From NCBI GenBank assembly GCA_947172415.1, contig OX359199.1, positions 770,001 through 834,000 of the forward strand: 64,000 bases of DNA. Reading direction: 5' to 3'. Positions 1 to 64,000 of the stretch are shown here, in pieces; within the stretch, counting starts at the first letter, position 1; each line of letters starts with the position of its first letter. A program made the position numbers and the translations under genes. The DNA comes from Chondrosia reniformis. Its lineage: Eukaryota; Porifera; Demospongiae; Chondrillida; Chondrillidae. The notes under the pieces are model-generated. The model saw only the letters and a program-made list of their open reading frames with translations. It ran no database searches and was not told the DNA's origin.

Positions 1-95
1 TTCTCTTTCTTCTTCACTGGGTCAGACAACTGTTTCTGGGAATTCCACCCTTCATCAGTGACCCTAGGAGTCTTTGTATTCTTGTTGTTCTTCTG
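1..95 (+). repeat. Partial copy of a ~200-bp interspersed repeat
   Basis: This is the 3' half of a repeat that recurs at about 11440-11518, 21556-21745, 23730-23895, 47525-47745, 53685-53725 and, inverted, 58030-58175. Shared landmarks are a stretch like ctacatgctat near the start, a central gagagctttggatgaggata, and an end reading gggaattccacccttcatca. The left part of this copy lies outside the window. Confidence 0.7.
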
Positions 96-311
96 TATAT
101 GTTTTAAGGTAGGAATTGAGTGTTCATGTGATGAATTATATACACATAGCGAGATCAAGGATCAGTGGCCTTCCTTACTAATGTACTATTGTATATACTT
201 GAGAACACTTACATACATTCCCATGTTAATGTGGTTGGTAGTGTTGCATGTCTCAGTAATATTTCCATTGACTATGTACAGTATGCCTGCCTGGTATACT
301 GTATTATGTAG

Positions 312-1403
312 TTGCACCAAGAAAACTGTCCAGGTCAACCTCAAGTATGCCAGTTATGTGGAGAGCAAGTACTACAACCTCATGTACGTTTATATATATG
401 TACCCATGTATACAGTATAATACAAGTGAACTGTTAATGTATATATGTATGTAAATGTACCCATATAAAATATTGTATGATGTACATATGTGTAACTAAG
501 TATGTTTAAGATTAAAAATCCTGTTTTGTTCTCAAAAAGATGAAGGAGCACTTTGAGAGAAAATATCCTTGCATCCTAAGAAAGTGTCCAATACTGGGAT
601 GTACCTTTGAGGTTTGTTTTATTATATATAGTTTCCTTAAAAGTATATACGTACATACCTTAAATTCTGTGATGTAATGAACATTGCATTATTGACTGCA
701 AGGACACTGGAAATGGGCTTGTAATTTCTATTACTATTTTATGACTTAATTATAGGGAGTTTCCATGGACATACAAAGGCATCTACACAGTAGTGATACT
801 TTACACAGCCACCAAAAGATGCTGGAAATTTGCTTGTCCATTATGCGAGAAGGGTCTCCAGTTTTCAGAGAAATCAATCTAGCTGAAATTAAATTCAGCC
901 CGTGTGGCACTTCTGCTGATGTCAGCTTTACTTACTTTGACGTCGCAAGATTCATGCAGCTGCAGAATATTGCAGTGTCAATTGGATCCCTTTGGCAAGG
1001 ATTAGGGTTGGAATCTTTCCCGGGAGTAAACAGAAGAGGTCTGAAGGTTGTAAGAACTGATTCTGTTTCCAATGAGCCTGATGCTTACCTTGCACTTCCG
1101 GAGAGTCTTCAAGCTGAAGGAGTTGCAGGACCCAAGCAGTCAAAGACTGTTGCTATTCCATGTAGGGTACCAGGAAAGAAAAAACAAGATTCAGGCTCAG
1201 ATCCAACTTCATCTGCTACCACTTTGGGCCGAGTTTCCCCGTCTGGTGCGTCTACTGATGATGAGTTGCTAGGTACCAATAGTCCTGTCTCATCAATACC
1301 TAGTGATACAGAAGATCTTTCAGCTGAAGAACCTCTTGAAGATCTTTACATTGTTCAAGATTCCGATCAGGAGACGAGACCGGGTGGAGGAGAAATGGTT
1401 TAG
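312..1403 (+). CDS. TRAF-type zinc-finger protein with a non-MATH C-terminus (5' end off window)
   Basis: Three exons are visible: 312-383, 540-611 and 756-1403. The first two are 72 nt each, and all join in phase 0 with GT donors and AG acceptors. The first encodes a finger with NCPGQPQVCQLCGEQ and a final H. The second encodes a finger containing KCPILGC. The third completes that finger (histidines near MDIQRHLHSSD) and continues for about 190 residues. The rest contains a folded-looking segment (EINLAEIKFSPCGTSADVSF) and then an acidic, Ser/Pro-rich tail. TRAF-type fingers are usually followed by a coiled coil and a MATH domain. None is present here, so this is a TRAF-like protein with an unrecognised C-terminal region. 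The RING and first fingers would lie before the window. The finger assignment is firm; the C-terminal function is unknown. Confidence 0.75.
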
Positions 1404-2703
1404 CTTTAGCTAAAGAATCTACACCTCGTTATGGTTTTACACTTTGTACATTTGAAATGTTCTTTATTTGAGTAATACTTCTAACACTATTACGTACATG
1501 CATACCACAAATTACACATTTATACATAATGCATGCCTTGTCATTTACATTATCAGGATCACCAACAAGAATCATTGCTTTTGAGTGTTTTTTTGAAGTA
1601 TTATTGTACTTGATTGATTATTGCTTTCAAAATTTCAATGGATGGCCATGGTACATCTGCATGGAAAAGTATTGAAACAAAGCAGCTATATATATAGTGT
1701 GATCATGCTACCCATACAGTGGCAATTTAAGTTACTTATCCATCACTTGGATTCTGTGTTTGAGTGCACATATATAACTGAAGCAGGTAGAACATTTGCA
1801 AATTGCACACAAAAAGAGGCGGTTTGTGGTTTTAAAAGAATTTGTTTATAACCAAACACTTGTACAGAAGCGATGTGTATGGATAAGTAGTTTATTATAT
1901 AGTAGCTTATTATAAATATATATATATATATATATATTAAAGAAGGAACTATATAATGCTAATACTGTGCATGTTTAACTTATCCAGGGGTATGTGGTTA
2001 AGGTTAAGGTATGAATAATTTCTGGGCAGTATTTGTAAAATTTCAGCCAATTATCTGCAGACCTCCCCAATGGACATGCTGCTAAAGGCTCTTGATGCAT
2101 AGGACTCCAATTGAACTGTTTTGGAGGGCCATTGAGGTTGGAATTTACCATTGAGGGTAAAGAAATGCTGCCGGTCAGTATCCCATTAGTTATAGGCCAT
2201 ATAAATATAGGTTGCAAGTTTAATCTTTTATACTTAAATGTCCCAATAAAGTGTACAAATTAATAGCTGGATATACCACTATATTTATAATTTTATACTG
2301 ATATTATCTGTATATAATGATGATTGATTAATTTCAAGTATATATATAGTATATATAGCTATAGTACTGACAGGCCTCAACCTTTCAAAATATTATTCAA
2401 GTGATTATATCTCCAGCCTCAATTTCAGGCTCTTTGATACCATACATTAATGCTGTCATTTCTGACATTTCTAACTTATAATAGTAACAAATTGTGACTT
2501 TGAAGCTTAAATTTGGGTTATTAGGAGGCAATCATGTGATGTTATAATATATTATAAAGCTTAAGTCATGATCAGTTTAGTAGCCCATTGAAATGTTCTA
2601 TAAAGGTATACAATACCTGTACAATAGTTAGGTTTTCTAAAATGCTCAATAGTCAAAAAGTTATGTTATATGTTCAATTCCTCTGAGATTGACTACAGCC
2701 CCT
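1404..2703. other. Intergenic, no supported gene
   Basis: This stretch lies between the stop of the zinc-finger gene and the MATH fragment. It holds an (AT)n run near 1915-1938 and AT-rich spacer. The open frames at 1621-1851 and 1975-2217 show no family signature, splice context or composition bias, so I do not call them. Confidence 0.6.
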
Positions 2704-3114
2704 TCAAGTGCAGTAAGATGGATTCTCTAGCATTCTCTGCGGACAGAACTGAGGACAACCTGAAGCTACATTCATTTCTGTCTGAGTCATCTGAAAACTA
2801 ATTGTAGTTGTCTGTCTGTATGGCCAGGGGAGAAGTGGGTCATACTCCCCTTTCATGATGGTCAGGAAGAAGGACACATGGCTACCTCTCCCAGATCCAT
2901 CTCCATTCAGGTACACTCTCAAACAGATCTTGTAGCCATGTCTGGATGTGAAGAAGGGAGCACTGTACAGTGACACTGTCTTCCCTAGAACAGCATCTCT
3001 TCTGCGTCGTGTTACATCGGGGATCTTCCACACATAGACACCATTGTAGGTTGTAGCTTGGAGTGACTGGATGGAGAGTGCCAGATCTGTGTAGTAGTCT
3101 TGTAGCTCCTTCAC
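2704..3114 (-). pseudogene. Isolated MATH (TRAF-C) domain fragment
   Basis: The translation runs from the end of the TRAF coiled coil (ELQDYYTDLALSIQSL) through most of a MATH domain. It carries the family hallmark GEYDPLLPWPYRQ and the later MNVASGCPQF. A block of about 25 residues is missing: after PWPYRQTTT the frame jumps to ISFQ, skipping the strand and loop that the intact copies at 25.5 kb and 35.5 kb carry (LMLLALDG...SFKPDE). The frame stops right after ENPSYCT. At its 5' side the match to TRAF breaks at about 3118, near a possible acceptor, and the upstream frame does not fit. No RING or finger exons lie upstream within reach. It shares the internal deletion with the TRAF gene at 19-23 kb, so it is probably a duplicated 3' piece of that gene. 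An unannotated trans-spliced or alternative 3' exon is less likely. Confidence 0.7.
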
Positions 3115-3389
3115 TGCATTGTAACTGTCTTCCCCTTAAAAGAGCAACACATTCTCAAGTAATTCAGTCAACGCATTCTCAAGAAATTCAGTACAATATA
3201 CATTTAAAGAAACATTTACAAATACTCTGAATGTCAAAAAATAATTCAAAAACAGTACAATACAGATTTACAAATACTCTGAATTTCAAAAAAATATTCG
3301 AAAATGATGAATATACATACTCAATGTACTCATGGTACTCTGTACATGTATCAAGTCACTGCATTGTTGAATTTAGTGAATGCGAGGGT

Positions 3390-6300
3390 TCAAAAGCTGT
3401 TCTGTTCAGGTGAACTACTATAATGTCTTTCACTGTAAGCTAACTGATGATTACCACAGCAAGATACAACCAGTTCACTAACACCTGATCTGTCTGTCTC
3501 TTCAAATTCGATGGAGTGGAAATTCCTGAAGATCCTAGGAAATCCAACTTGAGCTGGAGTTGAGAGGTCTATTGGTTCAGCCGTCTCTTCTTCTCTCTCT
3601 TCATGTGGTATCTCAATCCTGTGAACCACATAAGCTCTCACATTTTGCCTCCTCCTAGGATTCCTAAAATACATGGTACATTACGTACGTACATATGTTG
3701 ACTGCTTAGATACATCACATGCATAGTCACACTAAATCACTTTATTAACAAAAATCAGTTTTATTCTCAAAGGCTAATCACATATGCTAATTGGCAATGT
3801 ATCATCTAAGTAAACATTCTAATTCCTTGATGCATAATTATCAGTATAATGGTAAGTTTGCAAACTATCTATAAGAAGTAACTACAATAATATCATGCAT
3901 ACATTATACACAAAAATAACTCACTGAGCTGGTATCTCAATCCTGTGAACCACATAAGCTCTCACATTTTGCCTCCTCCTAGGATTCCTAAAATACATGG
4001 TACATTAAGAGTACATATAATATTTGTGTTAATTGCAAAAATGGTATATACATTTACTCTTAGTTAGAGTTAACATCCTATTGCATACACAACTCACTGA
4101 GGCAGGGCTATATATTATATATTATACACAACTCACTGAGGCAGGGCTATATATTATACACAACTCACTGAGGTAGGACAATGGATACTCTGTAATTTTC
4201 ACTGATGTTGAGAGGTAATAGCATGACTGGTAGAATGAGCTGAGAGTTATTGTGACCAGAGGTGGTGGATTCCATGAAGATGGTATTTGAGCTAGGAATA
4301 ACGGTACCCTTCACCGACTGCATACCACAGTCTTCAGTAGATTGTCCAGCATCTTCAGGTATCAAAGGACTACATGGCCACTGCAATGGTAAAGAGTTGG
4401 GCACATAGCTGGAATATGCTTCACTTGGCCAAGATGGACAGTCACGGTGAAAAGCTGGCTGAATTACTCCTGAAAAATATGTCAGTAATACAGTAATTCA
4501 TATAAAAATCACGAAATTTGATGCATGATACAGGATTTACCCCATATGTAATGATAATGTACTTATACATTTTATATAATGTGTCTCTATTATCTACAGA
4601 TCCTCTGGTGTGTGTCTAGTTTCTATGGTGTCTCTGATGTCCATTGTGTCTACAGCTCACCCCGGGAGGGATGCATCAAGCCACATTGCGGTTAGGGTTA
4701 GGGTTAGAGTTGTCAAACAAATAGCTGGCCCCAGGCACCCACATACATCAGAGACACCATATATAAAAGGTAAATGCTGAATCAGCATATTTTATGTTTA
4801 ATGAAGTACTAACTGTTCAAAGTGTAATCATATGGAAGAATATTGGAACTCGAGGGCTCTTCTGCTGGTCCAGATTGAGGATCATATGAGTGCACAAGAT
4901 CTCCAGGGTTACAAAAATTCAAGCACAGCTCATAATTAGGATGGATTATCCCTCGAAGTTGTCCTACTAAACTCAGATGAGTCTGTAGTCTTGGTAGAAA
5001 GAGGCCAGCTAGAATTGGACAGACAGAAACTAATCAACCAAGAAATAGTCCAGTATTCAGTTGCACTCACTCTTGATATCATTGAGAGCAACACTTTCAT
5101 AAGCTTGGCTCATTCCAGCCAGTACCTCTAGCAGTTTCAAGGATGCCCTATTCTTGTCACAGGCATAAATTGGTAAAACTACCTGATCAGGGGAGTGACA
5201 GAAACTTAATGTTGATCTCCTGGTGGGCTTTATTGTAAATGCAGGAGCAATGCCATCTTGTGCATCCTGACTAACAAGGCCTTCAAATACAAGGGGCCGA
5301 ATATATTCTGTAGAAAATTAAAATGTCAGTAAGTACAAGGTATAAAAACATCCCTACAAGAAGTAATAAGCTAGGAGTTGTATCTACTAGCCCATATGCA
5401 TGTAACATTTTGATTAAGTAAACACCTTATAGCCATATATAAGTATAAGTATATACCTATTTACTTATGATGAAATTCTATGCAACAGATACTGGCTGAA
5501 GTGAATAAAGTGCCACATTAATATTTATTATCATACCTTGGAGAGTACCATATGGTGGACACGCAGAGGAGTAGAATTGCTCTGTATTAAAATAACCAAC
5601 AGAACTTCTATATTCGAGAACATTCTGTGGAACTAGACTGGTATAGCGGACCACAACAGGCAGTCCCAGCACTCCAGGTATGGGTAGTGTGAGTTGTGGC
5701 AATCCATAAGCCTGCCTGATATAGCAATGCAATAGAATGGGGGTAACTGAGGTCCTTATTGGGAAGTGTTGACAAATTCTTCTTAAATTGACAAACTCAG
5801 GTTTAATAGTAGTTATCACAGAGTATCCCAGGAGTTGGAGGTTTGAGTTGTAGCAAAATAAAGGAGCAACAAACTGGGCTACAGCTATATCAAAAACACG
5901 GAGGTTATTAATTTTATTGTTATTAACAAGCAGACTATTTAACAGTAGTAATTTAATTTATAGGCAATAAATGCAATATAACATAGAGTTATCAAGAAAT
6001 ACGAAGTGTGTAAATTACCTGTACTGTCGCTTTGAATTACCAAAAATCTTAGATTCTGCAAAAAAGAAAGAGATAGGACTAATTATGAAACACACAATAA
6101 GAATCACATATACCGAACACATATACACGTACCATCCCCAAAGAAACCGACTTTCTAGCTTGTAGGTTCTTATCACTTTTAAGTCGAATTTTAGTTTGTG
6201 GAAAAAGGAAGTAAATCGCAACAGGCTTAGGATGAAGCTTTACTTCCTTTTTCCGATGTATATTATACTCTATCACACCCAGTATATACGGATAGCAAGA

Positions 6301-6877
6301 CAGGAAAATCTGACACTTATAGGAAGTTGCTTTACAGAACGGAAACAAATCCAAAATCTACAAAAAGGAGAGACTTGCGGTCAGGTACTTTCCAAGGGAG
6401 AGTCCTATTACAAATCTCGTTTTTCAACCACAATTTCCTCCCACGCAGACAAACTGACTCCTTCAGATAAGCAAAGTCGTAATCAACTATAAACTCGTAC
6501 GTGACGTAATGTATACGTGTGAGACTACGATGTATATGAATTCCGCATAATATGAACACCGCATACGAAGTTTACGATTTTGCTGATTCAGCAACTCTCA
6601 CGTATGTAGGAATATACAAAAAGAGTCTACACTTTTGCCACGAAATCAAAAACGTCCCCAGCGTGATATCTATATCGTTTGCTGTACTTTTAAAAGAGAA
6701 ATAAATGAGTCATTGTTGCCGAGTTATGTTGCCATACACATTCTAGACGAACTAAAAGTTTCTATACATACCTACACTATACAGTAAATAGCACTTACCG
6801 TTCATACTAAGAAGTGATATGAAGGAATCACAACTCAGTAAATCACTGGCGTTAGCTATTAGTAAAATCTTACTCAT
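3390..6877 (-). CDS. Unclassified multi-exon protein sharing exons with the neighbouring kinases
   Basis: Proposed exons, 5' to 3': 6799-6877, 5537-5884, 5071-5307, 4814-5008, 4169-4469, 3925-3987 and 3390-3663. All phases agree and give 498 aa. I do not recognise the family. Three features stand out. The exon at 4814-5008 contains LPRLQTHLSLVGQLRG, nearly the same as the kinase activation-segment stretch LPRLQTNVSLVGQLQR of K1-K5, but without DFG or APE-like residues. The exon at 4169-4469 ends with MLLPLNISENYRVSIVLP, as do the N-terminal exons of K1 and K2. The 63-nt exon NPRRRQNVRAYVVHRIEIP occurs twice in tandem (3925-3987 and the start of 3390-3663). The tail is acidic, then Ser-rich. 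The N-terminus (MSKILLIANASD) is mildly hydrophobic. A 37-nt block at 6019-6055 has good splice sites but shifts the frame, so it may be a skipped or alternative exon. The function is unknown; it could be a regulator derived from a kinase paralog. Confidence 0.6.
3925..3987 (-). repeat. Tandemly duplicated 63-nt coding exon
   Basis: The exon is identical over its first 57 nt or so to the start of the last exon (3607-3663), including the preceding ttttag acceptor and the short repeat before it. Both begin in the same phase. The duplication therefore adds 21 codons (NPRRRQNVRAYVVHRIEIPAQ less one residue) without a frameshift and can be included or skipped in frame. Confidence 0.75.
4085..4172 (-). 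repeat. Short tandem array carrying 5' splice sites (three copies)
   Basis: The core cacaactcactgagg recurs near 4088, 4125 and 4160. On the minus strand each copy reads CCTCA followed by the donor GTGAGTTGTG. The copy at the exon edge (4163-4168) is the donor I use. The same array is expanded beside the matching exon of K1 (11.5-11.64 kb) and K2 (16.5-16.64 kb). Confidence 0.75.
4624..4761. repeat. Foldback element with telomere-like core
   Basis: The 17-bp arms 4624-4640 and 4745-4761 (tatggtgtctctgatgt and its complement) are perfect inverted repeats. Between them lies ggttagggttagggttag (4690-4707), three TTAGGG-type units. The element sits in an intron of the gene at 3.4-6.9 kb and is probably a small non-autonomous element. 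Confidence 0.65.
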
Positions 6878-7972
6878 TTTTAACAGACTGGGTGTTCCAC
6901 TATAGCTTGTGCCTATATAAGTAATACCCCGGTCATGACATCATAAACTTGTGGTCAGTGCAATTGCTGATTCAGCATGTCAGTGCAATTGCTGATTCAG
7001 CATGTCAGTGCAATTGCTGATTCAGCATCTCTACAGAATGGTAGTCTAATATTGCGACCGACCGCCCCACGAGTTTTTTAAATTCGAAAAACTTGTTAAT
7101 ATGTTATTAGCTGCCAGGCAGCTCGTTGACTTTGTGTAATTAAGGGGAGGGACAGCTTGGTTATAGGAGTGGAGAGAGACTGGACATTCGGATGGTTTAC
7201 ATTTATACAATTATTTGCTTTTAACGATAAAACAGAGTACAGACATGTAGGATTAAATAGTTAAATGAATCGCCGTCCAAAATACTTTTAAACTAGCGAC
7301 TGAGCCTCTTTTATGTTATTACTACCAGCTATATAGCATAATGTGACTATAAATGTATATAGAAGTAAAATGTGTGGTTAATATAAGTTGCTTAAAATTC
7401 AATCTAGATCTGCAATGTGTGCAAGAAATGGTCTAGTTTGCATAAGTGCAAACTATAGGAAGTCCCTAACACTGGGGTTTGGAATATCATTCACTCTTAA
7501 GAGAGGTTGTCGAATATACTTTCATAAGATTACCTAATATACCTTTTAGTTAAAAACTAATGAATATCATTAGGTATTGCTTTTCATGCATTGTAGCCCC
7601 TTTACACAGTTTATACAACATCTCTACAATTAGGAGGTGTTATAATTGTAGTTTACAAAACTATATATACTGGAATGTGGAAAATTTGAGCACAATGCAT
7701 ATTTTTCCAAGTACGTATATATCTGCACATTATTGTCACATGTACATGATCACTGTCTTGCGAGTGTTTTTCTAGCTATAGATGTACTGTATATTGCAAA
7801 CACTACCTTCTCTAGATCTACTACCATTTTACTTACAAAACAATTTATAAACTAAAGAATTCATGTTCACTGAACTGTTTCAGTAGTTCTCTAGCTAAAT
7901 TAACAATCTATTATAATAATACATTATACTATGCATATATAATATGTACAGTTAGAATTACTTACAAATAAT
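6878..7972. other. Intergenic/promoter interval between the 3.4-6.9 kb gene and K1
   Basis: It contains three tandem 25-bp units (6954-7028) just upstream of the minus-strand start at 6877 and a TATA-like stretch (tatataa at 6914-6920 on the plus strand). I see no coding signal. The open frame at 7560-7775 has no supporting feature. Confidence 0.55.
6954..7028. promoter_or_regulatory. Three tandem MARE-like palindromes upstream of a gene start
   Basis: A 25-bp unit is repeated exactly three times. Each copy contains TGCTGATTCAGCA (6965-6977, 6990-7002, 7015-7027), which differs only at the central base from the Maf/CNC-bZIP recognition palindrome TGCTGA(G/C)TCAGCA. Further copies lie at 6581-6593 in intron 1 and, on the other strand, at 4775-4787 in another intron. 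The array is 77-151 bp upstream of the ATG at 6877. A regulatory role is inferred. Confidence 0.45.
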
Positions 7973-10900
7973 TTAAGAACTAAAGAATTCATGTTTCAGC
8001 AGTTCTCTACAGCTAGGTCTGTCTCTCGGAACCACTTGAAGACAGTCTTCTACAAACTGCCACAACTGAGTCCAGTTTGGGTAAACAGACTTGAGCAGTT
8101 TAATCTTCTGGATCTTTCCAACTGCAGCTGACTCTTTATGCCATGGAAAATACTTGTGGTTACAGAGAGTGATGAAGGCCATCTGACGATTATACAGTAA
8201 ACAAACATACATTATAGATCACTATGAAAGGTAGTGAGTGTAAGCATACTACTATAATAACAATGAAGGTAATATGTACAGTCTATTATGTGTACGTAAA
8301 TAGAGAACGCTTACATGTTTCTGTGTGTATGGCCCTGAGTGACTGAGGAATATCTTCAACATACTAGCTCCTACTGACCATATGTCTGGTGCAGTCAGTG
8401 TGTCATAGTCAGTAAGATCAGATCTTGTTCTTGTAGTAATCAAGATGTACTGAATAATAAAAATAATTAGTCAACTTCACCTTTAATTCATAACTGTAGT
8501 CTTTACAGTCACCAGCTCACCTCCACAGGTCTGTATCCAGGTGTACCAATAGGATTGGATCTCTGTAGTTGTCCCACTAAACTGACATTGGTCTGGAGTC
8601 TTGGAAGATCAATAGCCGAGTCAAAGTCACCAACCTTCACTTCAAACTTCTGCCCATGCATACACATGAATGGACCTTCACAAGTGCAGTGCATGCCCAA
8701 CAGGAAGTTGCTGGCTGCAATTGGAGGAGGAAAAAGGAAGTTCAAATTGAATTCTTACTCATTGTTTAGCTATGAATAGTAACTCACGCTTCACATCGTT
8801 ATGTACGATATTGTTCTGATGAAGATGGTCTAGTCCACCCAGCACACTCCTCACTATGTGTTTGGTATTGTCCACAATCAGTTGGAGCACTTCTGGTTCA
8901 TCCTTGTACTTTAGTAGTAGAGTGCTGATGCCCCCGTGACCAATCTGGTTGAGGTAGCTTTGCAGGTCTCCGGACATCTTTGGCAGGAAGTGGTAGCAGA
9001 AGAACCTCCTTGACCTCTTGGGATCCTCTTCTCCCATCATCACTGACAAGAGAGGGAGAATGTTCTTGTGGTCCAACCTAGCCATCACATCCACCTCCAT
9101 GAAGCGGTAGTGAGTCTATGGAGAGGAGAGGAATTTAAAGATTTTGAGGCAGCTTGTTGGCAATGGGTAGATAGATATAACCTATACTTTTGCACATACT
9201 ATTTGGCATTACCGTAATTCGGGAAATTTTCGTTGTTAAAATATTTTCGTTGTTGGCACAAACCACGAAAATTTATCGCACGAAATGTTTTTAACAACGA
9301 ATAATAACACGTTGTACAATCTACGTATATGTAAACGTAACACAGCTGAGCGCGGCCAAAATGGCTCTACTGCGATATCTGCAGCACAAGGACGGTTTAC
9401 CGGACCCAAAGGGCTCACTTTCGTCCGAAGTACCAGCAGCCACAATCGTAATTACGTAACGTGTATATATTTTCGTGGTAACCCCCAGACCACGAAAATT
9501 TTTCCCACGAAAATTTCCCGAACTACGGTAATAAGTGCTAATGTACATGTATATACATTAGTTAATTGATGATCGCAACAACTACTCCATATCACTTCAT
9601 GTATATACATATATACAGAGAAGTATAACTGAACCACAAGTATAGGACATTATAGGACATATGGAAATGAATTGATGAATTTAAAACATTCCAAAACATT
9701 AGTCTCCATGTACTGAAAACACTATGTGCAATTTACCTATATAACTGTGTCTAATTTTATATTAAGTAATTCAATATATAGCTTGTGTGTATATGTGATA
9801 CTAATTAGATAGTGATCAATCGAAGAAACCTTATACATCTAAATAATTAAAAGAGGAATGCCTTCCATGCTCATGATGACTCAGCAGCTGTACTGAAGTC
9901 ATTAGTATGCAGGGGAAATACCTAACATATATATTACATACAATTGTAGCAATAAGGATCTACAACATTTTTCTGGGAATTTTAGGTGCAATTCCTAGAA
10001 AAGCTGTGTCATAGTATCACTTGGAGCATGACCTGTTTTCTGTTTTGACTGAAACTAAAAACTAAAATATACTTTGAACACACAATTAAATAGAAAATGA
10101 TACATTTCAATAATACACAGGTACCTATATGTATGTATGGCTTTTAACACATTATGCATTTTCAAGTTACAGTCTACAAATTTCTTACTTAATTCACTGT
10201 ATATCCTTATAATACACCAACAACTATATGTTATAAGACTACATGTTGTATACCTTCTTCACTGCAAACTCTTCCCCTTGGAAGTAAATGATGGTGATTG
10301 TGCCATTCCCTCCTTGACCAATATTTGCGTCTATAGCAGCTTGTGAGGGAACAGGGAGAACACTACCCTCAGCGAAGAGGGGGGAATTCTAAGGAGAAAA
10401 ACAGCAACATGAATAAAAGAGAACTTTGAAAAGCTGAGAATTAATATTCCTATTGTACCATTATTACACCTCTGAATATACATTACATCACACATTGTTA
10501 TCAATATTTAAGAAATACATCAAATTGCATGATATTGTGCTACAAAAACATATTATTGCACAATGACATGTAAACTTGGATTTGCATATACCATAGATAC
10601 TATGTACGTACTATGCTACTTAAATTAGTATGTTAAACATGAGATTGAATTGTACTCAACACTTCATGATCACTGACACATACATGTGTACATGAATTCT
10701 CTAATCAATACATATATATGTGTATTCTCTTCAAATTTCCTATTATAATATTATAATTGAGTGATCTTGTGATTGAAACTATATGCATAAACAATTATAT
10801 TAAATTATGCATAAAAATCAACTTACAGAATACACAATACTACCAGGCGTCTTTCCTACATGAGATACTGCTGGAGGTGAAGAATGGTCCCCTCTTTTAA

Positions 10901-13220
10901 GTGCTGGAAATACTTGTGGTTGTTCTTTATCACTACTGCCTTTCTCCTTGAGAACCTGTTTGCTTTGAACTAGTCCATTTTTCCGTATAAAACTTCTACA
11001 TATGACAAGAATGGAAAAAACAGATCTAGACATAGTATTGTAGAGAGAATATACAGTACAAGTTACACTATAACAAATAATGGGATGGATTTAATTATAA
11101 TGTATGAGCCCATGGTTCTATAGTTCCGAAAATAACATCTTAAATCTTGACTGACACCAACATTATCACATTTAACACTGCCACACTATACCTATGAACA
11201 GGCATTGAAAAGCTGAGACAGCAATTGTTTAACATTCTACACTCCACTATACATACAAATAACTTACATGCAGCAATAACAACATGTACAGGAAATATAT
11301 ACGTACATCTTGCATACATACGTACATATTCACATGAATGTAATAGCATGCTTCAGTTAAATGAATCTGTGTTAATTAGATCACATATATAGACTACATA
11401 ACTATACTATAATATACATTGCATTGTGATCTAATACCATTTCCTACATGCTATGTCTACTCTGTAATAAATTAAAAAGCCTATAGGGAAATAAACCTGG
11501 AGAGAGCTTTGGATAAAGATACAGTAGTCATACACAACTCACTGAGGTATAGGGATATATATTATACACAACTCACTGAGGTAGGACTATATATTATACA
11601 CAACTCACTGAGGTAGGGATATATATTATACACAACTCACTGAGGTAGGACAATGGATACTCTGTACTTTTCACTGATGTTGAGAGGTAATAGCATGACT
11701 GGTAGAATGAGCTGAGAGTTCTTGTGACCAGAGGTGGTGGATTCCATGATAGCAGTAGTAGATGTGATTGAAACACTGCCTTTTCCAGAGGTCTGCACTG
11801 TGACTCCTTTAGGAGGAGTATTGATAGAATTACTGTCATCCTGCAGTGAAGATCTGCCATCACTGTAAGGAGGTTTCAGCGAATGATTGATTGGCTGAAT
11901 TTGATAAGATCCGGCTACAAAATTCTCTACCATACCCACTGGTCTGGGTGACAAACGAGTTAAGCTATATGTGGAGGAGGTGGATTTGACAAAGCTAGCT
12001 GTAGATGGCACTTTTTCAACTTGGTTGGTAGAAGGTAGACTATCCTTTTCTTCATCTCCATGATAACCACCTATTTCCTCTTTGCCTTTGGCCTTTCTGT
12101 GTTTCTCCACATCAGACATATTAACAAAAAAGCTATCCTCATCAGGAGGACTGCGTGCCCCACCCTCGTCCAAATCACTTTTAGATGTATAATGTGCTTG
12201 TGGTGTACCATTTAGGCCAGTTAGGAAGTCACTCCGCCCAAAGTCATCCTTGGTTGAGGTGCTGGATAAGGTAGAACAGTGCGAATGAAGGTCTTCAGAC
12301 AACCTAGAAAGGCCAGATTTGTTACCCTTCTCTGAGCCAAAGGAATCTGTTCCGCTTTGATTGATCTCTCCACCTACAGTATTGGTTGGCTGCTTTGCTG
12401 TAGCTGTACCAGTAGTGCCAGTCCAGTAGGCGGAGTCAGTTAGCTTTGGACAATCTGCTATACCTTTACATACTAAAACTTTTTTACTACTATTAGCTGA
12501 GCTCATCTTAGGAGATATATGACCACTGGAAAATGAACCAGCTTTTTTATCATTACATTTAGACCTATTAGCAAATGGGGAAACCGATTGGGAATGTTTA
12601 AACAAGACTGAGGGATTTTTTTCAGACCTAAAAGGCTCTGCATCATCTATTGCATCAGCTGTAGGGAATATAGGCTGAGTATTACAACTATTAACCATTT
12701 TGGAATATTTAGGACCAATTTGTAGAAAAGATACGTCTTGTTCTATACTATTTAAGTGGTTAATTTTATTATAACTGCTACATATAAAGGTATTATCTTT
12801 AAGATTATTATTATCAGTTTCTCGTAAAGGATTTGACCTTGTTCCTTGCATTTGAGGGAGTATTTCAGGGACAGATTTCGTGACATTCCAATCTGACCTA
12901 CAACATAACCCGTTACGGCAACAGTCATCAGAAATTCCACGAGTCTTATTACAATGTTTAGCTACTGTACAGTACAATAGTTCCTTCCAGTAACTCCTAC
13001 TGTGAGACGGTGATCTTTCTCTTCTTTCGAATCTGTAAATAGTCCATGACTGAGCTATACGAGTGTTCTTGAGACTCGGAAAACTGACTGAGTAATAGCT
13101 AAGGACCACAGAGGTCTCGTAAACTAGCGGCACTTGTAGAAACAGCCACGAATACAACCAAGCGGTGCCGACTTCTTTTATTTTATCCAATAACTGTAAA
13201 GTACTACTACTTGTAGACAT
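7973..13220 (-). CDS. Protein kinase K1 with long divergent N-terminal region
   Basis: Exons, 5' to 3': 11641-13220, 10827-10995, 10254-10388, 8788-9115, 8521-8714, 8315-8449 and 7973-8182, giving 916 aa. The first exon (about 526 residues) starts MSTSSSTLQLLDKI, has a hydrophobic stretch near residues 20-45, then is Ser/Thr/Asn-rich, and ends in LPLNISEKYRVSIVLP. A linker exon ends PGSIVYS. The kinase domain follows: Gly loop IGQGGNGTITI, lysine in EEFAVKK, catalytic loop IVHNDVKPSNFLL, metal motif GDFD (DFG replaced by DFD), P+1 region GTPGYRPVE, helix F DIWSVGASML, and ending DRPSCRELLKHEFFSS. The catalytic Lys and Asp are present, so activity is plausible. It belongs to the local family K1/K2/K4/K5. 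The closest outside family cannot be fixed by eye; TKL or STE-like Ser/Thr kinases are candidates. Intron 3 contains a mariner-type MITE. Confidence 0.82.
9212..9528. mobile_element. 317-bp mariner-type MITE in a K1 intron
   Basis: The terminal inverted repeats CCGTAATTCGGGAAATTTTCG (left) and CCGTAGTTCGGGAAATTTTCG (right, complement) flank non-coding DNA. Each side is bordered by TA (9210-9211, 9529-9530), the Tc1/mariner-type target duplication. The open frames inside are short and read through the inverted repeats, so it is non-autonomous. Confidence 0.7.
11440..11518 (+). repeat. Partial copy of the ~200-bp interspersed repeat
   Basis: It shares tttcctacatgctatg and gagagctttggat with the copies at 21.6, 23.7 and 47.5 kb. 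It ends where the splice-donor minisatellite of K1 begins. Confidence 0.65.
11526..11640 (-). repeat. Splice-donor minisatellite beside the K1 N-terminal exon (four copies)
   Basis: Four copies of a roughly 30-32-bp unit contain cacaactcactgagg. On the minus strand every copy offers TCA followed by GTGAGTTGTG, so four equivalent 5' splice sites lie in series after the first K1 exon. The copies differ slightly between actgaggta and the next unit. Confidence 0.8.
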
Positions 13221-13528
13221 CGCTAATCCTTGACAGAGCCGACGGACCGGATGTCAGATACCGTATATACTAACATCTGACACCTTCAACATATGGATCA
13301 ATTCACATTTATAATGGATCACAAAATATTTAGCATTTTGTTATGTACACTTTGAAAATGACTAAAACATGTAGAGTTCCAGTTAACACACCATGCGGTA
13401 ACATAACTTACCCCATCTGATGAAGGTAGTTATATCAGCACTGTTTATTATTATATATAGCATAATTTGTCTCGGAGAACTATTATAATAGATAAGTGCA
13501 GTTGTTTTGAAACTAGAGTGCTTGTATG
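13221..13528. other. K1/K2 intergenic spacer
   Basis: About 300 bp separate the stop of K2 from the start of K1 (both minus strand). It is AT-rich and presumably holds the K1 promoter. I see no other feature. Confidence 0.5.
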
Positions 13529-16500
13529 TTATGAACTAAAGAATTCATGCTTCAGTAGTTCTCTACAGCTAGGTCTGTCTCTCGGAACCACTTGAAGACA
13601 GTCTTCTACAAACTGCCACAACTGAGTCCAGTTTGGGTAAACAGACTTGAGCAGTTTAATCTTCTTGATCTTTCCAACTGCAGTAGACTCTTTATTCCAT
13701 GGGAAATACTTGTGGTTACAGAGAGTGATAAAGGCCATCTGCATAAAGTGAATGAGATGCATACAGTAATAGCCAATCACTTAGTAGAATTAGCCTTAAA
13801 GCACTACACACAAGGAAGAACTCTCAGTATTTGATAACATATAAGACAGTTATGTATATACATATGTGTACTGTCTCTGATGTATTATATAGTACCCGAT
13901 CTACATTTCATATACCACTTTGTATATAGTCAAACTCACTTGTTTTTGTGTATACGGCCCTGAGTGACTGAGGAATATCTTCAACATACTAGCTCCTACT
14001 GACCATATGTCTGGTGCAGTCAGTGTGTCATAGTCAGTGAGATCAGATCTTGTTCTGGTAGTAATCAAGATGTACTGAAGTGAAGAGGTGACAACATTTT
14101 CAGTTATAAATGTAGGTTTCCTTTCTAACTCAAAATACTTGCAATTTTCACATTCTTAAATTCAATTGACCAAACACTAATACAAATGCATAGTCACTTG
14201 CAAACTAACACTTTATACTTAGTACTATATAGTCTGTTCATAGACATATATAGTGTAGCTACATATCTATATATATCTAAATAATATTTATCGCATGTGA
14301 GATAAATATTATGATTTGAACAACAACAAGAATTTGGTAATTCTGGACATTTCAACAGCAGCTGATGTTCAAAGTATTACTCTCATAATGAATGTAACAA
14401 ATACCTCCTATCACTTCACTAATGTCTTGTGTATGTTCAAACAAAAATTGATAATTAATGGATTTGTAAATAATAGTAGCCACAGTCTTAGATGGATGAA
14501 TTCAGTAACAATACATTTACCCACCTCCACAGGTCTGTATCCGGGTGTACCAATAGGACTGGACCTCTGTAGTTGTCCCACTAAACTGACATTGGTCTGT
14601 AGTCTTGGAAGATCAATAGCTGAGTCAAAGTCACCGACCTTCACTTCAAACCTCTGCCCATGGATACACATGAATGGACCTTCACAAGTGCAGTGCATGT
14701 CCAACAGGAAGTTGCTGGCTGGAATTGGAGGAGGAACAGGAAGTTCAAATTGAATTCGTACTCATTGTTTAGCTATGAATAGTAACTCACGCTTCACATC
14801 ATTATGTACGATATTGTTCTGATGAAGATGGTCTAGTCCACCCAGCACGCTCCTCACTATGTGTTTGGTATTGTCCACAATCAGTTGGAGCACTTCCGGT
14901 TCATCCTTGTACTTTAGTAGTAGAGTGCTGATGCCTCCGTGACCAATCTTGTTGAGGTAGCTTTGCAGGTCTCCAGACATCTTTGGCAGGAAGTGGTAGC
15001 AGAAGAACCTCCTTGACCTCTTGGGATCCTCTTCTCCCATCATCACTGACAAGAGAGGGAGAATGTTCTTGTGGTCCAACCTAGCCATCACATCCACCTC
15101 CATGAAGCGGTAGTGAGTCTGTTGGGAGAGGAATTAAATAAATTACATGACAAATGTAAAGATTTTGAGACTGTTTGGTGGTAGTGACTGATAACTTGTT
15201 GAATGTTTCATGATATATATAACACCTTCTCACCTTCTTCACCGCAAATTCTTCCCCTTGGAAGTAAATGATAGTGATTGTACCATTTCCTCCTTGACCA
15301 ATATTTGAGTCTATAGCAGCTTGTGAGGGAACAGGGAGAACACTACCCTCAGCGAAGAGGGGAGAATTCTAAGGAGAAAAACAGCAACATTACAAGTACA
15401 TATACGTATATTAGACATGTGATTCCATATGATCAATCATTAAAAGGTCAATTTCCTCTCTATCCTTGTATGTTTATACATCCTACAACTTACTGAATAA
15501 AGTATGGAACCTGGTTCCTTCTCTGAGGGTGCGAGAACCACTGTAAAATGGTCACCTTTCTTTAGTGAAGGTAATGGTTGTGGTTGAGCCTTATCTCCAC
15601 TGCCATTTCTATCTTCCTTTGCCTTGTGATTAAAGCTGGCAGATTGACTCTTCCCAGATCTCCTACAAAATAAAGCATACGTATACCTATATACATTACT
15701 TCTGATACATTACAAGAGCGTGCACTATTCATATAACAATTTCAGGTTATAATAAGTCAAAAATAGAAATTATAAAGATGTTGTCTCTATTGCAGTTGTC
15801 CCTTTGGTCGTGAAGCTATAAGCCTGTACTAGTGTAGCATGTTACAGGAAGAGCTTTATGTAGCTGTCACAATATAATATATATATATATCATCATTGAA
15901 CTCTGGATATTACCCCTGCCCACTCATGTCTCCTGAGGAGCACAATGAGTTAATGCGCCGTCGGCTTCTGATCCCTATTTCACAGAGATAGGACGGATTG
16001 TTATGTCATTGGCTGATATCTTTATAATGTATATATAATATATACATAACAATCCGTCCTATCTCTGTGGAATAGGGGAACTTTAAGAGATCAGAAGCTT
16101 TATTATAAACTAAAAGTGGAGGATATGTATAGCAACTGCATGCAATTCATGTTCCTTCAGTATGTGTGTATGTATAACTAGTAATGTGTACAAACACCTC
16201 AGGTTTAGCTATGCTATGCATAGGGTTAGTATTTCCACATATTTGTACAAAATGTGGTAGTTTTCACTTTCTCACTGAATTCATTATAAACAAGTACAAC
16301 TATATGACTATATGCTATATATACCTTCTTCACTGCAATATACATTATAGCTAGGTATAGACACGATTAGTCAAATTGTCAATAAAACTCTGCTCCAAAC
16401 CTTTCAACACAATCTAGGGTCTTTATCAATGGATATAATAACATAATAAAGCTATAAATAAAGCTAGTGAAGTTTCCAAAAATCTAATTATACGTACATT

Positions 16501-17942
16501 ATACACAACTCACTGAGGTAGGACTATATATTATACACAACTCACTGAGGTAGGACTATATATTATACACAACTCACTGAGGTAGGACTATATATTATAC
16601 ACAACTCACTGAGGTAGGACTATATATTATACACAACTCACTGAGGTAGGACAATGGATACTCTGTACTTTTCACTGATGTTGAGAGGTAATAGCATGAC
16701 TGGTAGAATGAGCTGAGAGCCCTTGTGACCAGAGGTGGTGGATTCCATGAAGATGGCATTTGAGCTAGGGACTTCATCTTTTTTCTTCAAATTCTCTCCA
16801 ACGCTATCTCTTTGTATGACAGCAGATTGATTGGTGTCTCCTAGCAACAAAGGACTCAGTGAGTGCTGCAATGTCGGCATTTGAAGGGAACCAGTTACAA
16901 AACTAGAAGATGTCCCTGCCGGTCTGGAGGGGCGGTCGTGTGGATATGCCAGGGCTACTAACGGTTGGGTGACATTCAAGTGTGCATGCTTAATGACTTT
17001 AGATGCAACAGATGCATCGGATGATATTGTAGAATTTGCAAGCATTGGAACTTCCTTGAGTGTAGCTGTTGACTCAATGTGGGAAGGTGAATGGAGCTTT
17101 TCTTTCTTATTTTTGGAGCCATCTGTTTCATCTTTTGAGTTGAAATTCACTGTGTCAGTTATATCGATAAAGAAGGCATTCTCGTCCTGTGTCTCACATG
17201 ACCTCACAGAGCTACTGCTTCTGTCTCTTCTTGCAACCGGCAGCTGAACTGTCAGTCCAGTCATGAAGTCTCCTTGCGGATGTGTTCTGTTGCCTGCTTT
17301 ACTGCTAGAACCACTGTCCTTGCATTTAGTTGTGACAAAGCCATTTTTAGGCTGAGAAAAACGTTTGTCTTTCACTTCTCCATTGTCCTTACTGGAAGAA
17401 ATCATTTTGGCTACTGTACTATTACTATTTGAATTAGTATCACCATTTCCTTTACCGTTAAAAATGCCGCCATATTTAGGCCTATTACTGGAGTGGCTAG
17501 AGGATAATATCGTTTGAAAAGATGTATTTTTATCTGATCTCCAGGAAGCAGAATTCATGTCTACTGCATTCTCTAGTCTTCTATCAGAAACAACTAGTTT
17601 ATTCATGGAGGAGTAAAGTTGTGATTTAGCTGCTCTTTGCGTAAAAATTAGATCCGTACCATACTCTGCATTCGTATCATGCAACAATTTCGTCTTTTGC
17701 CAAGGCCATCGTCTGATATCAAACGGTAATACACACAGGAGTTTATCCGAACCTTCAAGAAACTCCGAATATTCTATCTGCAGATTCAAGGAGCACACGA
17801 TTGTGGAGTTAGCTAGATGAACTGCATTCAAAATTGTCACGACAGAGATAATTTCTATGAGTACTAGCAATGTAAAGATCCACCGCAAGATTTCATCTCG
17901 CAGACTTAAAGCGTTAATGGTACCATCGATTCCGCTTAACAT
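13529..17942 (-). CDS. Protein kinase K2 with hydrophobic N-terminal segment
   Basis: Exons, 5' to 3': 16642-17942, 15494-15662, 15234-15368, 14791-15118, 14525-14718, 13940-14074 and 13529-13738, giving 823 aa. Each kinase block equals that of K1 in length and phase. Residues about 20-48 (WIFTLLVLIEIISVVTIL and beyond) look like a membrane segment. The rest of the first exon is Ser-rich and shares short blocks with K1: GDFMTGL, DENAFFIDITD, and the terminal LPLNISEKYRVSIVLP. The linker ends PGSILYS. Kinase motifs are IGQGGNGTITI, EEFAVKK, IVHNDVKPSNFLL, GDFD, GTPGYRPVE, DIWSVGASML and RPSCRELLKHEFF. With K1 it forms the closest pair in the array. If the hydrophobic stretch is a true transmembrane helix, this would be a membrane-anchored kinase; a buried helix in a folded domain is the alternative. 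Confidence 0.82.
15965..16097. repeat. Foldback (inverted) repeat in a K2 intron
   Basis: Arm 15973-16006 (ccctatttcacagagatagg and on) pairs with 16044-16077 with about one mismatch in 34 bp. Outer 8-bp arms cttctgat (15965-15972) and atcagaag (16090-16097) extend it. The loop is AT-rich. It is likely a small foldback transposon and could form a hairpin in the pre-mRNA. Confidence 0.75.
16497..16641 (-). repeat. Splice-donor minisatellite beside the K2 N-terminal exon (five 32-bp copies)
   Basis: The word cactgagg starts at 16511, 16543, 16575, 16607 and 16639, an exact 32-bp period. Each unit carries the minus-strand donor GTGAGT and, just upstream, a TATATAG that could act as an acceptor. 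The array therefore presents five equivalent donors and potential 10-nt micro-exons. Confidence 0.85.
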
Positions 17943-19131
17943 TCAGATCTAGAGCTATTTCCTATTGGAAAGGATGAACACATTTACACCAGTATAATGG
18001 CTATATATTGTAGTACGTATATAGGTAGTCCATATAATTACATGCATGCAGGGAAAACTTGAGGTTACCAGCTTCAAATGTCTTAGAAAGCTGAATGATA
18101 GAATATCTCTGACTATACTGGAACAATCGAATGCTGTCGGTTCACTTTGCAAAACAAGATTCACGTAGAAGTTGACCTCGAGCTGAAGCGCTTTGAGACC
18201 TCTATATATGATGTCGCATATCTGCTGCTTTATTTAAATTACAAATTTAAGGCTTGAGGCTTGCCTATACTTGCCCCACCGATATACCTGAGATCAGCAT
18301 GCACTTCTATATTATTGAACACAATGCATCTTAAGTAATTCCCCCCATCATACAGAGTTGTCCACAATTTTAAACAAACGAACATGCACATCAAATTAAA
18401 TGGTAACGTATATTATTATGATTTGAAGTGGAATTCCATTTAATGAAGAATAGATTTTTCTTCTTCAAGCTAATTATATATATAGACCATGCTTGTAATA
18501 ACATGTGTACATACTCTTTGCTTGATAAGCATTTCCTACATAAACACAGAATGCCCCGTGAGTAACACTTTGCAATACTCACTCATATACATATACGCAT
18601 ATTGCACTATCTATATAGTTTCTGTTAATAGCCTGTTTCTTAGCTTATCCATTCATACATCTTCCATGCATTTAGTGACTACCATATAGTCACGAAACCT
18701 TTTTAACCTTCTATTTTCCCTGCAAATCTTAAGTAGTATAACTGTATTGATATTGATGCTGGTTGGGTATTGTGGTCTGGTATGTAGCCATGGCGAAGGC
18801 CTATTTTCAGTCAGCTAAATAGGCTGTGTACCTAGCATGAGTGGATGGCCTGCAGCTGGTAGCCTTGCAAGAGTGGGGACGAATTATATTTATACATCCT
18901 ACAACAACCACTGTGCCCCATAACTGGTGAATGCTTTTATTTCACTTTTTGTATGCCTTAATTATTAGATTTGGCATATAGTGCAATGTGTAAATGGTTA
19001 ATGAATATGGTATATAGTTATACATTAAAATTTAAAATACAACCGTGAAAAATACAAAAGAAATTTCGAATAAGCCAAGACACACATGGTCGTGGTCCCT
19101 TTACATGCATGGCAATTTGGTTCTGTTATGT
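17943..19131. other. Intergenic between K2 and the TRAF gene, part of a segmental duplication
   Basis: From about 18485 to 19131 the sequence matches 24703-25197 (shared words: ataacatgtgtacatactct, acctgcagctggtagcct). It is the 3' flank of the TRAF gene, duplicated together with its last exon. The stretch 17943-18485 holds the presumed K2 promoter and shows no gene. Confidence 0.6.
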
Positions 19132-22100
19132 TTAAAATTCTTCGGCTGAAAAGAGCCCACTATCTGTCAATTCCGATGGTCTTACAAAAAATGGAATCAT
19201 ACTTCCACCACTCAGTGGAGAGGGGGGTGGGGTTAAAGACTTTTTCATTGATAGCATTTTCTTTTGAGCATCTTCATCAACTTTATACCTGTAAGATGGA
19301 TTCTCTAGCATTCTCTGCGGACAGAATTGAGGACAACCTGAAGCTACATTCATTTCTGTCTGAGTCATCTGAAAACTAATTGTAGTTGTCTGTCTGTATG
19401 GCCAGGGGAGAAGTGGGTCATACTCCCCTTTCATGATGGTCAGGAAGAAGGACACATGGCTACCTCTCCCAGATCCATCTCCATTCAGATACACTCTCAA
19501 ACAGATCTTGTAGCCATGTCTGGATGTGAAGAAGGGAGCACTGTACAGTGACACTGTCTTCCCTAGAACAGCATCTCTTCTGCGTCGTGTCAAATCAGGG
19601 ATCTTCCACACATAGAAACCATTGTAGTTGGTAGCTTGAAGCGACTGAATGGAGAGTGCTAGATCTGTGTAGTAGTCTTGTAGTTCCTTCCCTGCATGCT
19701 GTAGTTTACCGATGGCTTCCTCTGTGACCACATTACGTGATTGGATTTCAGACTTCATGCGTTGTACTTCCATCATATTGTCTCCAGTCTGTCTTGTTAA
19801 CTCATTCATTCGAGAGTCAATGTGGATCAGTGCTTGATCCACGTGATCCATCTGTATCCTTGGCATCTCATGATTCTTGACTGTTTGATGGTTACTGTTG
19901 AGTACCTCATTCAAGCGTCTCATTACCATCTGTAGATGATAGTGTACATAGGACTCCTCATGTTTGCGCATAGTATCTCCAGCACCCTGTAATATAAATA
20001 GTAAAGAAAATTATACAGAGCAGTCATATTGATGTATTGTTGACGAATGCATAAACAGAGCATTAATGACTGTTATAAAGTACTATAGGACATTTTTATA
20101 CTGGGATGTTTGTAAAGTAGCTACAATTTTGGCTAATGGGATTTACCAGCCTAAATAAGATATTTACATATATTTGAATTATACCTATACACTTATGTAA
20201 GTATATAGACTTTGTACGTACTATATAAAACAGTTATACCAATTTGCTCAACATCAGATAATATTGATCCGACTTACTGCAAAATGACATCCTAATATTG
20301 AGAATCTACATTTTCTATGAACTTGTACACATTCTTGTTCGATGTGTGTTGACATCTGTTTGGAACAGAAGGCATGTAACATGTGTTTAAACAATGTATC
20401 AATATGTTAGTATCATTTACACAAATAATTGATATATGTATCTATAAACTTTGGCCTTATTTTGATACTGAAATTTGGGAAATTTTCCTGTGCAGAATTA
20501 TCATGCAAAAATGTTTTTAAGTGGTTTGAGCCAATCACATTTCTTGATTTGCCAGAAAGAATAACCAACAAGCAAAAATTTTGTGCAAGAAATTCCGTGG
20601 TTTGGGCCAACCTTAAGCTTTAATGACAAAAATTTCCCAAATTACTATACTGTGCTATATTACAACATATACTGTAAAACTAAAATATTATATTGACCTC
20701 ACCATTGCTCTTTGTATTTTTTCCCCGCATCCTTTGATGCAAGGCACTTCGACCTTGTCACATCTTTCAATGTGATCCTATTTATATAGTCGTATAGAAA
20801 CTAGTATTAATTATGTTATATAGACCAGCAATTTAAAGACTTATAAATCATATGGTAAATAGGTGATAATTATGTTTAAATATCTAAAAATGGTCCTATT
20901 ATAGAAACATTTGGATTATCTTGAAAAAACATTACTACATATATATAAGAGACAAATATTCTTAAATGGTTATATTTTAGGTGGTGAACCTGGTGATGAC
21001 CTATTATTGCCTTATCAGTATGCATGGTGTTACTTACTCACTTTTATACTGTTTGCTGTGCAGTTCTTGCCACACCATTCGCATGATTCTGATCTAAAAC
21101 TGCACTTTTTGACATGTCTCTCAAGATTCTTTCTGATGATTCCATCTCTGCACTGTTCATGTGGACAGTCTACTCTAGCTTGAGGACACACCTCATAATG
21201 GTTAGGATACTCTTGATACAGACCAGACCAGGTACATCCTTCATTTGGACAAGTCACTTCAAGAAGATCGAGTTCCCTTGTAGCTGCCTTGTCTGGGAAG
21301 AGCTATTATATATAACAATCAACTATATCAATAATCAAATGAATCCAAATTGAATAACAATATTAACCTGTATACATTATTGAGATCCAGTATTGAAAAT
21401 ATAATGACATACGTGTGATTCTCACTCGTATATGCTTAAAAGATTACATACAAATTAATTATCTATTGACGTGTTAACTTGTCATTGGTATGATATATAC
21501 AACTATAGAGAAACATTGAATCCACTAATTACTTACTATATACATATGAATATCTAACATACCATTTTCCTACATGCTATACTCTGTAATAAAGTAAAAA
21601 GCCTCTATAGGGGAACTAAACCTGGAGAGAGCTTTGGATGAGGATACAGGAGTCTTCTCTTTCTTCTTTTGCTCCACTGCATGGACGAGACAGATATTTC
21701 TGGGAATTCAACCCTTCACCAGTGACCCTGGGAATCTTTGTCTTTTGTGAATGCATGCACATTTAGAAAATAGATAATCCATTTAATAACTATGCATAAG
21801 TTACCAACCTTTTCAGGGTAGATGTCTTCATGACAATTTGGACATTCGATTGTTCTCATTCCACTATTGTTCAAAGATAATGTATATTAATTGGATTTGA
21901 CTTTATCATAGATTTATATACATACAGTTACATAACCTATATAAGCTTAAACTAGCAATATAGTTAGTATTCAAAATAAATGTTTTGGTTGTCATTCCAA
22001 TATGCACCATCATCAGTACATATAATATGACAAAATAGGCATTAAAAAGCGTAAGTCTAAATGGAGATCAAATCAATAATTTAAAACTAAGTGCACAGGG

Positions 22101-22909
22101 CGAATTATACTCAGGTAGGTAGAGCAAAAACCTTCTCCTATATATCTGGAACTTGGGTTATCCGACACCGGATTTATCCGGAAACCTCACTTTACCGACA
22201 AACACTTGTAGAAACAGAAATTATATCGTATACCTTTGTATATTTAAGGTCCTTATTTATTCGAAACCTGGTTTATCCGTATCCGACAATGATTTTAGTA
22301 TACGGATGTAGGCGTTTATATTATTTCTCACCTCGATTATCAGACGGTTGCGACGATTTTGAAACGAAATGGCTGAAAAACCAGCAAAAAGGCCGAGAAC
22401 AGCTATAACTACGACAGTGGAGAAGGATATATGCCAATATAAACTAAAGAACCCAATGTGCACTCAAGCAAGCGTCCTGGAAATGGTTGCCAAACGTCAT
22501 CGTTTAAGTATTGGACGATTAACGGTGAGTGATATTCTAAAGGAATCTCCGAAGTGGCTGCTTAGAGAAGATTCTGATGACACCAAGAAACGACAGCCGT
22601 TGCATGAGAAGATGGAAGAAGCACTTATGCTCTGAAAATGAGTATTCGTTCACAAAAAGTAGCCGTTTCTGACGATATACTCAAGATGAAGGCGAAAAAT
22701 TGTATATATATATCGAATTCTACTAACTTTAATCCCTTGACAGCCTCCTTCACACAATCGTAGTCAGCTCTGCATCCGCAGATCGATTGGTATGGAACTC
22801 TTAATAATCTCTTGCATATTACGCAATTGTACGAGGACTGCAGTTCTGATTTGTATAGGAGCGGTCTCTCCATATAGTATTCCGTATCGATAACTATAAG
22901 CTGCTTCAT
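19132..22909 (-). CDS. TRAF family adaptor (RING, TRAF zinc fingers, coiled coil, shortened MATH)
   Basis: Exons, 5' to 3': 22728-22909, 21805-21863, 21042-21292, 20703-20777 and 19132-19986, giving 473 aa. The RING is split over two exons: YNCVICKRLLRVPYQSICGC, then ADYDC, then CPNC. A Cys replaces the usual His, and Asp sits where another zinc Cys is expected. TRAF fingers follow (CPNEGCTWSGLYQEYPNHYE; CPHEQCRDGIIRKNLERHVK; CEWCGKNC; CDKVEVPCIKGCG). Next come a coiled-coil region (MRKHEESYVHYHLQMVMRRL to EEAIGKLQHAGKEL) and a MATH domain with GEYDPLLPWPYRQ. The MATH domain lacks about 25 residues after YRQTTT and the segment after ENPSY that the 35-kb copy keeps. TRAF proteins link TNFR/TLR-type receptors to kinases and E3 ligase activity. 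The truncated MATH domain may have altered receptor binding. Confidence 0.88.
20465..20640. mobile_element. Degenerate MITE related to the one at 9.2 kb
   Basis: It starts with tttgggaaattttcc and ends with aaaaatttcccaaatta, an imperfect terminal inverted repeat resembling the TIR of the 9212-9528 element. It lies in the last intron of the TRAF gene. Confidence 0.5.
21556..21745 (+). repeat. Copy of the ~200-bp interspersed repeat in a TRAF intron
   Basis: This near full-length copy runs from ccattttcctacatgctata to gtgaccctgggaatctttgt. It lies on the opposite strand to the host gene. Confidence 0.75.
22145..22635 (+). mobile_element. Tigger/pogo-type transposon remnant with CENP-B-like HTH
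   Basis: The frame 22369-22635 encodes 88 aa starting MAEKPAKRPRTAITTTVEKD and containing VLEMVAKRHRLSIGRLTVSD. This has the spacing of the N-terminal CENP-B/Psq helix-turn-helix of Tigger-type transposases. The catalytic DDE region is absent; a stop follows MEEALML. The upstream DNA has repeated ttatccg words (ggatttatccgg, ggtttatccgtatccg), like terminal repeats of such elements. The remnant lies against the 5' end of the TRAF gene on the opposite strand. The 5' boundary is approximate. Confidence 0.6.
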
Positions 22910-24109
22910 TTAACTGCTTAAATAACCTATCTATAGTGACTCATTCATTGGTTTGGGGGACTTCCCCTGACCTTTTGTCATGATTATGTGATTTGCGGTT
23001 TTCCTCATTAGATTAGCACGCGAGCAGAGCATGGACCACCTGCACATCATCTTTTCCTTTATCTGAGTTATTGTCTCTATTTTTATATCTGCATAACAAC
23101 TGATGAATCATCATAATATATTGTAGCACATATTATATAGCTATGATCTAATTTTTTTTCTAACAGATTGCATGTTGTGTATCTCTGTCAGATGAAATAT
23201 AGCATTAGCTGATTATTCTTGAAATTGTATATATTCTAAGAAATGGGTCCTTTCACACATATTCCTATATATGTGACCTCACTGCCAAGTTACAGCTTTG
23301 TCACAGTCACTGACTATACGTATATATGTAGATGAAACAGCTGTACAACATATTATCTGCATTTTCTTTGGCTTTATAAGCTTTCCTTAAAAGTTTGAAT
23401 TACTCTAGGGAGAAAGCAAGCCTCGCTCTATTGTGAGGAAGTAAATATGAAATGGCATGTGAAACCAGAGGTGGGTCGCAGATCTAATTGCCTGCACAAA
23501 ACCTTTTCCTTATATGATGGGCCTTTAACCCCCTTCCAGCAACATAATGGTCCTTATCAGCAACAAGTCTATATAGTGGTCTTTTATTTGATGGTGACAT
23601 ATGCAAAAGGTGATGTATATGTAGAGGTCAAGGTGCCAGTTTACAAACATCTGTACACAAACATGGTAGATGCACAAGCATGGTAGAGTGCATATATAAA
23701 CAGGATACAACTTTACTTTCATGAAAAATCTAAGATACCATTTTCCTACATGCTATATGCCATATGCCTATTCTGTAAAAGAGCCTAATATAGGGGAACT
23801 AAACCTGAAGAGAGCTTTGGATGAGGATACAGGAGTCTTTTCTTCCTTCTTTTCCCTTCTTTCATCTTCTCCTCCTCTGGGTCAGACATGTGTACTATCA
23901 AATTTGTACATATTCATTAGCTTTAAAAGGATGTGCACCAATTTCCTGTTTATATAGTAACAATAGCTTTAAAATAAACATAAACACAAAATGACATCAT
24001 TGTCACAAGAATAATTGAATAATTAGGAATCAGTAGTATAACACATATATGTAACATTTAGATAATGGTTCTACTATACAAAGACTACTGCTATATAGAA
24101 TTAAAATTA
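22910..24109. other. Intergenic; interspersed repeat, no gene
   Basis: It contains the TRAF promoter side and a copy of the ~200-bp repeat at about 23730-23895. The frame 23447-23686 has no recognisable feature. Confidence 0.55.
23730..23895 (+). repeat. Copy of the ~200-bp interspersed repeat
   Basis: It shares ccattttcctacatgctata, gaggatacaggagtctttt and the CT-rich tract with the other copies. It ends near gggtcagacatg. Confidence 0.7.
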
Positions 24110-24283
24110 GCTGTGCCGTTCTTGCCACACCATTCACATGATTCTGATCTAAAACCGCACTTTTTGACATGTCTCTCAAGATTCTTTCTGATGATTCTAT
24201 CTCTGCACTGTTCATGTGGACAGTCCACTCTTGCTGAGGACACACCTCATAATGGTTAGGATACTCTTGATACAGATCATATA
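24110..24283 (-). pseudogene. Frameshifted TRAF zinc-finger exon remnant
   Basis: The sequence is homologous to the TRAF exon at 21042-21292. It reads LYQEYPNHYEVCPQ and then shifts frame: cctcagcaagagtggactg here against cctcaagctagagtagactg in the intact exon, a 1-nt loss. After the shift the conserved HEQCRD...LERHVKKC stretch is in another frame. The segment is part of the duplicated block upstream of the chimera. It has no intact partner exon and cannot encode the finger. Confidence 0.75.
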
Positions 24284-24496
24284 GAGAAAGGAGGTCCATG
24301 GCTGGGTCTTCACTTTTGCCAGAAGTTTCCTATTATTATGCATCCTTTGGCAAGTCTCTTCACATAACAGTATGATAAGTAATGGAATATTTAACTAATG
24401 ATGGAAAATGGAATCAAATTTCAAACTCGGGTCATAGGCAATTCAAGGGGAAAAGTCTCCTCATGTGACCCTGCATCTTGATAGTTAGATCTCTTC

Positions 24497-24690
24497 AATT
24501 AGGCTTTGGGATGTTTAGTAACTAGCCCATTCAGGAACATGCCATTCATTATTATCATCATTAATCACCATCCCTACCTCAGCTATATTGTGGTGCACCA
24601 AAACACAGAATGCAAAATTGTTCTGTAAGATCTGATCATGTAAATTTCACTATGCCATTTATGGCTAGCAATAAGATATATCAAGCTAAA
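24497..24690 (+). repeat. Interspersed repeat shared with 46455-46720
   Basis: The shared words ggctttgggatgtttagt, ttcaggaacatgccattcat and ttgtggtgcaccaaaaca occur in the same order in both places. It is an unclassified repeat. Confidence 0.65.
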
Positions 24691-24702
24691 ATAGGCGCCA
24701 TG

Positions 24703-25197
24703 CTTGTAATAACATGTGTACATACTCTTTGCTTGATAAGCATTTCCTACATAAACACAGAGTGCCCCACACTTTGCAATATACATATACGCATATTGCA
24801 CTATCTATATAGTTTCTGTCAGTTACGTATATAGGCTGTGCACCCTGCATGTGGGTGGCCATATATATTACATATATATATGGATGACCTGCAGCTGGTA
24901 GCCTAGAAAGAGTGGGCATGGCTTATACGTACCCAGGGGTACAGCACTCCTGTGACCATGACTGCATGGTTAAAAATTGGCACTTCTTGTTATTTTTGTA
25001 TGCCTTACATTAATTTATTAGATACTCCTAATATAACCCAATAAAATGTGTAAATGGTTAATAATGAATATGGCTTATTCATTAAAATTTAAACAAACAT
25101 AAAATACAACCATAAAAATACAAAAGCAATTTTGAATAAGCCAAGAGACACATGGTCGTGGTCCCTTTACATGCATGACAATTTGGTACTGTTATGT
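24703..25197. repeat. Segmental duplication of the TRAF 3' flank
   Basis: This matches 18485-19131. Together with the adjoining coding part (25198 to about 25980) it shows that the MATH end of the chimera was copied with several hundred bp of its downstream flank. Confidence 0.7.
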
Positions 25198-27790
25198 TTA
25201 AAATTCTTCAGCTGAAAATATTCCACTATCTGTGGTCGATTCTGATGGTCTGACAAATAATGGAAACATACTTCCACCACACAGTGTAGAGGGGGGTGGG
25301 GTTAAAGACTTTTTCATTGATAGCATTTCCTTTACAGCATCTTCATCAACTTTATACCTGTCACATACTGCACCTTTCACAGGAGCATGAGTTGGTGGTT
25401 TAGGAACTTCCTCTGGTTGTTTTCTGCATTTCAAGGAGATAGTGTCATTCTTGCAGTAAGATGGATTCTCTAGCATTCTCTGTGGACTGAACTGAGGACA
25501 ACCTGAAGCTACATTCATTTCTGTCTGAGGCATCTGAAAACTGCTACTCTTCTCATCTGGTTTGAAGGACTGAGTAATGTCTCGAGACACTCCATCTAGA
25601 GCTAGCAGCATAAGAACGGTTGTCTGTCTGTATGGCCAGGGGAGAAGTGGGTCATACTCTCCTTTCATGATGGTAAGGAAGAAGGACACATGGCTACCTC
25701 TCCCAGATCCATCTCCATTCAGGTACACTCTCAAACATATCTTGTAGCCATGTCTGGATGTGAAGAAGGGAGCACTGTACAGTGACACTGTCTTCCCTAG
25801 AACAGCGTCTCTTCTGCGTCGTGTTACATCGGGGATCTTCCACACATAGACACCATTGTAGCTGGTAGCTTGGAGTGACTGGATGGAGAGTGCTAGATCT
25901 GTGTAGTAGTCTTTTAGCTCATTTACTGCATGCTGTAGTTTGCTGATGGCTTCCTCTGTGGCCACATTACGTGATTGGATTGTTGAGAGGAAGTTACTGG
26001 CTGGAATTGGAGGAGGAACAGGAAGTTCAAATTGAATTCTTATTCCATGAATAGTAACTCACGCTTCACATCGTTATGTACGATATTGTTCTGATGAAGA
26101 TGGTCTAGTCCACCCAACACACTCCTCACTATGTGTTTGGTATTGTCCACAATCAGTTGGAGCACTTCCGGTTCATCCTTGTACTTTAGTAGTAGAGTGC
26201 TGATCCCTCCGTGACCAATCTTGTTGAGGTAGCTTTGCAGGTCTCCGGACATCTTTGGCAGGAAGTGGTAGCAGAAGAACCTTCTTGACCTCTTGGGATC
26301 CTCTTCTCCCATCATCACTGACAAGAGAGGGAGAATGTTCTTGTGGTCCAACCTAGCCATCACATCCACCTCCATGAAGCGGTAGTGAGTCTGAAGAGGG
26401 GAAGAGAAGTGAATAAAATAATATAATATTGAGAGCTAGGAATATATATATATTATACAGAATTGTATTGCTGTGCTGTGCTTGTATTATATATAATAAA
26501 AAATTAATGTTTTACCTTCTTCACTGCAAACTCTTCCCCTTGGAAGTAAATGATGGTGATTGTACCATTCCCTCCTTGACCAATATGTGAGTCTATAGCA
26601 GCTTGTGAGGGAACAGGGAGAACACTACCCTCAGTGAAGAGGGGAGAATTCTGTGTTAGAGAAGAGACAAATCATTAACATATAAGTACGTACCTTATTA
26701 AGCTACAATTGTCCTTTTGAAATATTAATCCACATATGAATCTGTCTGTCTAGTCATAGCTATATTTTATTCTAGATAAACAGCAAAGATTATAATTGAA
26801 TAAACTTTTGACCTTCTCTACTAGGCAGTTTTCTTCCTAAAGTGAGGTCACTGATTAGATTGAATAGCAACCCAATTCATTACTTAAGTAATTCAATATA
26901 CAAAACTAATTCAAAGTCCATAAACTTAGCACATGTACATGTCATATTCTGGCCTTACTAATTAAGTAATGTAGGGATTACCAAGCTGAATCCCCAAACC
27001 CACTTCTACATATAGTTGTGTATACATATAGTTGTGTATACATACGCCTGCCAAATACATATGGAAACACAAAAACATTACATTTCGTATATAAGATAAT
27101 ACAGACAAGATGAACTACTTAAAAGATAATTATAAGTTTGGTGCAGTTAGAAGGAATCCTTATCATCTAGCATATAATGTATAATGTTAATTTTGTATAT
27201 GGTGACCCAGTAGGAAGAACTATATAAAGGTATATATGTGAAGAGTAGGCATCTTCAGACAGTACAAGGTAGCTAAATACATATGTATATAATAAGCATC
27301 TATTTATTGCTAACTGCATGAGCAGTATTTTAGCAATTATCCAATAATTTCAATAATTCATATAATAATTCAATGCAATAATTCACCACTGTAAAAGAGC
27401 ACACATAATAACTGATCAATACTTACATCTCTAGGAGAGATCTGTTCACCGCATCCAGGACACTTTACTGATATGAGATCGCTGTACGGGTAAAAATAAA
27501 CTTATTCATGGCTAATAATGGTATTCATTGTTTGACCATATATAGACTGTACTAGACTATTTAAATAATGTGGTTTGACAGTAGTAATTGATCGGAATAT
27601 TTTTAGCAGACCTCGTATTCAATTTCTTTGTCATCTCTTTAACGCATTCGTAGTCGGCTCGACAGCCACATATAGACTGATACGGTTCCTTAAGTAACTT
27701 CTTACATACTACACAATTGTAGGTTTCCTGTAGTTCGATCTGTTCCAATCGAGCTCTTGGTACTGTGTTCCCATTCAAAGTTTGCGACAT
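25198..27790 (-). CDS. Chimeric RING - kinase N-lobe - coiled coil - MATH protein
   Basis: Exons, 5' to 3': 27612-27790, 27427-27481, 26516-26650, 26063-26390 and 25198-26000. All phases match and total 499 aa. Exons 1-2 give a split RING (YNCVVCKKLLKEPYQSICGC ... CPGCGEQISPRD). Exons 3-4 are near-identical to K4/K5: NSPLF, Gly loop IGQGGNGTITI, EEFAVKK, up to HNDVK. The last exon starts like the kinase exon (PSNFL), then after about 6 codons joins TRAF sequence in frame: PSNFLSTIQSRNVATEEAIS, followed by the coiled-coil end and a full MATH domain (GEYDPLLPWPYRQTTVLMLL). The catalytic loop is kept, but the DFD motif, activation segment and C-lobe are gone, so catalysis is unlikely. The donor of exon 1 (AG|GTCTGC) is weak; an alternative first exon lies at 28391-28530. 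Expression is unproven. Other readings are a duplication-born pseudogene or an assembly join. Confidence 0.65.
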
Positions 27791-28390
27791 ACTGAAGCTT
27801 ATAGTAACTTTAAGGTTTAATCAATTAGCTGATTCACAGTGATATATAGACCGGCTATATTTATACTTCACTAATCCTGACAAGCAAGACACATTGCAAT
27901 TCAGTATTATATATAGAAAGGCGCTATGATGTCATCATCTTTGGGAATGCATTAGGAAACCACTAAACGGTGGGCTTTCCTTCTAGACCATCTTTACTAC
28001 GTATCTCCATCTCAGTAACCTTATCCTTTTGTTGTTATTACCATCGGATTACGTGCACTATAGTGGTGGTTGTAGTTACCGTGGAGTTGTATATCTATGC
28101 TGTGACGCTTGAGGATCATTTCAATCCAAACTCTTTCTTCCGCCTGCTGGAATTCGTTCAATAGAAACTGAGCGTCTTTAATCGTTTCGGATAGATGCCT
28201 AGACAACGATCCGGTAAAGAGACTAATTCAATTACCGACTCTGTTGAAGAGTAAACGTCTTTCATACGCCTGCCGGGTCAAGACCGCGGATACGTATAGA
28301 CATTGCCTACAACTCAAGGGAGTCGTATATCTATGATCTAGAGAGGTGTCAACTATTATAATAAAACATGCAGACGGATCAAAGACTCAC

Positions 28391-28530
28391 CTCATTAACA
28401 TCTCCTTGACACATTCATAATCGACACGACAGCCACGAGGAGACTGATACGGTTCTAATAAGAGCTTGTTGCAAAGTGTACAATTGTAACCAAGTTCTTT
28501 GTGTTCTCCGACTCGCTGCGACCCTGCCAT
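28391..28530 (-). CDS. Alternative RING first exon (or 5' end of a lost TRAF gene)
   Basis: It encodes MAGSQRVGEHKELGYNC, then TLCNKLLLEPYQSPRGC and VDYECVKEMLM, and ends AG|GTGAGT in phase 2. That is the same phase as the RING exon at 27612-27790, so it could splice to the CPGC exon at 27427-27481 and give a 486-aa chimera. One RING Cys is replaced (SPRGC where the paralogs have SICGC), so zinc binding may be weaker. Its donor is much better than that of the 27.6-kb exon. It is either an alternative promoter/first exon of the chimera or an orphan 5' exon. Confidence 0.55.
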
Positions 28531-29261
28531 CCCTGCGCAGGGGAAAAGAGGGCAATTGGGACGCCATGATTAGTGAACGATCTTTATAAAGGGGTTGCAC
28601 GGGGCGGGGCTTATAAGTGGTTCGGCATGTTGGGATACAAAGATGGTTGGTTCATGTTGCTATTATTGATACGATATCGAAATGTTGAACTTGCAGACTT
28701 CTGCACAATTTATTATATCATTTTGAATTGGATACTAGAACTTAAATAGTGTATTACACACTTAATTGGCCTATAGCTACGTACGTTGATATATAGCTCA
28801 GAGGATTTCCCCTTGGAAAGTACCTTATCTACAGAGCTTTCTGAGGATTCTTTACCAGACAGTAGAATGTGGATTTGATCCCAAAACCATTGTACATAAT
28901 TCATTCACTGTTGCAGGCTATAATGTTGCAGTTGCATATATATATAGACTCTACATCATTCACTCCAGATTGAAGCATATGAATATTGTTTTCACCATTG
29001 GCCATAACTTGATTCATTCTCATATAGATATGGATATAAACATATCCAATATATCTGACAGTGTATATACACATGTGCAGCTCCAAGATAATACAGAACA
29101 TTTTCCTGAAGAGCTTGTACATGTATATTTGTTGCATTTCAATTATAAGTTGATTAATGTTCAAACAGTTTGAGTTAAGAATACTGTGTATATATGAGAA
29201 AACAAAATATTAAAAATTTTGAGTAAATATGGTGAAATCAGCATGTATGTGATTAAATTCA
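28531..29261. other. Intergenic between the RING exon and K4
   Basis: AT-rich spacer with no convincing coding. It contains ccccttggaaagtacctt (near 28810), the complement of a short word seen at 6385 and 34108, which hints at remnants of one small repeat. Confidence 0.5.
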
Positions 29262-32200
29262 TCAAGAACTAAAGAATTCATGTTTCAGCAGTTCTCTACA
29301 GCTAGGTCTGTCTCTCGGAACCACTTGAAGACAGTCTTCCACAAACTGCCACAACTGAGTCCAGTTTGGGTAAACAGATTTGAGCAGTTTAATTTTCTTG
29401 ATCTTTCCAACTGCAACAGACTCTTTATTCCATGGGAAATACTTGTGGTTACAAAGAGTGATTAGGGCCATCTATATACAATACATATTATGTCAATCAA
29501 CAATCATTTAAGCATATACATACGTACATACAAATTAATTATAAGTTCACCTATATATAGGTTTTGATATACCTGCAGGTACAGGCATATGTATGGGTAA
29601 CCTACCCCTCTTTGTGTATATGGCCCTGAGTGACTGAGGAATATCTTCAACATACTAGCTCCTACTGACCATATGTCTGGTGCAGTCAGTGTGTCATAGT
29701 CAGTAAGATCAGATCTTGTTCTTGTAGCAACCAAGATGTACTGAATGATAAAAATAACTGGTCAACTTCACCTTCAATTCATTAATCAGTCTTTACCGTC
29801 ACCAGCTCACCTCCACAGGTCTGTATCCGGGTGTACCAATAGGACTGGACCTCTGTAGTTGTCCCACTAAACTGACATTGGTCTGTAGTCTTGGAAGATC
29901 AATAGCTGAGTCAAAGTCACCGACCTTCACCTCAAACCTCTGCCCATGCATACACATGAATGGACCTTCACAAGTGCAGTGCATGTCCAACAGGAAGTTG
30001 CTGGCTGGAATTGGAGGAGGAACAGGAAGTTCAAATTGAATCCTTACTCATTGTTTAATCATGAATATATAGTAACTCACGCTTCACATCATTATGTACG
30101 ATATTGTTCTGATGAAGATGGTCTAGTCCACGCAGCACACTCCTCACTATGTGTTTGGTGTTGTCCACAATCAGTTGGAGCACTTCCGGTTCATCCTTGT
30201 ACTTTAGTAGTAGAGTGCTAATGCCTCCGTGACCAATCTTGTTGAGGTAGCTTTGCAGGTCTCCAGACATCTTTGGCAGGAAGTGGTAGCAGAAGAACCT
30301 CCTTGACCTCTTGGGATCCACTTCTCCCATCATCACTGACAAGAGAGGGAGAATGTTCTTGTGGTCCAACCTAGCCATCACATCCACCTCCATAAAGCGG
30401 TAGTGAGTCTGTAGAGGGGAAAAGAGTGAATGATATAGTATATATAATATTGAATGTATTGCTGTGCTTGTATTATATATAATATATTAATGTTTTACCT
30501 TCTTCACCGCAAACTCTTCCCCTTGGAAGTAAATGATGGTGATTGTGCCATTCCCTCCTTGACCAATATGTGAGTCTATAGCGGCTTGTGAAGGAACAGG
30601 GAGAATACTGCCCTCAGTGAAGAGGGGGGAATTCTGTGTTAGAGAAGAGACAAGTCATTAACATATATGTCTGTCTATATTGTATTACATTTCATATATA
30701 AGGCTATAATAATACAGAGAGTTATATAATAGAATCCAGTTTCAACATAATTAGAGCCTTTTTTGAAACATTAGATCGTAATTTTGAAAACCTAATATAG
30801 ACCATAATATGTATATATAGGCATGCCCAGGCATGCAAAAACAATTTGCAATAATGCAGTGCATATATTCTATTAACTAATTTGCTAATATTGGATTAAG
30901 TACTCAAGTATATATAGATATATATAAGCATATGTAGTATATAGTTGATGCATATATAGTAATCTAATTAACATACGGTATATAGTATAAGTCCTGGTTG
31001 TTTATTATCTCCTTGCAAGATTGACACTTTAGTCTCTTTTGGCTGCTTTTTAAAAGTAGGAATTTCGGAGTCTTTCTTTTGAGGCTGTGCTAATGTTTCT
31101 CTTTGAATTCCCTGCTCTAATACTGATATTTCCTTGCATTGAGCCACCATTTTACTGTTATTGTGAAAAAGTTAATAAGTGAACACGAAATCACAAATAT
31201 GCTGTGAATTTTGCTTACATGTCAATCTGAAGAGCAATACTCTCTTTTACTTTCAGAGGAAGATATCCTTTTAGCGCAGTAGCAACAATCTCAGTATTTA
31301 TTAAATCAGTATACCTTACACTCTCCTCTAACGGCAAAGCATCTAGCGGCTCATTTGGGTTTCCGCTCTGCTGCCTTTGTTGCCTGGTAGCACATGAATA
31401 TAACTGCTCGTTGTCAGTGATAATACAATATTTTAAGGGCTTGCTTTTGCCATGGTATGTTGCTAGCTTAGTAGCATTCCCAGGTAATTGTGTTGTGAAA
31501 CTTACAAATTTTCCAGTAATTAAAAGCTCTGAAGGATTGTGTTCCTGATCTGGAGCTTGAGGACTATAGCTAGTGGTGACTATATTTGACCGCTTTAATG
31601 GTGCACTATCTCTAAATAACACATTAGACTCAGAAGCATTGGATACATCACTATCTGTGTGTTGACCAACCATACGGCTTCTCCTCTGGGGCGTTGATTT
31701 TCTTCCCTTATTAGCTGTCTTTTCAGGTATGGCTGGAAGGATTGCTTCCTTCATCGCATGTTCTCTTTTGTTACATGTATTACTGCTTTCGCGTGACCCT
31801 AATCCTGTTTTAACAGACTGTCGTAACTGCTTAGGAGAATAGGAGGAAGACCCACTATTACTGTAGTACCCTGACGACTGCGTTTGGATAGACAGCGTCG
31901 AGTTAGGCCTCGGAGAAGTGTACTGTGAAATGAGCTGGGTCTTGTCTCCTCGAGTGGTACAGTCCTCCTCACACACTAGCACTAATAAGTCATTTCTTTC
32001 TTTAAAGATATTTTCTAGTTTCGGATCAGAATTTGCATGAAAGCGTGTGACTAGCTGGTCCAGTTTAGGTTGACCGATATTGCTCTCCTTGCGACAATTT
32101 GCTCTCATTTTTCGCAATCGTTTGTTGGCAGAAGAGTTCCTCTTCGATTTCCTTTCCTTTTGGCCTCTAGACTGCTTCTTGTATTGCTCCCATAGTTCTT

Positions 32201-32402
32201 CACTTTCCTCTGACATATTCCTCCTATTCATCAGCTCCATAAGTAAAAATAACGATTCAAAATCAAGTCGCTTCAGGATTTCTGACTCTATCCTCTTTAG
32301 CTCATTTCGGGATAGTTTCTCGTTGACAAACGGTTGGCTATAATCCAATGATTCTGTAAGAAACTCCTCATGTATAGAAATAGCATCATTCTGAGCTGGC
32401 AT
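29262..32402 (-). CDS. Protein kinase K4 with its own N-terminal region
   Basis: Exons, 5' to 3': 31219-32402, 30977-31154, 30499-30633, 30081-30408, 29811-30004, 29606-29740 and 29262-29471, giving 787 aa. I start at MPAQNDAISI; the open frame continues 52 residues upstream, but those residues look non-coding. The N-terminus is helical and charged (LSRNELKRIESEILKRLDFE ... SEESEELWEQYKKQ). It then has a basic tract (KERKSKRNSSANKRLRKMR, a possible nuclear signal) and a Ser-rich middle. It ends with GYLPLKVKESIALQ, matching FPFKVKESYALQ in K5. The linker ends QPGLILYT. Kinase motifs are IGQGGNGTITI, EEFAVKK, HNDVKPSNFLL, GDFD, GTPGYRPVE, DIWSVGASML and RPSCRELLKHEFF. The N-terminal region is unrelated by eye to K1/K2, so this gene shows a swapped first exon on a common kinase body. 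Confidence 0.82.
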
Positions 32403-33875
32403 ATGAAATTTATTATAAAGAATGTTAGAAACAGTCCAGACACGAATTCTGTATAACCGTAGTATAAAGAAAAATCTATATGTTGTTGAAACCCATTTTA
32501 TAGGATTCTCAATTGTATGCATTGCATAATATCCGGTAATATATAACTCACGCACCAATTTTATTTCTAATAGAAACGAATATAATAAAAAGTTTTTGTA
32601 CCATAATTGTCAAATCTTTCCATGGCACGTGTGAATTTCAATACGGTTGCCAGTTGCAACGTTAAATCACACTTGCTTATACATAATATAGTTATAATTT
32701 TTACTAAGTCCTGCGTGTTACCTGTATTATACGTGGTTGGGTAATAAGTCTGTACTAATTTATCAATATATTTATATGTATCATTATTTCCCCTCCCCCC
32801 TCACACCCCCTTCTCAATTGTTTTGTAATCTAAACTGGGACCACTGTAAAGTAGCCAATGGCTAAGAGGCTCCCCAGTCTAAATAATGTTTATTGAATTG
32901 AATTGACAACTCGTTTTAGCGGAAGTGATTGCATAATATTTCTAGGTACTTTCCGGGGGAAAGTACCTGCAGTCCTTCGGTTGTGATACGTAATCAAGGT
33001 CGGTGCTTAGATATATAGATATACGTATTAGGTTTTCCCGTTGGGCTTGTATTTAATTCGTTGCCACCAATGTCAATTGCAGGGTATAACTACTAAATGA
33101 TGGCTATAAGTCCGCTAAAAACAAGTAAGCGATTAACTCTGTATATATGAATGAAAAGTTATTGAGGTTATATATTACATAGGGTACCGCTAGTACTGCA
33201 CTATAACAAAGTAAACAGATTTACGATAAATGTTCTTGCCGACTTTTTTGTTGAATGCTATAGCAATTTAAGTTTAACAGTATTTTCAGGCTTCAAGCTC
33301 CATTTTAACCTCATTATAATTCCTTTGGTATTTCTATTTTTGTCTCCATTATATTCCCACATTATTTACTTGGCCATGCAGACTGTTTAATTAGCTACTA
33401 CTGGCAACACTTGGTCAGTGAGGCATGACATCATGTGATGTCATAATAAAATAAACTAACTTGCATTCTGAAGATATTTATGCATACATAACTCAGGACT
33501 GTTCATATGATAGAATGAGCCCTATTTTGTATATTATATCTACAATATATACGTACTTAACAGCAGTTGAATGTAACTATAAATGTTAATTATACATTTT
33601 CTTAGATGCATACTTTGAATTCATGTTCCATGTGCGATCTAATGTGGCTATTATATACACTATATATAGTATATAACCACCAAATATTGTCAACTTGTAT
33701 GTAAAAGTACAGAAAGGTCAGTTGAATGAGGATGCTTCATATTTAGGCTTGCGTATGTCCTCTCTTTTCCCTTGTTTCCTTATAGCCTTGAAATATATAG
33801 TCCTCCATATGTATATATCACCTGACAGACTCCAGCTTAATATATGCATTTATATATACGTATGAAGGTTGTCAG
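32403..33875. other. Intergenic between K4 (minus) and the TRAF gene (plus)
   Basis: It includes a LINE/SINE-type tail at 32786-32905 and a perfect short hairpin at about 32943-32967 (aggtactttcc ggg ggaaagtacct). I looked here for the RING and first-finger exons of the plus-strand TRAF gene and did not find them. Confidence 0.5.
32786..32905 (+). mobile_element. 3' tail of a non-LTR retroelement
   Basis: It ends in ggctaagaggctccccagtc and then taaataatgtttattgaattgaattg. The related tail at 56255-56300 reads ggctaagaagttcccctgtc, then tacataatgcctattgtattg. Both finish in short A/T-rich pentamer repeats, as expected for retroelement 3' ends. Confidence 0.55.
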
Positions 33876-35835
33876 AGGAATGAATACTACAGTGACTATG
33901 AAGGCCCCTACATCAAGGGTGACTACCAACTTACTCAGTGTGAGTACAGTGGATGTAGAGAGATAGTAGCTAAGGCAATGTTGAATATACATGCTGGACA
34001 GTGTCAGTTTAGACCTCAACAGTGTGAATGGTGTCAGGAGAACATTCCATTGAGGAGCATGAAGGTATATATGAAGCATGTCTGAGTTTGTTATGAAAGG
34101 CAAATAGGTACTTTCCAAGGGAAAACACCATTATGATACCAAATATGGTAACTTGTTAAGTTGAGGTTTCAAATGGAATGTAATTTTATATCTTCTTTTA
34201 GGTACACAAAGAGAACTGTCCAATGAAACCAATTTCTTGTCCTGAATGCGGTACCTCAGTACCTGGTAGACTGGTAAGTTTACATTGGCAAGCCTCAAAA
34301 TGTCATATCCATAACCATCCAAGCTATTGATTGAAAGTCAAATTGACCTTATAGCAAACTCAGGGTTTGGAATTTTAATAAGATCACAAGAATGTAGCCC
34401 TGATGATAATAGTAATGTATTTATATAGTATTCCCTCTATTATCTATGATGTAGCTACCTCATTCTGATGTGAGGTGTCCTGCTTCTTAAACATTGTAGT
34501 AGGAAATAATGTATGAACCACTTAATTTTAATGTTTATAGTATATACACAGTATGTGTAATCAGTAAGTTTAGGAAAGACTAAGCCATACATCCCATAGA
34601 TAACTATATTTATGAGTTGTTTGTTTACTCAATATGGACGTAGGTGGAGCTTCATAAATCTGAGGAATGTCCAAATACTCTAAGAAAGTGTGTCTTTGCT
34701 GTTGCTGGATGTTCCTATGAGGTAACAATATTTTACTGTATATATGATTCAGTTACCTTTCAATTTAATAGATCGATCATCATAATGTTGTCATAGTAAT
34801 TGCAGTTTAACTTGATATGTGTTATAGGCTAAGGGAGCAGAGTTAGTGAACCACGAGGAGCAGTGTAATGCAGAACACTTGAGATTGGTACTAAGAGCAC
34901 AAGTGGACATTGACCAGAGAATGAAAGAGTTTCAACAGAGAGGAGTCACCACTTCTGCTGCCTTGCCAGATAGGATGGCTCGTTATGACAGCGCTATTAC
35001 TCACTTGGAGAAGAGAATCACAGAACTGACAGAACAGATGAGCAATCTCTTAGTGGACAACCAGCGCATGAAGTCTGAAATCCAATCACGTAATGTGGCC
35101 ACAGAGGAAGCCATCGGTAAACTACAGCATGCAGTGAAGGAGCTACAAGTCTACTACACAGATCTAGCACTCTCCATCCAGTCACTCCAAGCTACCAGCT
35201 ACAATGGTGTCTATGTGTGGAAGATCCCCGATGTAACACGACGCAGAAGAGATGCTGTTCTAGGGAAGACAGTGTCACTGTACAGTGCTCCCTTCTTCAC
35301 ATCCAGACATGGCTACAAGATCTGTTTGAGAGTGTACCTAAATGGAGATGGATCTGGAAGAGGTAGCCATGTGTCCTTCTTCCTGACCATCATGAAAGGG
35401 GAGTATGACCCACTTCTCCCCTGGCCATACAGACAGACAACCGTTCTTATGCTGCTAGCTCTAGATGGAGTATCTCGTGACATCACTCGATCCTTCAAAC
35501 CAGATGAGAGTAGCAGTTTTCAGATACCTCAGACAGAAATGAATGTAGCTTCAGGTTGTCCTCAGTTCTGTCCACAGACAATGTTAGAGAATCCATTTTA
35601 CTGCAAGAATGACACTATCTACTTGAAATGTGAATTATTACCAGACATGCAGCCAAAAACACATCCACCTGTTAAAGAAATTTCAAAAGACCTTTCTGCA
35701 GAGACTATTCCTTGTAGTATTGCTTCATTGAAGCTAGCTCCTTGTGAGCAGTATAGAGTAGATGAACATCAACTGATGTCAATGGACAGTTTGACAACTC
35801 CATCCACTTCTACTGCTAAGGACCACCAGACCTAA
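33876..35835 (+). CDS. TRAF family adaptor with intact MATH domain (5' exons not found)
   Basis: Exons 33876-34064, 34202-34273, 34644-34721 and 34828-35835 are all phase 0 and encode 448 aa. The zinc fingers are CEYSGCREIVAKAMLNIHAG with CEWCQENIP, then NCPMKPISCPECGTSV, then ECPNTLRKCVFAVAGCSYE. A coiled coil follows (RMKEFQQRGV ... ITHLEKRITELTEQMSNLLV). The MATH domain is complete: VYVWKIPDVTRRRRDAVLGK, GEYDPLLPWPYRQTTVLMLL, SFKPDE, MNVASGCPQF, KNDTIYLKC. It has a Ser/Thr-rich tail. The frame before 33876 is open back to a stop at 33798 but has no ATG. The RING exons are either missing or lie in a divergent form upstream. MATH domains bind receptor tails, and the coiled coil trimerises. 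It is the only array member here with a full MATH domain outside the chimera. Confidence 0.85.
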
Positions 35836-35984
35836 AAACAGCTTCAGGTTATGATATAGTGGTACCTTTTCAGTCAAAGACACAGTGGAATATACATGTA
35901 CTTGCAGACCAGTCTATAAGTGATCATATTTATCATCTTACATTATTTATCTTAAATTCTTATACGTATATCTTCATCTTATAT

Positions 35985-36480
35985 TTAAAGTGCACCATGT
36001 GCAAAATACACACTAGGGCTATAAGCCCCATGCAGCACTAAACAAAAAGTTTGAAAATGAAATAAAATCTTGTTAAATAGATTGTATTTCTCATGCCTAA
36101 TAAGTTCATTGGAATCTTTTCTCTCACATCTTCTTCAGGCACCTTCCAACTGTCCTCTCCTTGATAGTTGCATCTAGAACACTGACTACTTTCTCTTCAT
36201 CTGCTACTTCTGATATATGCATCTTATTTATAAGCAGAGTTATATAGCAAATATAAGCTGGATATAAGTCCTTTTGTTTACAAGACATGGATGGATTGTG
36301 TTTGGCTAGTATTGGTATACAAGATAAGTCTTGTTGTAGTATAGTATTAAGGTAAGTCTTGTTGTAGTATAGTATTGCTACACAAGGTAAGTCTTGTTGT
36401 AGTAGTAGTATTGGTATACGGGCTGGTAGGTCTTGGAAAGGTGTGTTGTGCAACTGCTGAATTCTACCTCATCAAGAGGT
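35985..36480 (-). mobile_element. LINE-like 3' end (minus orientation)
   Basis: The plus-strand words gtgcaccatgtgcaaaatac and gccccatgcagcactaaaca match the terminal part of the element at 45829-46310. On the minus strand this would be the 3' untranslated end of a non-LTR element. The frame 36124-36453 within it is not recognisable. Confidence 0.5.
36306..36430. repeat. Minisatellite of ~35-45-bp units
   Basis: Repeated words aagtcttgttgtagta and tagtattg recur about three times with variable spacers. Confidence 0.7.
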
Positions 36481-39400
36481 ACAACCATCCTCACATGCAG
36501 CACTGATACTTCTTGTAATTGAAAATGTGTTCCACCTTTAATCCAATTTCAAATGGCGTGTTAGGACTCATTCAGTTCAATACTGTTATTGCTCTCTCTG
36601 CAAGTAGGTTGTTGTCATCTATCAAAGCTTGCTGTATTCTAAATACAGAGACAGATTTATAATTAGTTCTATACACTGAATGAAATGCCACTAAACTGCA
36701 TGTAAAGAGTTATTATAGATTTCTACCCAACTTTCAAATCCTATCAACATGTACTAAAAATGGCACTAAAAGGTTGATCAATATAAGTATAAATGCCTGA
36801 ATCTGTTATGCATTTTCTCTGTTTATTACAATATTGGTTTCAAGGTGTATTATAACCAACTAGTGAGGCAAATAATCTGCAAGATGTAGAGAACTTGTTG
36901 AGTCGGTACCTTCCCTAATTGAGTGTAGCTAGGAGTTACTAGGGGCTGGTAGAGATACTAAATATGGTAGTCCCATTGGACACATGTAGTCTATACAAGT
37001 CTTACAATTCCTTTGCATGTTACAAGACTATAGCAGTAGTATATCTCGTCTTGAGTCCTAAGAATTAGCTCTAGACTTAATTGGTCCTCACATGCTTAGA
37101 AACCTTGTGGAAAACTCTAGAAGAGACCAATTCAATTAGCCCCTCATAGAACTAATTGCCAATAACATGTTGTTCTATCAACTGCTGTCAGGAGCTGTTG
37201 CAACTGAACAGTCAAGACTGACATTAAGATTCAATCTCCTTTGTCATGTATCTTTACACTCCTCCTTGACCAGTAGCAACAGTCTCCTGAAATGGAGACA
37301 TATAGAACTACAGAATATACATGATTTAGGTGACTTGTTTATTGCAAACATGAACAGCTGACCTCACAAACAGGCTGCATGTTTCACTGAACACCACCCA
37401 TTTAGGAAAATTAATTCTTTGTGACTCAGTTGCCTTCAAAGGACATAAATTTCATTCAACTAGTTAGAATATCTCAATTGAAAGATTTCTTAAATTCCTT
37501 TATTTTAAACAGTGGCATTACAAAGTGTGTCTTAATAGTCAGCATACACTGAAGTTTGCATACATGTTGACTTTGATAAAATTATAGAACAAGATTAATA
37601 TGTAAACAAATACAAAAATTAAATTTACAAGTTACAAGACATTAATCCTTTCTTCATCTTAACCCACTCATAGTATCACCATAAGGAAACTACAAATCTC
37701 AGCCTTTGTAGACAACTTGTATTAAGTATGAACACATAACTCCCATATTGTGTCACCTTACTAAAGCAGCTATGTGTCTGATTTTAAGAGTGATATTGAA
37801 GGTTTGATAGATAACTTACCGATAGTTCAGTACACGCACAACACTAACTAAAGCTTCTTCAAACCATAGAGTTTTCAAGATCCTTTGGGACGGCCATTTT
37901 ATGATTGTGCAATAATAAGTAAGGCAATGTGTAGCTCACACTACTAAGGGAATCTACAGTTCTCATTCCATACATTTCCTAAAGCTCGGCCTAAAAGACA
38001 TAGTTAGCATCAATCTGAGACTAGGAAGAATAGAATTATTACTTAAAGGAAGCCTATAGATGACTTTTGAGTGTGCAATATTACATGCAGTGAATCCGTA
38101 ATTTTGTTATCAAATAAATCGTAAAACAAAATTTGTGTTTATAGCACAGTATATAACTCAGAAATGCTAATGCAATTCAAAAATTCAATGACACGTCAAC
38201 TTAACTTAAAAAGTTACCAGTAATTGACATGCTAAATTAACTTAAAGAGTTACAAGTAATTGACATGCTAAATTATATAATTTAAAGAGTTACAAGTAAT
38301 TGACATGCTAGACTTATATATGCACCCGAACAAGGGCTTTGAATGCAAGCGCTAGAGCTGCATGCAGATAATGACTTACAGCTGAAACAATTAGCGATGT
38401 GCTGATAGCTATTAATTAAAATAATTTAGAATAGGGTCACTTGACATGCTATGATGCTTCGCTGAATTCAGCAACAGCTACATGAATAGAGATGCATGTT
38501 TGTGAGTTGGACCAATAACAACTTGCTGAATAGGCCGGGTCATGTACTGCATGTTGCCTATTGTTCCAGAGATAGATCTCGAAAACAAATAACAAAATTT
38601 TGCTTCCACGATTTTCCGCCAAGTTCACGATGTTTCCCGCCGACATTTTCTAATAAATAGTCGAGGAAATTTTCAGTCTTTGGCCTCCGGGCTATCAACT
38701 CTGGAGGTCTACTTTGGTGTGGATCGATGCGAAAACCATTCTTGGAGTACGAGTAATGGTACATGCCTATCCGAAGGGTCATCGGTGTTCGTATAGTGGG
38801 GTGGTCTCTCTACCTATGGGTTAGTGCCTGGAGATGTATCTCACTATTAATCCTGCTTGTGTGTTAAATTGGCACTTGCGGATTCTTGCTATACGACCCG
38901 TACCTGGAGGTTGGCGTGGTCCAGTGCCACTACGTAGTCGGTCAGGAAGCTATTGTAGGCTGCCGCATCAGGTTGGTTTGGAAGACATTGGCATTTGCAT
39001 TTGCATTTTTAATTTTATGCATGCGTGCTATTGTGATTGTGCATATATTTATATTTCTTTATTCTTTTCTTTTTATATAGTTCATCGATGGGTCCCTACT
39101 CTAAAGCAACCTGGCCGATCCCAATGAGCTAAAGTCTGTGTACAGTACTCTCAAGCTGCGTTGTGTGCACATGATGATTCTCATTGGTGGGAGTTTGTGG
39201 TCCGCCAGGGTCGGGCCTGTTCTGTCCGTAGCGTGAGGCAGTGCAGGACTAGTAACTGGTCATAGGGCTGTCAGGTACGCCGGATTGTCCCCGTGCAACT
39301 TCTCTTACGACGCAAGTAGTGGAAGTGTCAAACAGAGTTGAGAACCCGGAGGCCTTTTGGGGCACGAAGTACTTCCACCTCCACGTGGTGTGCCCTGGGG

Positions 39401-39971
39401 TCATCTCTCAAGATGATGCGAAAAGAAGTACAGGAAATTAAAGCTATTGGAAGGAATGGACAGATCAATTCTAAAGTCTAAAGAACATGTTTTGTTAATA
39501 TTGGACTTGTAAACTCTCGTATACTTTTAATTATTCTTTAACCATTGAAGTTGTATCATTTATGACATAAATATTTGTACATTAAAAGTATATTATGGTT
39601 TTCAAAAGTCTGATCGATGTCTAGCTTATAATAAAATAGAATATTACGGATTCGCTGCAATTCATTGAAGCTATAGGGAAAGTCCCTTCACGAGTTTTAT
39701 AACTGAACATGCAGATCAGCAAAACCAGAAGAAACACGACTGCAGATATCTGGACTCGTAAACTCTTGATTATTTTGAATTGTATGAACACATTGTTTAT
39801 TATATTATTAATGGATCGATCAAAATTGAAATTCATTAATTGTATATTCTGAATAATAATGTTATTCTATATAGCTGTATATATTTATTGTAAACATCCA
39901 GTTCAATCTATAGACACCTATTCTTTGGTAAGTATAGGGAAAGTCCCTTCACGTGACAGTATAGTACGTTA
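36481..39971. other. Gene-poor interval left of the CACTA-like element
   Basis: No splice-supported gene was found. It contains three tandem ~45-bp units around 38195-38312 (gttacaagtaattgacatgc). A less AT-rich block at about 38600-39450 has several short open frames (38558-38782 minus, 38834-39127 plus) but no family signal. The 19-bp word tatagggaaagtcccttcac occurs twice (near 39672 and 39933), possibly ends of a small element. Confidence 0.5.
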
Positions 39972-40563
39972 CACAGGATGTGTTGACAGGTTTCTGCCAT
40001 AATGAACCCGACTGAAACCTATCAGATCTCATAAGAATCCACTTGATTTCAGTAACATATCAGTAATTGCTGAAACCTTCAAAAAGTTAGGTTTCAGAGG
40101 TTTCTGCAAAGGTGTCTGCAAGTGCATCCGCCAAATCCAGCAGTTTCTGCAAGCTAGAAACCTATGGTTTGAATGGGTTTAAGAAGAAGAAACTTTAAGA
40201 TACCTCAGGTTTCTTTATAGGTTTCAACTGGTTTAAATGGCTTTAAGAAGAGGAAACTTTGAAGATACCTCATAATCCTTTAGGTTTCTTCATAGGTTTT
40301 ACCTTATATAATTATACATAAACTTTAAATATTTATTTGCGTACCATCAGTTTCAGAAAAAGATATAATAATGCATAAACCACATGCAATGAAAACAGAC
40401 AAATATATAGATATATAGAAGCGTTTTAAGTTACTCATGATCAGTTATTTGGGTCAATTCAGAGGCTTCTTCATCTTCAATCTGTGTTTCTTCCTCCACT
40501 ACAGCCCAACTAGGGCATCAGCTGGCTTGGGTCTGCCACTTGCAACCTGCCTGTTCACTCTTT

Positions 40564-42889
40564 TCAGCATTTTTTTTCTGGAAACAGAGGACTTTTCTAC
40601 ATAGAAATTTAGATATATATAATACTACTCATTTAGATAGAAATTTAATTTAGTTTACCAGCTTGAGTAACATTGTCTATTTTTCTAAAAGCCTTCCGGT
40701 ACTTCTTCTTAAGCCACAAAAGCTTCTTCCTAAAAAACACTGGCTGACCACCTTCTGTTCCCGATTCCTCTGATGACATGTAATCACATGTCATCAAAGA
40801 CTGGACCTGCTCCATCATGGTATTGTCCCACTTATGCAAAATGGCTGTTTTGCTCAGCATTGTCTTCCTCTGTTTTAACTTCTGGAATTTGCAATAAAAG
40901 CAGATAAAAAACTTAATCAATTACACTTGATAACTTAGAAAGCATAAATACATTTCTGAGCCTCTTCCTTTTCTTATTCTTCTCTCTATTAGAATCAATG
41001 ATATTTTCATTTTTTCTTTTAAAATCTTCCTTTAAACTTTTAAAGTAGGTTGCACAAGCAGCTAACAGTATATATAATTTATAAATAATTTACACAATGT
41101 ATATAGATCAAATTACGATCAATTACTTTTAATTTCAGATTCACTGATTTCACTACAGTCCAGGAAAGCACGAGTTTCTTTATTAGCTTTTGGGTTCCCT
41201 GGATGTTTTGTGGTCCTGAAAAACTACAACAAAATAAGGAATTTCTAGTATGCTGTTGATGAGTATAGAATATGTAATTTATACTCACATTAGTTCAAAA
41301 TCCCATACTTGATTTTCTTGATCATTACTTAGCTGTCTGTAAACAGTGTGCACAGCTGCCTACAAAACAGAATTATATTAGAATCAAAAGAGTTAATAAA
41401 TTCAGGAAGAAATGTGCTATATATAGCACATTAGCATATAGTTATTATATGAATTATATATTAATTATATATATCTTTTACTTGAATTTATTGTAAACCA
41501 AAAAGTACAACTATAGGCCAGTATATATATTTTCACAGAACATGAAGATATATGCCTATTTACTTTATAGGTATGTCTTGAAAACATGCTAAACATAAGG
41601 CCTACTGGAGTAAAGCTATAGGTCCCTAATAGTAGCCATGTCACTGCTGGCCACCTAGTTGAGCTTTTCAACTGACTACATAATTGACAATTTATGCAGT
41701 GTATATAACTGGATGATGCAATTTAATTAAAAATCTACACAAACATTTTCAGAAAACAAATAATTCAAGTTAAAACAAGTAATTTCTGTTAAAAAAAAAC
41801 TTGTGGCCGCACTGGAGAGGTTTACTCAAATTACTTGGATGCTTTTTAGCATCCAAAACAAGCTTGCAATGCTTATGTAGCAATTATAGGGTCATCTAAT
41901 ATGTACATATGGCTAATATACTGACTTCCGGTTACCTACGAAATAGTAAAATGGCGGGTTTAAGGCAGGATAGTCTTTTAAGCGCTTTTGATAGATAATG
42001 CCATTTCCTTGCTAATATGCCTACATTTTTAACTTTAAATATTTATGCTAAGACGATTAGCAATACAAAAGAGCCTTTAGTAGTTTTTGCTGTCGATTTT
42101 AGGCTAGAATATTGTTGACGTTTTAGGACGCCATTTTCTTCAGACACACGTAGACATCTTGCGTCACGCACAACAGAATATGACAATCTTTTTTAGATAA
42201 AATCTCTTAACAATGTAAGCATTCAATAGGCTATTTAAATGTCTCTGAATTCTTTAGAAAAATCGACGAATTTATAATCCATTGTTAATTACGTTTTATG
42301 ATGTTATTTATATGACGTAATCACCTCGAGACTTAGTCTGATTACGTAATATAGTAAACGTATATAGTCTTGAAGATCGATGTGCCTGCCGTCAAGTAGA
42401 TCTGACGAAATTTGTAAAGGCGGAACGAGGAACGTTTTTTTTGTAGGACGACTATGACTTTCTTGTAGTGAGTAATAACGTACGTAATATCAATATTGAG
42501 GGACAGAAGTGTGATTTCTATCTTAAGACATTATAGGCGTTGATTTTCAATTATAGCGTGTACTAAATGATAAGTCAATATAATATCAAATGGTAGAACG
42601 GTTAAAGTCGAACTTTGACAAGGCATATAGATGTTAAAATTAGTTGCAGTTAATGCATTGTATAGTTTAGTAATGTACCTACTTTAATTTTTAAGCTTGG
42701 CTTGCAACTTTGAACCACTGAATTATTAGGTGAACTGGCAGCAATTGGGGAGAGTTGTAGTTGCTGATTCTGCAGCTGCTCTTTTAATCGTTTTGTTTCT
42801 TCAACTAGCCCTCTCATTTGTGCCATATTTTGTTGCAATAGAGTTGCGAGTTCTTCATTAGAGGATAGCAAATCCGGGGTAGCAGACAT
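40564..42889 (-). CDS. Uncharacterised coiled-coil/basic protein in the CACTA-like element
   Basis: Exons, 5' to 3': 42683-42889, 41289-41359, 41127-41215, 40952-41061, 40659-40881 and 40564-40577, in consistent phases, giving 237 aa. The N-terminus forms a coiled coil (ELATLLQQNMAQMRGLVEET and KRLKEQLQNQQLQL). The middle contains MTTKHPGNPKANKETRAFLD. A very basic stretch follows (NREKNKKRKRLRN), then a conserved-looking block HKWDNTMMEQVQSLM with CDYMSSEESGTEGG and LLWLKKKYRKAF. The DYMSSEESG block resembles uncharacterised multi-copy proteins of sponges and cnidarians, from memory and without a search. The last exon is short and its stop is inferred from the phase. The gene shares a 209-bp divergent promoter with the kinase. 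A transposon accessory (DNA-binding) protein is the best guess. Confidence 0.6.
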
Positions 42890-43098
42890 GATGCCAATTT
42901 AACGATCAAAAAATCGCTCACTGTTTCTTTAAAAAAGGGGCGATTCAGCTAAACTGACTTTACCGCGCTTTTCAGTTTTCATATCAATGAAATCATTAGG
43001 ATTAGATCACAAAAACTGCTGAAACCTTAATATCACGAGCTCCACGAATGAAGTCACATAAATCGCGGGCGCGGGCAACGTAAAAAGACGTGGAATTC
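42890..43098. promoter_or_regulatory. Bidirectional promoter between two divergent transposon-borne genes
   Basis: The 209 bp between the ATGs at 42889 (minus) and 43099 (plus) is locally GC-richer (cgcgggcgcgggcaacg) than its surroundings. It must hold the start regions of both genes. Confidence 0.5.
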
Positions 43099-45044
43099 AT
43101 GGATAGACAGCTACAGAAAACTTCTTTTGTAGTGAAAAGATCTAAAACAATGAAAAATCGTCGGAGGAAGAAACAACTAAGGGCTAAGACTGCACAGAAG
43201 TTGAGAGAGCTGCACCTGAAGCAGCAGCAATTAAAGCAAGTCAAAACAGACCTATTAACTTTACGGAATGTTTGTAAAACTGTGGCCAAAACCTTACCAG
43301 TTGCTGCCACTTGTCAATTGGCCACTTCTAATTCTAAATTATGCAAGATCCAACCAACGCTTGTGCTAGATAAGCTAGCAATTTGTGGTAGCATCACTGC
43401 AGCAGGTAAGTGACTGGTACACGTAGTATTTGGCAAGTTGATTTATGGTCAATCTAGAATTTTGCATTTCAAACAGTGCAGTTCATTAAATTTCATCTTA
43501 ATTAATTACATATGTAAAAAACATCCACACTCATAGAACATTATATGCACATACAGTTAAACAGTACATTGTGCTGTGGACAGAGCCTGAGGTTCTGTCT
43601 GATGGTATCCATGTGTCTGTCAGTATGCTGTAGTCGTTGATGACTCGGTAGCATTCATGACCTACAAAATGTATAAGAATATAATATATGTTAAAATATG
43701 TTAACACTAATTTAGGAATGATTTAACTTCCATTTTAAACTTCTCCATACATTTCAGACTATCGGTAGCATTCATGACCTACAAAATGTATAAGAATAGA
43801 ATATATGTTAGAATATGTTAACACTAATTTAGGAATGATTTAACTTCCATTTTAAACTTCTCCATGCATTTCAGACTATCGATAGCATTCATGACCTACA
43901 AAATGTATAACAATACAATATAATTTAGGAATGATTTAACTGTACAATATGGTCTAAAGCAACCTATTCCAACTAAGGAGGTAACTGTAAAAACGTTTCT
44001 CTTACCATAATGTATATCCTGCATATAAAGTACCATTGGTCCAGAATCCGGGACATCCAAAATATTTGGGTAATTGCACCTGGTACCCCAGTATATGCTG
44101 GGAGCGGCTAATGGCATTTATGTGCAGGCTTATTGCTTGCGCTAAATTTAATCTCTAGGTTACCTAGTGACAGTGCAGATAGGGTTGCTTTAGTAAGGTT
44201 ATTAAATACATTATACTCATACCTTCAAGCATGCAAGCTGATTTTATCACTATTACCTGTATATGGCTTAATTGTATATTGCTGTTAATATGTAGCCCAA
44301 TCACTAGGTAGTGGAACATTTGCCACATGCTACAAAGTAATTGTTAGCTCAACCTTGTGTGCTGTAAAGGTATTCAAGAGTGGTATCAATACTGTAAATT
44401 CTATCACAAAAGAGGCTTTAATAGCTGAGAAACTTTGTACAGGACACCCTCACCTACCATTCTATTTTGGAATATACTTCCAAGACAGGAAATCACTGCC
44501 ATATTTAGTGTACAAGTACTATGATGTTCATGGTATAGTACTTACTTTACAGACATTACTTCGGGGAGACAGAATTACCTTAGAAAGCATCAATGAGAAG
44601 CAATGGTTATTCATTGTCAATGGCATATGCTCAGCTTTGGACTTCATCCATGGCTGTCAACACTTGCACAATGACATAAAGGTAGACAACATAATCCTTT
44701 CCGATATCTCCCCTAGTACTCATAAGCTGTCTCCTATCCTCATTGACTTTGGAAAAGCTTGCTCAGTTAAAAAGGTTAAAAAGTACAACTTGAATGTCAA
44801 AGAGCAAAAGGAATACAAGTTGTATCACTCACATCTGGCACCAGAGTTAATAGAGGGCAGAATATTCCAGAATTACAAAACAGACATCTATTCATTTGGA
44901 AAAGTACTAAAACGCATTAAAATGGTATGCTCAGTTTCTTCAATTACCAATGCCACTGCAGACTGTTTGAATAGCAATCCTCTAAAACGGCCTAATGCAA
45001 GTGGCTTGAGCAGTACATTTAAACTTTTATTAACAAACCAGTGA
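43099..45044 (+). CDS. Protein kinase carried by the CACTA-like element
   Basis: Two exons, 43099-43405 and 44296-45044, joined in phase 1, give 351 aa. Residues 1-70 are strongly basic and helical (KNRRRKKQLRAKTAQKLREL, a likely nuclear signal plus coiled coil). The kinase domain follows: Gly loop LGSGTFATCYKV, lysine in CAVKVF, catalytic loop HLHNDIKVDN, metal motif IDFGKA, APELIEG, helix F DIYSFGKVL, and a short C-lobe ending in NPLKRPN. All main catalytic residues are present. It is not closely related to K1-K5: it has DFG, a different Gly loop and a different intron plan. The 890-bp intron holds a 117-bp tandem repeat. Its position inside matching transposon ends makes it cargo or an accessory gene. 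Confidence 0.78.
43640..43945. repeat. Tandem 117-bp repeat in the kinase intron
   Basis: The units start at 43640, 43757 and 43874 (actatcggtagcattcatga). The first two are nearly identical. The third is shortened by an internal deletion. Confidence 0.85.
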
Positions 45045-45459
45045 GGATCCGTACCGTTTGTTGAACAAAAACTTGACAGATGCAAACTCATTAGGTTAGG
45101 CACAGAACTATGAACTTCCTTTGTAAGCGGATTAAAGTAACTGGATGAACTTTCACTTGGCAGCAACTAATGATACGTTATTTTAAGGCTTTACTAGCAC
45201 TCATGGACCGTGTACGATCAAAAATCGCACAACAAATTAAAATTGGTATACAGTGTCAGCATAATAAGTCTAAAGTAAATACTTACTAATTAATGTTCAG
45301 CCATCCTGACTTCGAGTCAAAATTACCAGATCGAATGCGTGATATACAAACATAAACTTAGGCCTTTGTGAGAGCAATTCGGGTACCGCACTTCAAAGTC
45401 GTCCATTTTGTTGGGTCGCCCACGTACGTGCACGTATCAAATGATTACGGCGATAGAAA

Positions 45460-45556
45460 ATGTCTAGTAGCGTAAATCGTGAATTTTGTCCGCATTGCAG
45501 GGAATTCGTAGCCTCGCGCACCTTCAGAGATCATCAAAAGGAGTTTTATGTAGATG
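45460..45556 (+). pseudogene. CPHC/H zinc-finger first exon, transposase-type fragment
   Basis: It encodes MSSSVNREFCPHCREFVASR then TFRDHQKEFYVDG and stops at a good donor (G|GTAAGT). A Cys-x2-Cys...His finger at the N-terminus followed by a Y/W-rich stretch resembles the start of large transposase-like proteins of sponges and cnidarians (from memory, unverified). No downstream exon is found before the element's right end, 250 bp away, so the gene is truncated. Read through, the frame ends at 45648. Confidence 0.5.
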
Positions 45557-45828
45557 GTAAGTGGATCATTGCCTCGAGAAAGAGAACCGTTCTTGAATCA
45601 GCTAGTGAAGAACAAAGATCGCCTTTACCAACTATACACCATGTTTAAACTATACTGAAACCAACTGTAAACCATGGGTTTCTGCCAAGTATCCGCATAG
45701 TTCTGAAACTTATATATAGTCAGCCTGATAACTTCACCAACTTGTAGGTTTCAGTGGTTTCCACTAATACTGAAACCAACTGTAAACCTACTCTTTCATC
45801 CTGTGTTAGTTATTTTTAAGTGCACTAT

Positions 45829-46310
45829 GTGCATTGCACACTAAGGCAGGAGTATACCCCATGCAGCACAATACAAGAAAGTAAAAAAAGTTTTAAAAAA
45901 TGTTATAAAAGAACACTGTTGCAAAACAGACAAACACATTAATAAATCAATTCATGATCAGTACAAAATGACACTACTTATGTCTGACACTGGAACCTCT
46001 TGATCCACATCTTCTCTATCATTCTCGCTACTCCTTCATTTTTCGCTGCCACTTGCTACATGGATACCGTCTTCTGAATGTCTTCCTGCTGCTCCACCTC
46101 CACCCCTAATCTCTGTAACAACAAGAAGAGATCCTTTCGTTTCCTCTTTACACAGCTCACACTTTAGAATGAAGTGTTCTACATCTTCAATCCCTGGATC
46201 CAAACATACAGGGAATGTGCTTTCTTCTCTGGGTATAGACCACTCCATCTTCCTTTCTCCTCCTTCAGCTCAGCTGTGCCTCCCCTAAGCTTGGTCAGCA
46301 TCCTTTTCAT
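45829..46310 (-). mobile_element. LINE 3' fragment with zinc-knuckle-like C-terminus
   Basis: The minus-strand frame 46036-46248 contains VCLDPGIEDVEHFILKCELC. Its C...ED..HF..C..C spacing is typical of the C-terminal region of non-LTR reverse-transcriptase proteins. The 3' untranslated part runs to about 45829 and matches 35985-36030. It lies just outside the right end of the CACTA-like element. Confidence 0.65.
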
Positions 46311-47156
46311 TTTTAAATGATGATAATATGCATATATGAAATCAAATCATTCAAACTAGAGCTGCATGTCTGTCATGGGCAATTTAAACTTTAAAGTACA
46401 CCTTTAGCTAGCTCTTCGAAATATTATATATATATATACGTTTATAGATGTTCAATTAATTAAGGCTTTGGGATGTTTAGTCACTGAAAGTACTAAACTA
46501 GACACGTGCTCGTGATGCTGTACAAGAATGTATTTTTCTATTCGTCTATGAAGATAAATAGACCACATGGTCCATTCAGGAACATGCCATTCATTATTAT
46601 CTTTAAAATCACCATCGATCCCTACTTCAGCTATTGTGGTGCACCAAAACATAGAAGTGTTGTATATGATTTAATTAGTCACGTAAATTTCAGTACGCCA
46701 TTTATGACTAGCCATGATCACTCTCTTGTTTCATTCACTTTTCCAGATGTGCTGCACTGTTGTGACACTGCCACATTGATCCTAGGCCTCTAGCTACATT
46801 CTATAATGTTCAAGTTAATAATAATAATTTTGCTTCCATAATGGATAAACCACATACATACATACACTGGCATACCTGTATATATATACTACTACTTTAC
46901 CTTAAGAACTATGAATCACTAGCTTTCTATGTATATAAAATTTAAATGAAAAAACTAATAAGCGTTACTCCCAAGAGAGATTAAATATTAAAACACTCAT
47001 GATTAATAAATATAAGGTCGTGTCTGATATAATGAGAAGTACAAGAGAAGACCAACCAATTAAAGGATGTGATCCCTAGAAAAAATGACAAAGAGAAAGG
47101 TATATGTAGTTAAAGGGCAATCTTCATTAATTACATACAAAGTATAGAACAATTCA

Positions 47157-47221
47157 GTCACATTAGAATGTCGCATGTACTTCGGAACAGTTCCGAAGTA
47201 CATGCGACATTCTAATGTGAC
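47157..47221. repeat. Perfect 65-bp palindrome
   Basis: The 32-bp arms 47157-47188 and 47190-47221 are exact reverse complements around a single A at 47189. The arm starts gtcacattagaatgtcgcat and ends cttcggaac. The flanks show no coding sequence. Confidence 0.95.
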
Positions 47222-47524
47222 ATATAACATACAATGAAGAGATAAATATATGAATGTCTATATAGCTACTAATAACCTGATTTCTCTGCATGAAATTCAT
47301 GGATTGTACATACAGGTTTTACACTTTCTGAACACAATTTAAAGTGACATGCATGAACGCTGTACCTAATCTATTGTTATTAATGTTTATGAGTGGGAGG
47401 AGCATAAGACTACCAAATGTCAAAATGTTAATCTAGATATTATATATATAGGCCAAATATAAGGTAATATATATATTGACCAGTATATAGATTACAGGGA
47501 CACATGTACAGTAGCTCTAACACA

Positions 47525-47745
47525 CCATTTTTCTTACATGCTATATACATCTATATACTGTATATGCTTTAGAGTAAAGGCCTATAGGGAACTATATATA
47601 CTTAGTGAGAGGTTGGATAAGGATACAAGAGTTATTTCTTTCTCCTTCTCTTCCTCTCCACTACATAGGCTAGACAGCTGTTTCGCTGTTTCTGTGAATT
47701 CCACCCTTCATCATGCAGTGATCCTGGGAGTATCTTTGTGTGTCA
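47525..47745 (+). repeat. Copy of the ~200-bp interspersed repeat
   Basis: It runs from catttttcttacatgctata to gatcctgggagtatctttgt and is related to 21556-21745 but more diverged. Confidence 0.7.
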
Positions 47746-48128
47746 TTTATCATATTAGAGTCACGGATAAAATGTGGTTTAATACACAATTGCTTTAAGC
47801 CAATTAAGTTGTCTGAGGTCTGCATGTCATTAGTATACTTATCTCACATGCATATCACAGCCTATAATGCAATTTATAATTACTTTTCCTACAAAACATT
47901 ATATATTCAAACACTCATGTTGTTATATATTATAGATGATCATGAAAGTACACATATATATGCATGAATTGTATACTTCATTTTAAACAAAGTACTATTG
48001 TAGTATTACATACAACGACACTAAATAAATATAAATCGGTCAATGTACTGCATGCAACTATATAATCCTATAACAGCAACAGAAGGTATATAAAAGCTAG
48101 GACGTGTGTTATACATATCCTATTTACC

Positions 48129-48836
48129 ATGGATATTAAACATTCTGAAGCACTTGCAGAGAAAAGAGAGCAAAAACAGAGATTTTGCCTCACCACCAAC
48201 TTTCTCTTTGTTCTCTGTGCTGTCACATTCACTATTGCCATTTTGGAAGGAGCAGGACTTATCATAATATGGAAAGATTCGCAAGAACTGGGTGGTAGAA
48301 TTGATACAGTACAAGACCAGCTTATCAATGTTGCCATAGACAACCCTGGCAAAGAAAAAAATGGTTCTACGAGGAAAAAAAGGTTTTATACCTCGAATTC
48401 TGAGCTACAAGATTGTAATTGCCCTCCAGGTCCTCCAGGTCCTCCAGGTCCACCAGGTCCTAAAGGTAAACGAGGTCGGCAAGGTCAGCAAGGTCTTCCT
48501 GGTCCTGCAGGTCTCCAAGGTGATGTAGGTTCTCCTGGTCCTGGAGGTCCCGCAGGTCTCCCAGGTCCTACAGGTGGGCCAGGTCCTGAAGGTCCCCCAG
48601 GTCCCCATGGTGGGCCAGGTCCTACAGGTGGGCCAGGTCCCGAAGGTCCCCCAGGTCACCCAGGTATCCCAGGTCCTGAAGGTGGTCCAGGTCCCGAGGG
48701 TCCCCCAGGTGGCCCAGGTCCTGAAGGTCCCCCAGGTCCTCATGGTGGTCCAGGTCCTACAGGTGGGCCAGGTCCCGAAGGTCCCCCAGGTCCCGAAGGT
48801 CCTCCAGGTCCCCAAGGTTTACCATGTACTCCATGA
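48129..48836 (+). CDS. Type II membrane collagen-like protein, copy 1
   Basis: Single exon, 235 aa. Residues 1-19 are charged and cytoplasmic ([19 protein letters not shown]). Residues 20-48 are a transmembrane helix. Residues 51-70 form a short amphipathic stretch ([17 protein letters not shown]) that could start trimer formation. A basic RKKR at about 82-85 is a furin-type site. A CNC pair comes just before residue 99. About 130 residues of Gly-X-Y follow, rich in [10 protein letters not shown] and GPTGG, and the chain ends in LPCTP. This layout (cytoplasmic tail, TM, furin site, collagen stalk) is that of membrane-associated collagens such as types XIII/XXIII/XXV and of ectodysplasin-like proteins. 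No globular head follows the collagen. A shed trimeric matrix or adhesion protein is inferred. Confidence 0.88.
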
Positions 48837-49812
48837 GACCTAGGGGCATAGGTCTTCAAGAACATCAATGGACTGATGTAGTGGTACAATTTATTATATT
48901 TACTAACAATTATTATAAACCAAAATATAGTAACAATATAGGTGTAGGCCTGCTATATTTCAATGTACTATGTACTTGGCTTATATTGAATATGAATATT
49001 CATATATATGTATATACCAGTATGGTAAGGTTGATCTTACATATAATCTTTTGCATGACATGCATGCAATTAAAAGGTATAGAATGGCAGAGAGTACGTA
49101 TACGGTTTTATACTCTCTAAATATATAATAGGGTTGATATGAAATGCAGATGAGCTTTATTCAAATGATATCGATACAATTTGCCATTTCAGAATTATAA
49201 TTTATTCTACATATATATGGCTCTTGTTATATAATTGCATTATTGAGGAGAAATATTGAAGGGAAATAATTTCATGATTAAGTACAAAAAGTGAAATCTC
49301 AGTTTCCCTATAAAGTTATGGCTATTATGATGGGGTATATATGTAAATAAGAAATGTAGAGATTTGTTCCAACAGGCCTATATACGTAAGCCTATAAGTA
49401 TTCCTATGGCTCATGTAAAATGAACTGTGGTTACTCACCAATTCCTAATCTTCTTATTCAGCACTTATATCATCCACAATTTCCTTCTATAATGGATACA
49501 CTGTACCTGGAACTAGGTTGTTCACTTTGTCAGTACATGTCTAGCCAAGTTTTACTACGATGTAACAAAAGTCCACCACATCATGTGTAAGTTTCAAATT
49601 GAATACATATATACAATCACCACTTTGTCCTACTCTCTCCATTCAAACACTCATTTATATAAAGGAAAGCACACATGAACAGTACACTTCATTTTGTTGT
49701 ATTATTATTACAGTGATACTAAAATGAGTATAAATCTGTCAACATATATATACATGTATATATAAAAGGACGTGTGCTAGTGTATACATGCATCTGTTAT
49801 ATCCTATTTACC
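48837..49812. other. Spacer between the two collagen genes
   Basis: The first ~300 bp after the stop match the 3' flank of copy 2 almost exactly (ctaggggcataggtcttcaa onward). The final ~70 bp match the promoter of copy 1. No gene is present. Confidence 0.65.
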
Positions 49813-50496
49813 ATGGATATTAAACATTCTGAAGCACTTGCAGAGAAAAGAGAACAGAAACAGAGATTTTGCCTCACCACCAACTTTCTCTTTGTTCTCT
49901 GTGCTGTCACATTCACTATTGCCATTGTGGAAGGAGCAGGACTTATCATAATATGGAAAGATTCGCAAGAGCTGGGTGGCAGAATTGATACAGTACAAGA
50001 TCAGCTTATCAATGTTGCCATAGACAACCCTGGCAAAGAAAATAATGGTTCTGTGAGGAAAAAAAGGTTCTATTCTGACCTACCAGTTTGTAATTGCCCT
50101 CCAGGTCCTCCAGGTCCTCCAGGTCCACCAGGTCCTAAAGGTGATCGAGGTCTGCAAGGTCTGCAAGGTCATCCTGGTCCTGAAGGTCTCCCAGGTGATG
50201 TAGGGTCTCCTGGTCCCAAAGGTTCCCAAGGTCTCCCAGGTCCTACAGGTGGGCCAGGTTCTCCTGGTCTCCAAGGTCTCCCAGGTCTCCGTGGTCCTAT
50301 AGGTGAACCAGGTCCCGAAGGTCCCCAAGGTGACCAAGGTATCCAAGGTCCTATAGGTGGTCCAGGTCCTGAGGGTCCCCCAGGTGGCCCAGGTCCTGAA
50401 GGTCCCCCAGGTCCTCATGGTGATCCAGGTCCTACAGGTGGTCCAGGTCCCGAAGGTCCCCCAGGTCCCGAAGGTCCTCCAGGTCCCCAAGGTTGA
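49813..50496 (+). CDS. Type II membrane collagen-like protein, copy 2
   Basis: Single exon, 227 aa, start chosen at MDIKHSEA to match copy 1; the frame is open 13 codons further upstream. The first ~80 residues are nearly identical to copy 1, including the transmembrane helix. A basic RKKR site precedes [19 protein letters not shown]. The collagen part differs more ([27 protein letters not shown]). The final codons show a TTA to TGA change relative to copy 1, so this protein stops at PQG and lacks the LPCTP tail. It arose by tandem duplication of a ~1.2-kb unit with both flanks. The faster divergence of the repeat region against the conserved membrane part is consistent with slippage in the Gly-X-Y array. 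Confidence 0.87.
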
Positions 50497-51243
50497 CCAT
50501 GTAAACCATGAGACCTAGGGGCATAGGTCTTCAAGAACATCAATGGACTGATGTAGTGGTACAATTTATTATACTTACTAACAATTATTATAAACCAAAA
50601 TATAGTAACAATATAGGTGTAGGCCTGCTATATTTCAATGTACTATGTACTTGGCTTATATTGAATATGAATATTCATATATATGTATATACCTGTATGG
50701 TAAGGTTGATCTTACATATAATCTTTTGCATGACATGTATGCAATTAAAAGGTATAGAATGGCAGAGAGTACGTATACGGTTTTATACTCTCTAAATATA
50801 TAATAGGGTTGATATGAAATGCAGATGAGCTTTATTCAATGATATCGATACAATTCGCCTTTTCAGAATTTTAATTTATTCTACATAGTCTATAAAATAT
50901 ACCCATTTATTCAGGCTCTGGTTATATCATTATTGAGGAGAAATATTGAAGGGAAATAATTTCATGATTAGGTACAAAAAGTGAAATCTCAAAAGTCTAC
51001 CATAATATCATGTGTAGTGCAAGTTTCAAATTGAATACAATGATTGTAGAAAAAAGTGAAATCTCAAAAGTCCACCATAATATCATGTGTAGTGCCAGTT
51101 TCAAATTGAATACAATGATTGTAGAATCACCATTTTAAATAAAAAAGCTGTAAGTTTTATAATCACTGCAGTATACTATTGGGTATCAAAAAATGTATTA
51201 TATATACAGTGCAAGTTACAATATACTAAGGTAATCTAATATA

Positions 51244-51285
51244 AATAATATAATATAATATAATATAATATAATATAATATAATG
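51244..51285 (+). repeat. (AATAT)n microsatellite
   Basis: About eight tandem pentamers of ataat type occur without interruption. Confidence 0.9.
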
Positions 51286-51392
51286 TAATTAATTCATATG
51301 GCTCCAAGAAAGGACCTAGAAACAAAATGGGCACATCATCATAAAGTTTAGGGTATAAAACTCATTTTAAATTGAAGGGATTTTTTATTTAG

Positions 51393-51483
51393 GCCTCCGT
51401 TTGTTAGAAAACGGAGGACAAAGTTTGCATATAAAAGGCCATAGGACTATAGAAAACCTATGGGAAATTTATATGCAAACCAT
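51393..51483. repeat. Paired hairpins
   Basis: The first is cctccgttt-gttag-aaaacggagg. The second pairs gtttgcatataaaaggccat(agg) with cctatgggaaatttatatgcaaac across a short loop (actatagaaaa). Possible remnants of a foldback element; no RNA family is recognised. Confidence 0.6.
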
Positions 51484-52677
51484 GTGTTATATTGATAAAA
51501 ATTGTCAGTTTGTCAGATAACTGTGAAATCAACATATATCATGGTACATGTGTATAAGAAACGTCTGGCGAAGTTTTGCTTAATTAAATGAGCAAAATAA
51601 TCAAGATATAATGAAGAATTCAAAGTTACGATTGCGCAAGCTGGTGATGTTTTGTGATGTTTTTCTATTGCGTCACCAACACCTTCGTATGTCGCTCCGT
51701 ACACACATTTTGTGAATCATGTGACGTTGCGTAAACGTCACCGACTCGTTGCTAAAGAAGATCATCTTTCGAGAACGGCTATGACAAGTCGACGCTCTCC
51801 TACGAGAAGGAGCTACCGAATAAGCGAGTTGTAGCGAAGGTTAGATAAAACGTATTTGTATACGTTCATGCTAAGTTTAAGCCAAAAGTGTTGCTATATA
51901 TATTGATGTAAAGAAATAAAAGAAATTCGTTTAGACGACCGTAGTAAAACTGTGGTACTTTAAACTCCGTCATCTCTGCTTATGTTTTCTATTACTTATC
52001 CATGTGTGTACGTGTGCAGGAGTGTAATTGGATACGTAGGGGTATATAATTGTCCATGTGTAGGAATAAGGAGTGCTATATTAAGCATGTTTAAATACAA
52101 TCAAGTACTACACAGTGCAAGTTACAAATTTATACACGGATGCAAGTGACTCCCAAGATAATCACACTGAGGTATATAATATAATACGGATGCAAATGAC
52201 TCCCAAAATAATCACAATCAGGTATATTAAACGCTACAAGACTTTAGCCACACTGAAAAACTGCTGCATACAGAGTAGTAGTCTCTACAGATCATATAAG
52301 GTTAAACGCATGGCCTTCCAATTACCTTTTCACGCCTTAGTATAGACTGAAGATGATGCATCTGCATGCCATTATCAGCAAAAATTCCAGTCTCAGGCAG
52401 GGGGTCTCAGCCAATAATCACCGCAGATTTGACTTGCCTTGAGTGTGAGCTAGGAGTACCGTTGGTTGCTTGCATGCATTCACATAAACAACAGGGTGAG
52501 AGACAATTTGGTAACTTGCACACAATATATATACATATATATATATATCCACTGAGTTTTTCAAATTTTGATGTTTACTCATATATTTGTCCTATATCTC
52601 TCACCATACATATTAAGTTCAAAATAGTAATTAATTTAATCCTGTAGCTCAGCTGATGCAAACAAAACAAAGTGAAA

Positions 52678-53482
52678 CTATGAATCCGCATAGAGCCTGA
52701 TATTGGCTACACTGCTAAAGTGTTGATGTAGTGTTTTAAAGTTTGGTCTAGATGCTGGATCATAGCTCTGACATTCTTGCATTCTCTTATAATATTCAAG
52801 TGGACAATCCTTCGGCCTAAAAGAAACAGGAGATTGAGGTGTCAATTATATATTGTTATCTTTTGACCATCAGTCACACTACTTTGATACAGAAATTGTA
52901 AGTTCAATTCTCTCTTTAAAATGGTTGCATCTTTCCTTATTCATTGCTGCATGGTGAAGACATGCTGGTCCAAATGTTCAATTTCTGTACACCAGTAGTG
53001 TTGTTGATGCTCAACAAAAGATACTCTTACTATATATTGCTGGAAAATAGCCTTCACACTAGCACTTAACTCCCATTTTCATTATAAAAGACAGTAAATT
53101 ACATTATATGTATATACCACTAGCATTTGTGGATTTGCTGTTTCAATTCTAATAATTTAATAAAGTGCATTTTTCATAAAACGTAGGTCATACGAAAAAA
53201 TAGCATTCATACATACATAGTTAAATAAGCAACAAATGCAAGCCAATTCTATTCAAATGTTTCCTAATATGGCAAATCAATCACGTACTAAGGAAAATGG
53301 TGTCCTCTTTGTAAATCAGGGGAAAACGGTTACTATGACAACTTTGATATACGTAGCTGTACCTTTCTAATAACACTTCTGATCCTTTCCTTTGAAAAAT
53401 GTCAACAATGTCTACTCCAGAAAGATTTGGCAGGGGTCTCTCTCCAAAGCTAGCAATCTCCCATAGCAACACTCCAAATGCC
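52678..53482 (-). pseudogene. Tyrosine-kinase C-lobe remnant
   Basis: Two exons, 53364-53482 and 52678-52816, join in phase 2. The first reads AFGVLLWEIASFGERPLPNL and SGVDIVDIFQ, typical of helix F/G in tyrosine kinases. Its first base would complete a Trp codon with an upstream exon (the W of the usual SDVW-FGV motif). The second reads CPLEYYKRMQECQSYDPASR then PNFKTLHQHF, the usual C-terminal motif C-x3-DP-xxRP-F, and ends at a stop. No N-lobe, catalytic-loop or activation-loop exons occur in the ~600 bp before K5's last exon. This is either a truncated duplicate or a gene whose 5' part was displaced. Confidence 0.75.
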
Positions 53483-53522
53483 CTGAAGTATTGAAAAGTA
53501 TACACAAATATTTTAATGGATT

Positions 53523-53583
53523 CCACATGTCCAGGTTTCAGTGTCTTTGTCAAAGATACTGAAACCTGGCCATGAACATGTGG
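53523..53583. repeat. Inverted repeat
   Basis: ccacatgtccaggtttcagt-gtctttg pairs with caaagatactgaaacctggc and the following catgaacatgtgg, with a few mismatches and a 1-base loop. It sits upstream of the tyrosine-kinase exon. The inner arm contains caggtttcagt, a word also seen in the subterminal parts of the CACTA-like element. Confidence 0.7.
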
Positions 53584-54075
53584 AAAATTGATCAAAAAAG
53601 ATTCATACACCAAAGTTATATATATATATATATATACTACTGGTATTTAGAATACTTATAAATATTATCAACATTCCTTTTCTTACACATCTACTTTAGA
53701 GTAAAGGCCTATAGGGAACATCACATCACATGACGTGCACCTGACCTTATACATCTAGCAGACTTTCAATATGTATAATAGGTCAGAATCACTCTTAATT
53801 GTTATACAGTTTCATTAGTACCACCATAAAATCACAAAATATATACAATAATAAAAAGAATAAAAACATTTGTTACAGTCATGTCAATTGTCAATTGTAG
53901 AAGTTAAAATGCACACTAGAATTTTATAGGAGTTTATTGTTGTTCATCAGAGTTTGAAAATCACCTGCCAACCCGCCTCATTATACCTGGTTGAGTTACT
54001 TGAAGACTGCAGGTTGAGTTGAATGGGCATTTATACTCAACTTTCTGGGTAGTGCAAACAATCTATATCAATTGC

Positions 54076-57000
54076 TTAAGAGCTGAAAAATTCGTGTTTC
54101 AAGAGTTTTCGGCAAATTGGTCTATCCTTTGGTACCACCTGAGATATTTATCAGAAAGGGTGAAGTGTCAAATACATATATACTGTATTGAATACCATAT
54201 TAATATCATTATGACAGTCAGCGGATCAGGAATTTATACAGAAGTTTGCCAGAAGCTTAATAAATCAACAAATCACTACTGCAAATTCAGAATAAATTAA
54301 ACAGTGGCATTTGATAATATTGTTTAACAGGAGTACTATTAAACAACCTTTCTCTCATTAACTTCTGATCAAAGAGTTTGTTTCACTCTGCAAGGTCTTA
54401 ATAGGTACTCCATTAGTCTTAATAGGTACTCCATTTGTATTATTGCGCAACAACACATGAATGTGGCACATGTAAAATGTGGGGGATCCTCTTTTCAACA
54501 TGAACTGTTAAGTAGTTAAAACTTCTGACAGTATTTTCTTCTTTTAATATCTACAATTCAAGCTCACTTGAAGACAGTCTTCTACAAACTGCCACAACTG
54601 AGTCCAGTTTGGGTAAACAGACTTGAGCAGTTTAATCTTCTTAATCTTTCCAACTGCAGCAGACTCTTTATTCCATGGAAAGTACTTGTGGTTACAGAGA
54701 GTGATAAAGGCCATCTGCATTAATGAATAAAAAGCAAAATTCATAGCACCTGTTGCCATGAGCGACCGTGGAAGTATATTACAGCCACTATCACCAGCTA
54801 CACCCTCTCCATAAAAACACCATAAAAAAGATCTGTAACTTACGTGTTTCTGTGTATACGGCCCTGAGTGACTGAGGAATATCTTCAACATACTAGCTCC
54901 TACTGACCATATGTCTGGTGCAGTCAGTGTGTCATAGTCAGTGAGATCAGATCTTGTTCTTGTAGCAATCAAGATGTACTGAATGATAAAATAACTGGTC
55001 AACTTCACCTTTAATTCATTAATCAGTCTTTACAGTCACCAGCTCACCTCCACAGGTCTGTATCCGGGTGTACCAATAGGACTGGACCTCTGTAGTTGTC
55101 CCACTAAACTGACATTGGTCTGTAGTCTTGGAAGATCAATAGCTGAGTCAAAGTCACCGACCTTCACCTCAAACCTCTGCCCATGGATACACATGAATGG
55201 ACCTTCACAAGTGCAGTGCATGTCCAACAGGAAGTTGCTGGCTGGAATAGGAGGAGGAAAAGGAAGTTCAAATTGAATTCTTACTCATTGTTTAGCTATG
55301 AATAGTAACTCACGCTTCACATCATTATGTACGATATTGTTCTGATGAAGATGGTCTAGTCCACGCAGCACACTTCTCACTATGTGTTTGGTATTGTCCA
55401 CAATCAGTTGGAGCACTTCCGGTTCATCCTTGTACTTTAGTAGTAGAGTGCTGATGCCTCCGTGACCAATCTTGTTGAGGTAGCTTTGCAGGTCTCCGGA
55501 CATCTTTGGCAGGAAGTGGTAGCAGAAGAACCTCCTTGACCTCTTGGGATCCTCTTCTCCCATCATCACTGACAAGAGAGGGAGAATGTTCTTGTGGTCC
55601 AACCTAGCCATCACATCCACCTCCATGAAGCGGTAGTGAGTCTGTAGTGGGGAAAAGAGAGAATAAAATGGTCTCACATTCTGATAACTATTTATTGAGT
55701 GAAATTTCACTTATTTATAGAAATCAGATATAGTTAAATTTGTTCTCTATGTTATGTCCACCTCTGCACTGAGAGTTCAACTAGGCTTATAGACTAACAA
55801 TGAATATCTTCTAAATCTCTCATAATAGATTTTTCAGTCTATTAAAGTGCAGGTTCCCAAGGGAATAGCAAATTCAAAAGTGATGATACGCCTAACTCAG
55901 GGGAGGGTAAACAAACATAACAAACCAGTCTAGGATATATATTTTGTTAGGTAGAAACTGGTCTAGTGGATTTACACAATTCATAGCTTATAATCTTTTG
56001 AAATGATCATCTTTTGACTTTTAGAATGTCTAAAGAAGTAGTTTTGTTGTCTCTCTTGATCAGTGACTTCATAGCTTATAAACCAGCAATTTTGAAGTGA
56101 TACAAGGTAATGCATAGGAAATGGGGATACTATTTCAGTACTGAAAGCAACATTCAGTCATCAGCACTGACTGTATCTAGTCAACCAGAGATCTGTAATA
56201 TGTAGTTCCTGAAAATCGGCTGGGCTACTATTCAGACATCCCTCAGACGTATCCTATTGGCTAAGAAGTTCCCCTGTCTACATAATGCCTATTGTATTGT
56301 ATTGTATTGTATTGTATTGTATTGTATTGTATTGTATTGTATTGTATTGTATTGTATTGTATTGTATTGTTATGTATTGTATTGTATTGTTATGTATTGT
56401 TATGTATTGTATTGTATTGTATTGTATTGTATTGTACATATTGTATTGTATTGTATTGTACTGTATTGTACATATTGTATATATTGAATTCTATTGGTCT
56501 GGCATACTACAAACCTTAAAATCACCACTAACATACAAACATGAGCTTTATGTAATGTGTCCTTATACATGCTAATGAAATAGGGCATATACAGTATAGT
56601 GAAAATGTTCCTAAGTCAATGAGTATCAAGAGGAAATTGGAATGGAAATGTCGAATAGTTGTGTAAGTTATAATCAAATGGAAAATCTACACACATCAAG
56701 GAGAGACTAAACACATTGGCCTCAAATGTAAGGAAACATTTTCACAATAATTAACAACAGTTTTGTGGCTGCAATCGACATGCACTGTATATTTTAGACA
56801 TATATGAATGTCTTACCAAATACAAGTTGGCCGTCAAGTGTATGCACACAATTTTACACTTGACAGTTTACTCAATTAGGCAATAAAACTAAATTACACT
56901 GTAAATCAGTATGTGTAAAAAAAGTTTGGGCAATAAGAAATTGCAGTAGACATATGATCTTACTATAGTACATGTTTATTGGCTAGGCAGTAACATTATA

Positions 57001-60000
57001 GGTATAAAAATTCCATTTTCTACTTCTGATCAAGAAGTGTACTTTACAAGTGAGTTATACATACAACATCTGTTCTTGCGTGTGTCAAAGGACCACGCCA
57101 TATCATATTCCGTATGTACTGTGTAATATGTACCTTCTTCACCGCAAATTCTTCCCCTTGGAAGTAAATGATGGTGATTGTGCCATTCCCTCCTTGACCA
57201 ATATTTGAATCTATAGCAGCTTGTGAGGGAACAGGGAGAACACTACCCTCAGCGAAGAGGGGAGAATTCTGTGTTAGAGAAGAGACAAGTTATTAACATA
57301 TACGTACCTTATAAAGTTACAACTGTCCTTTGAAATATATAATATAAATGCCATATATGATTATGTCTGTCTAGCTATATTTTATTAATGATAAACAACA
57401 AAGATTAAAATTGAATACACTTTGACCTTCTCTACTAGGCAGTTTTCTTCCTAAAATGAAGTCACTGATTAGATTGAATAGCAACCCAATTCATTACTTA
57501 AGTAATTCAATATACAAAACTAATTCAAAGTCCATAAACTTAGCACATATTCTGGCCTTATTAATAAAATAATGTAGGGATTTCCCAAGCTGAATCCCCA
57601 AACCCACTTCTACATATAGTTGTGTATGCATACGCCTGCCAAATACATATGGAAACACAAAAACATAGAGTGAACAGCTGGCATAACAAGCTATATTCAT
57701 ACAAAACATACTGCGTCAGCTACACTATATTCAGTGCTCATATGAAACACGTTCGTAGATACACCACAAACATGTTCGTAGATAGACCACAAACATGTAT
57801 TCCCAGAGCTTAAATACTGCAGTCTCCTTTTGACAATGAAAATACATGTACTTCTACATGTACTTCTACATGTACATGTACTAAAAATGGCCGACATCAG
57901 TGCAATTGTACCAACGTTGCACACCCTGTACAAGATCCCATAAACCCTCTGTGATATTACAGTCTAACATAAGCTTTTTGTATACAATTAAGAGAGAGCT
58001 AAGGATCTAAAGAAGAACTTCCTGAAAGATGTCCAGGGTCACCGATGAAGTGTGGTATTCACAGAAACAGCTGTCTACCCTAGTGAAACAGAAAATAAAG
58101 AAAAGACTCTTGTATCCTCATCCAAAGCTCTCACTATAGTCCTTTTACTGATGTAGTATGTAGGAAAATGGTGTTTCAGATTACTCGTGAGATGCCCTAC
58201 TTTGGCTGTGTGACTCACTGTATATAGTATACATCCTGGCTGCTTGTCTGCGCACACTATCTCAGGCCTGCTATTGTTCTGTTTCTTCACAGGAGGGGAC
58301 GGGTCTGGCACTGAAGGACTCACTACCACAGCTAATGGACTGGTCTTCTTAGCTGTAACAGCTTTAGCAGACAGCCTCTCCAAGACTCTGTAACACAGAC
58401 ATTAATGAGTGTAGATGATTAGAGGAGGTGTGGCAAGTGTTGTATGGGCGTGAGCTAGCTAATTAGAATACACAGACCCTGGGAGGTGTGTGGGATGTAA
58501 TACGTAGCTAATTGACCATCCAATTTACAAATCTTCCCAAAAACTATACATTAGACCTAACCAGATCGGCCTGATGATATACGTACAAACATCTGACATG
58601 CAGGTGTAACATAAGCATGCATAATTATGGCATGCACATATTTAGTCTCAGACAAATCACACACCGATAATACATTTTGATAGGCCAATTGGCTGGTAAT
58701 CAACAAGTGCTGGGGGGGGTTGTGTCATCTAAAATTGCATGATTGCATGTGTATACAAGTAGAACATACATATACTTCCCTATTTGCAGTGCACTAATGC
58801 ATGTATAATAGAATTCTTGCAGCACCCTGCATGGGCATGCCCATACAGAAATATTGTTAATACATAGTCCAGCACCCAGTTAAGCAAATATTATAATCAA
58901 GCACATACCTAAGTCTTAAAATTACAGTCTGAATCACTAATTTGCCAATAGACAATTAAAGGTCTGTAAAGAAATTAATTAACCTAGCCACTTTCATCTT
59001 TAAATTCATCAAAGGCTTCAGGTGAAAGGTTAGGGTATAATTGACTAGTTGTACTCTAGTGTGTGTGTGTGTGTGCATGTATGACATACTTTCCCATCTG
59101 CAAGGCATAACTTTCTTTGACTTTGAAAGGAAAGGCATCCGAGAGTGTAGCTACAACGAGTGATTTGGTAGCCTCAACGTTAGTCTCTTCTAGCGGAGTA
59201 AAGTCATCCTTTTTCTTCTCCTTCGGGTCACTGGCAATTGGAATCTTAAGCTGGTCAATGGAGGCATAAAATGGAGTCTGGTCTGAGACATATTTACTGG
59301 AACAGCTAGTAGATTCTGTGGAATTGTGGCTAGAAGGAACCTGGACTTGATCTGACCTATCTTCTCGAATGTCCTTTTTCAGAGGGAATGATTCAGCTTC
59401 GACATTTCTAAATGTTTTCAATGGAAAAGCTGCAGAGCTACCAACAAATTGTGCAATATGTAAGGATGTTTTGGAGCTCTTTTTCCCTGGCAATGATGAA
59501 AAGTCTGTCCTTTCTCTAGAAGTGGGACCTTTGGCAAGATTTAATGAATTACGTTGTTTTACACGACCTGACTCCTTTGAAAGCTGCTTAGAAGCTTGCG
59601 CAAATTGATGTGTCAGTTCCTTGGAGAGGTCAATCTGACTAATAAAATCACCTCCACTTTCCTTATCAGAAGGTTCACCATCACTTACAATTTGATCACC
59701 CGCGCCTTCTAATGAATGGGCACTGCTGGTCTTTGCAGTACATAAAAGTGAATCTCCCTTGCCAGAATCCTCAGTCGCTTTTTCCTCGTACACGTATGAC
59801 TCATTATGAGTAGATAGAGGCTTAAAACTGCTAGGATTCGCGAAATAAAATTGACCTACTGCTAGTCCATCCACATCTTCAGTTGGTGGCTTAAATCGAT
59901 AATTCCTCTTCATTGGTCTATCACCTCTAATTATGCTTCCCACTTTGTAAGCAGATTCTGCCGTACGACTTTGAGGTATACACACTATACTTGAAATCAT

Positions 60001-60405
60001 TTCTCCAACTAGTTTACCTGAATAAGATACCAGTTCATCTTTTTTGGGTATTATCTGTGATATGTTACTCGAAGCGGCTACCATTTCCGAGCCGGCTAAA
60101 ATACCCATTTCTTCAGCTGTTACCTCTGTACAAATTAGCAATTCAATTTGAATCCTTTCCTTTTTAGTTTCTGGTACTTTTTGATTCAAATGAACAAAGG
60201 CTGCTATTGTATTCTTCGACCACTTCTTTCTAAATCTTTTACACAGTTGCAAGAAGCAATTCAGTTTCATCGCTAAGTTACAACGAGACCAATAGACAGC
60301 TGCAAGATTAATCCTTTTGATGCGACTTAAATTGTAGTCCATCCATTTATTCTCTACCAACTTTACTAAACACTTGAAAAGTTCTTGATCTTCCTCCATT
60401 TTCAC
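54076..60405 (-). CDS. Protein kinase K5 with extra 3' intron
   Basis: Exons, 5' to 3': 59090-60405, 58219-58387, 57134-57268, 55314-55641, 55048-55241, 54844-54978, 54568-54714 and 54076-54138, giving 828 aa. The N-terminus is helical, basic and Cys-containing (INLAAVYWSRCNLAMKLNCF, LQLCKRFRKKWSKN). A long Ser/Lys-rich region follows and ends FPFKVKESYALQ. The linker ends QPGCILYT. The kinase core matches K1-K4 (IGQGGNGTITI, EEFAVKK, HNDVKPSNFLL, GDFD, GTPGYRPVE, DIWSVGASML). The last block, one exon in the other copies, is split here after DCLQ. The final 63-nt exon reads VVPKDRPICRKLLKHEFFSS plus stop and lies 429 bp downstream. Without it the frame would end in SLNCRY and lose the conserved tail. 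Intron 3 is long (1.5 kb) and contains a retroelement tail with (TATTG)n. Confidence 0.82.
56210..56490 (+). mobile_element. Retroelement 3' tail with long (TATTG)n array
   Basis: Sequence like that at 32786-32905 (ggctaagaagttcccctgtc, then tacataatgcc) runs straight into about 35 tandem tattg pentamers with occasional interruptions (tatg, acatattg). It lies in a K5 intron. The microsatellite probably grew from the element's own terminal pentamer repeats. Confidence 0.7.
58030..58175 (-). repeat. Inverted copy of the ~200-bp interspersed repeat
   Basis: The minus strand reads ccattttcctacatactaca ... gagagctttggatgaggata ... agacagctgtttctgtgaat, matching 47525-47745. It lies in K5's intron directly after the linker exon; the open frame of that exon runs into it past the donor at 58213-58218. 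Confidence 0.75.
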
Positions 60406-60532
60406 TCGCAGGTTTGATTCTAAAGAACAAAAGATTCAGTGGCATTCATACAAACTTCTTGCGGTTTTAAGAGGAAATTCGATTAGGAACAAGCCCTATC
60501 CCACATTAGATCATAAGGATGTACGTCGTTAA

Positions 60533-61202
60533 AGGCGCCTGCGACTAATGGGACTGTTACACGTGTCAGATGTAGTCTGAAGAGGTACCTTGACTTGAAT
60601 GGGTAAAATGAATAAGTTTAATACTTAATACTGCTGCGAATAAGATGGCTATGTAGAACTTGTTAGAGAAGCCTGATCGCGCCGCCCGTATAACATCGTT
60701 TTGTTTCTAGGGCGTCAACAGACGTTTTATTCGGTAAGTCTCCAAGGGCGGATCCAAGCAAAATAGGAGGGGGCGGGGCTAAGCCCCTATCCGTTAGGGC
60801 GCCTGAGACTAATGAGACTGTTACACCATAGATATGCGACTCAGAAGTCGTATATCTATGGTTACACGTGTCAGATGGTCTGAAGGGTGCCGTCTGAAGA
60901 GGTGTACTTAAGGAGACGAAACATCCTTGAATGGGTAAAATGAATTTTAATACTTAATACTGCTGCGGACAAGACGGCTATGTAGAACTTGTTAGAAGCC
61001 TGATCGTTTATATCTACTACTGAAGATAGGAATGCTAAGAGTAACATATCTAAAGAACTTACCATATGCGTACAGGCAGCGCCGTCCGTATGAAGAACAT
61101 CATCGTCTTGTTTCTAGGGCGTCAACATGACATTTTATTAGAGAATATTCGGTATAGTCTCCAAGGGCATCCAGAGCAAAATAGGAGGGGGCGGGGCTAA
61201 GC
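60533..61202. repeat. Direct duplication upstream of K5
   Basis: The unit from gcgcctgcgactaatgggac to ggagggggcggggctaag (about 60533-60781) is repeated at about 60796-61202 with point changes and an extra ~100-bp segment. It lies immediately upstream of the K5 start and may contain duplicated promoter sequence. No gene is called within it. Confidence 0.75.
60820..60867. mobile_element. 34-bp hairpin insertion with 7-bp target duplication
   Basis: Copy 2 of the duplication contains catagatatgcgact-caga-agtcgtatatctatg (60827-60860) inserted into gttacac, which is present on both sides (60820-60826, 60861-60867). Copy 1 has the empty site (a single gttacac followed by gtgtcagatg). The arms are 15 bp with one mismatch. 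Confidence 0.75.
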
Positions 61203-61504
61203 CACACAAGTGAACTGTGGGCATGCCCACAGCATTCCTGGGGGACATGCTCCCCAGGTACTGTGATTGGAGTTTAGGCCTTTTGATCATGAGTGTGTTT
61301 TCTATAAGGTCTAAAATTCAAATAAACAACAAGGAACTACTATAGAGTATTACCGAATCAAAGTTGAAGATTCCCTTGAATATAAATAATTATATTATAC
61401 ATGCACATATATACTTAATATAATCAGTATACATACACAATGTGTATATACGTACATATATAAACAAAAAACAATAACATTGCATGCACAAACATTCAAC
61501 AAGT

Positions 61505-62152
61505 TTATAAGAGTTGTAACTTTCGAGGATGTTTACTAGCAAACTGATCAAGTGCATCATCTAAACCTATTGAAATATTTCGATGTATGTGTAATAGAGT
61601 TAGACCACTAAGTCTGTCCTCTGTCATTGTAGTCCTCAAGAAAGGTTTTATTTGGTGTAGAGTGAGAAAAGTCACAAGATGTAACAGGAATTGTACAGTA
61701 CAAAGTACATGAATTTGCACATCCAACAGTGCAGCTCAGTTTGTAAAGAGAGTGGAGAAGGTATAGTCAACCTGGTAGAGTGATGCAAGGTCCTTCACAT
61801 TAGTTTGCCAATCATCTTTCTTAAAGATAACACTGGGAACCAAGCAGAGACCAAGTGTTGCTACCTTTGCATTAAATGAAAACCTGTCTTCCAACTCATG
61901 TAGGAGATAATCCAAGAAGGGTATTGTCAGTGACCTTCGATAGTACACTTTAGGTTCTTCAGCCTCAACATTGACCCTCTGTGTTTGTCTGCTACACCTA
62001 CGTGGAATCGAAGGCTTCTCAGTTCCAACCTCTTCTGCCATATCCACAGTCGATTCAAACCACATTTTGTGCCAGTCATCTACTTCCTCTCTTAGTTCTT
62101 TTAGCTGTTCCTGCACATCCTGAACCAAATCAATTCCCTGAACAATATCCAA
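61505..62152 (-). pseudogene. Degenerate hAT-type (P52rIPK-like) transposase fragment
   Basis: The minus-strand frame 61736-62152 reads DIVQGIDLVQDVQEQLKELR ... CSRQTQRVNVEAEEPKVYYR then RSLTIPFLDYLLHELEDRFS. This is the pattern of domesticated-type hAT proteins with a C-terminal dimerisation domain. The frame 61505-61726 supplies the terminal part (RTTMTEDRLSGLTLLHIHRN). Between them the expected IPVTSCD motif appears in a third frame, so at least two frameshifts separate the pieces. The N-terminal part is missing. Confidence 0.75.
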
Positions 62153-63085
62153 GGATCACTGCTGGTGCAACACAGTCAAACCTTTGAGGATATTGAAGAC
62201 CACTATCATTGTCAGTAGAAAAGAAAACTTAATTCTATAGCAGAAAGCAAACCATTTGCGTCATTGACTGTTTCTCTGTTCCAGGAGACAGGATCTTCTC
62301 CATATGCAATGTCATGGAGAACCAATAAATGGAGGATATAAACCTCTCTCGTAGCTCAGACTGCTTACTCATCTCCATATTTAAGTGATGACATAGCACG
62401 GTGTCCAGTCACTGATCTGGAGAGACTATATATGAGAGGTGAGCATGTATGGGTGTGTGTGAGTGTGGAGGAGCTGGAGAGGGCATGAGATGAGTGTTAA
62501 TAGATATGTAGGAGGGGAGAAGCTGCAAGACAATGGTGGAGTGCACATGGGAGATGCAGGAGTTTGGATTTCCTTGGGAGAAAGACGTTGTGGAGTTGGA
62601 TGCATGCATAGATGCATGGTGGAGAGTGGGGAACTCAAGGCCCATGGGAGGAATGTACAGGTGGGAAGGAGTGAGTAGGAGTGAGAAGGTTCACGGGGAG
62701 CGGGAGATGCAGATGGATTAGTCTGATGAAAGCAGACCTTATTGACTGTGTGTTGCTTTTTGAAGCGGTGATTGTGCAATGAAAGGGTCTGATTTCATCA
62801 GACTACAGATAGGGAGCAGGCTTAGCAGGATACTGTGGAAAGTTAATTATTAAGGGCTAAAGATTAGATCAGCTTTCAAAATTTTGCATGAATGAAGTAT
62901 GCTTAGCTGCAGGAAGTTAATTTGGCAAAAGAATTCCAATTGAAAGACTCCTATAATTACCTCCAACAATATGATAATCAACCATAATCATAATAATTAC
63001 ATATATACATTATAAATATTGAATTATGCAATTCATTCAATAAAATTTTGTCAAATTGTTTAAAATGTTGACGATATGAAATGTG
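62153..63085. other. Intergenic with G-rich strand and inverted repeat
   Basis: The block 62420-62710 is rich in gga/gag on the plus strand, which gives long but meaningless frames on both strands. The arms tagtctgatgaaagcagacc (62719-62738) and ggtctgatttcatcagacta (62786-62805) form a ~20-bp inverted repeat with one mismatch. No gene is supported. Confidence 0.5.
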
Positions 63086-64000
63086 TTATAGTTTTAGGAA
63101 TGGATGTCGCAAGAGATCTTCTGTAGACTTTCTTGCACATCTGTCAACCTGAGATAGTGGAAGACATTACTCAATATTGGACATAAATATCTTATCATGT
63201 CAGATATACATTATAAAGCCAAGACACACTAACTCAAGTATAATAGTATCTTATTTTAACTGGAAGACCTTTACCCAATGGCTACCCTATTAGGTAATTG
63301 TTTTATGCTTAGGAGTCGATACAGTAATAGGGTGTTACTCACTTGTAGAGCTTCTCTTATGAAGAGACCAGCCTGATGTAGCTCTCCTTCACAGCTGAGC
63401 AGGTCTTCAAGTTGCAGAAGAGGTATTAAAGCTTCCTGTCTTCCCTTAGGACCTTGATCCAGTACAGCATAGATCTACCAAATGAGTGATGACATGATAT
63501 TGTATTCTGTACTACTACAGTATTCACTTCAAAGCTAGTTATAAACTTCATGCAGCCTTCTAGTACAGTCATTGATGGAATTGTACATAATATATGTAAT
63601 ACACAGAAATGTAATACACTTACAGTTCGCTTAACTCCTTCCATTTCTCTGCCAAGAAATAGTCTGGTAGCAACTGCTCCGAAAGCCCATATATCCATAT
63701 CTGTACATACTACATAGTCATAAGCCTATGGAATGGATGAGAAGACATATAATATGTGATTGGTTGAGAAAAAGGGTCATTTGGGACAAAATCCCAAATA
63801 TGCAGTAAAAATGGCAACAAGTTGACTTTGTGGCTATCACACATGATTACTTGTAGTGATAATCAAATTCATGTTTGCTGACACTCAATAAGACTTTATT
63901 CTCTATCAAATATACGTACACTTGTGCAATAGCAAAATGCTATATATACAAGACTGTGCTCACTTCAGGGGCTCTGTATCCGTGTGTTCCTGGGATGTGT
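63086..64000 (-). CDS. Protein kinase K6, C-terminal part (5' end off window)
   Basis: Exons, 5' to 3': 63964-64000 (cut by the window edge), 63624-63725, 63343-63474 and 63086-63148, all phase 0. They read HIPGTHGYRAPE (activation segment end), then AYDYVVCTDMDIWAFGAVAT and RLFLG (helix F), then ALIPLLQLEDLLSCEGELHQ, and finally VDRCARKSTEDLLRHPFLKL plus stop. This is a protein kinase C-lobe distinct from K1-K5, with a canonical APE. Its last exon is 63 nt, exactly the length and phase of K5's last exon, which points to a shared ancestral intron. The N-lobe and catalytic loop lie outside the window, so activity cannot be judged. Confidence 0.75.

Follow-up and report, generated by a model that had tools for sequence, protein, structure and literature searches.

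An in-frame TRAF–kinase–TRAF chimeric gene in an interleaved kinase/TRAF array of the sponge Chondrosia reniformis

A reading frame on chromosome 11 of Chondrosia reniformis joins parts of two gene families, which raises the questions of whether the join is genuine, how it came about, and what a product of it might do. The DNA analysed, referred to as the window, is a stretch of 64,000 nucleotides (C11:770001-834000), and positions are window coordinates unless prefixed. Loci are named K (kinase) or T (TRAF) followed by their kb position on chromosome 11, e.g., K827 and T789, while K3 and K5 denote kinase genes of the window. The chimeric gene occupies 27790-25198 (C11:795198-797790) on the minus strand, with five exons (27790-27612, 27481-27427, 26650-26516, 26390-26063, and 26000-25198) that add up to 1500 nt, or 499 codons and a stop. 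In all four introns the internal donor starts with GT and the acceptor finishes with AG, and the exon ends have phases 2, 0, 0, and 1, in agreement with the five exons, single frame and matching phases that a first-pass annotation had proposed. Pfam assigns Pkinase to residues 98–239 (E 1e-12) and a TRAF-type MATH domain to residues 304–423 (E 2.2e-39), and the in-frame TRAF–kinase–TRAF structure is held with high confidence. Its parts, in order of transcription, are as follows.

27791-28003, minus: TRAF-type 5' flank, probably on the side of the promoter; homology to C11:707178-707800 and C11:607321-607924 reaches 28003
27612-27790, minus: exon 1, with the start codon and the N-terminal half of a TRAF-type RING; ends GAG|GTCTGC in phase 2
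27427-27481, minus: exon 2, remainder of the RING (CPGC); phase 0 end, with a donor GAT|GTAAGT found in T707 too
27079-27380, minus: middle of intron 2, with no match to either parent by whole-genome DNA search; dispersed repeat, with the first breakpoint inside
26651-27078, minus: kinase-gene part of intron 2; 26513-27078 matches C11:827131-827666 at 87%
26516-26650, minus: exon 3, glycine loop and lysine strand (GQGGNG...FAVKK); 45 codons, matching six other chromosome-11 kinase loci
26063-26390, minus: exon 4, middle of the kinase up to HNDVK in the catalytic loop; 98% residue identity to K3, Pkinase E 1e-12
25988-26000, minus: start of exon 5, kinase-derived (PSNFL), from the join alignment and a 111-base search
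25982-25987, minus: second breakpoint, filled by six bases; search query positions 54–59, matched by neither family
25427-25981, minus: TRAF part of exon 5, coiled coil followed by MATH (TRAF-C); eight paralogues at 91.7-96.6%, MATH E 2e-39
25198-25426, minus: exon 5, C-terminal tail (RKQPEEVPKPP...FSAEEF) and stop; 24871-25542 matches C11:616453-617138 at 94.9%
24871-25197, minus: 3' untranslated or flanking DNA of TRAF type, by homology to TRAF copies

The joins were mapped by comparing the window with 264 kb of chromosome 11. On the upstream side, TRAF-head DNA at 27381-28003 matches C11:707178-707800 (92.6%), and 27406-28003 matches C11:607321-607924 (93.1%). On the downstream side, stretches from 25408, 25427, or 25430 to 25981 align with eight TRAF coil-MATH copies at 91.7-96.6%. 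The kinase-like block between them (25988-27078) thus has TRAF-gene DNA on either side. A block of at least 1 kb in this setting had been anticipated; it measures about 1.09 kb, next to an intron stretch of ~300 bp (27079-27380) that matches neither parent and is partly dispersed repeat. A whole-genome DNA search for a parent of this stretch returned itself, a 40-base match at the edge of the TRAF head, and otherwise short repeat matches only. The intron upstream of exon 3 does match that of K5, as claimed, at 87% over 57131-57666 including exon 3, a wider span than the 57420-57660 first given. The 3' flank resembles that of the TRAF at 19 kb as noted earlier (79%, 24881-25361), but C11:616453-617138 is a closer relative (94.9%, 24871-25542).

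The switch to TRAF coiled coil inside one exon, also noticed at the outset, is sharp, with kinase homology stopping at 25988, TRAF homology starting at 25981, and the six bases 25987-25982 assignable to neither family. Here the kinase copies read AACTTCCTGTTGG, followed by GACATG in five of six copies and GGCATG in one, the TRAF copies read CTGAAATCCAATCACG, and the chimera reads AACTTCCT, six other bases, and AATCCAATCACG. A 111-base query across this join was searched against the whole genome (117,379,552 bases in 15 contigs, with 7,633,987 bases for C11) and found 17 places: one full match, which is the chimera itself, six kinase-side matches that stop at base 53, and ten TRAF-side matches that start at base 60. 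Because the full match is unique, the fusion is single-copy in the assembly as far as the search sees. The homologies of head, kinase, and tail are far beyond chance. By our estimate, each of the two new junctions would fall in frame about 1 time in 3, so the in-frame outcome alone has a chance of about 1 in 9.

Near-identical tandem copies are a classic site of misjoins, and an assembly artefact uniting two paralogous loci therefore has to be weighed. There are no N bases in the 264 kb of chromosome 11, and private substitutions (those of the chimera alone, scored at sites where the aligned copies are unanimous) occur in the head, kinase exon 4, coil-MATH, and C-tail. Because each of these parts carries such changes, none is a copy of any other assembled locus in the comparison. 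The description of the assembly, odChoReni1.1 (PMC12181767), gives 117.37 Mb in 14 chromosomes and a mitochondrion, 7.63 Mb for chromosome 11, and PacBio HiFi coverage of about 70x with QV 69.8. Its totals imply a mean HiFi read of about 12.9 kb, to be compared with a 2.6-kb gene, and both coverage and read length count against an artefact. Among the matches listed, a database entry on a contig of 1,105,668 bases, unlike C11 in length, agrees with the tail in 162 of 163 residues, the first being a start codon; this entry stops short of the junction, is marked as window-encoded, and may rest on the same reads. We consider an artefact at 25981-25992 unlikely, and a union of two paralogous loci by misassembly very improbable. 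PMC12181767 also names gene sets and an RNA run from the same specimen, ERR10177766.

The surroundings offer both kinds of parent. On the minus strand the order is K827 - K800 - chimera - T789 - K785 - K780 - T772 - K762 - T748 - K738 - T725, i.e., kinase and TRAF pieces interleave in one orientation from 827 to 725 kb of C11. K785 and K780 are adjoining kinases, and T772, T748, and T725 are fragments (MATH pieces without heads). T805, a TRAF on the plus strand, separates K827 from K800, and further plus-strand TRAF copies are located at 607-641 kb. Kinase exons 3-4 are present at seven chromosome-11 loci, with an eighth kinase locus on C3; exons 5-7 follow in six of the seven and are missing only in the chimera, the exon 7 match of K827 being in two pieces. 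Match statistics agree throughout between the kinase stretches of 736-738 and 760-762 kb and point to a recent duplication of about 23-24 kb.

Tandem arrays are a known source of chimeric genes, by deletion or unequal exchange, and the chimera probably originated through two deletions in the interleaved array. Starting from a T-K-T stretch of TRAF and kinase genes in the same orientation, one deletion would have led from intron 2 of the upstream TRAF into intron 2 of the kinase, and the other from kinase exon 5 into the last exon of the downstream TRAF, where end joining would have left the six filler bases. Insertion of a single kinase segment into one TRAF, with loss of the zinc-finger exons, would yield an identical final structure, and later gene conversion could supply the T616-type end of the tail. 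That route, however, requires an insertion, loss of the intervening exons, and a tail exchange, whereas the existing interleaved order makes deletions simpler, and we regard it as unlikely. As for chimeric genes of tandem arrays in general, same-orientation neighbours are fused here and the parent types survive, but unlike the usual fusions this one, read as the product of two deletions, has three segments and two breakpoints, one of them within an exon and in frame.

The head of the chimera is ~94% identical to its paralogues T707 (94.2%, 568/603) and T607 (93.6%, 567/606). The 60 residues of exon 1 are matched 100% across all three, and the RING of T607 differs from that of the chimera by one residue. 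T607 (C11:607538-610683) is an intact TRAF of 492 residues with zf-TRAF and MATH domains; its model, like that of K3, was spliced by eye at GT/AG. The RING and zinc fingers of T607 align with TRAF5 (E 9e-15) and TRAF6 (E 8e-13). On a provisional assignment of the eight RING ligand places in the TRAF5 alignment, ligands 1, 2, 3, 6, and 7 are Cys in both proteins, and T607 has Cys at the His position, Asp as the fifth ligand, and Cys as the eighth, where TRAF5 has Asp. The Pfam model zf-C3HC4_4 stays below cut-off for the whole chimera (E 0.17) and for the head alone (E 0.011), and T607 likewise has no RING model above cut-off. The TRAF-type zinc fingers (PF02176), found in T607 with E 3.9e-18, are absent from the chimera, where the RING is not followed by a linker helix and zinc finger 1; kinase-derived residues come after exon 2 instead. 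In TRAF5/6, according to PMC5702613, building ubiquitin chains requires a RING dimer together with a linker helix and zinc finger 1, and these two elements, contributed by the partner, are important in the transfer of ubiquitin. Because the RING is degenerate and weak, and the linker and zinc finger 1 used by TRAF5/6 RINGs are deleted, an E3 function is unsupported, and so is the initial designation as an E3 head.

T707 (C11:705767-707800, minus) comprises a TRAF head and zinc fingers, and at 653-705 kb, the expected place of its tail, the locus map has no coil or MATH match. Downstream of the chimera, a zinc-finger exon fragment at 24106-24279 (minus) is 94.7-97.1% identical to five copies and 86% to T707, and is broken, since its matches run in two frames. 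About 600 bp upstream of the chimera, a second RING-like first exon (MAGSQRVGEHKELGYNCTLCNKLLLEPYQSPRGCRVDYECVKEMLM, 28530-28391, minus) has a phase 2 end followed by GTGAGT, and spliced to exon 2 of the chimera it would keep the frame; it is without the third zinc ligand.

The kinase part is nearly identical to the array kinases up to the catalytic loop, as the first-pass annotation had it. It covers positions 4–132 of the 263 in the Pkinase profile (PF00069) and retains the glycine loop, FAVKK, and HNDVKPSN (HxDxKxxN). The DFD motif of the parent is gone, as are the activation segment and the remaining C-lobe, so that the chimera has neither a complete kinase domain nor the set of Lys, HxD, and DFG-type motif. 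Because the domain stops at the catalytic loop, no enzyme activity is expected of this part, in agreement with the loss of activity presumed earlier. The parent kinase K3 (32402-29262) is intact, with 787 residues and a full Pkinase domain (profile 4–263). At this and the other K loci, the parent type has HND for HRD and DFD for DFG, and its first ~470 residues give no further Pfam match. Family placement of the array kinase was attempted in two ways. One of 1272 candidates in a protein search was above cut-off (P0221, 55% identity), too few for the purpose, and the solved kinases nearest to it (led by CDKL3, STK24, and OSR1; best E 2.8e-9) point to no clear family among the best 60 of 434 weak matches. 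Within intron 3 of the kinase K5 there is a long run of ACAAT-like units at 56290-56490.

A half kinase that folds as a pseudokinase-like dock would make the product a working scaffold, bringing a kinase partner to TRAF-bound receptors. The retained glycine loop, lysine, and catalytic-loop HxDxKxxN fit such a role, as do private changes in the kinase exons that are all synonymous (three, with no non-synonymous change). A kinase C-lobe is unlikely to close without the DFG-type motif, activation segment, and later helices, all of which lie beyond the covered half of the profile, and docking by this piece would be improbable, the weakest part of any functional reading. The binding of kinase partners that had been envisaged is likewise not borne out, most of the C-lobe being lost.

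The MATH domain, on the other hand, is complete in the chimera (PF21355, E 2.2e-39; PF22486, E 6.4e-30), and the best relatives of exon 5 among solved structures are TRAF3 (E about 1e-59), TRAF1, and TRAF2. The positions that do not vary across 30 chosen sequences include W53, R60, G84, Y85, Y92, D96, S153, F154, and G166 of exon 5. The alignment with TRAF3 shows R, Y, and D of the strand CLRVYLNGD to be shared by both proteins, together with SSS and the ASG turn; we take these residues to be receptor-peptide contacts in TRAF2/3. The receptor binding attributed to this domain would accordingly be within its reach, judged by its completeness and its match to TRAF3 structures. Most of the coil in the last exon of the parent TRAF is gone, and the shortened TRAF-N coil keeps, by reading, an a/d pattern (I, L, V, L, Y, L, I, L) over 25 residues, more than three heptads.

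For the C-tail and 3' flank, the nearest copy is T616 (96.9%, 533/550). T607 is without a C-tail of this type, part of which is present in the TRAF at 789 kb. Since the head is nearest T707 and T607, the tail is nearest T616, and T607 has no such tail, head and tail do not derive from one known TRAF. In T616, nothing but the end of MATH is present, in the shortened form of T789, and the tail of the chimera is therefore a mosaic too. The shortened type constitutes a TRAF subtype (T789, T772, T748, T725, and T616) in which MATH is without about 25 residues in frame, in the LMLLALDGVSRDITQSFKPDE region; it is found at window positions 19291-19747 and 2709-3119, and at C11:725599, C11:748851, and C11:616447. 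An isolated TRAF coil fragment at C1:10170930-10171091 is 89% identical over residues 23–76 of the exon-5 frame.

Private changes were divided into synonymous (S) and non-synonymous (N). The head exons have 2 S and 0 N (against two copies), kinase exon 3 has none, and exon 4 has 3 S and 0 N (against six copies, those at 738 and 762 kb giving identical pairwise counts). Coil and MATH, compared with up to 12 copies, have 6 S and 5 N, and the C-tail has 0 S and 4 N (against T616 and T789). Bases 25944, 25921, and 25914 are examples of private changes, and a ten-base gap lies in intron 4. Three of the five N changes in coil-MATH are in the coil near the join, at heptad positions b, b, and e, with none at a or d. 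A first coil-MATH count against eight copies, with 7 S and 8 N, was reduced by four sites, namely tail positions 555, 556, and 560, which lie at the limit of reliable alignment or beyond it, and a Y-to-S change at 545 also seen in T616, and the final count adds T616, T789, T772, and T725. Earlier tests used an interim coil-MATH count of 7 S and 6 N, whereas the P values given here rest on 6 S and 5 N. A test without the N changes in coil and tail (0 N of 10) had been chosen after inspection of the data and was set aside.

Over all parts there are 11 S and 9 N, with P 0.01 to 0.004 at a neutral N fraction of 72-76%; for head (RING) plus kinase, 5 S and 0 N would have P 0.002 to 0.001 if neutral. 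In the head block, private changes affect 22/367 non-coding compared with 2/234 coding sites (Fisher P 0.001), and in the kinase block, against two copies, 10/172 compared with 7/476. These counts show that most parts have been constrained on the lineage of the chimera. Constraint on the fusion itself does not follow, because changes before and after the fusion are indistinguishable and many of the private ones may predate it. In the C-tail the private changes, and a raw pairwise comparison with T616 over the last 118 aligned codons (17 N, 3 S), are consistent with no constraint. The 3' flank has private changes at 2/283 sites (against T616 and T789), and because this differs from the 22/367 of the head block, the parts have different histories and the fusion cannot be dated. 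At the 3'-flank rate, a neutral gene would still be stop-free with a probability of ~0.65, indels not counted.

The putative protein would trimerise through its shortened coil and bind receptor tails with its complete MATH domain, and the kinase piece would serve as an inert or unstable linker. Because zinc fingers and a working kinase are absent, the protein would fill receptors and mixed TRAF trimers without ubiquitin chains being built, as a decoy or dominant-negative TRAF. The half kinase domain may also misfold and take the whole protein along. For the combined reading, a young chimeric TRAF that would be a receptor-binding decoy if translated, we see an about even chance; the decoy role taken by itself appears doubtful, and an expressed RING–half kinase–MATH protein that would tune TRAF signalling by joining receptor-bound TRAF trimers seems somewhat unlikely.

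In the main rival reading, recombination left a by-product that is unexpressed or has no function, with a frame open by luck and youth; we put this below an even chance. The array contains several fragments, such as the two-frame zinc-finger piece and the headless MATH pieces at 772, 748, and 725 kb, and the exclusively non-synonymous private changes of the C-tail, the few changes in the 3' flank, the good odds of a neutral frame staying open, and the modest improbability of in-frame joining all fit a remnant. Against it stand the absence of N changes in RING and kinase, the excess of S over the neutral expectation across all parts, and coding changes rarer than non-coding ones in both blocks. 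Splice sites, the promoter-side flank, and MATH are also retained, although part of this conservation may predate the fusion.

Compared with TRAF3, TRAF1, and TRAF2, the chimeric TRAF has the N-terminal RING position, TRAF-N coil, and complete TRAF-C/MATH in common, but a half kinase replaces the zinc-finger exons (ZF3, ZF4, and ZF5 of T607) and most of the last-exon coil. TRAF1 is described in PMC5702613 as a RING-less TRAF that forms mixed trimers with TRAF2. It resembles the chimera in having MATH and coil and no working E3 module, as far as this can be deduced for the chimera, which differs in that a degenerate RING is present. TRAF1 is not known to carry a kinase piece. The array kinases (K3 and its copies, an unclassified family of Ser/Thr type) share exons 3-4 with the chimera but continue through the full domain to profile position 263, where the chimera stops at 132. 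A search with the whole chimera found no protein with kinase and MATH domains among the best 120 of 929 matches (7997 scored candidates), and one for relatives of exon 5 found none with a kinase domain among the best 120 of 956 matches (1391 candidates). Because many sponge entries look like single-exon frames, a spliced fusion could escape such searches. Searches of openly licensed papers turned up no previous description of a RING-kinase-MATH protein.

TRAF and kinase families act in the same receptor pathways. Here partners from two such families are fused with their parent types next door and an exon-5 breakpoint readable to the base, a clean and testable case of module gain and loss in signalling proteins of an early-branching animal. 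If the expressed reading is true, the interleaved array would be a natural workshop for kinase/TRAF fusions; if the gene is silent, it is still a good example of array turnover, and nothing beyond. Elsewhere in the window, two similar, short reading frames with collagen-like GPP repeats lie in tandem on the plus strand, at 48066-48836 and 49723-50496.
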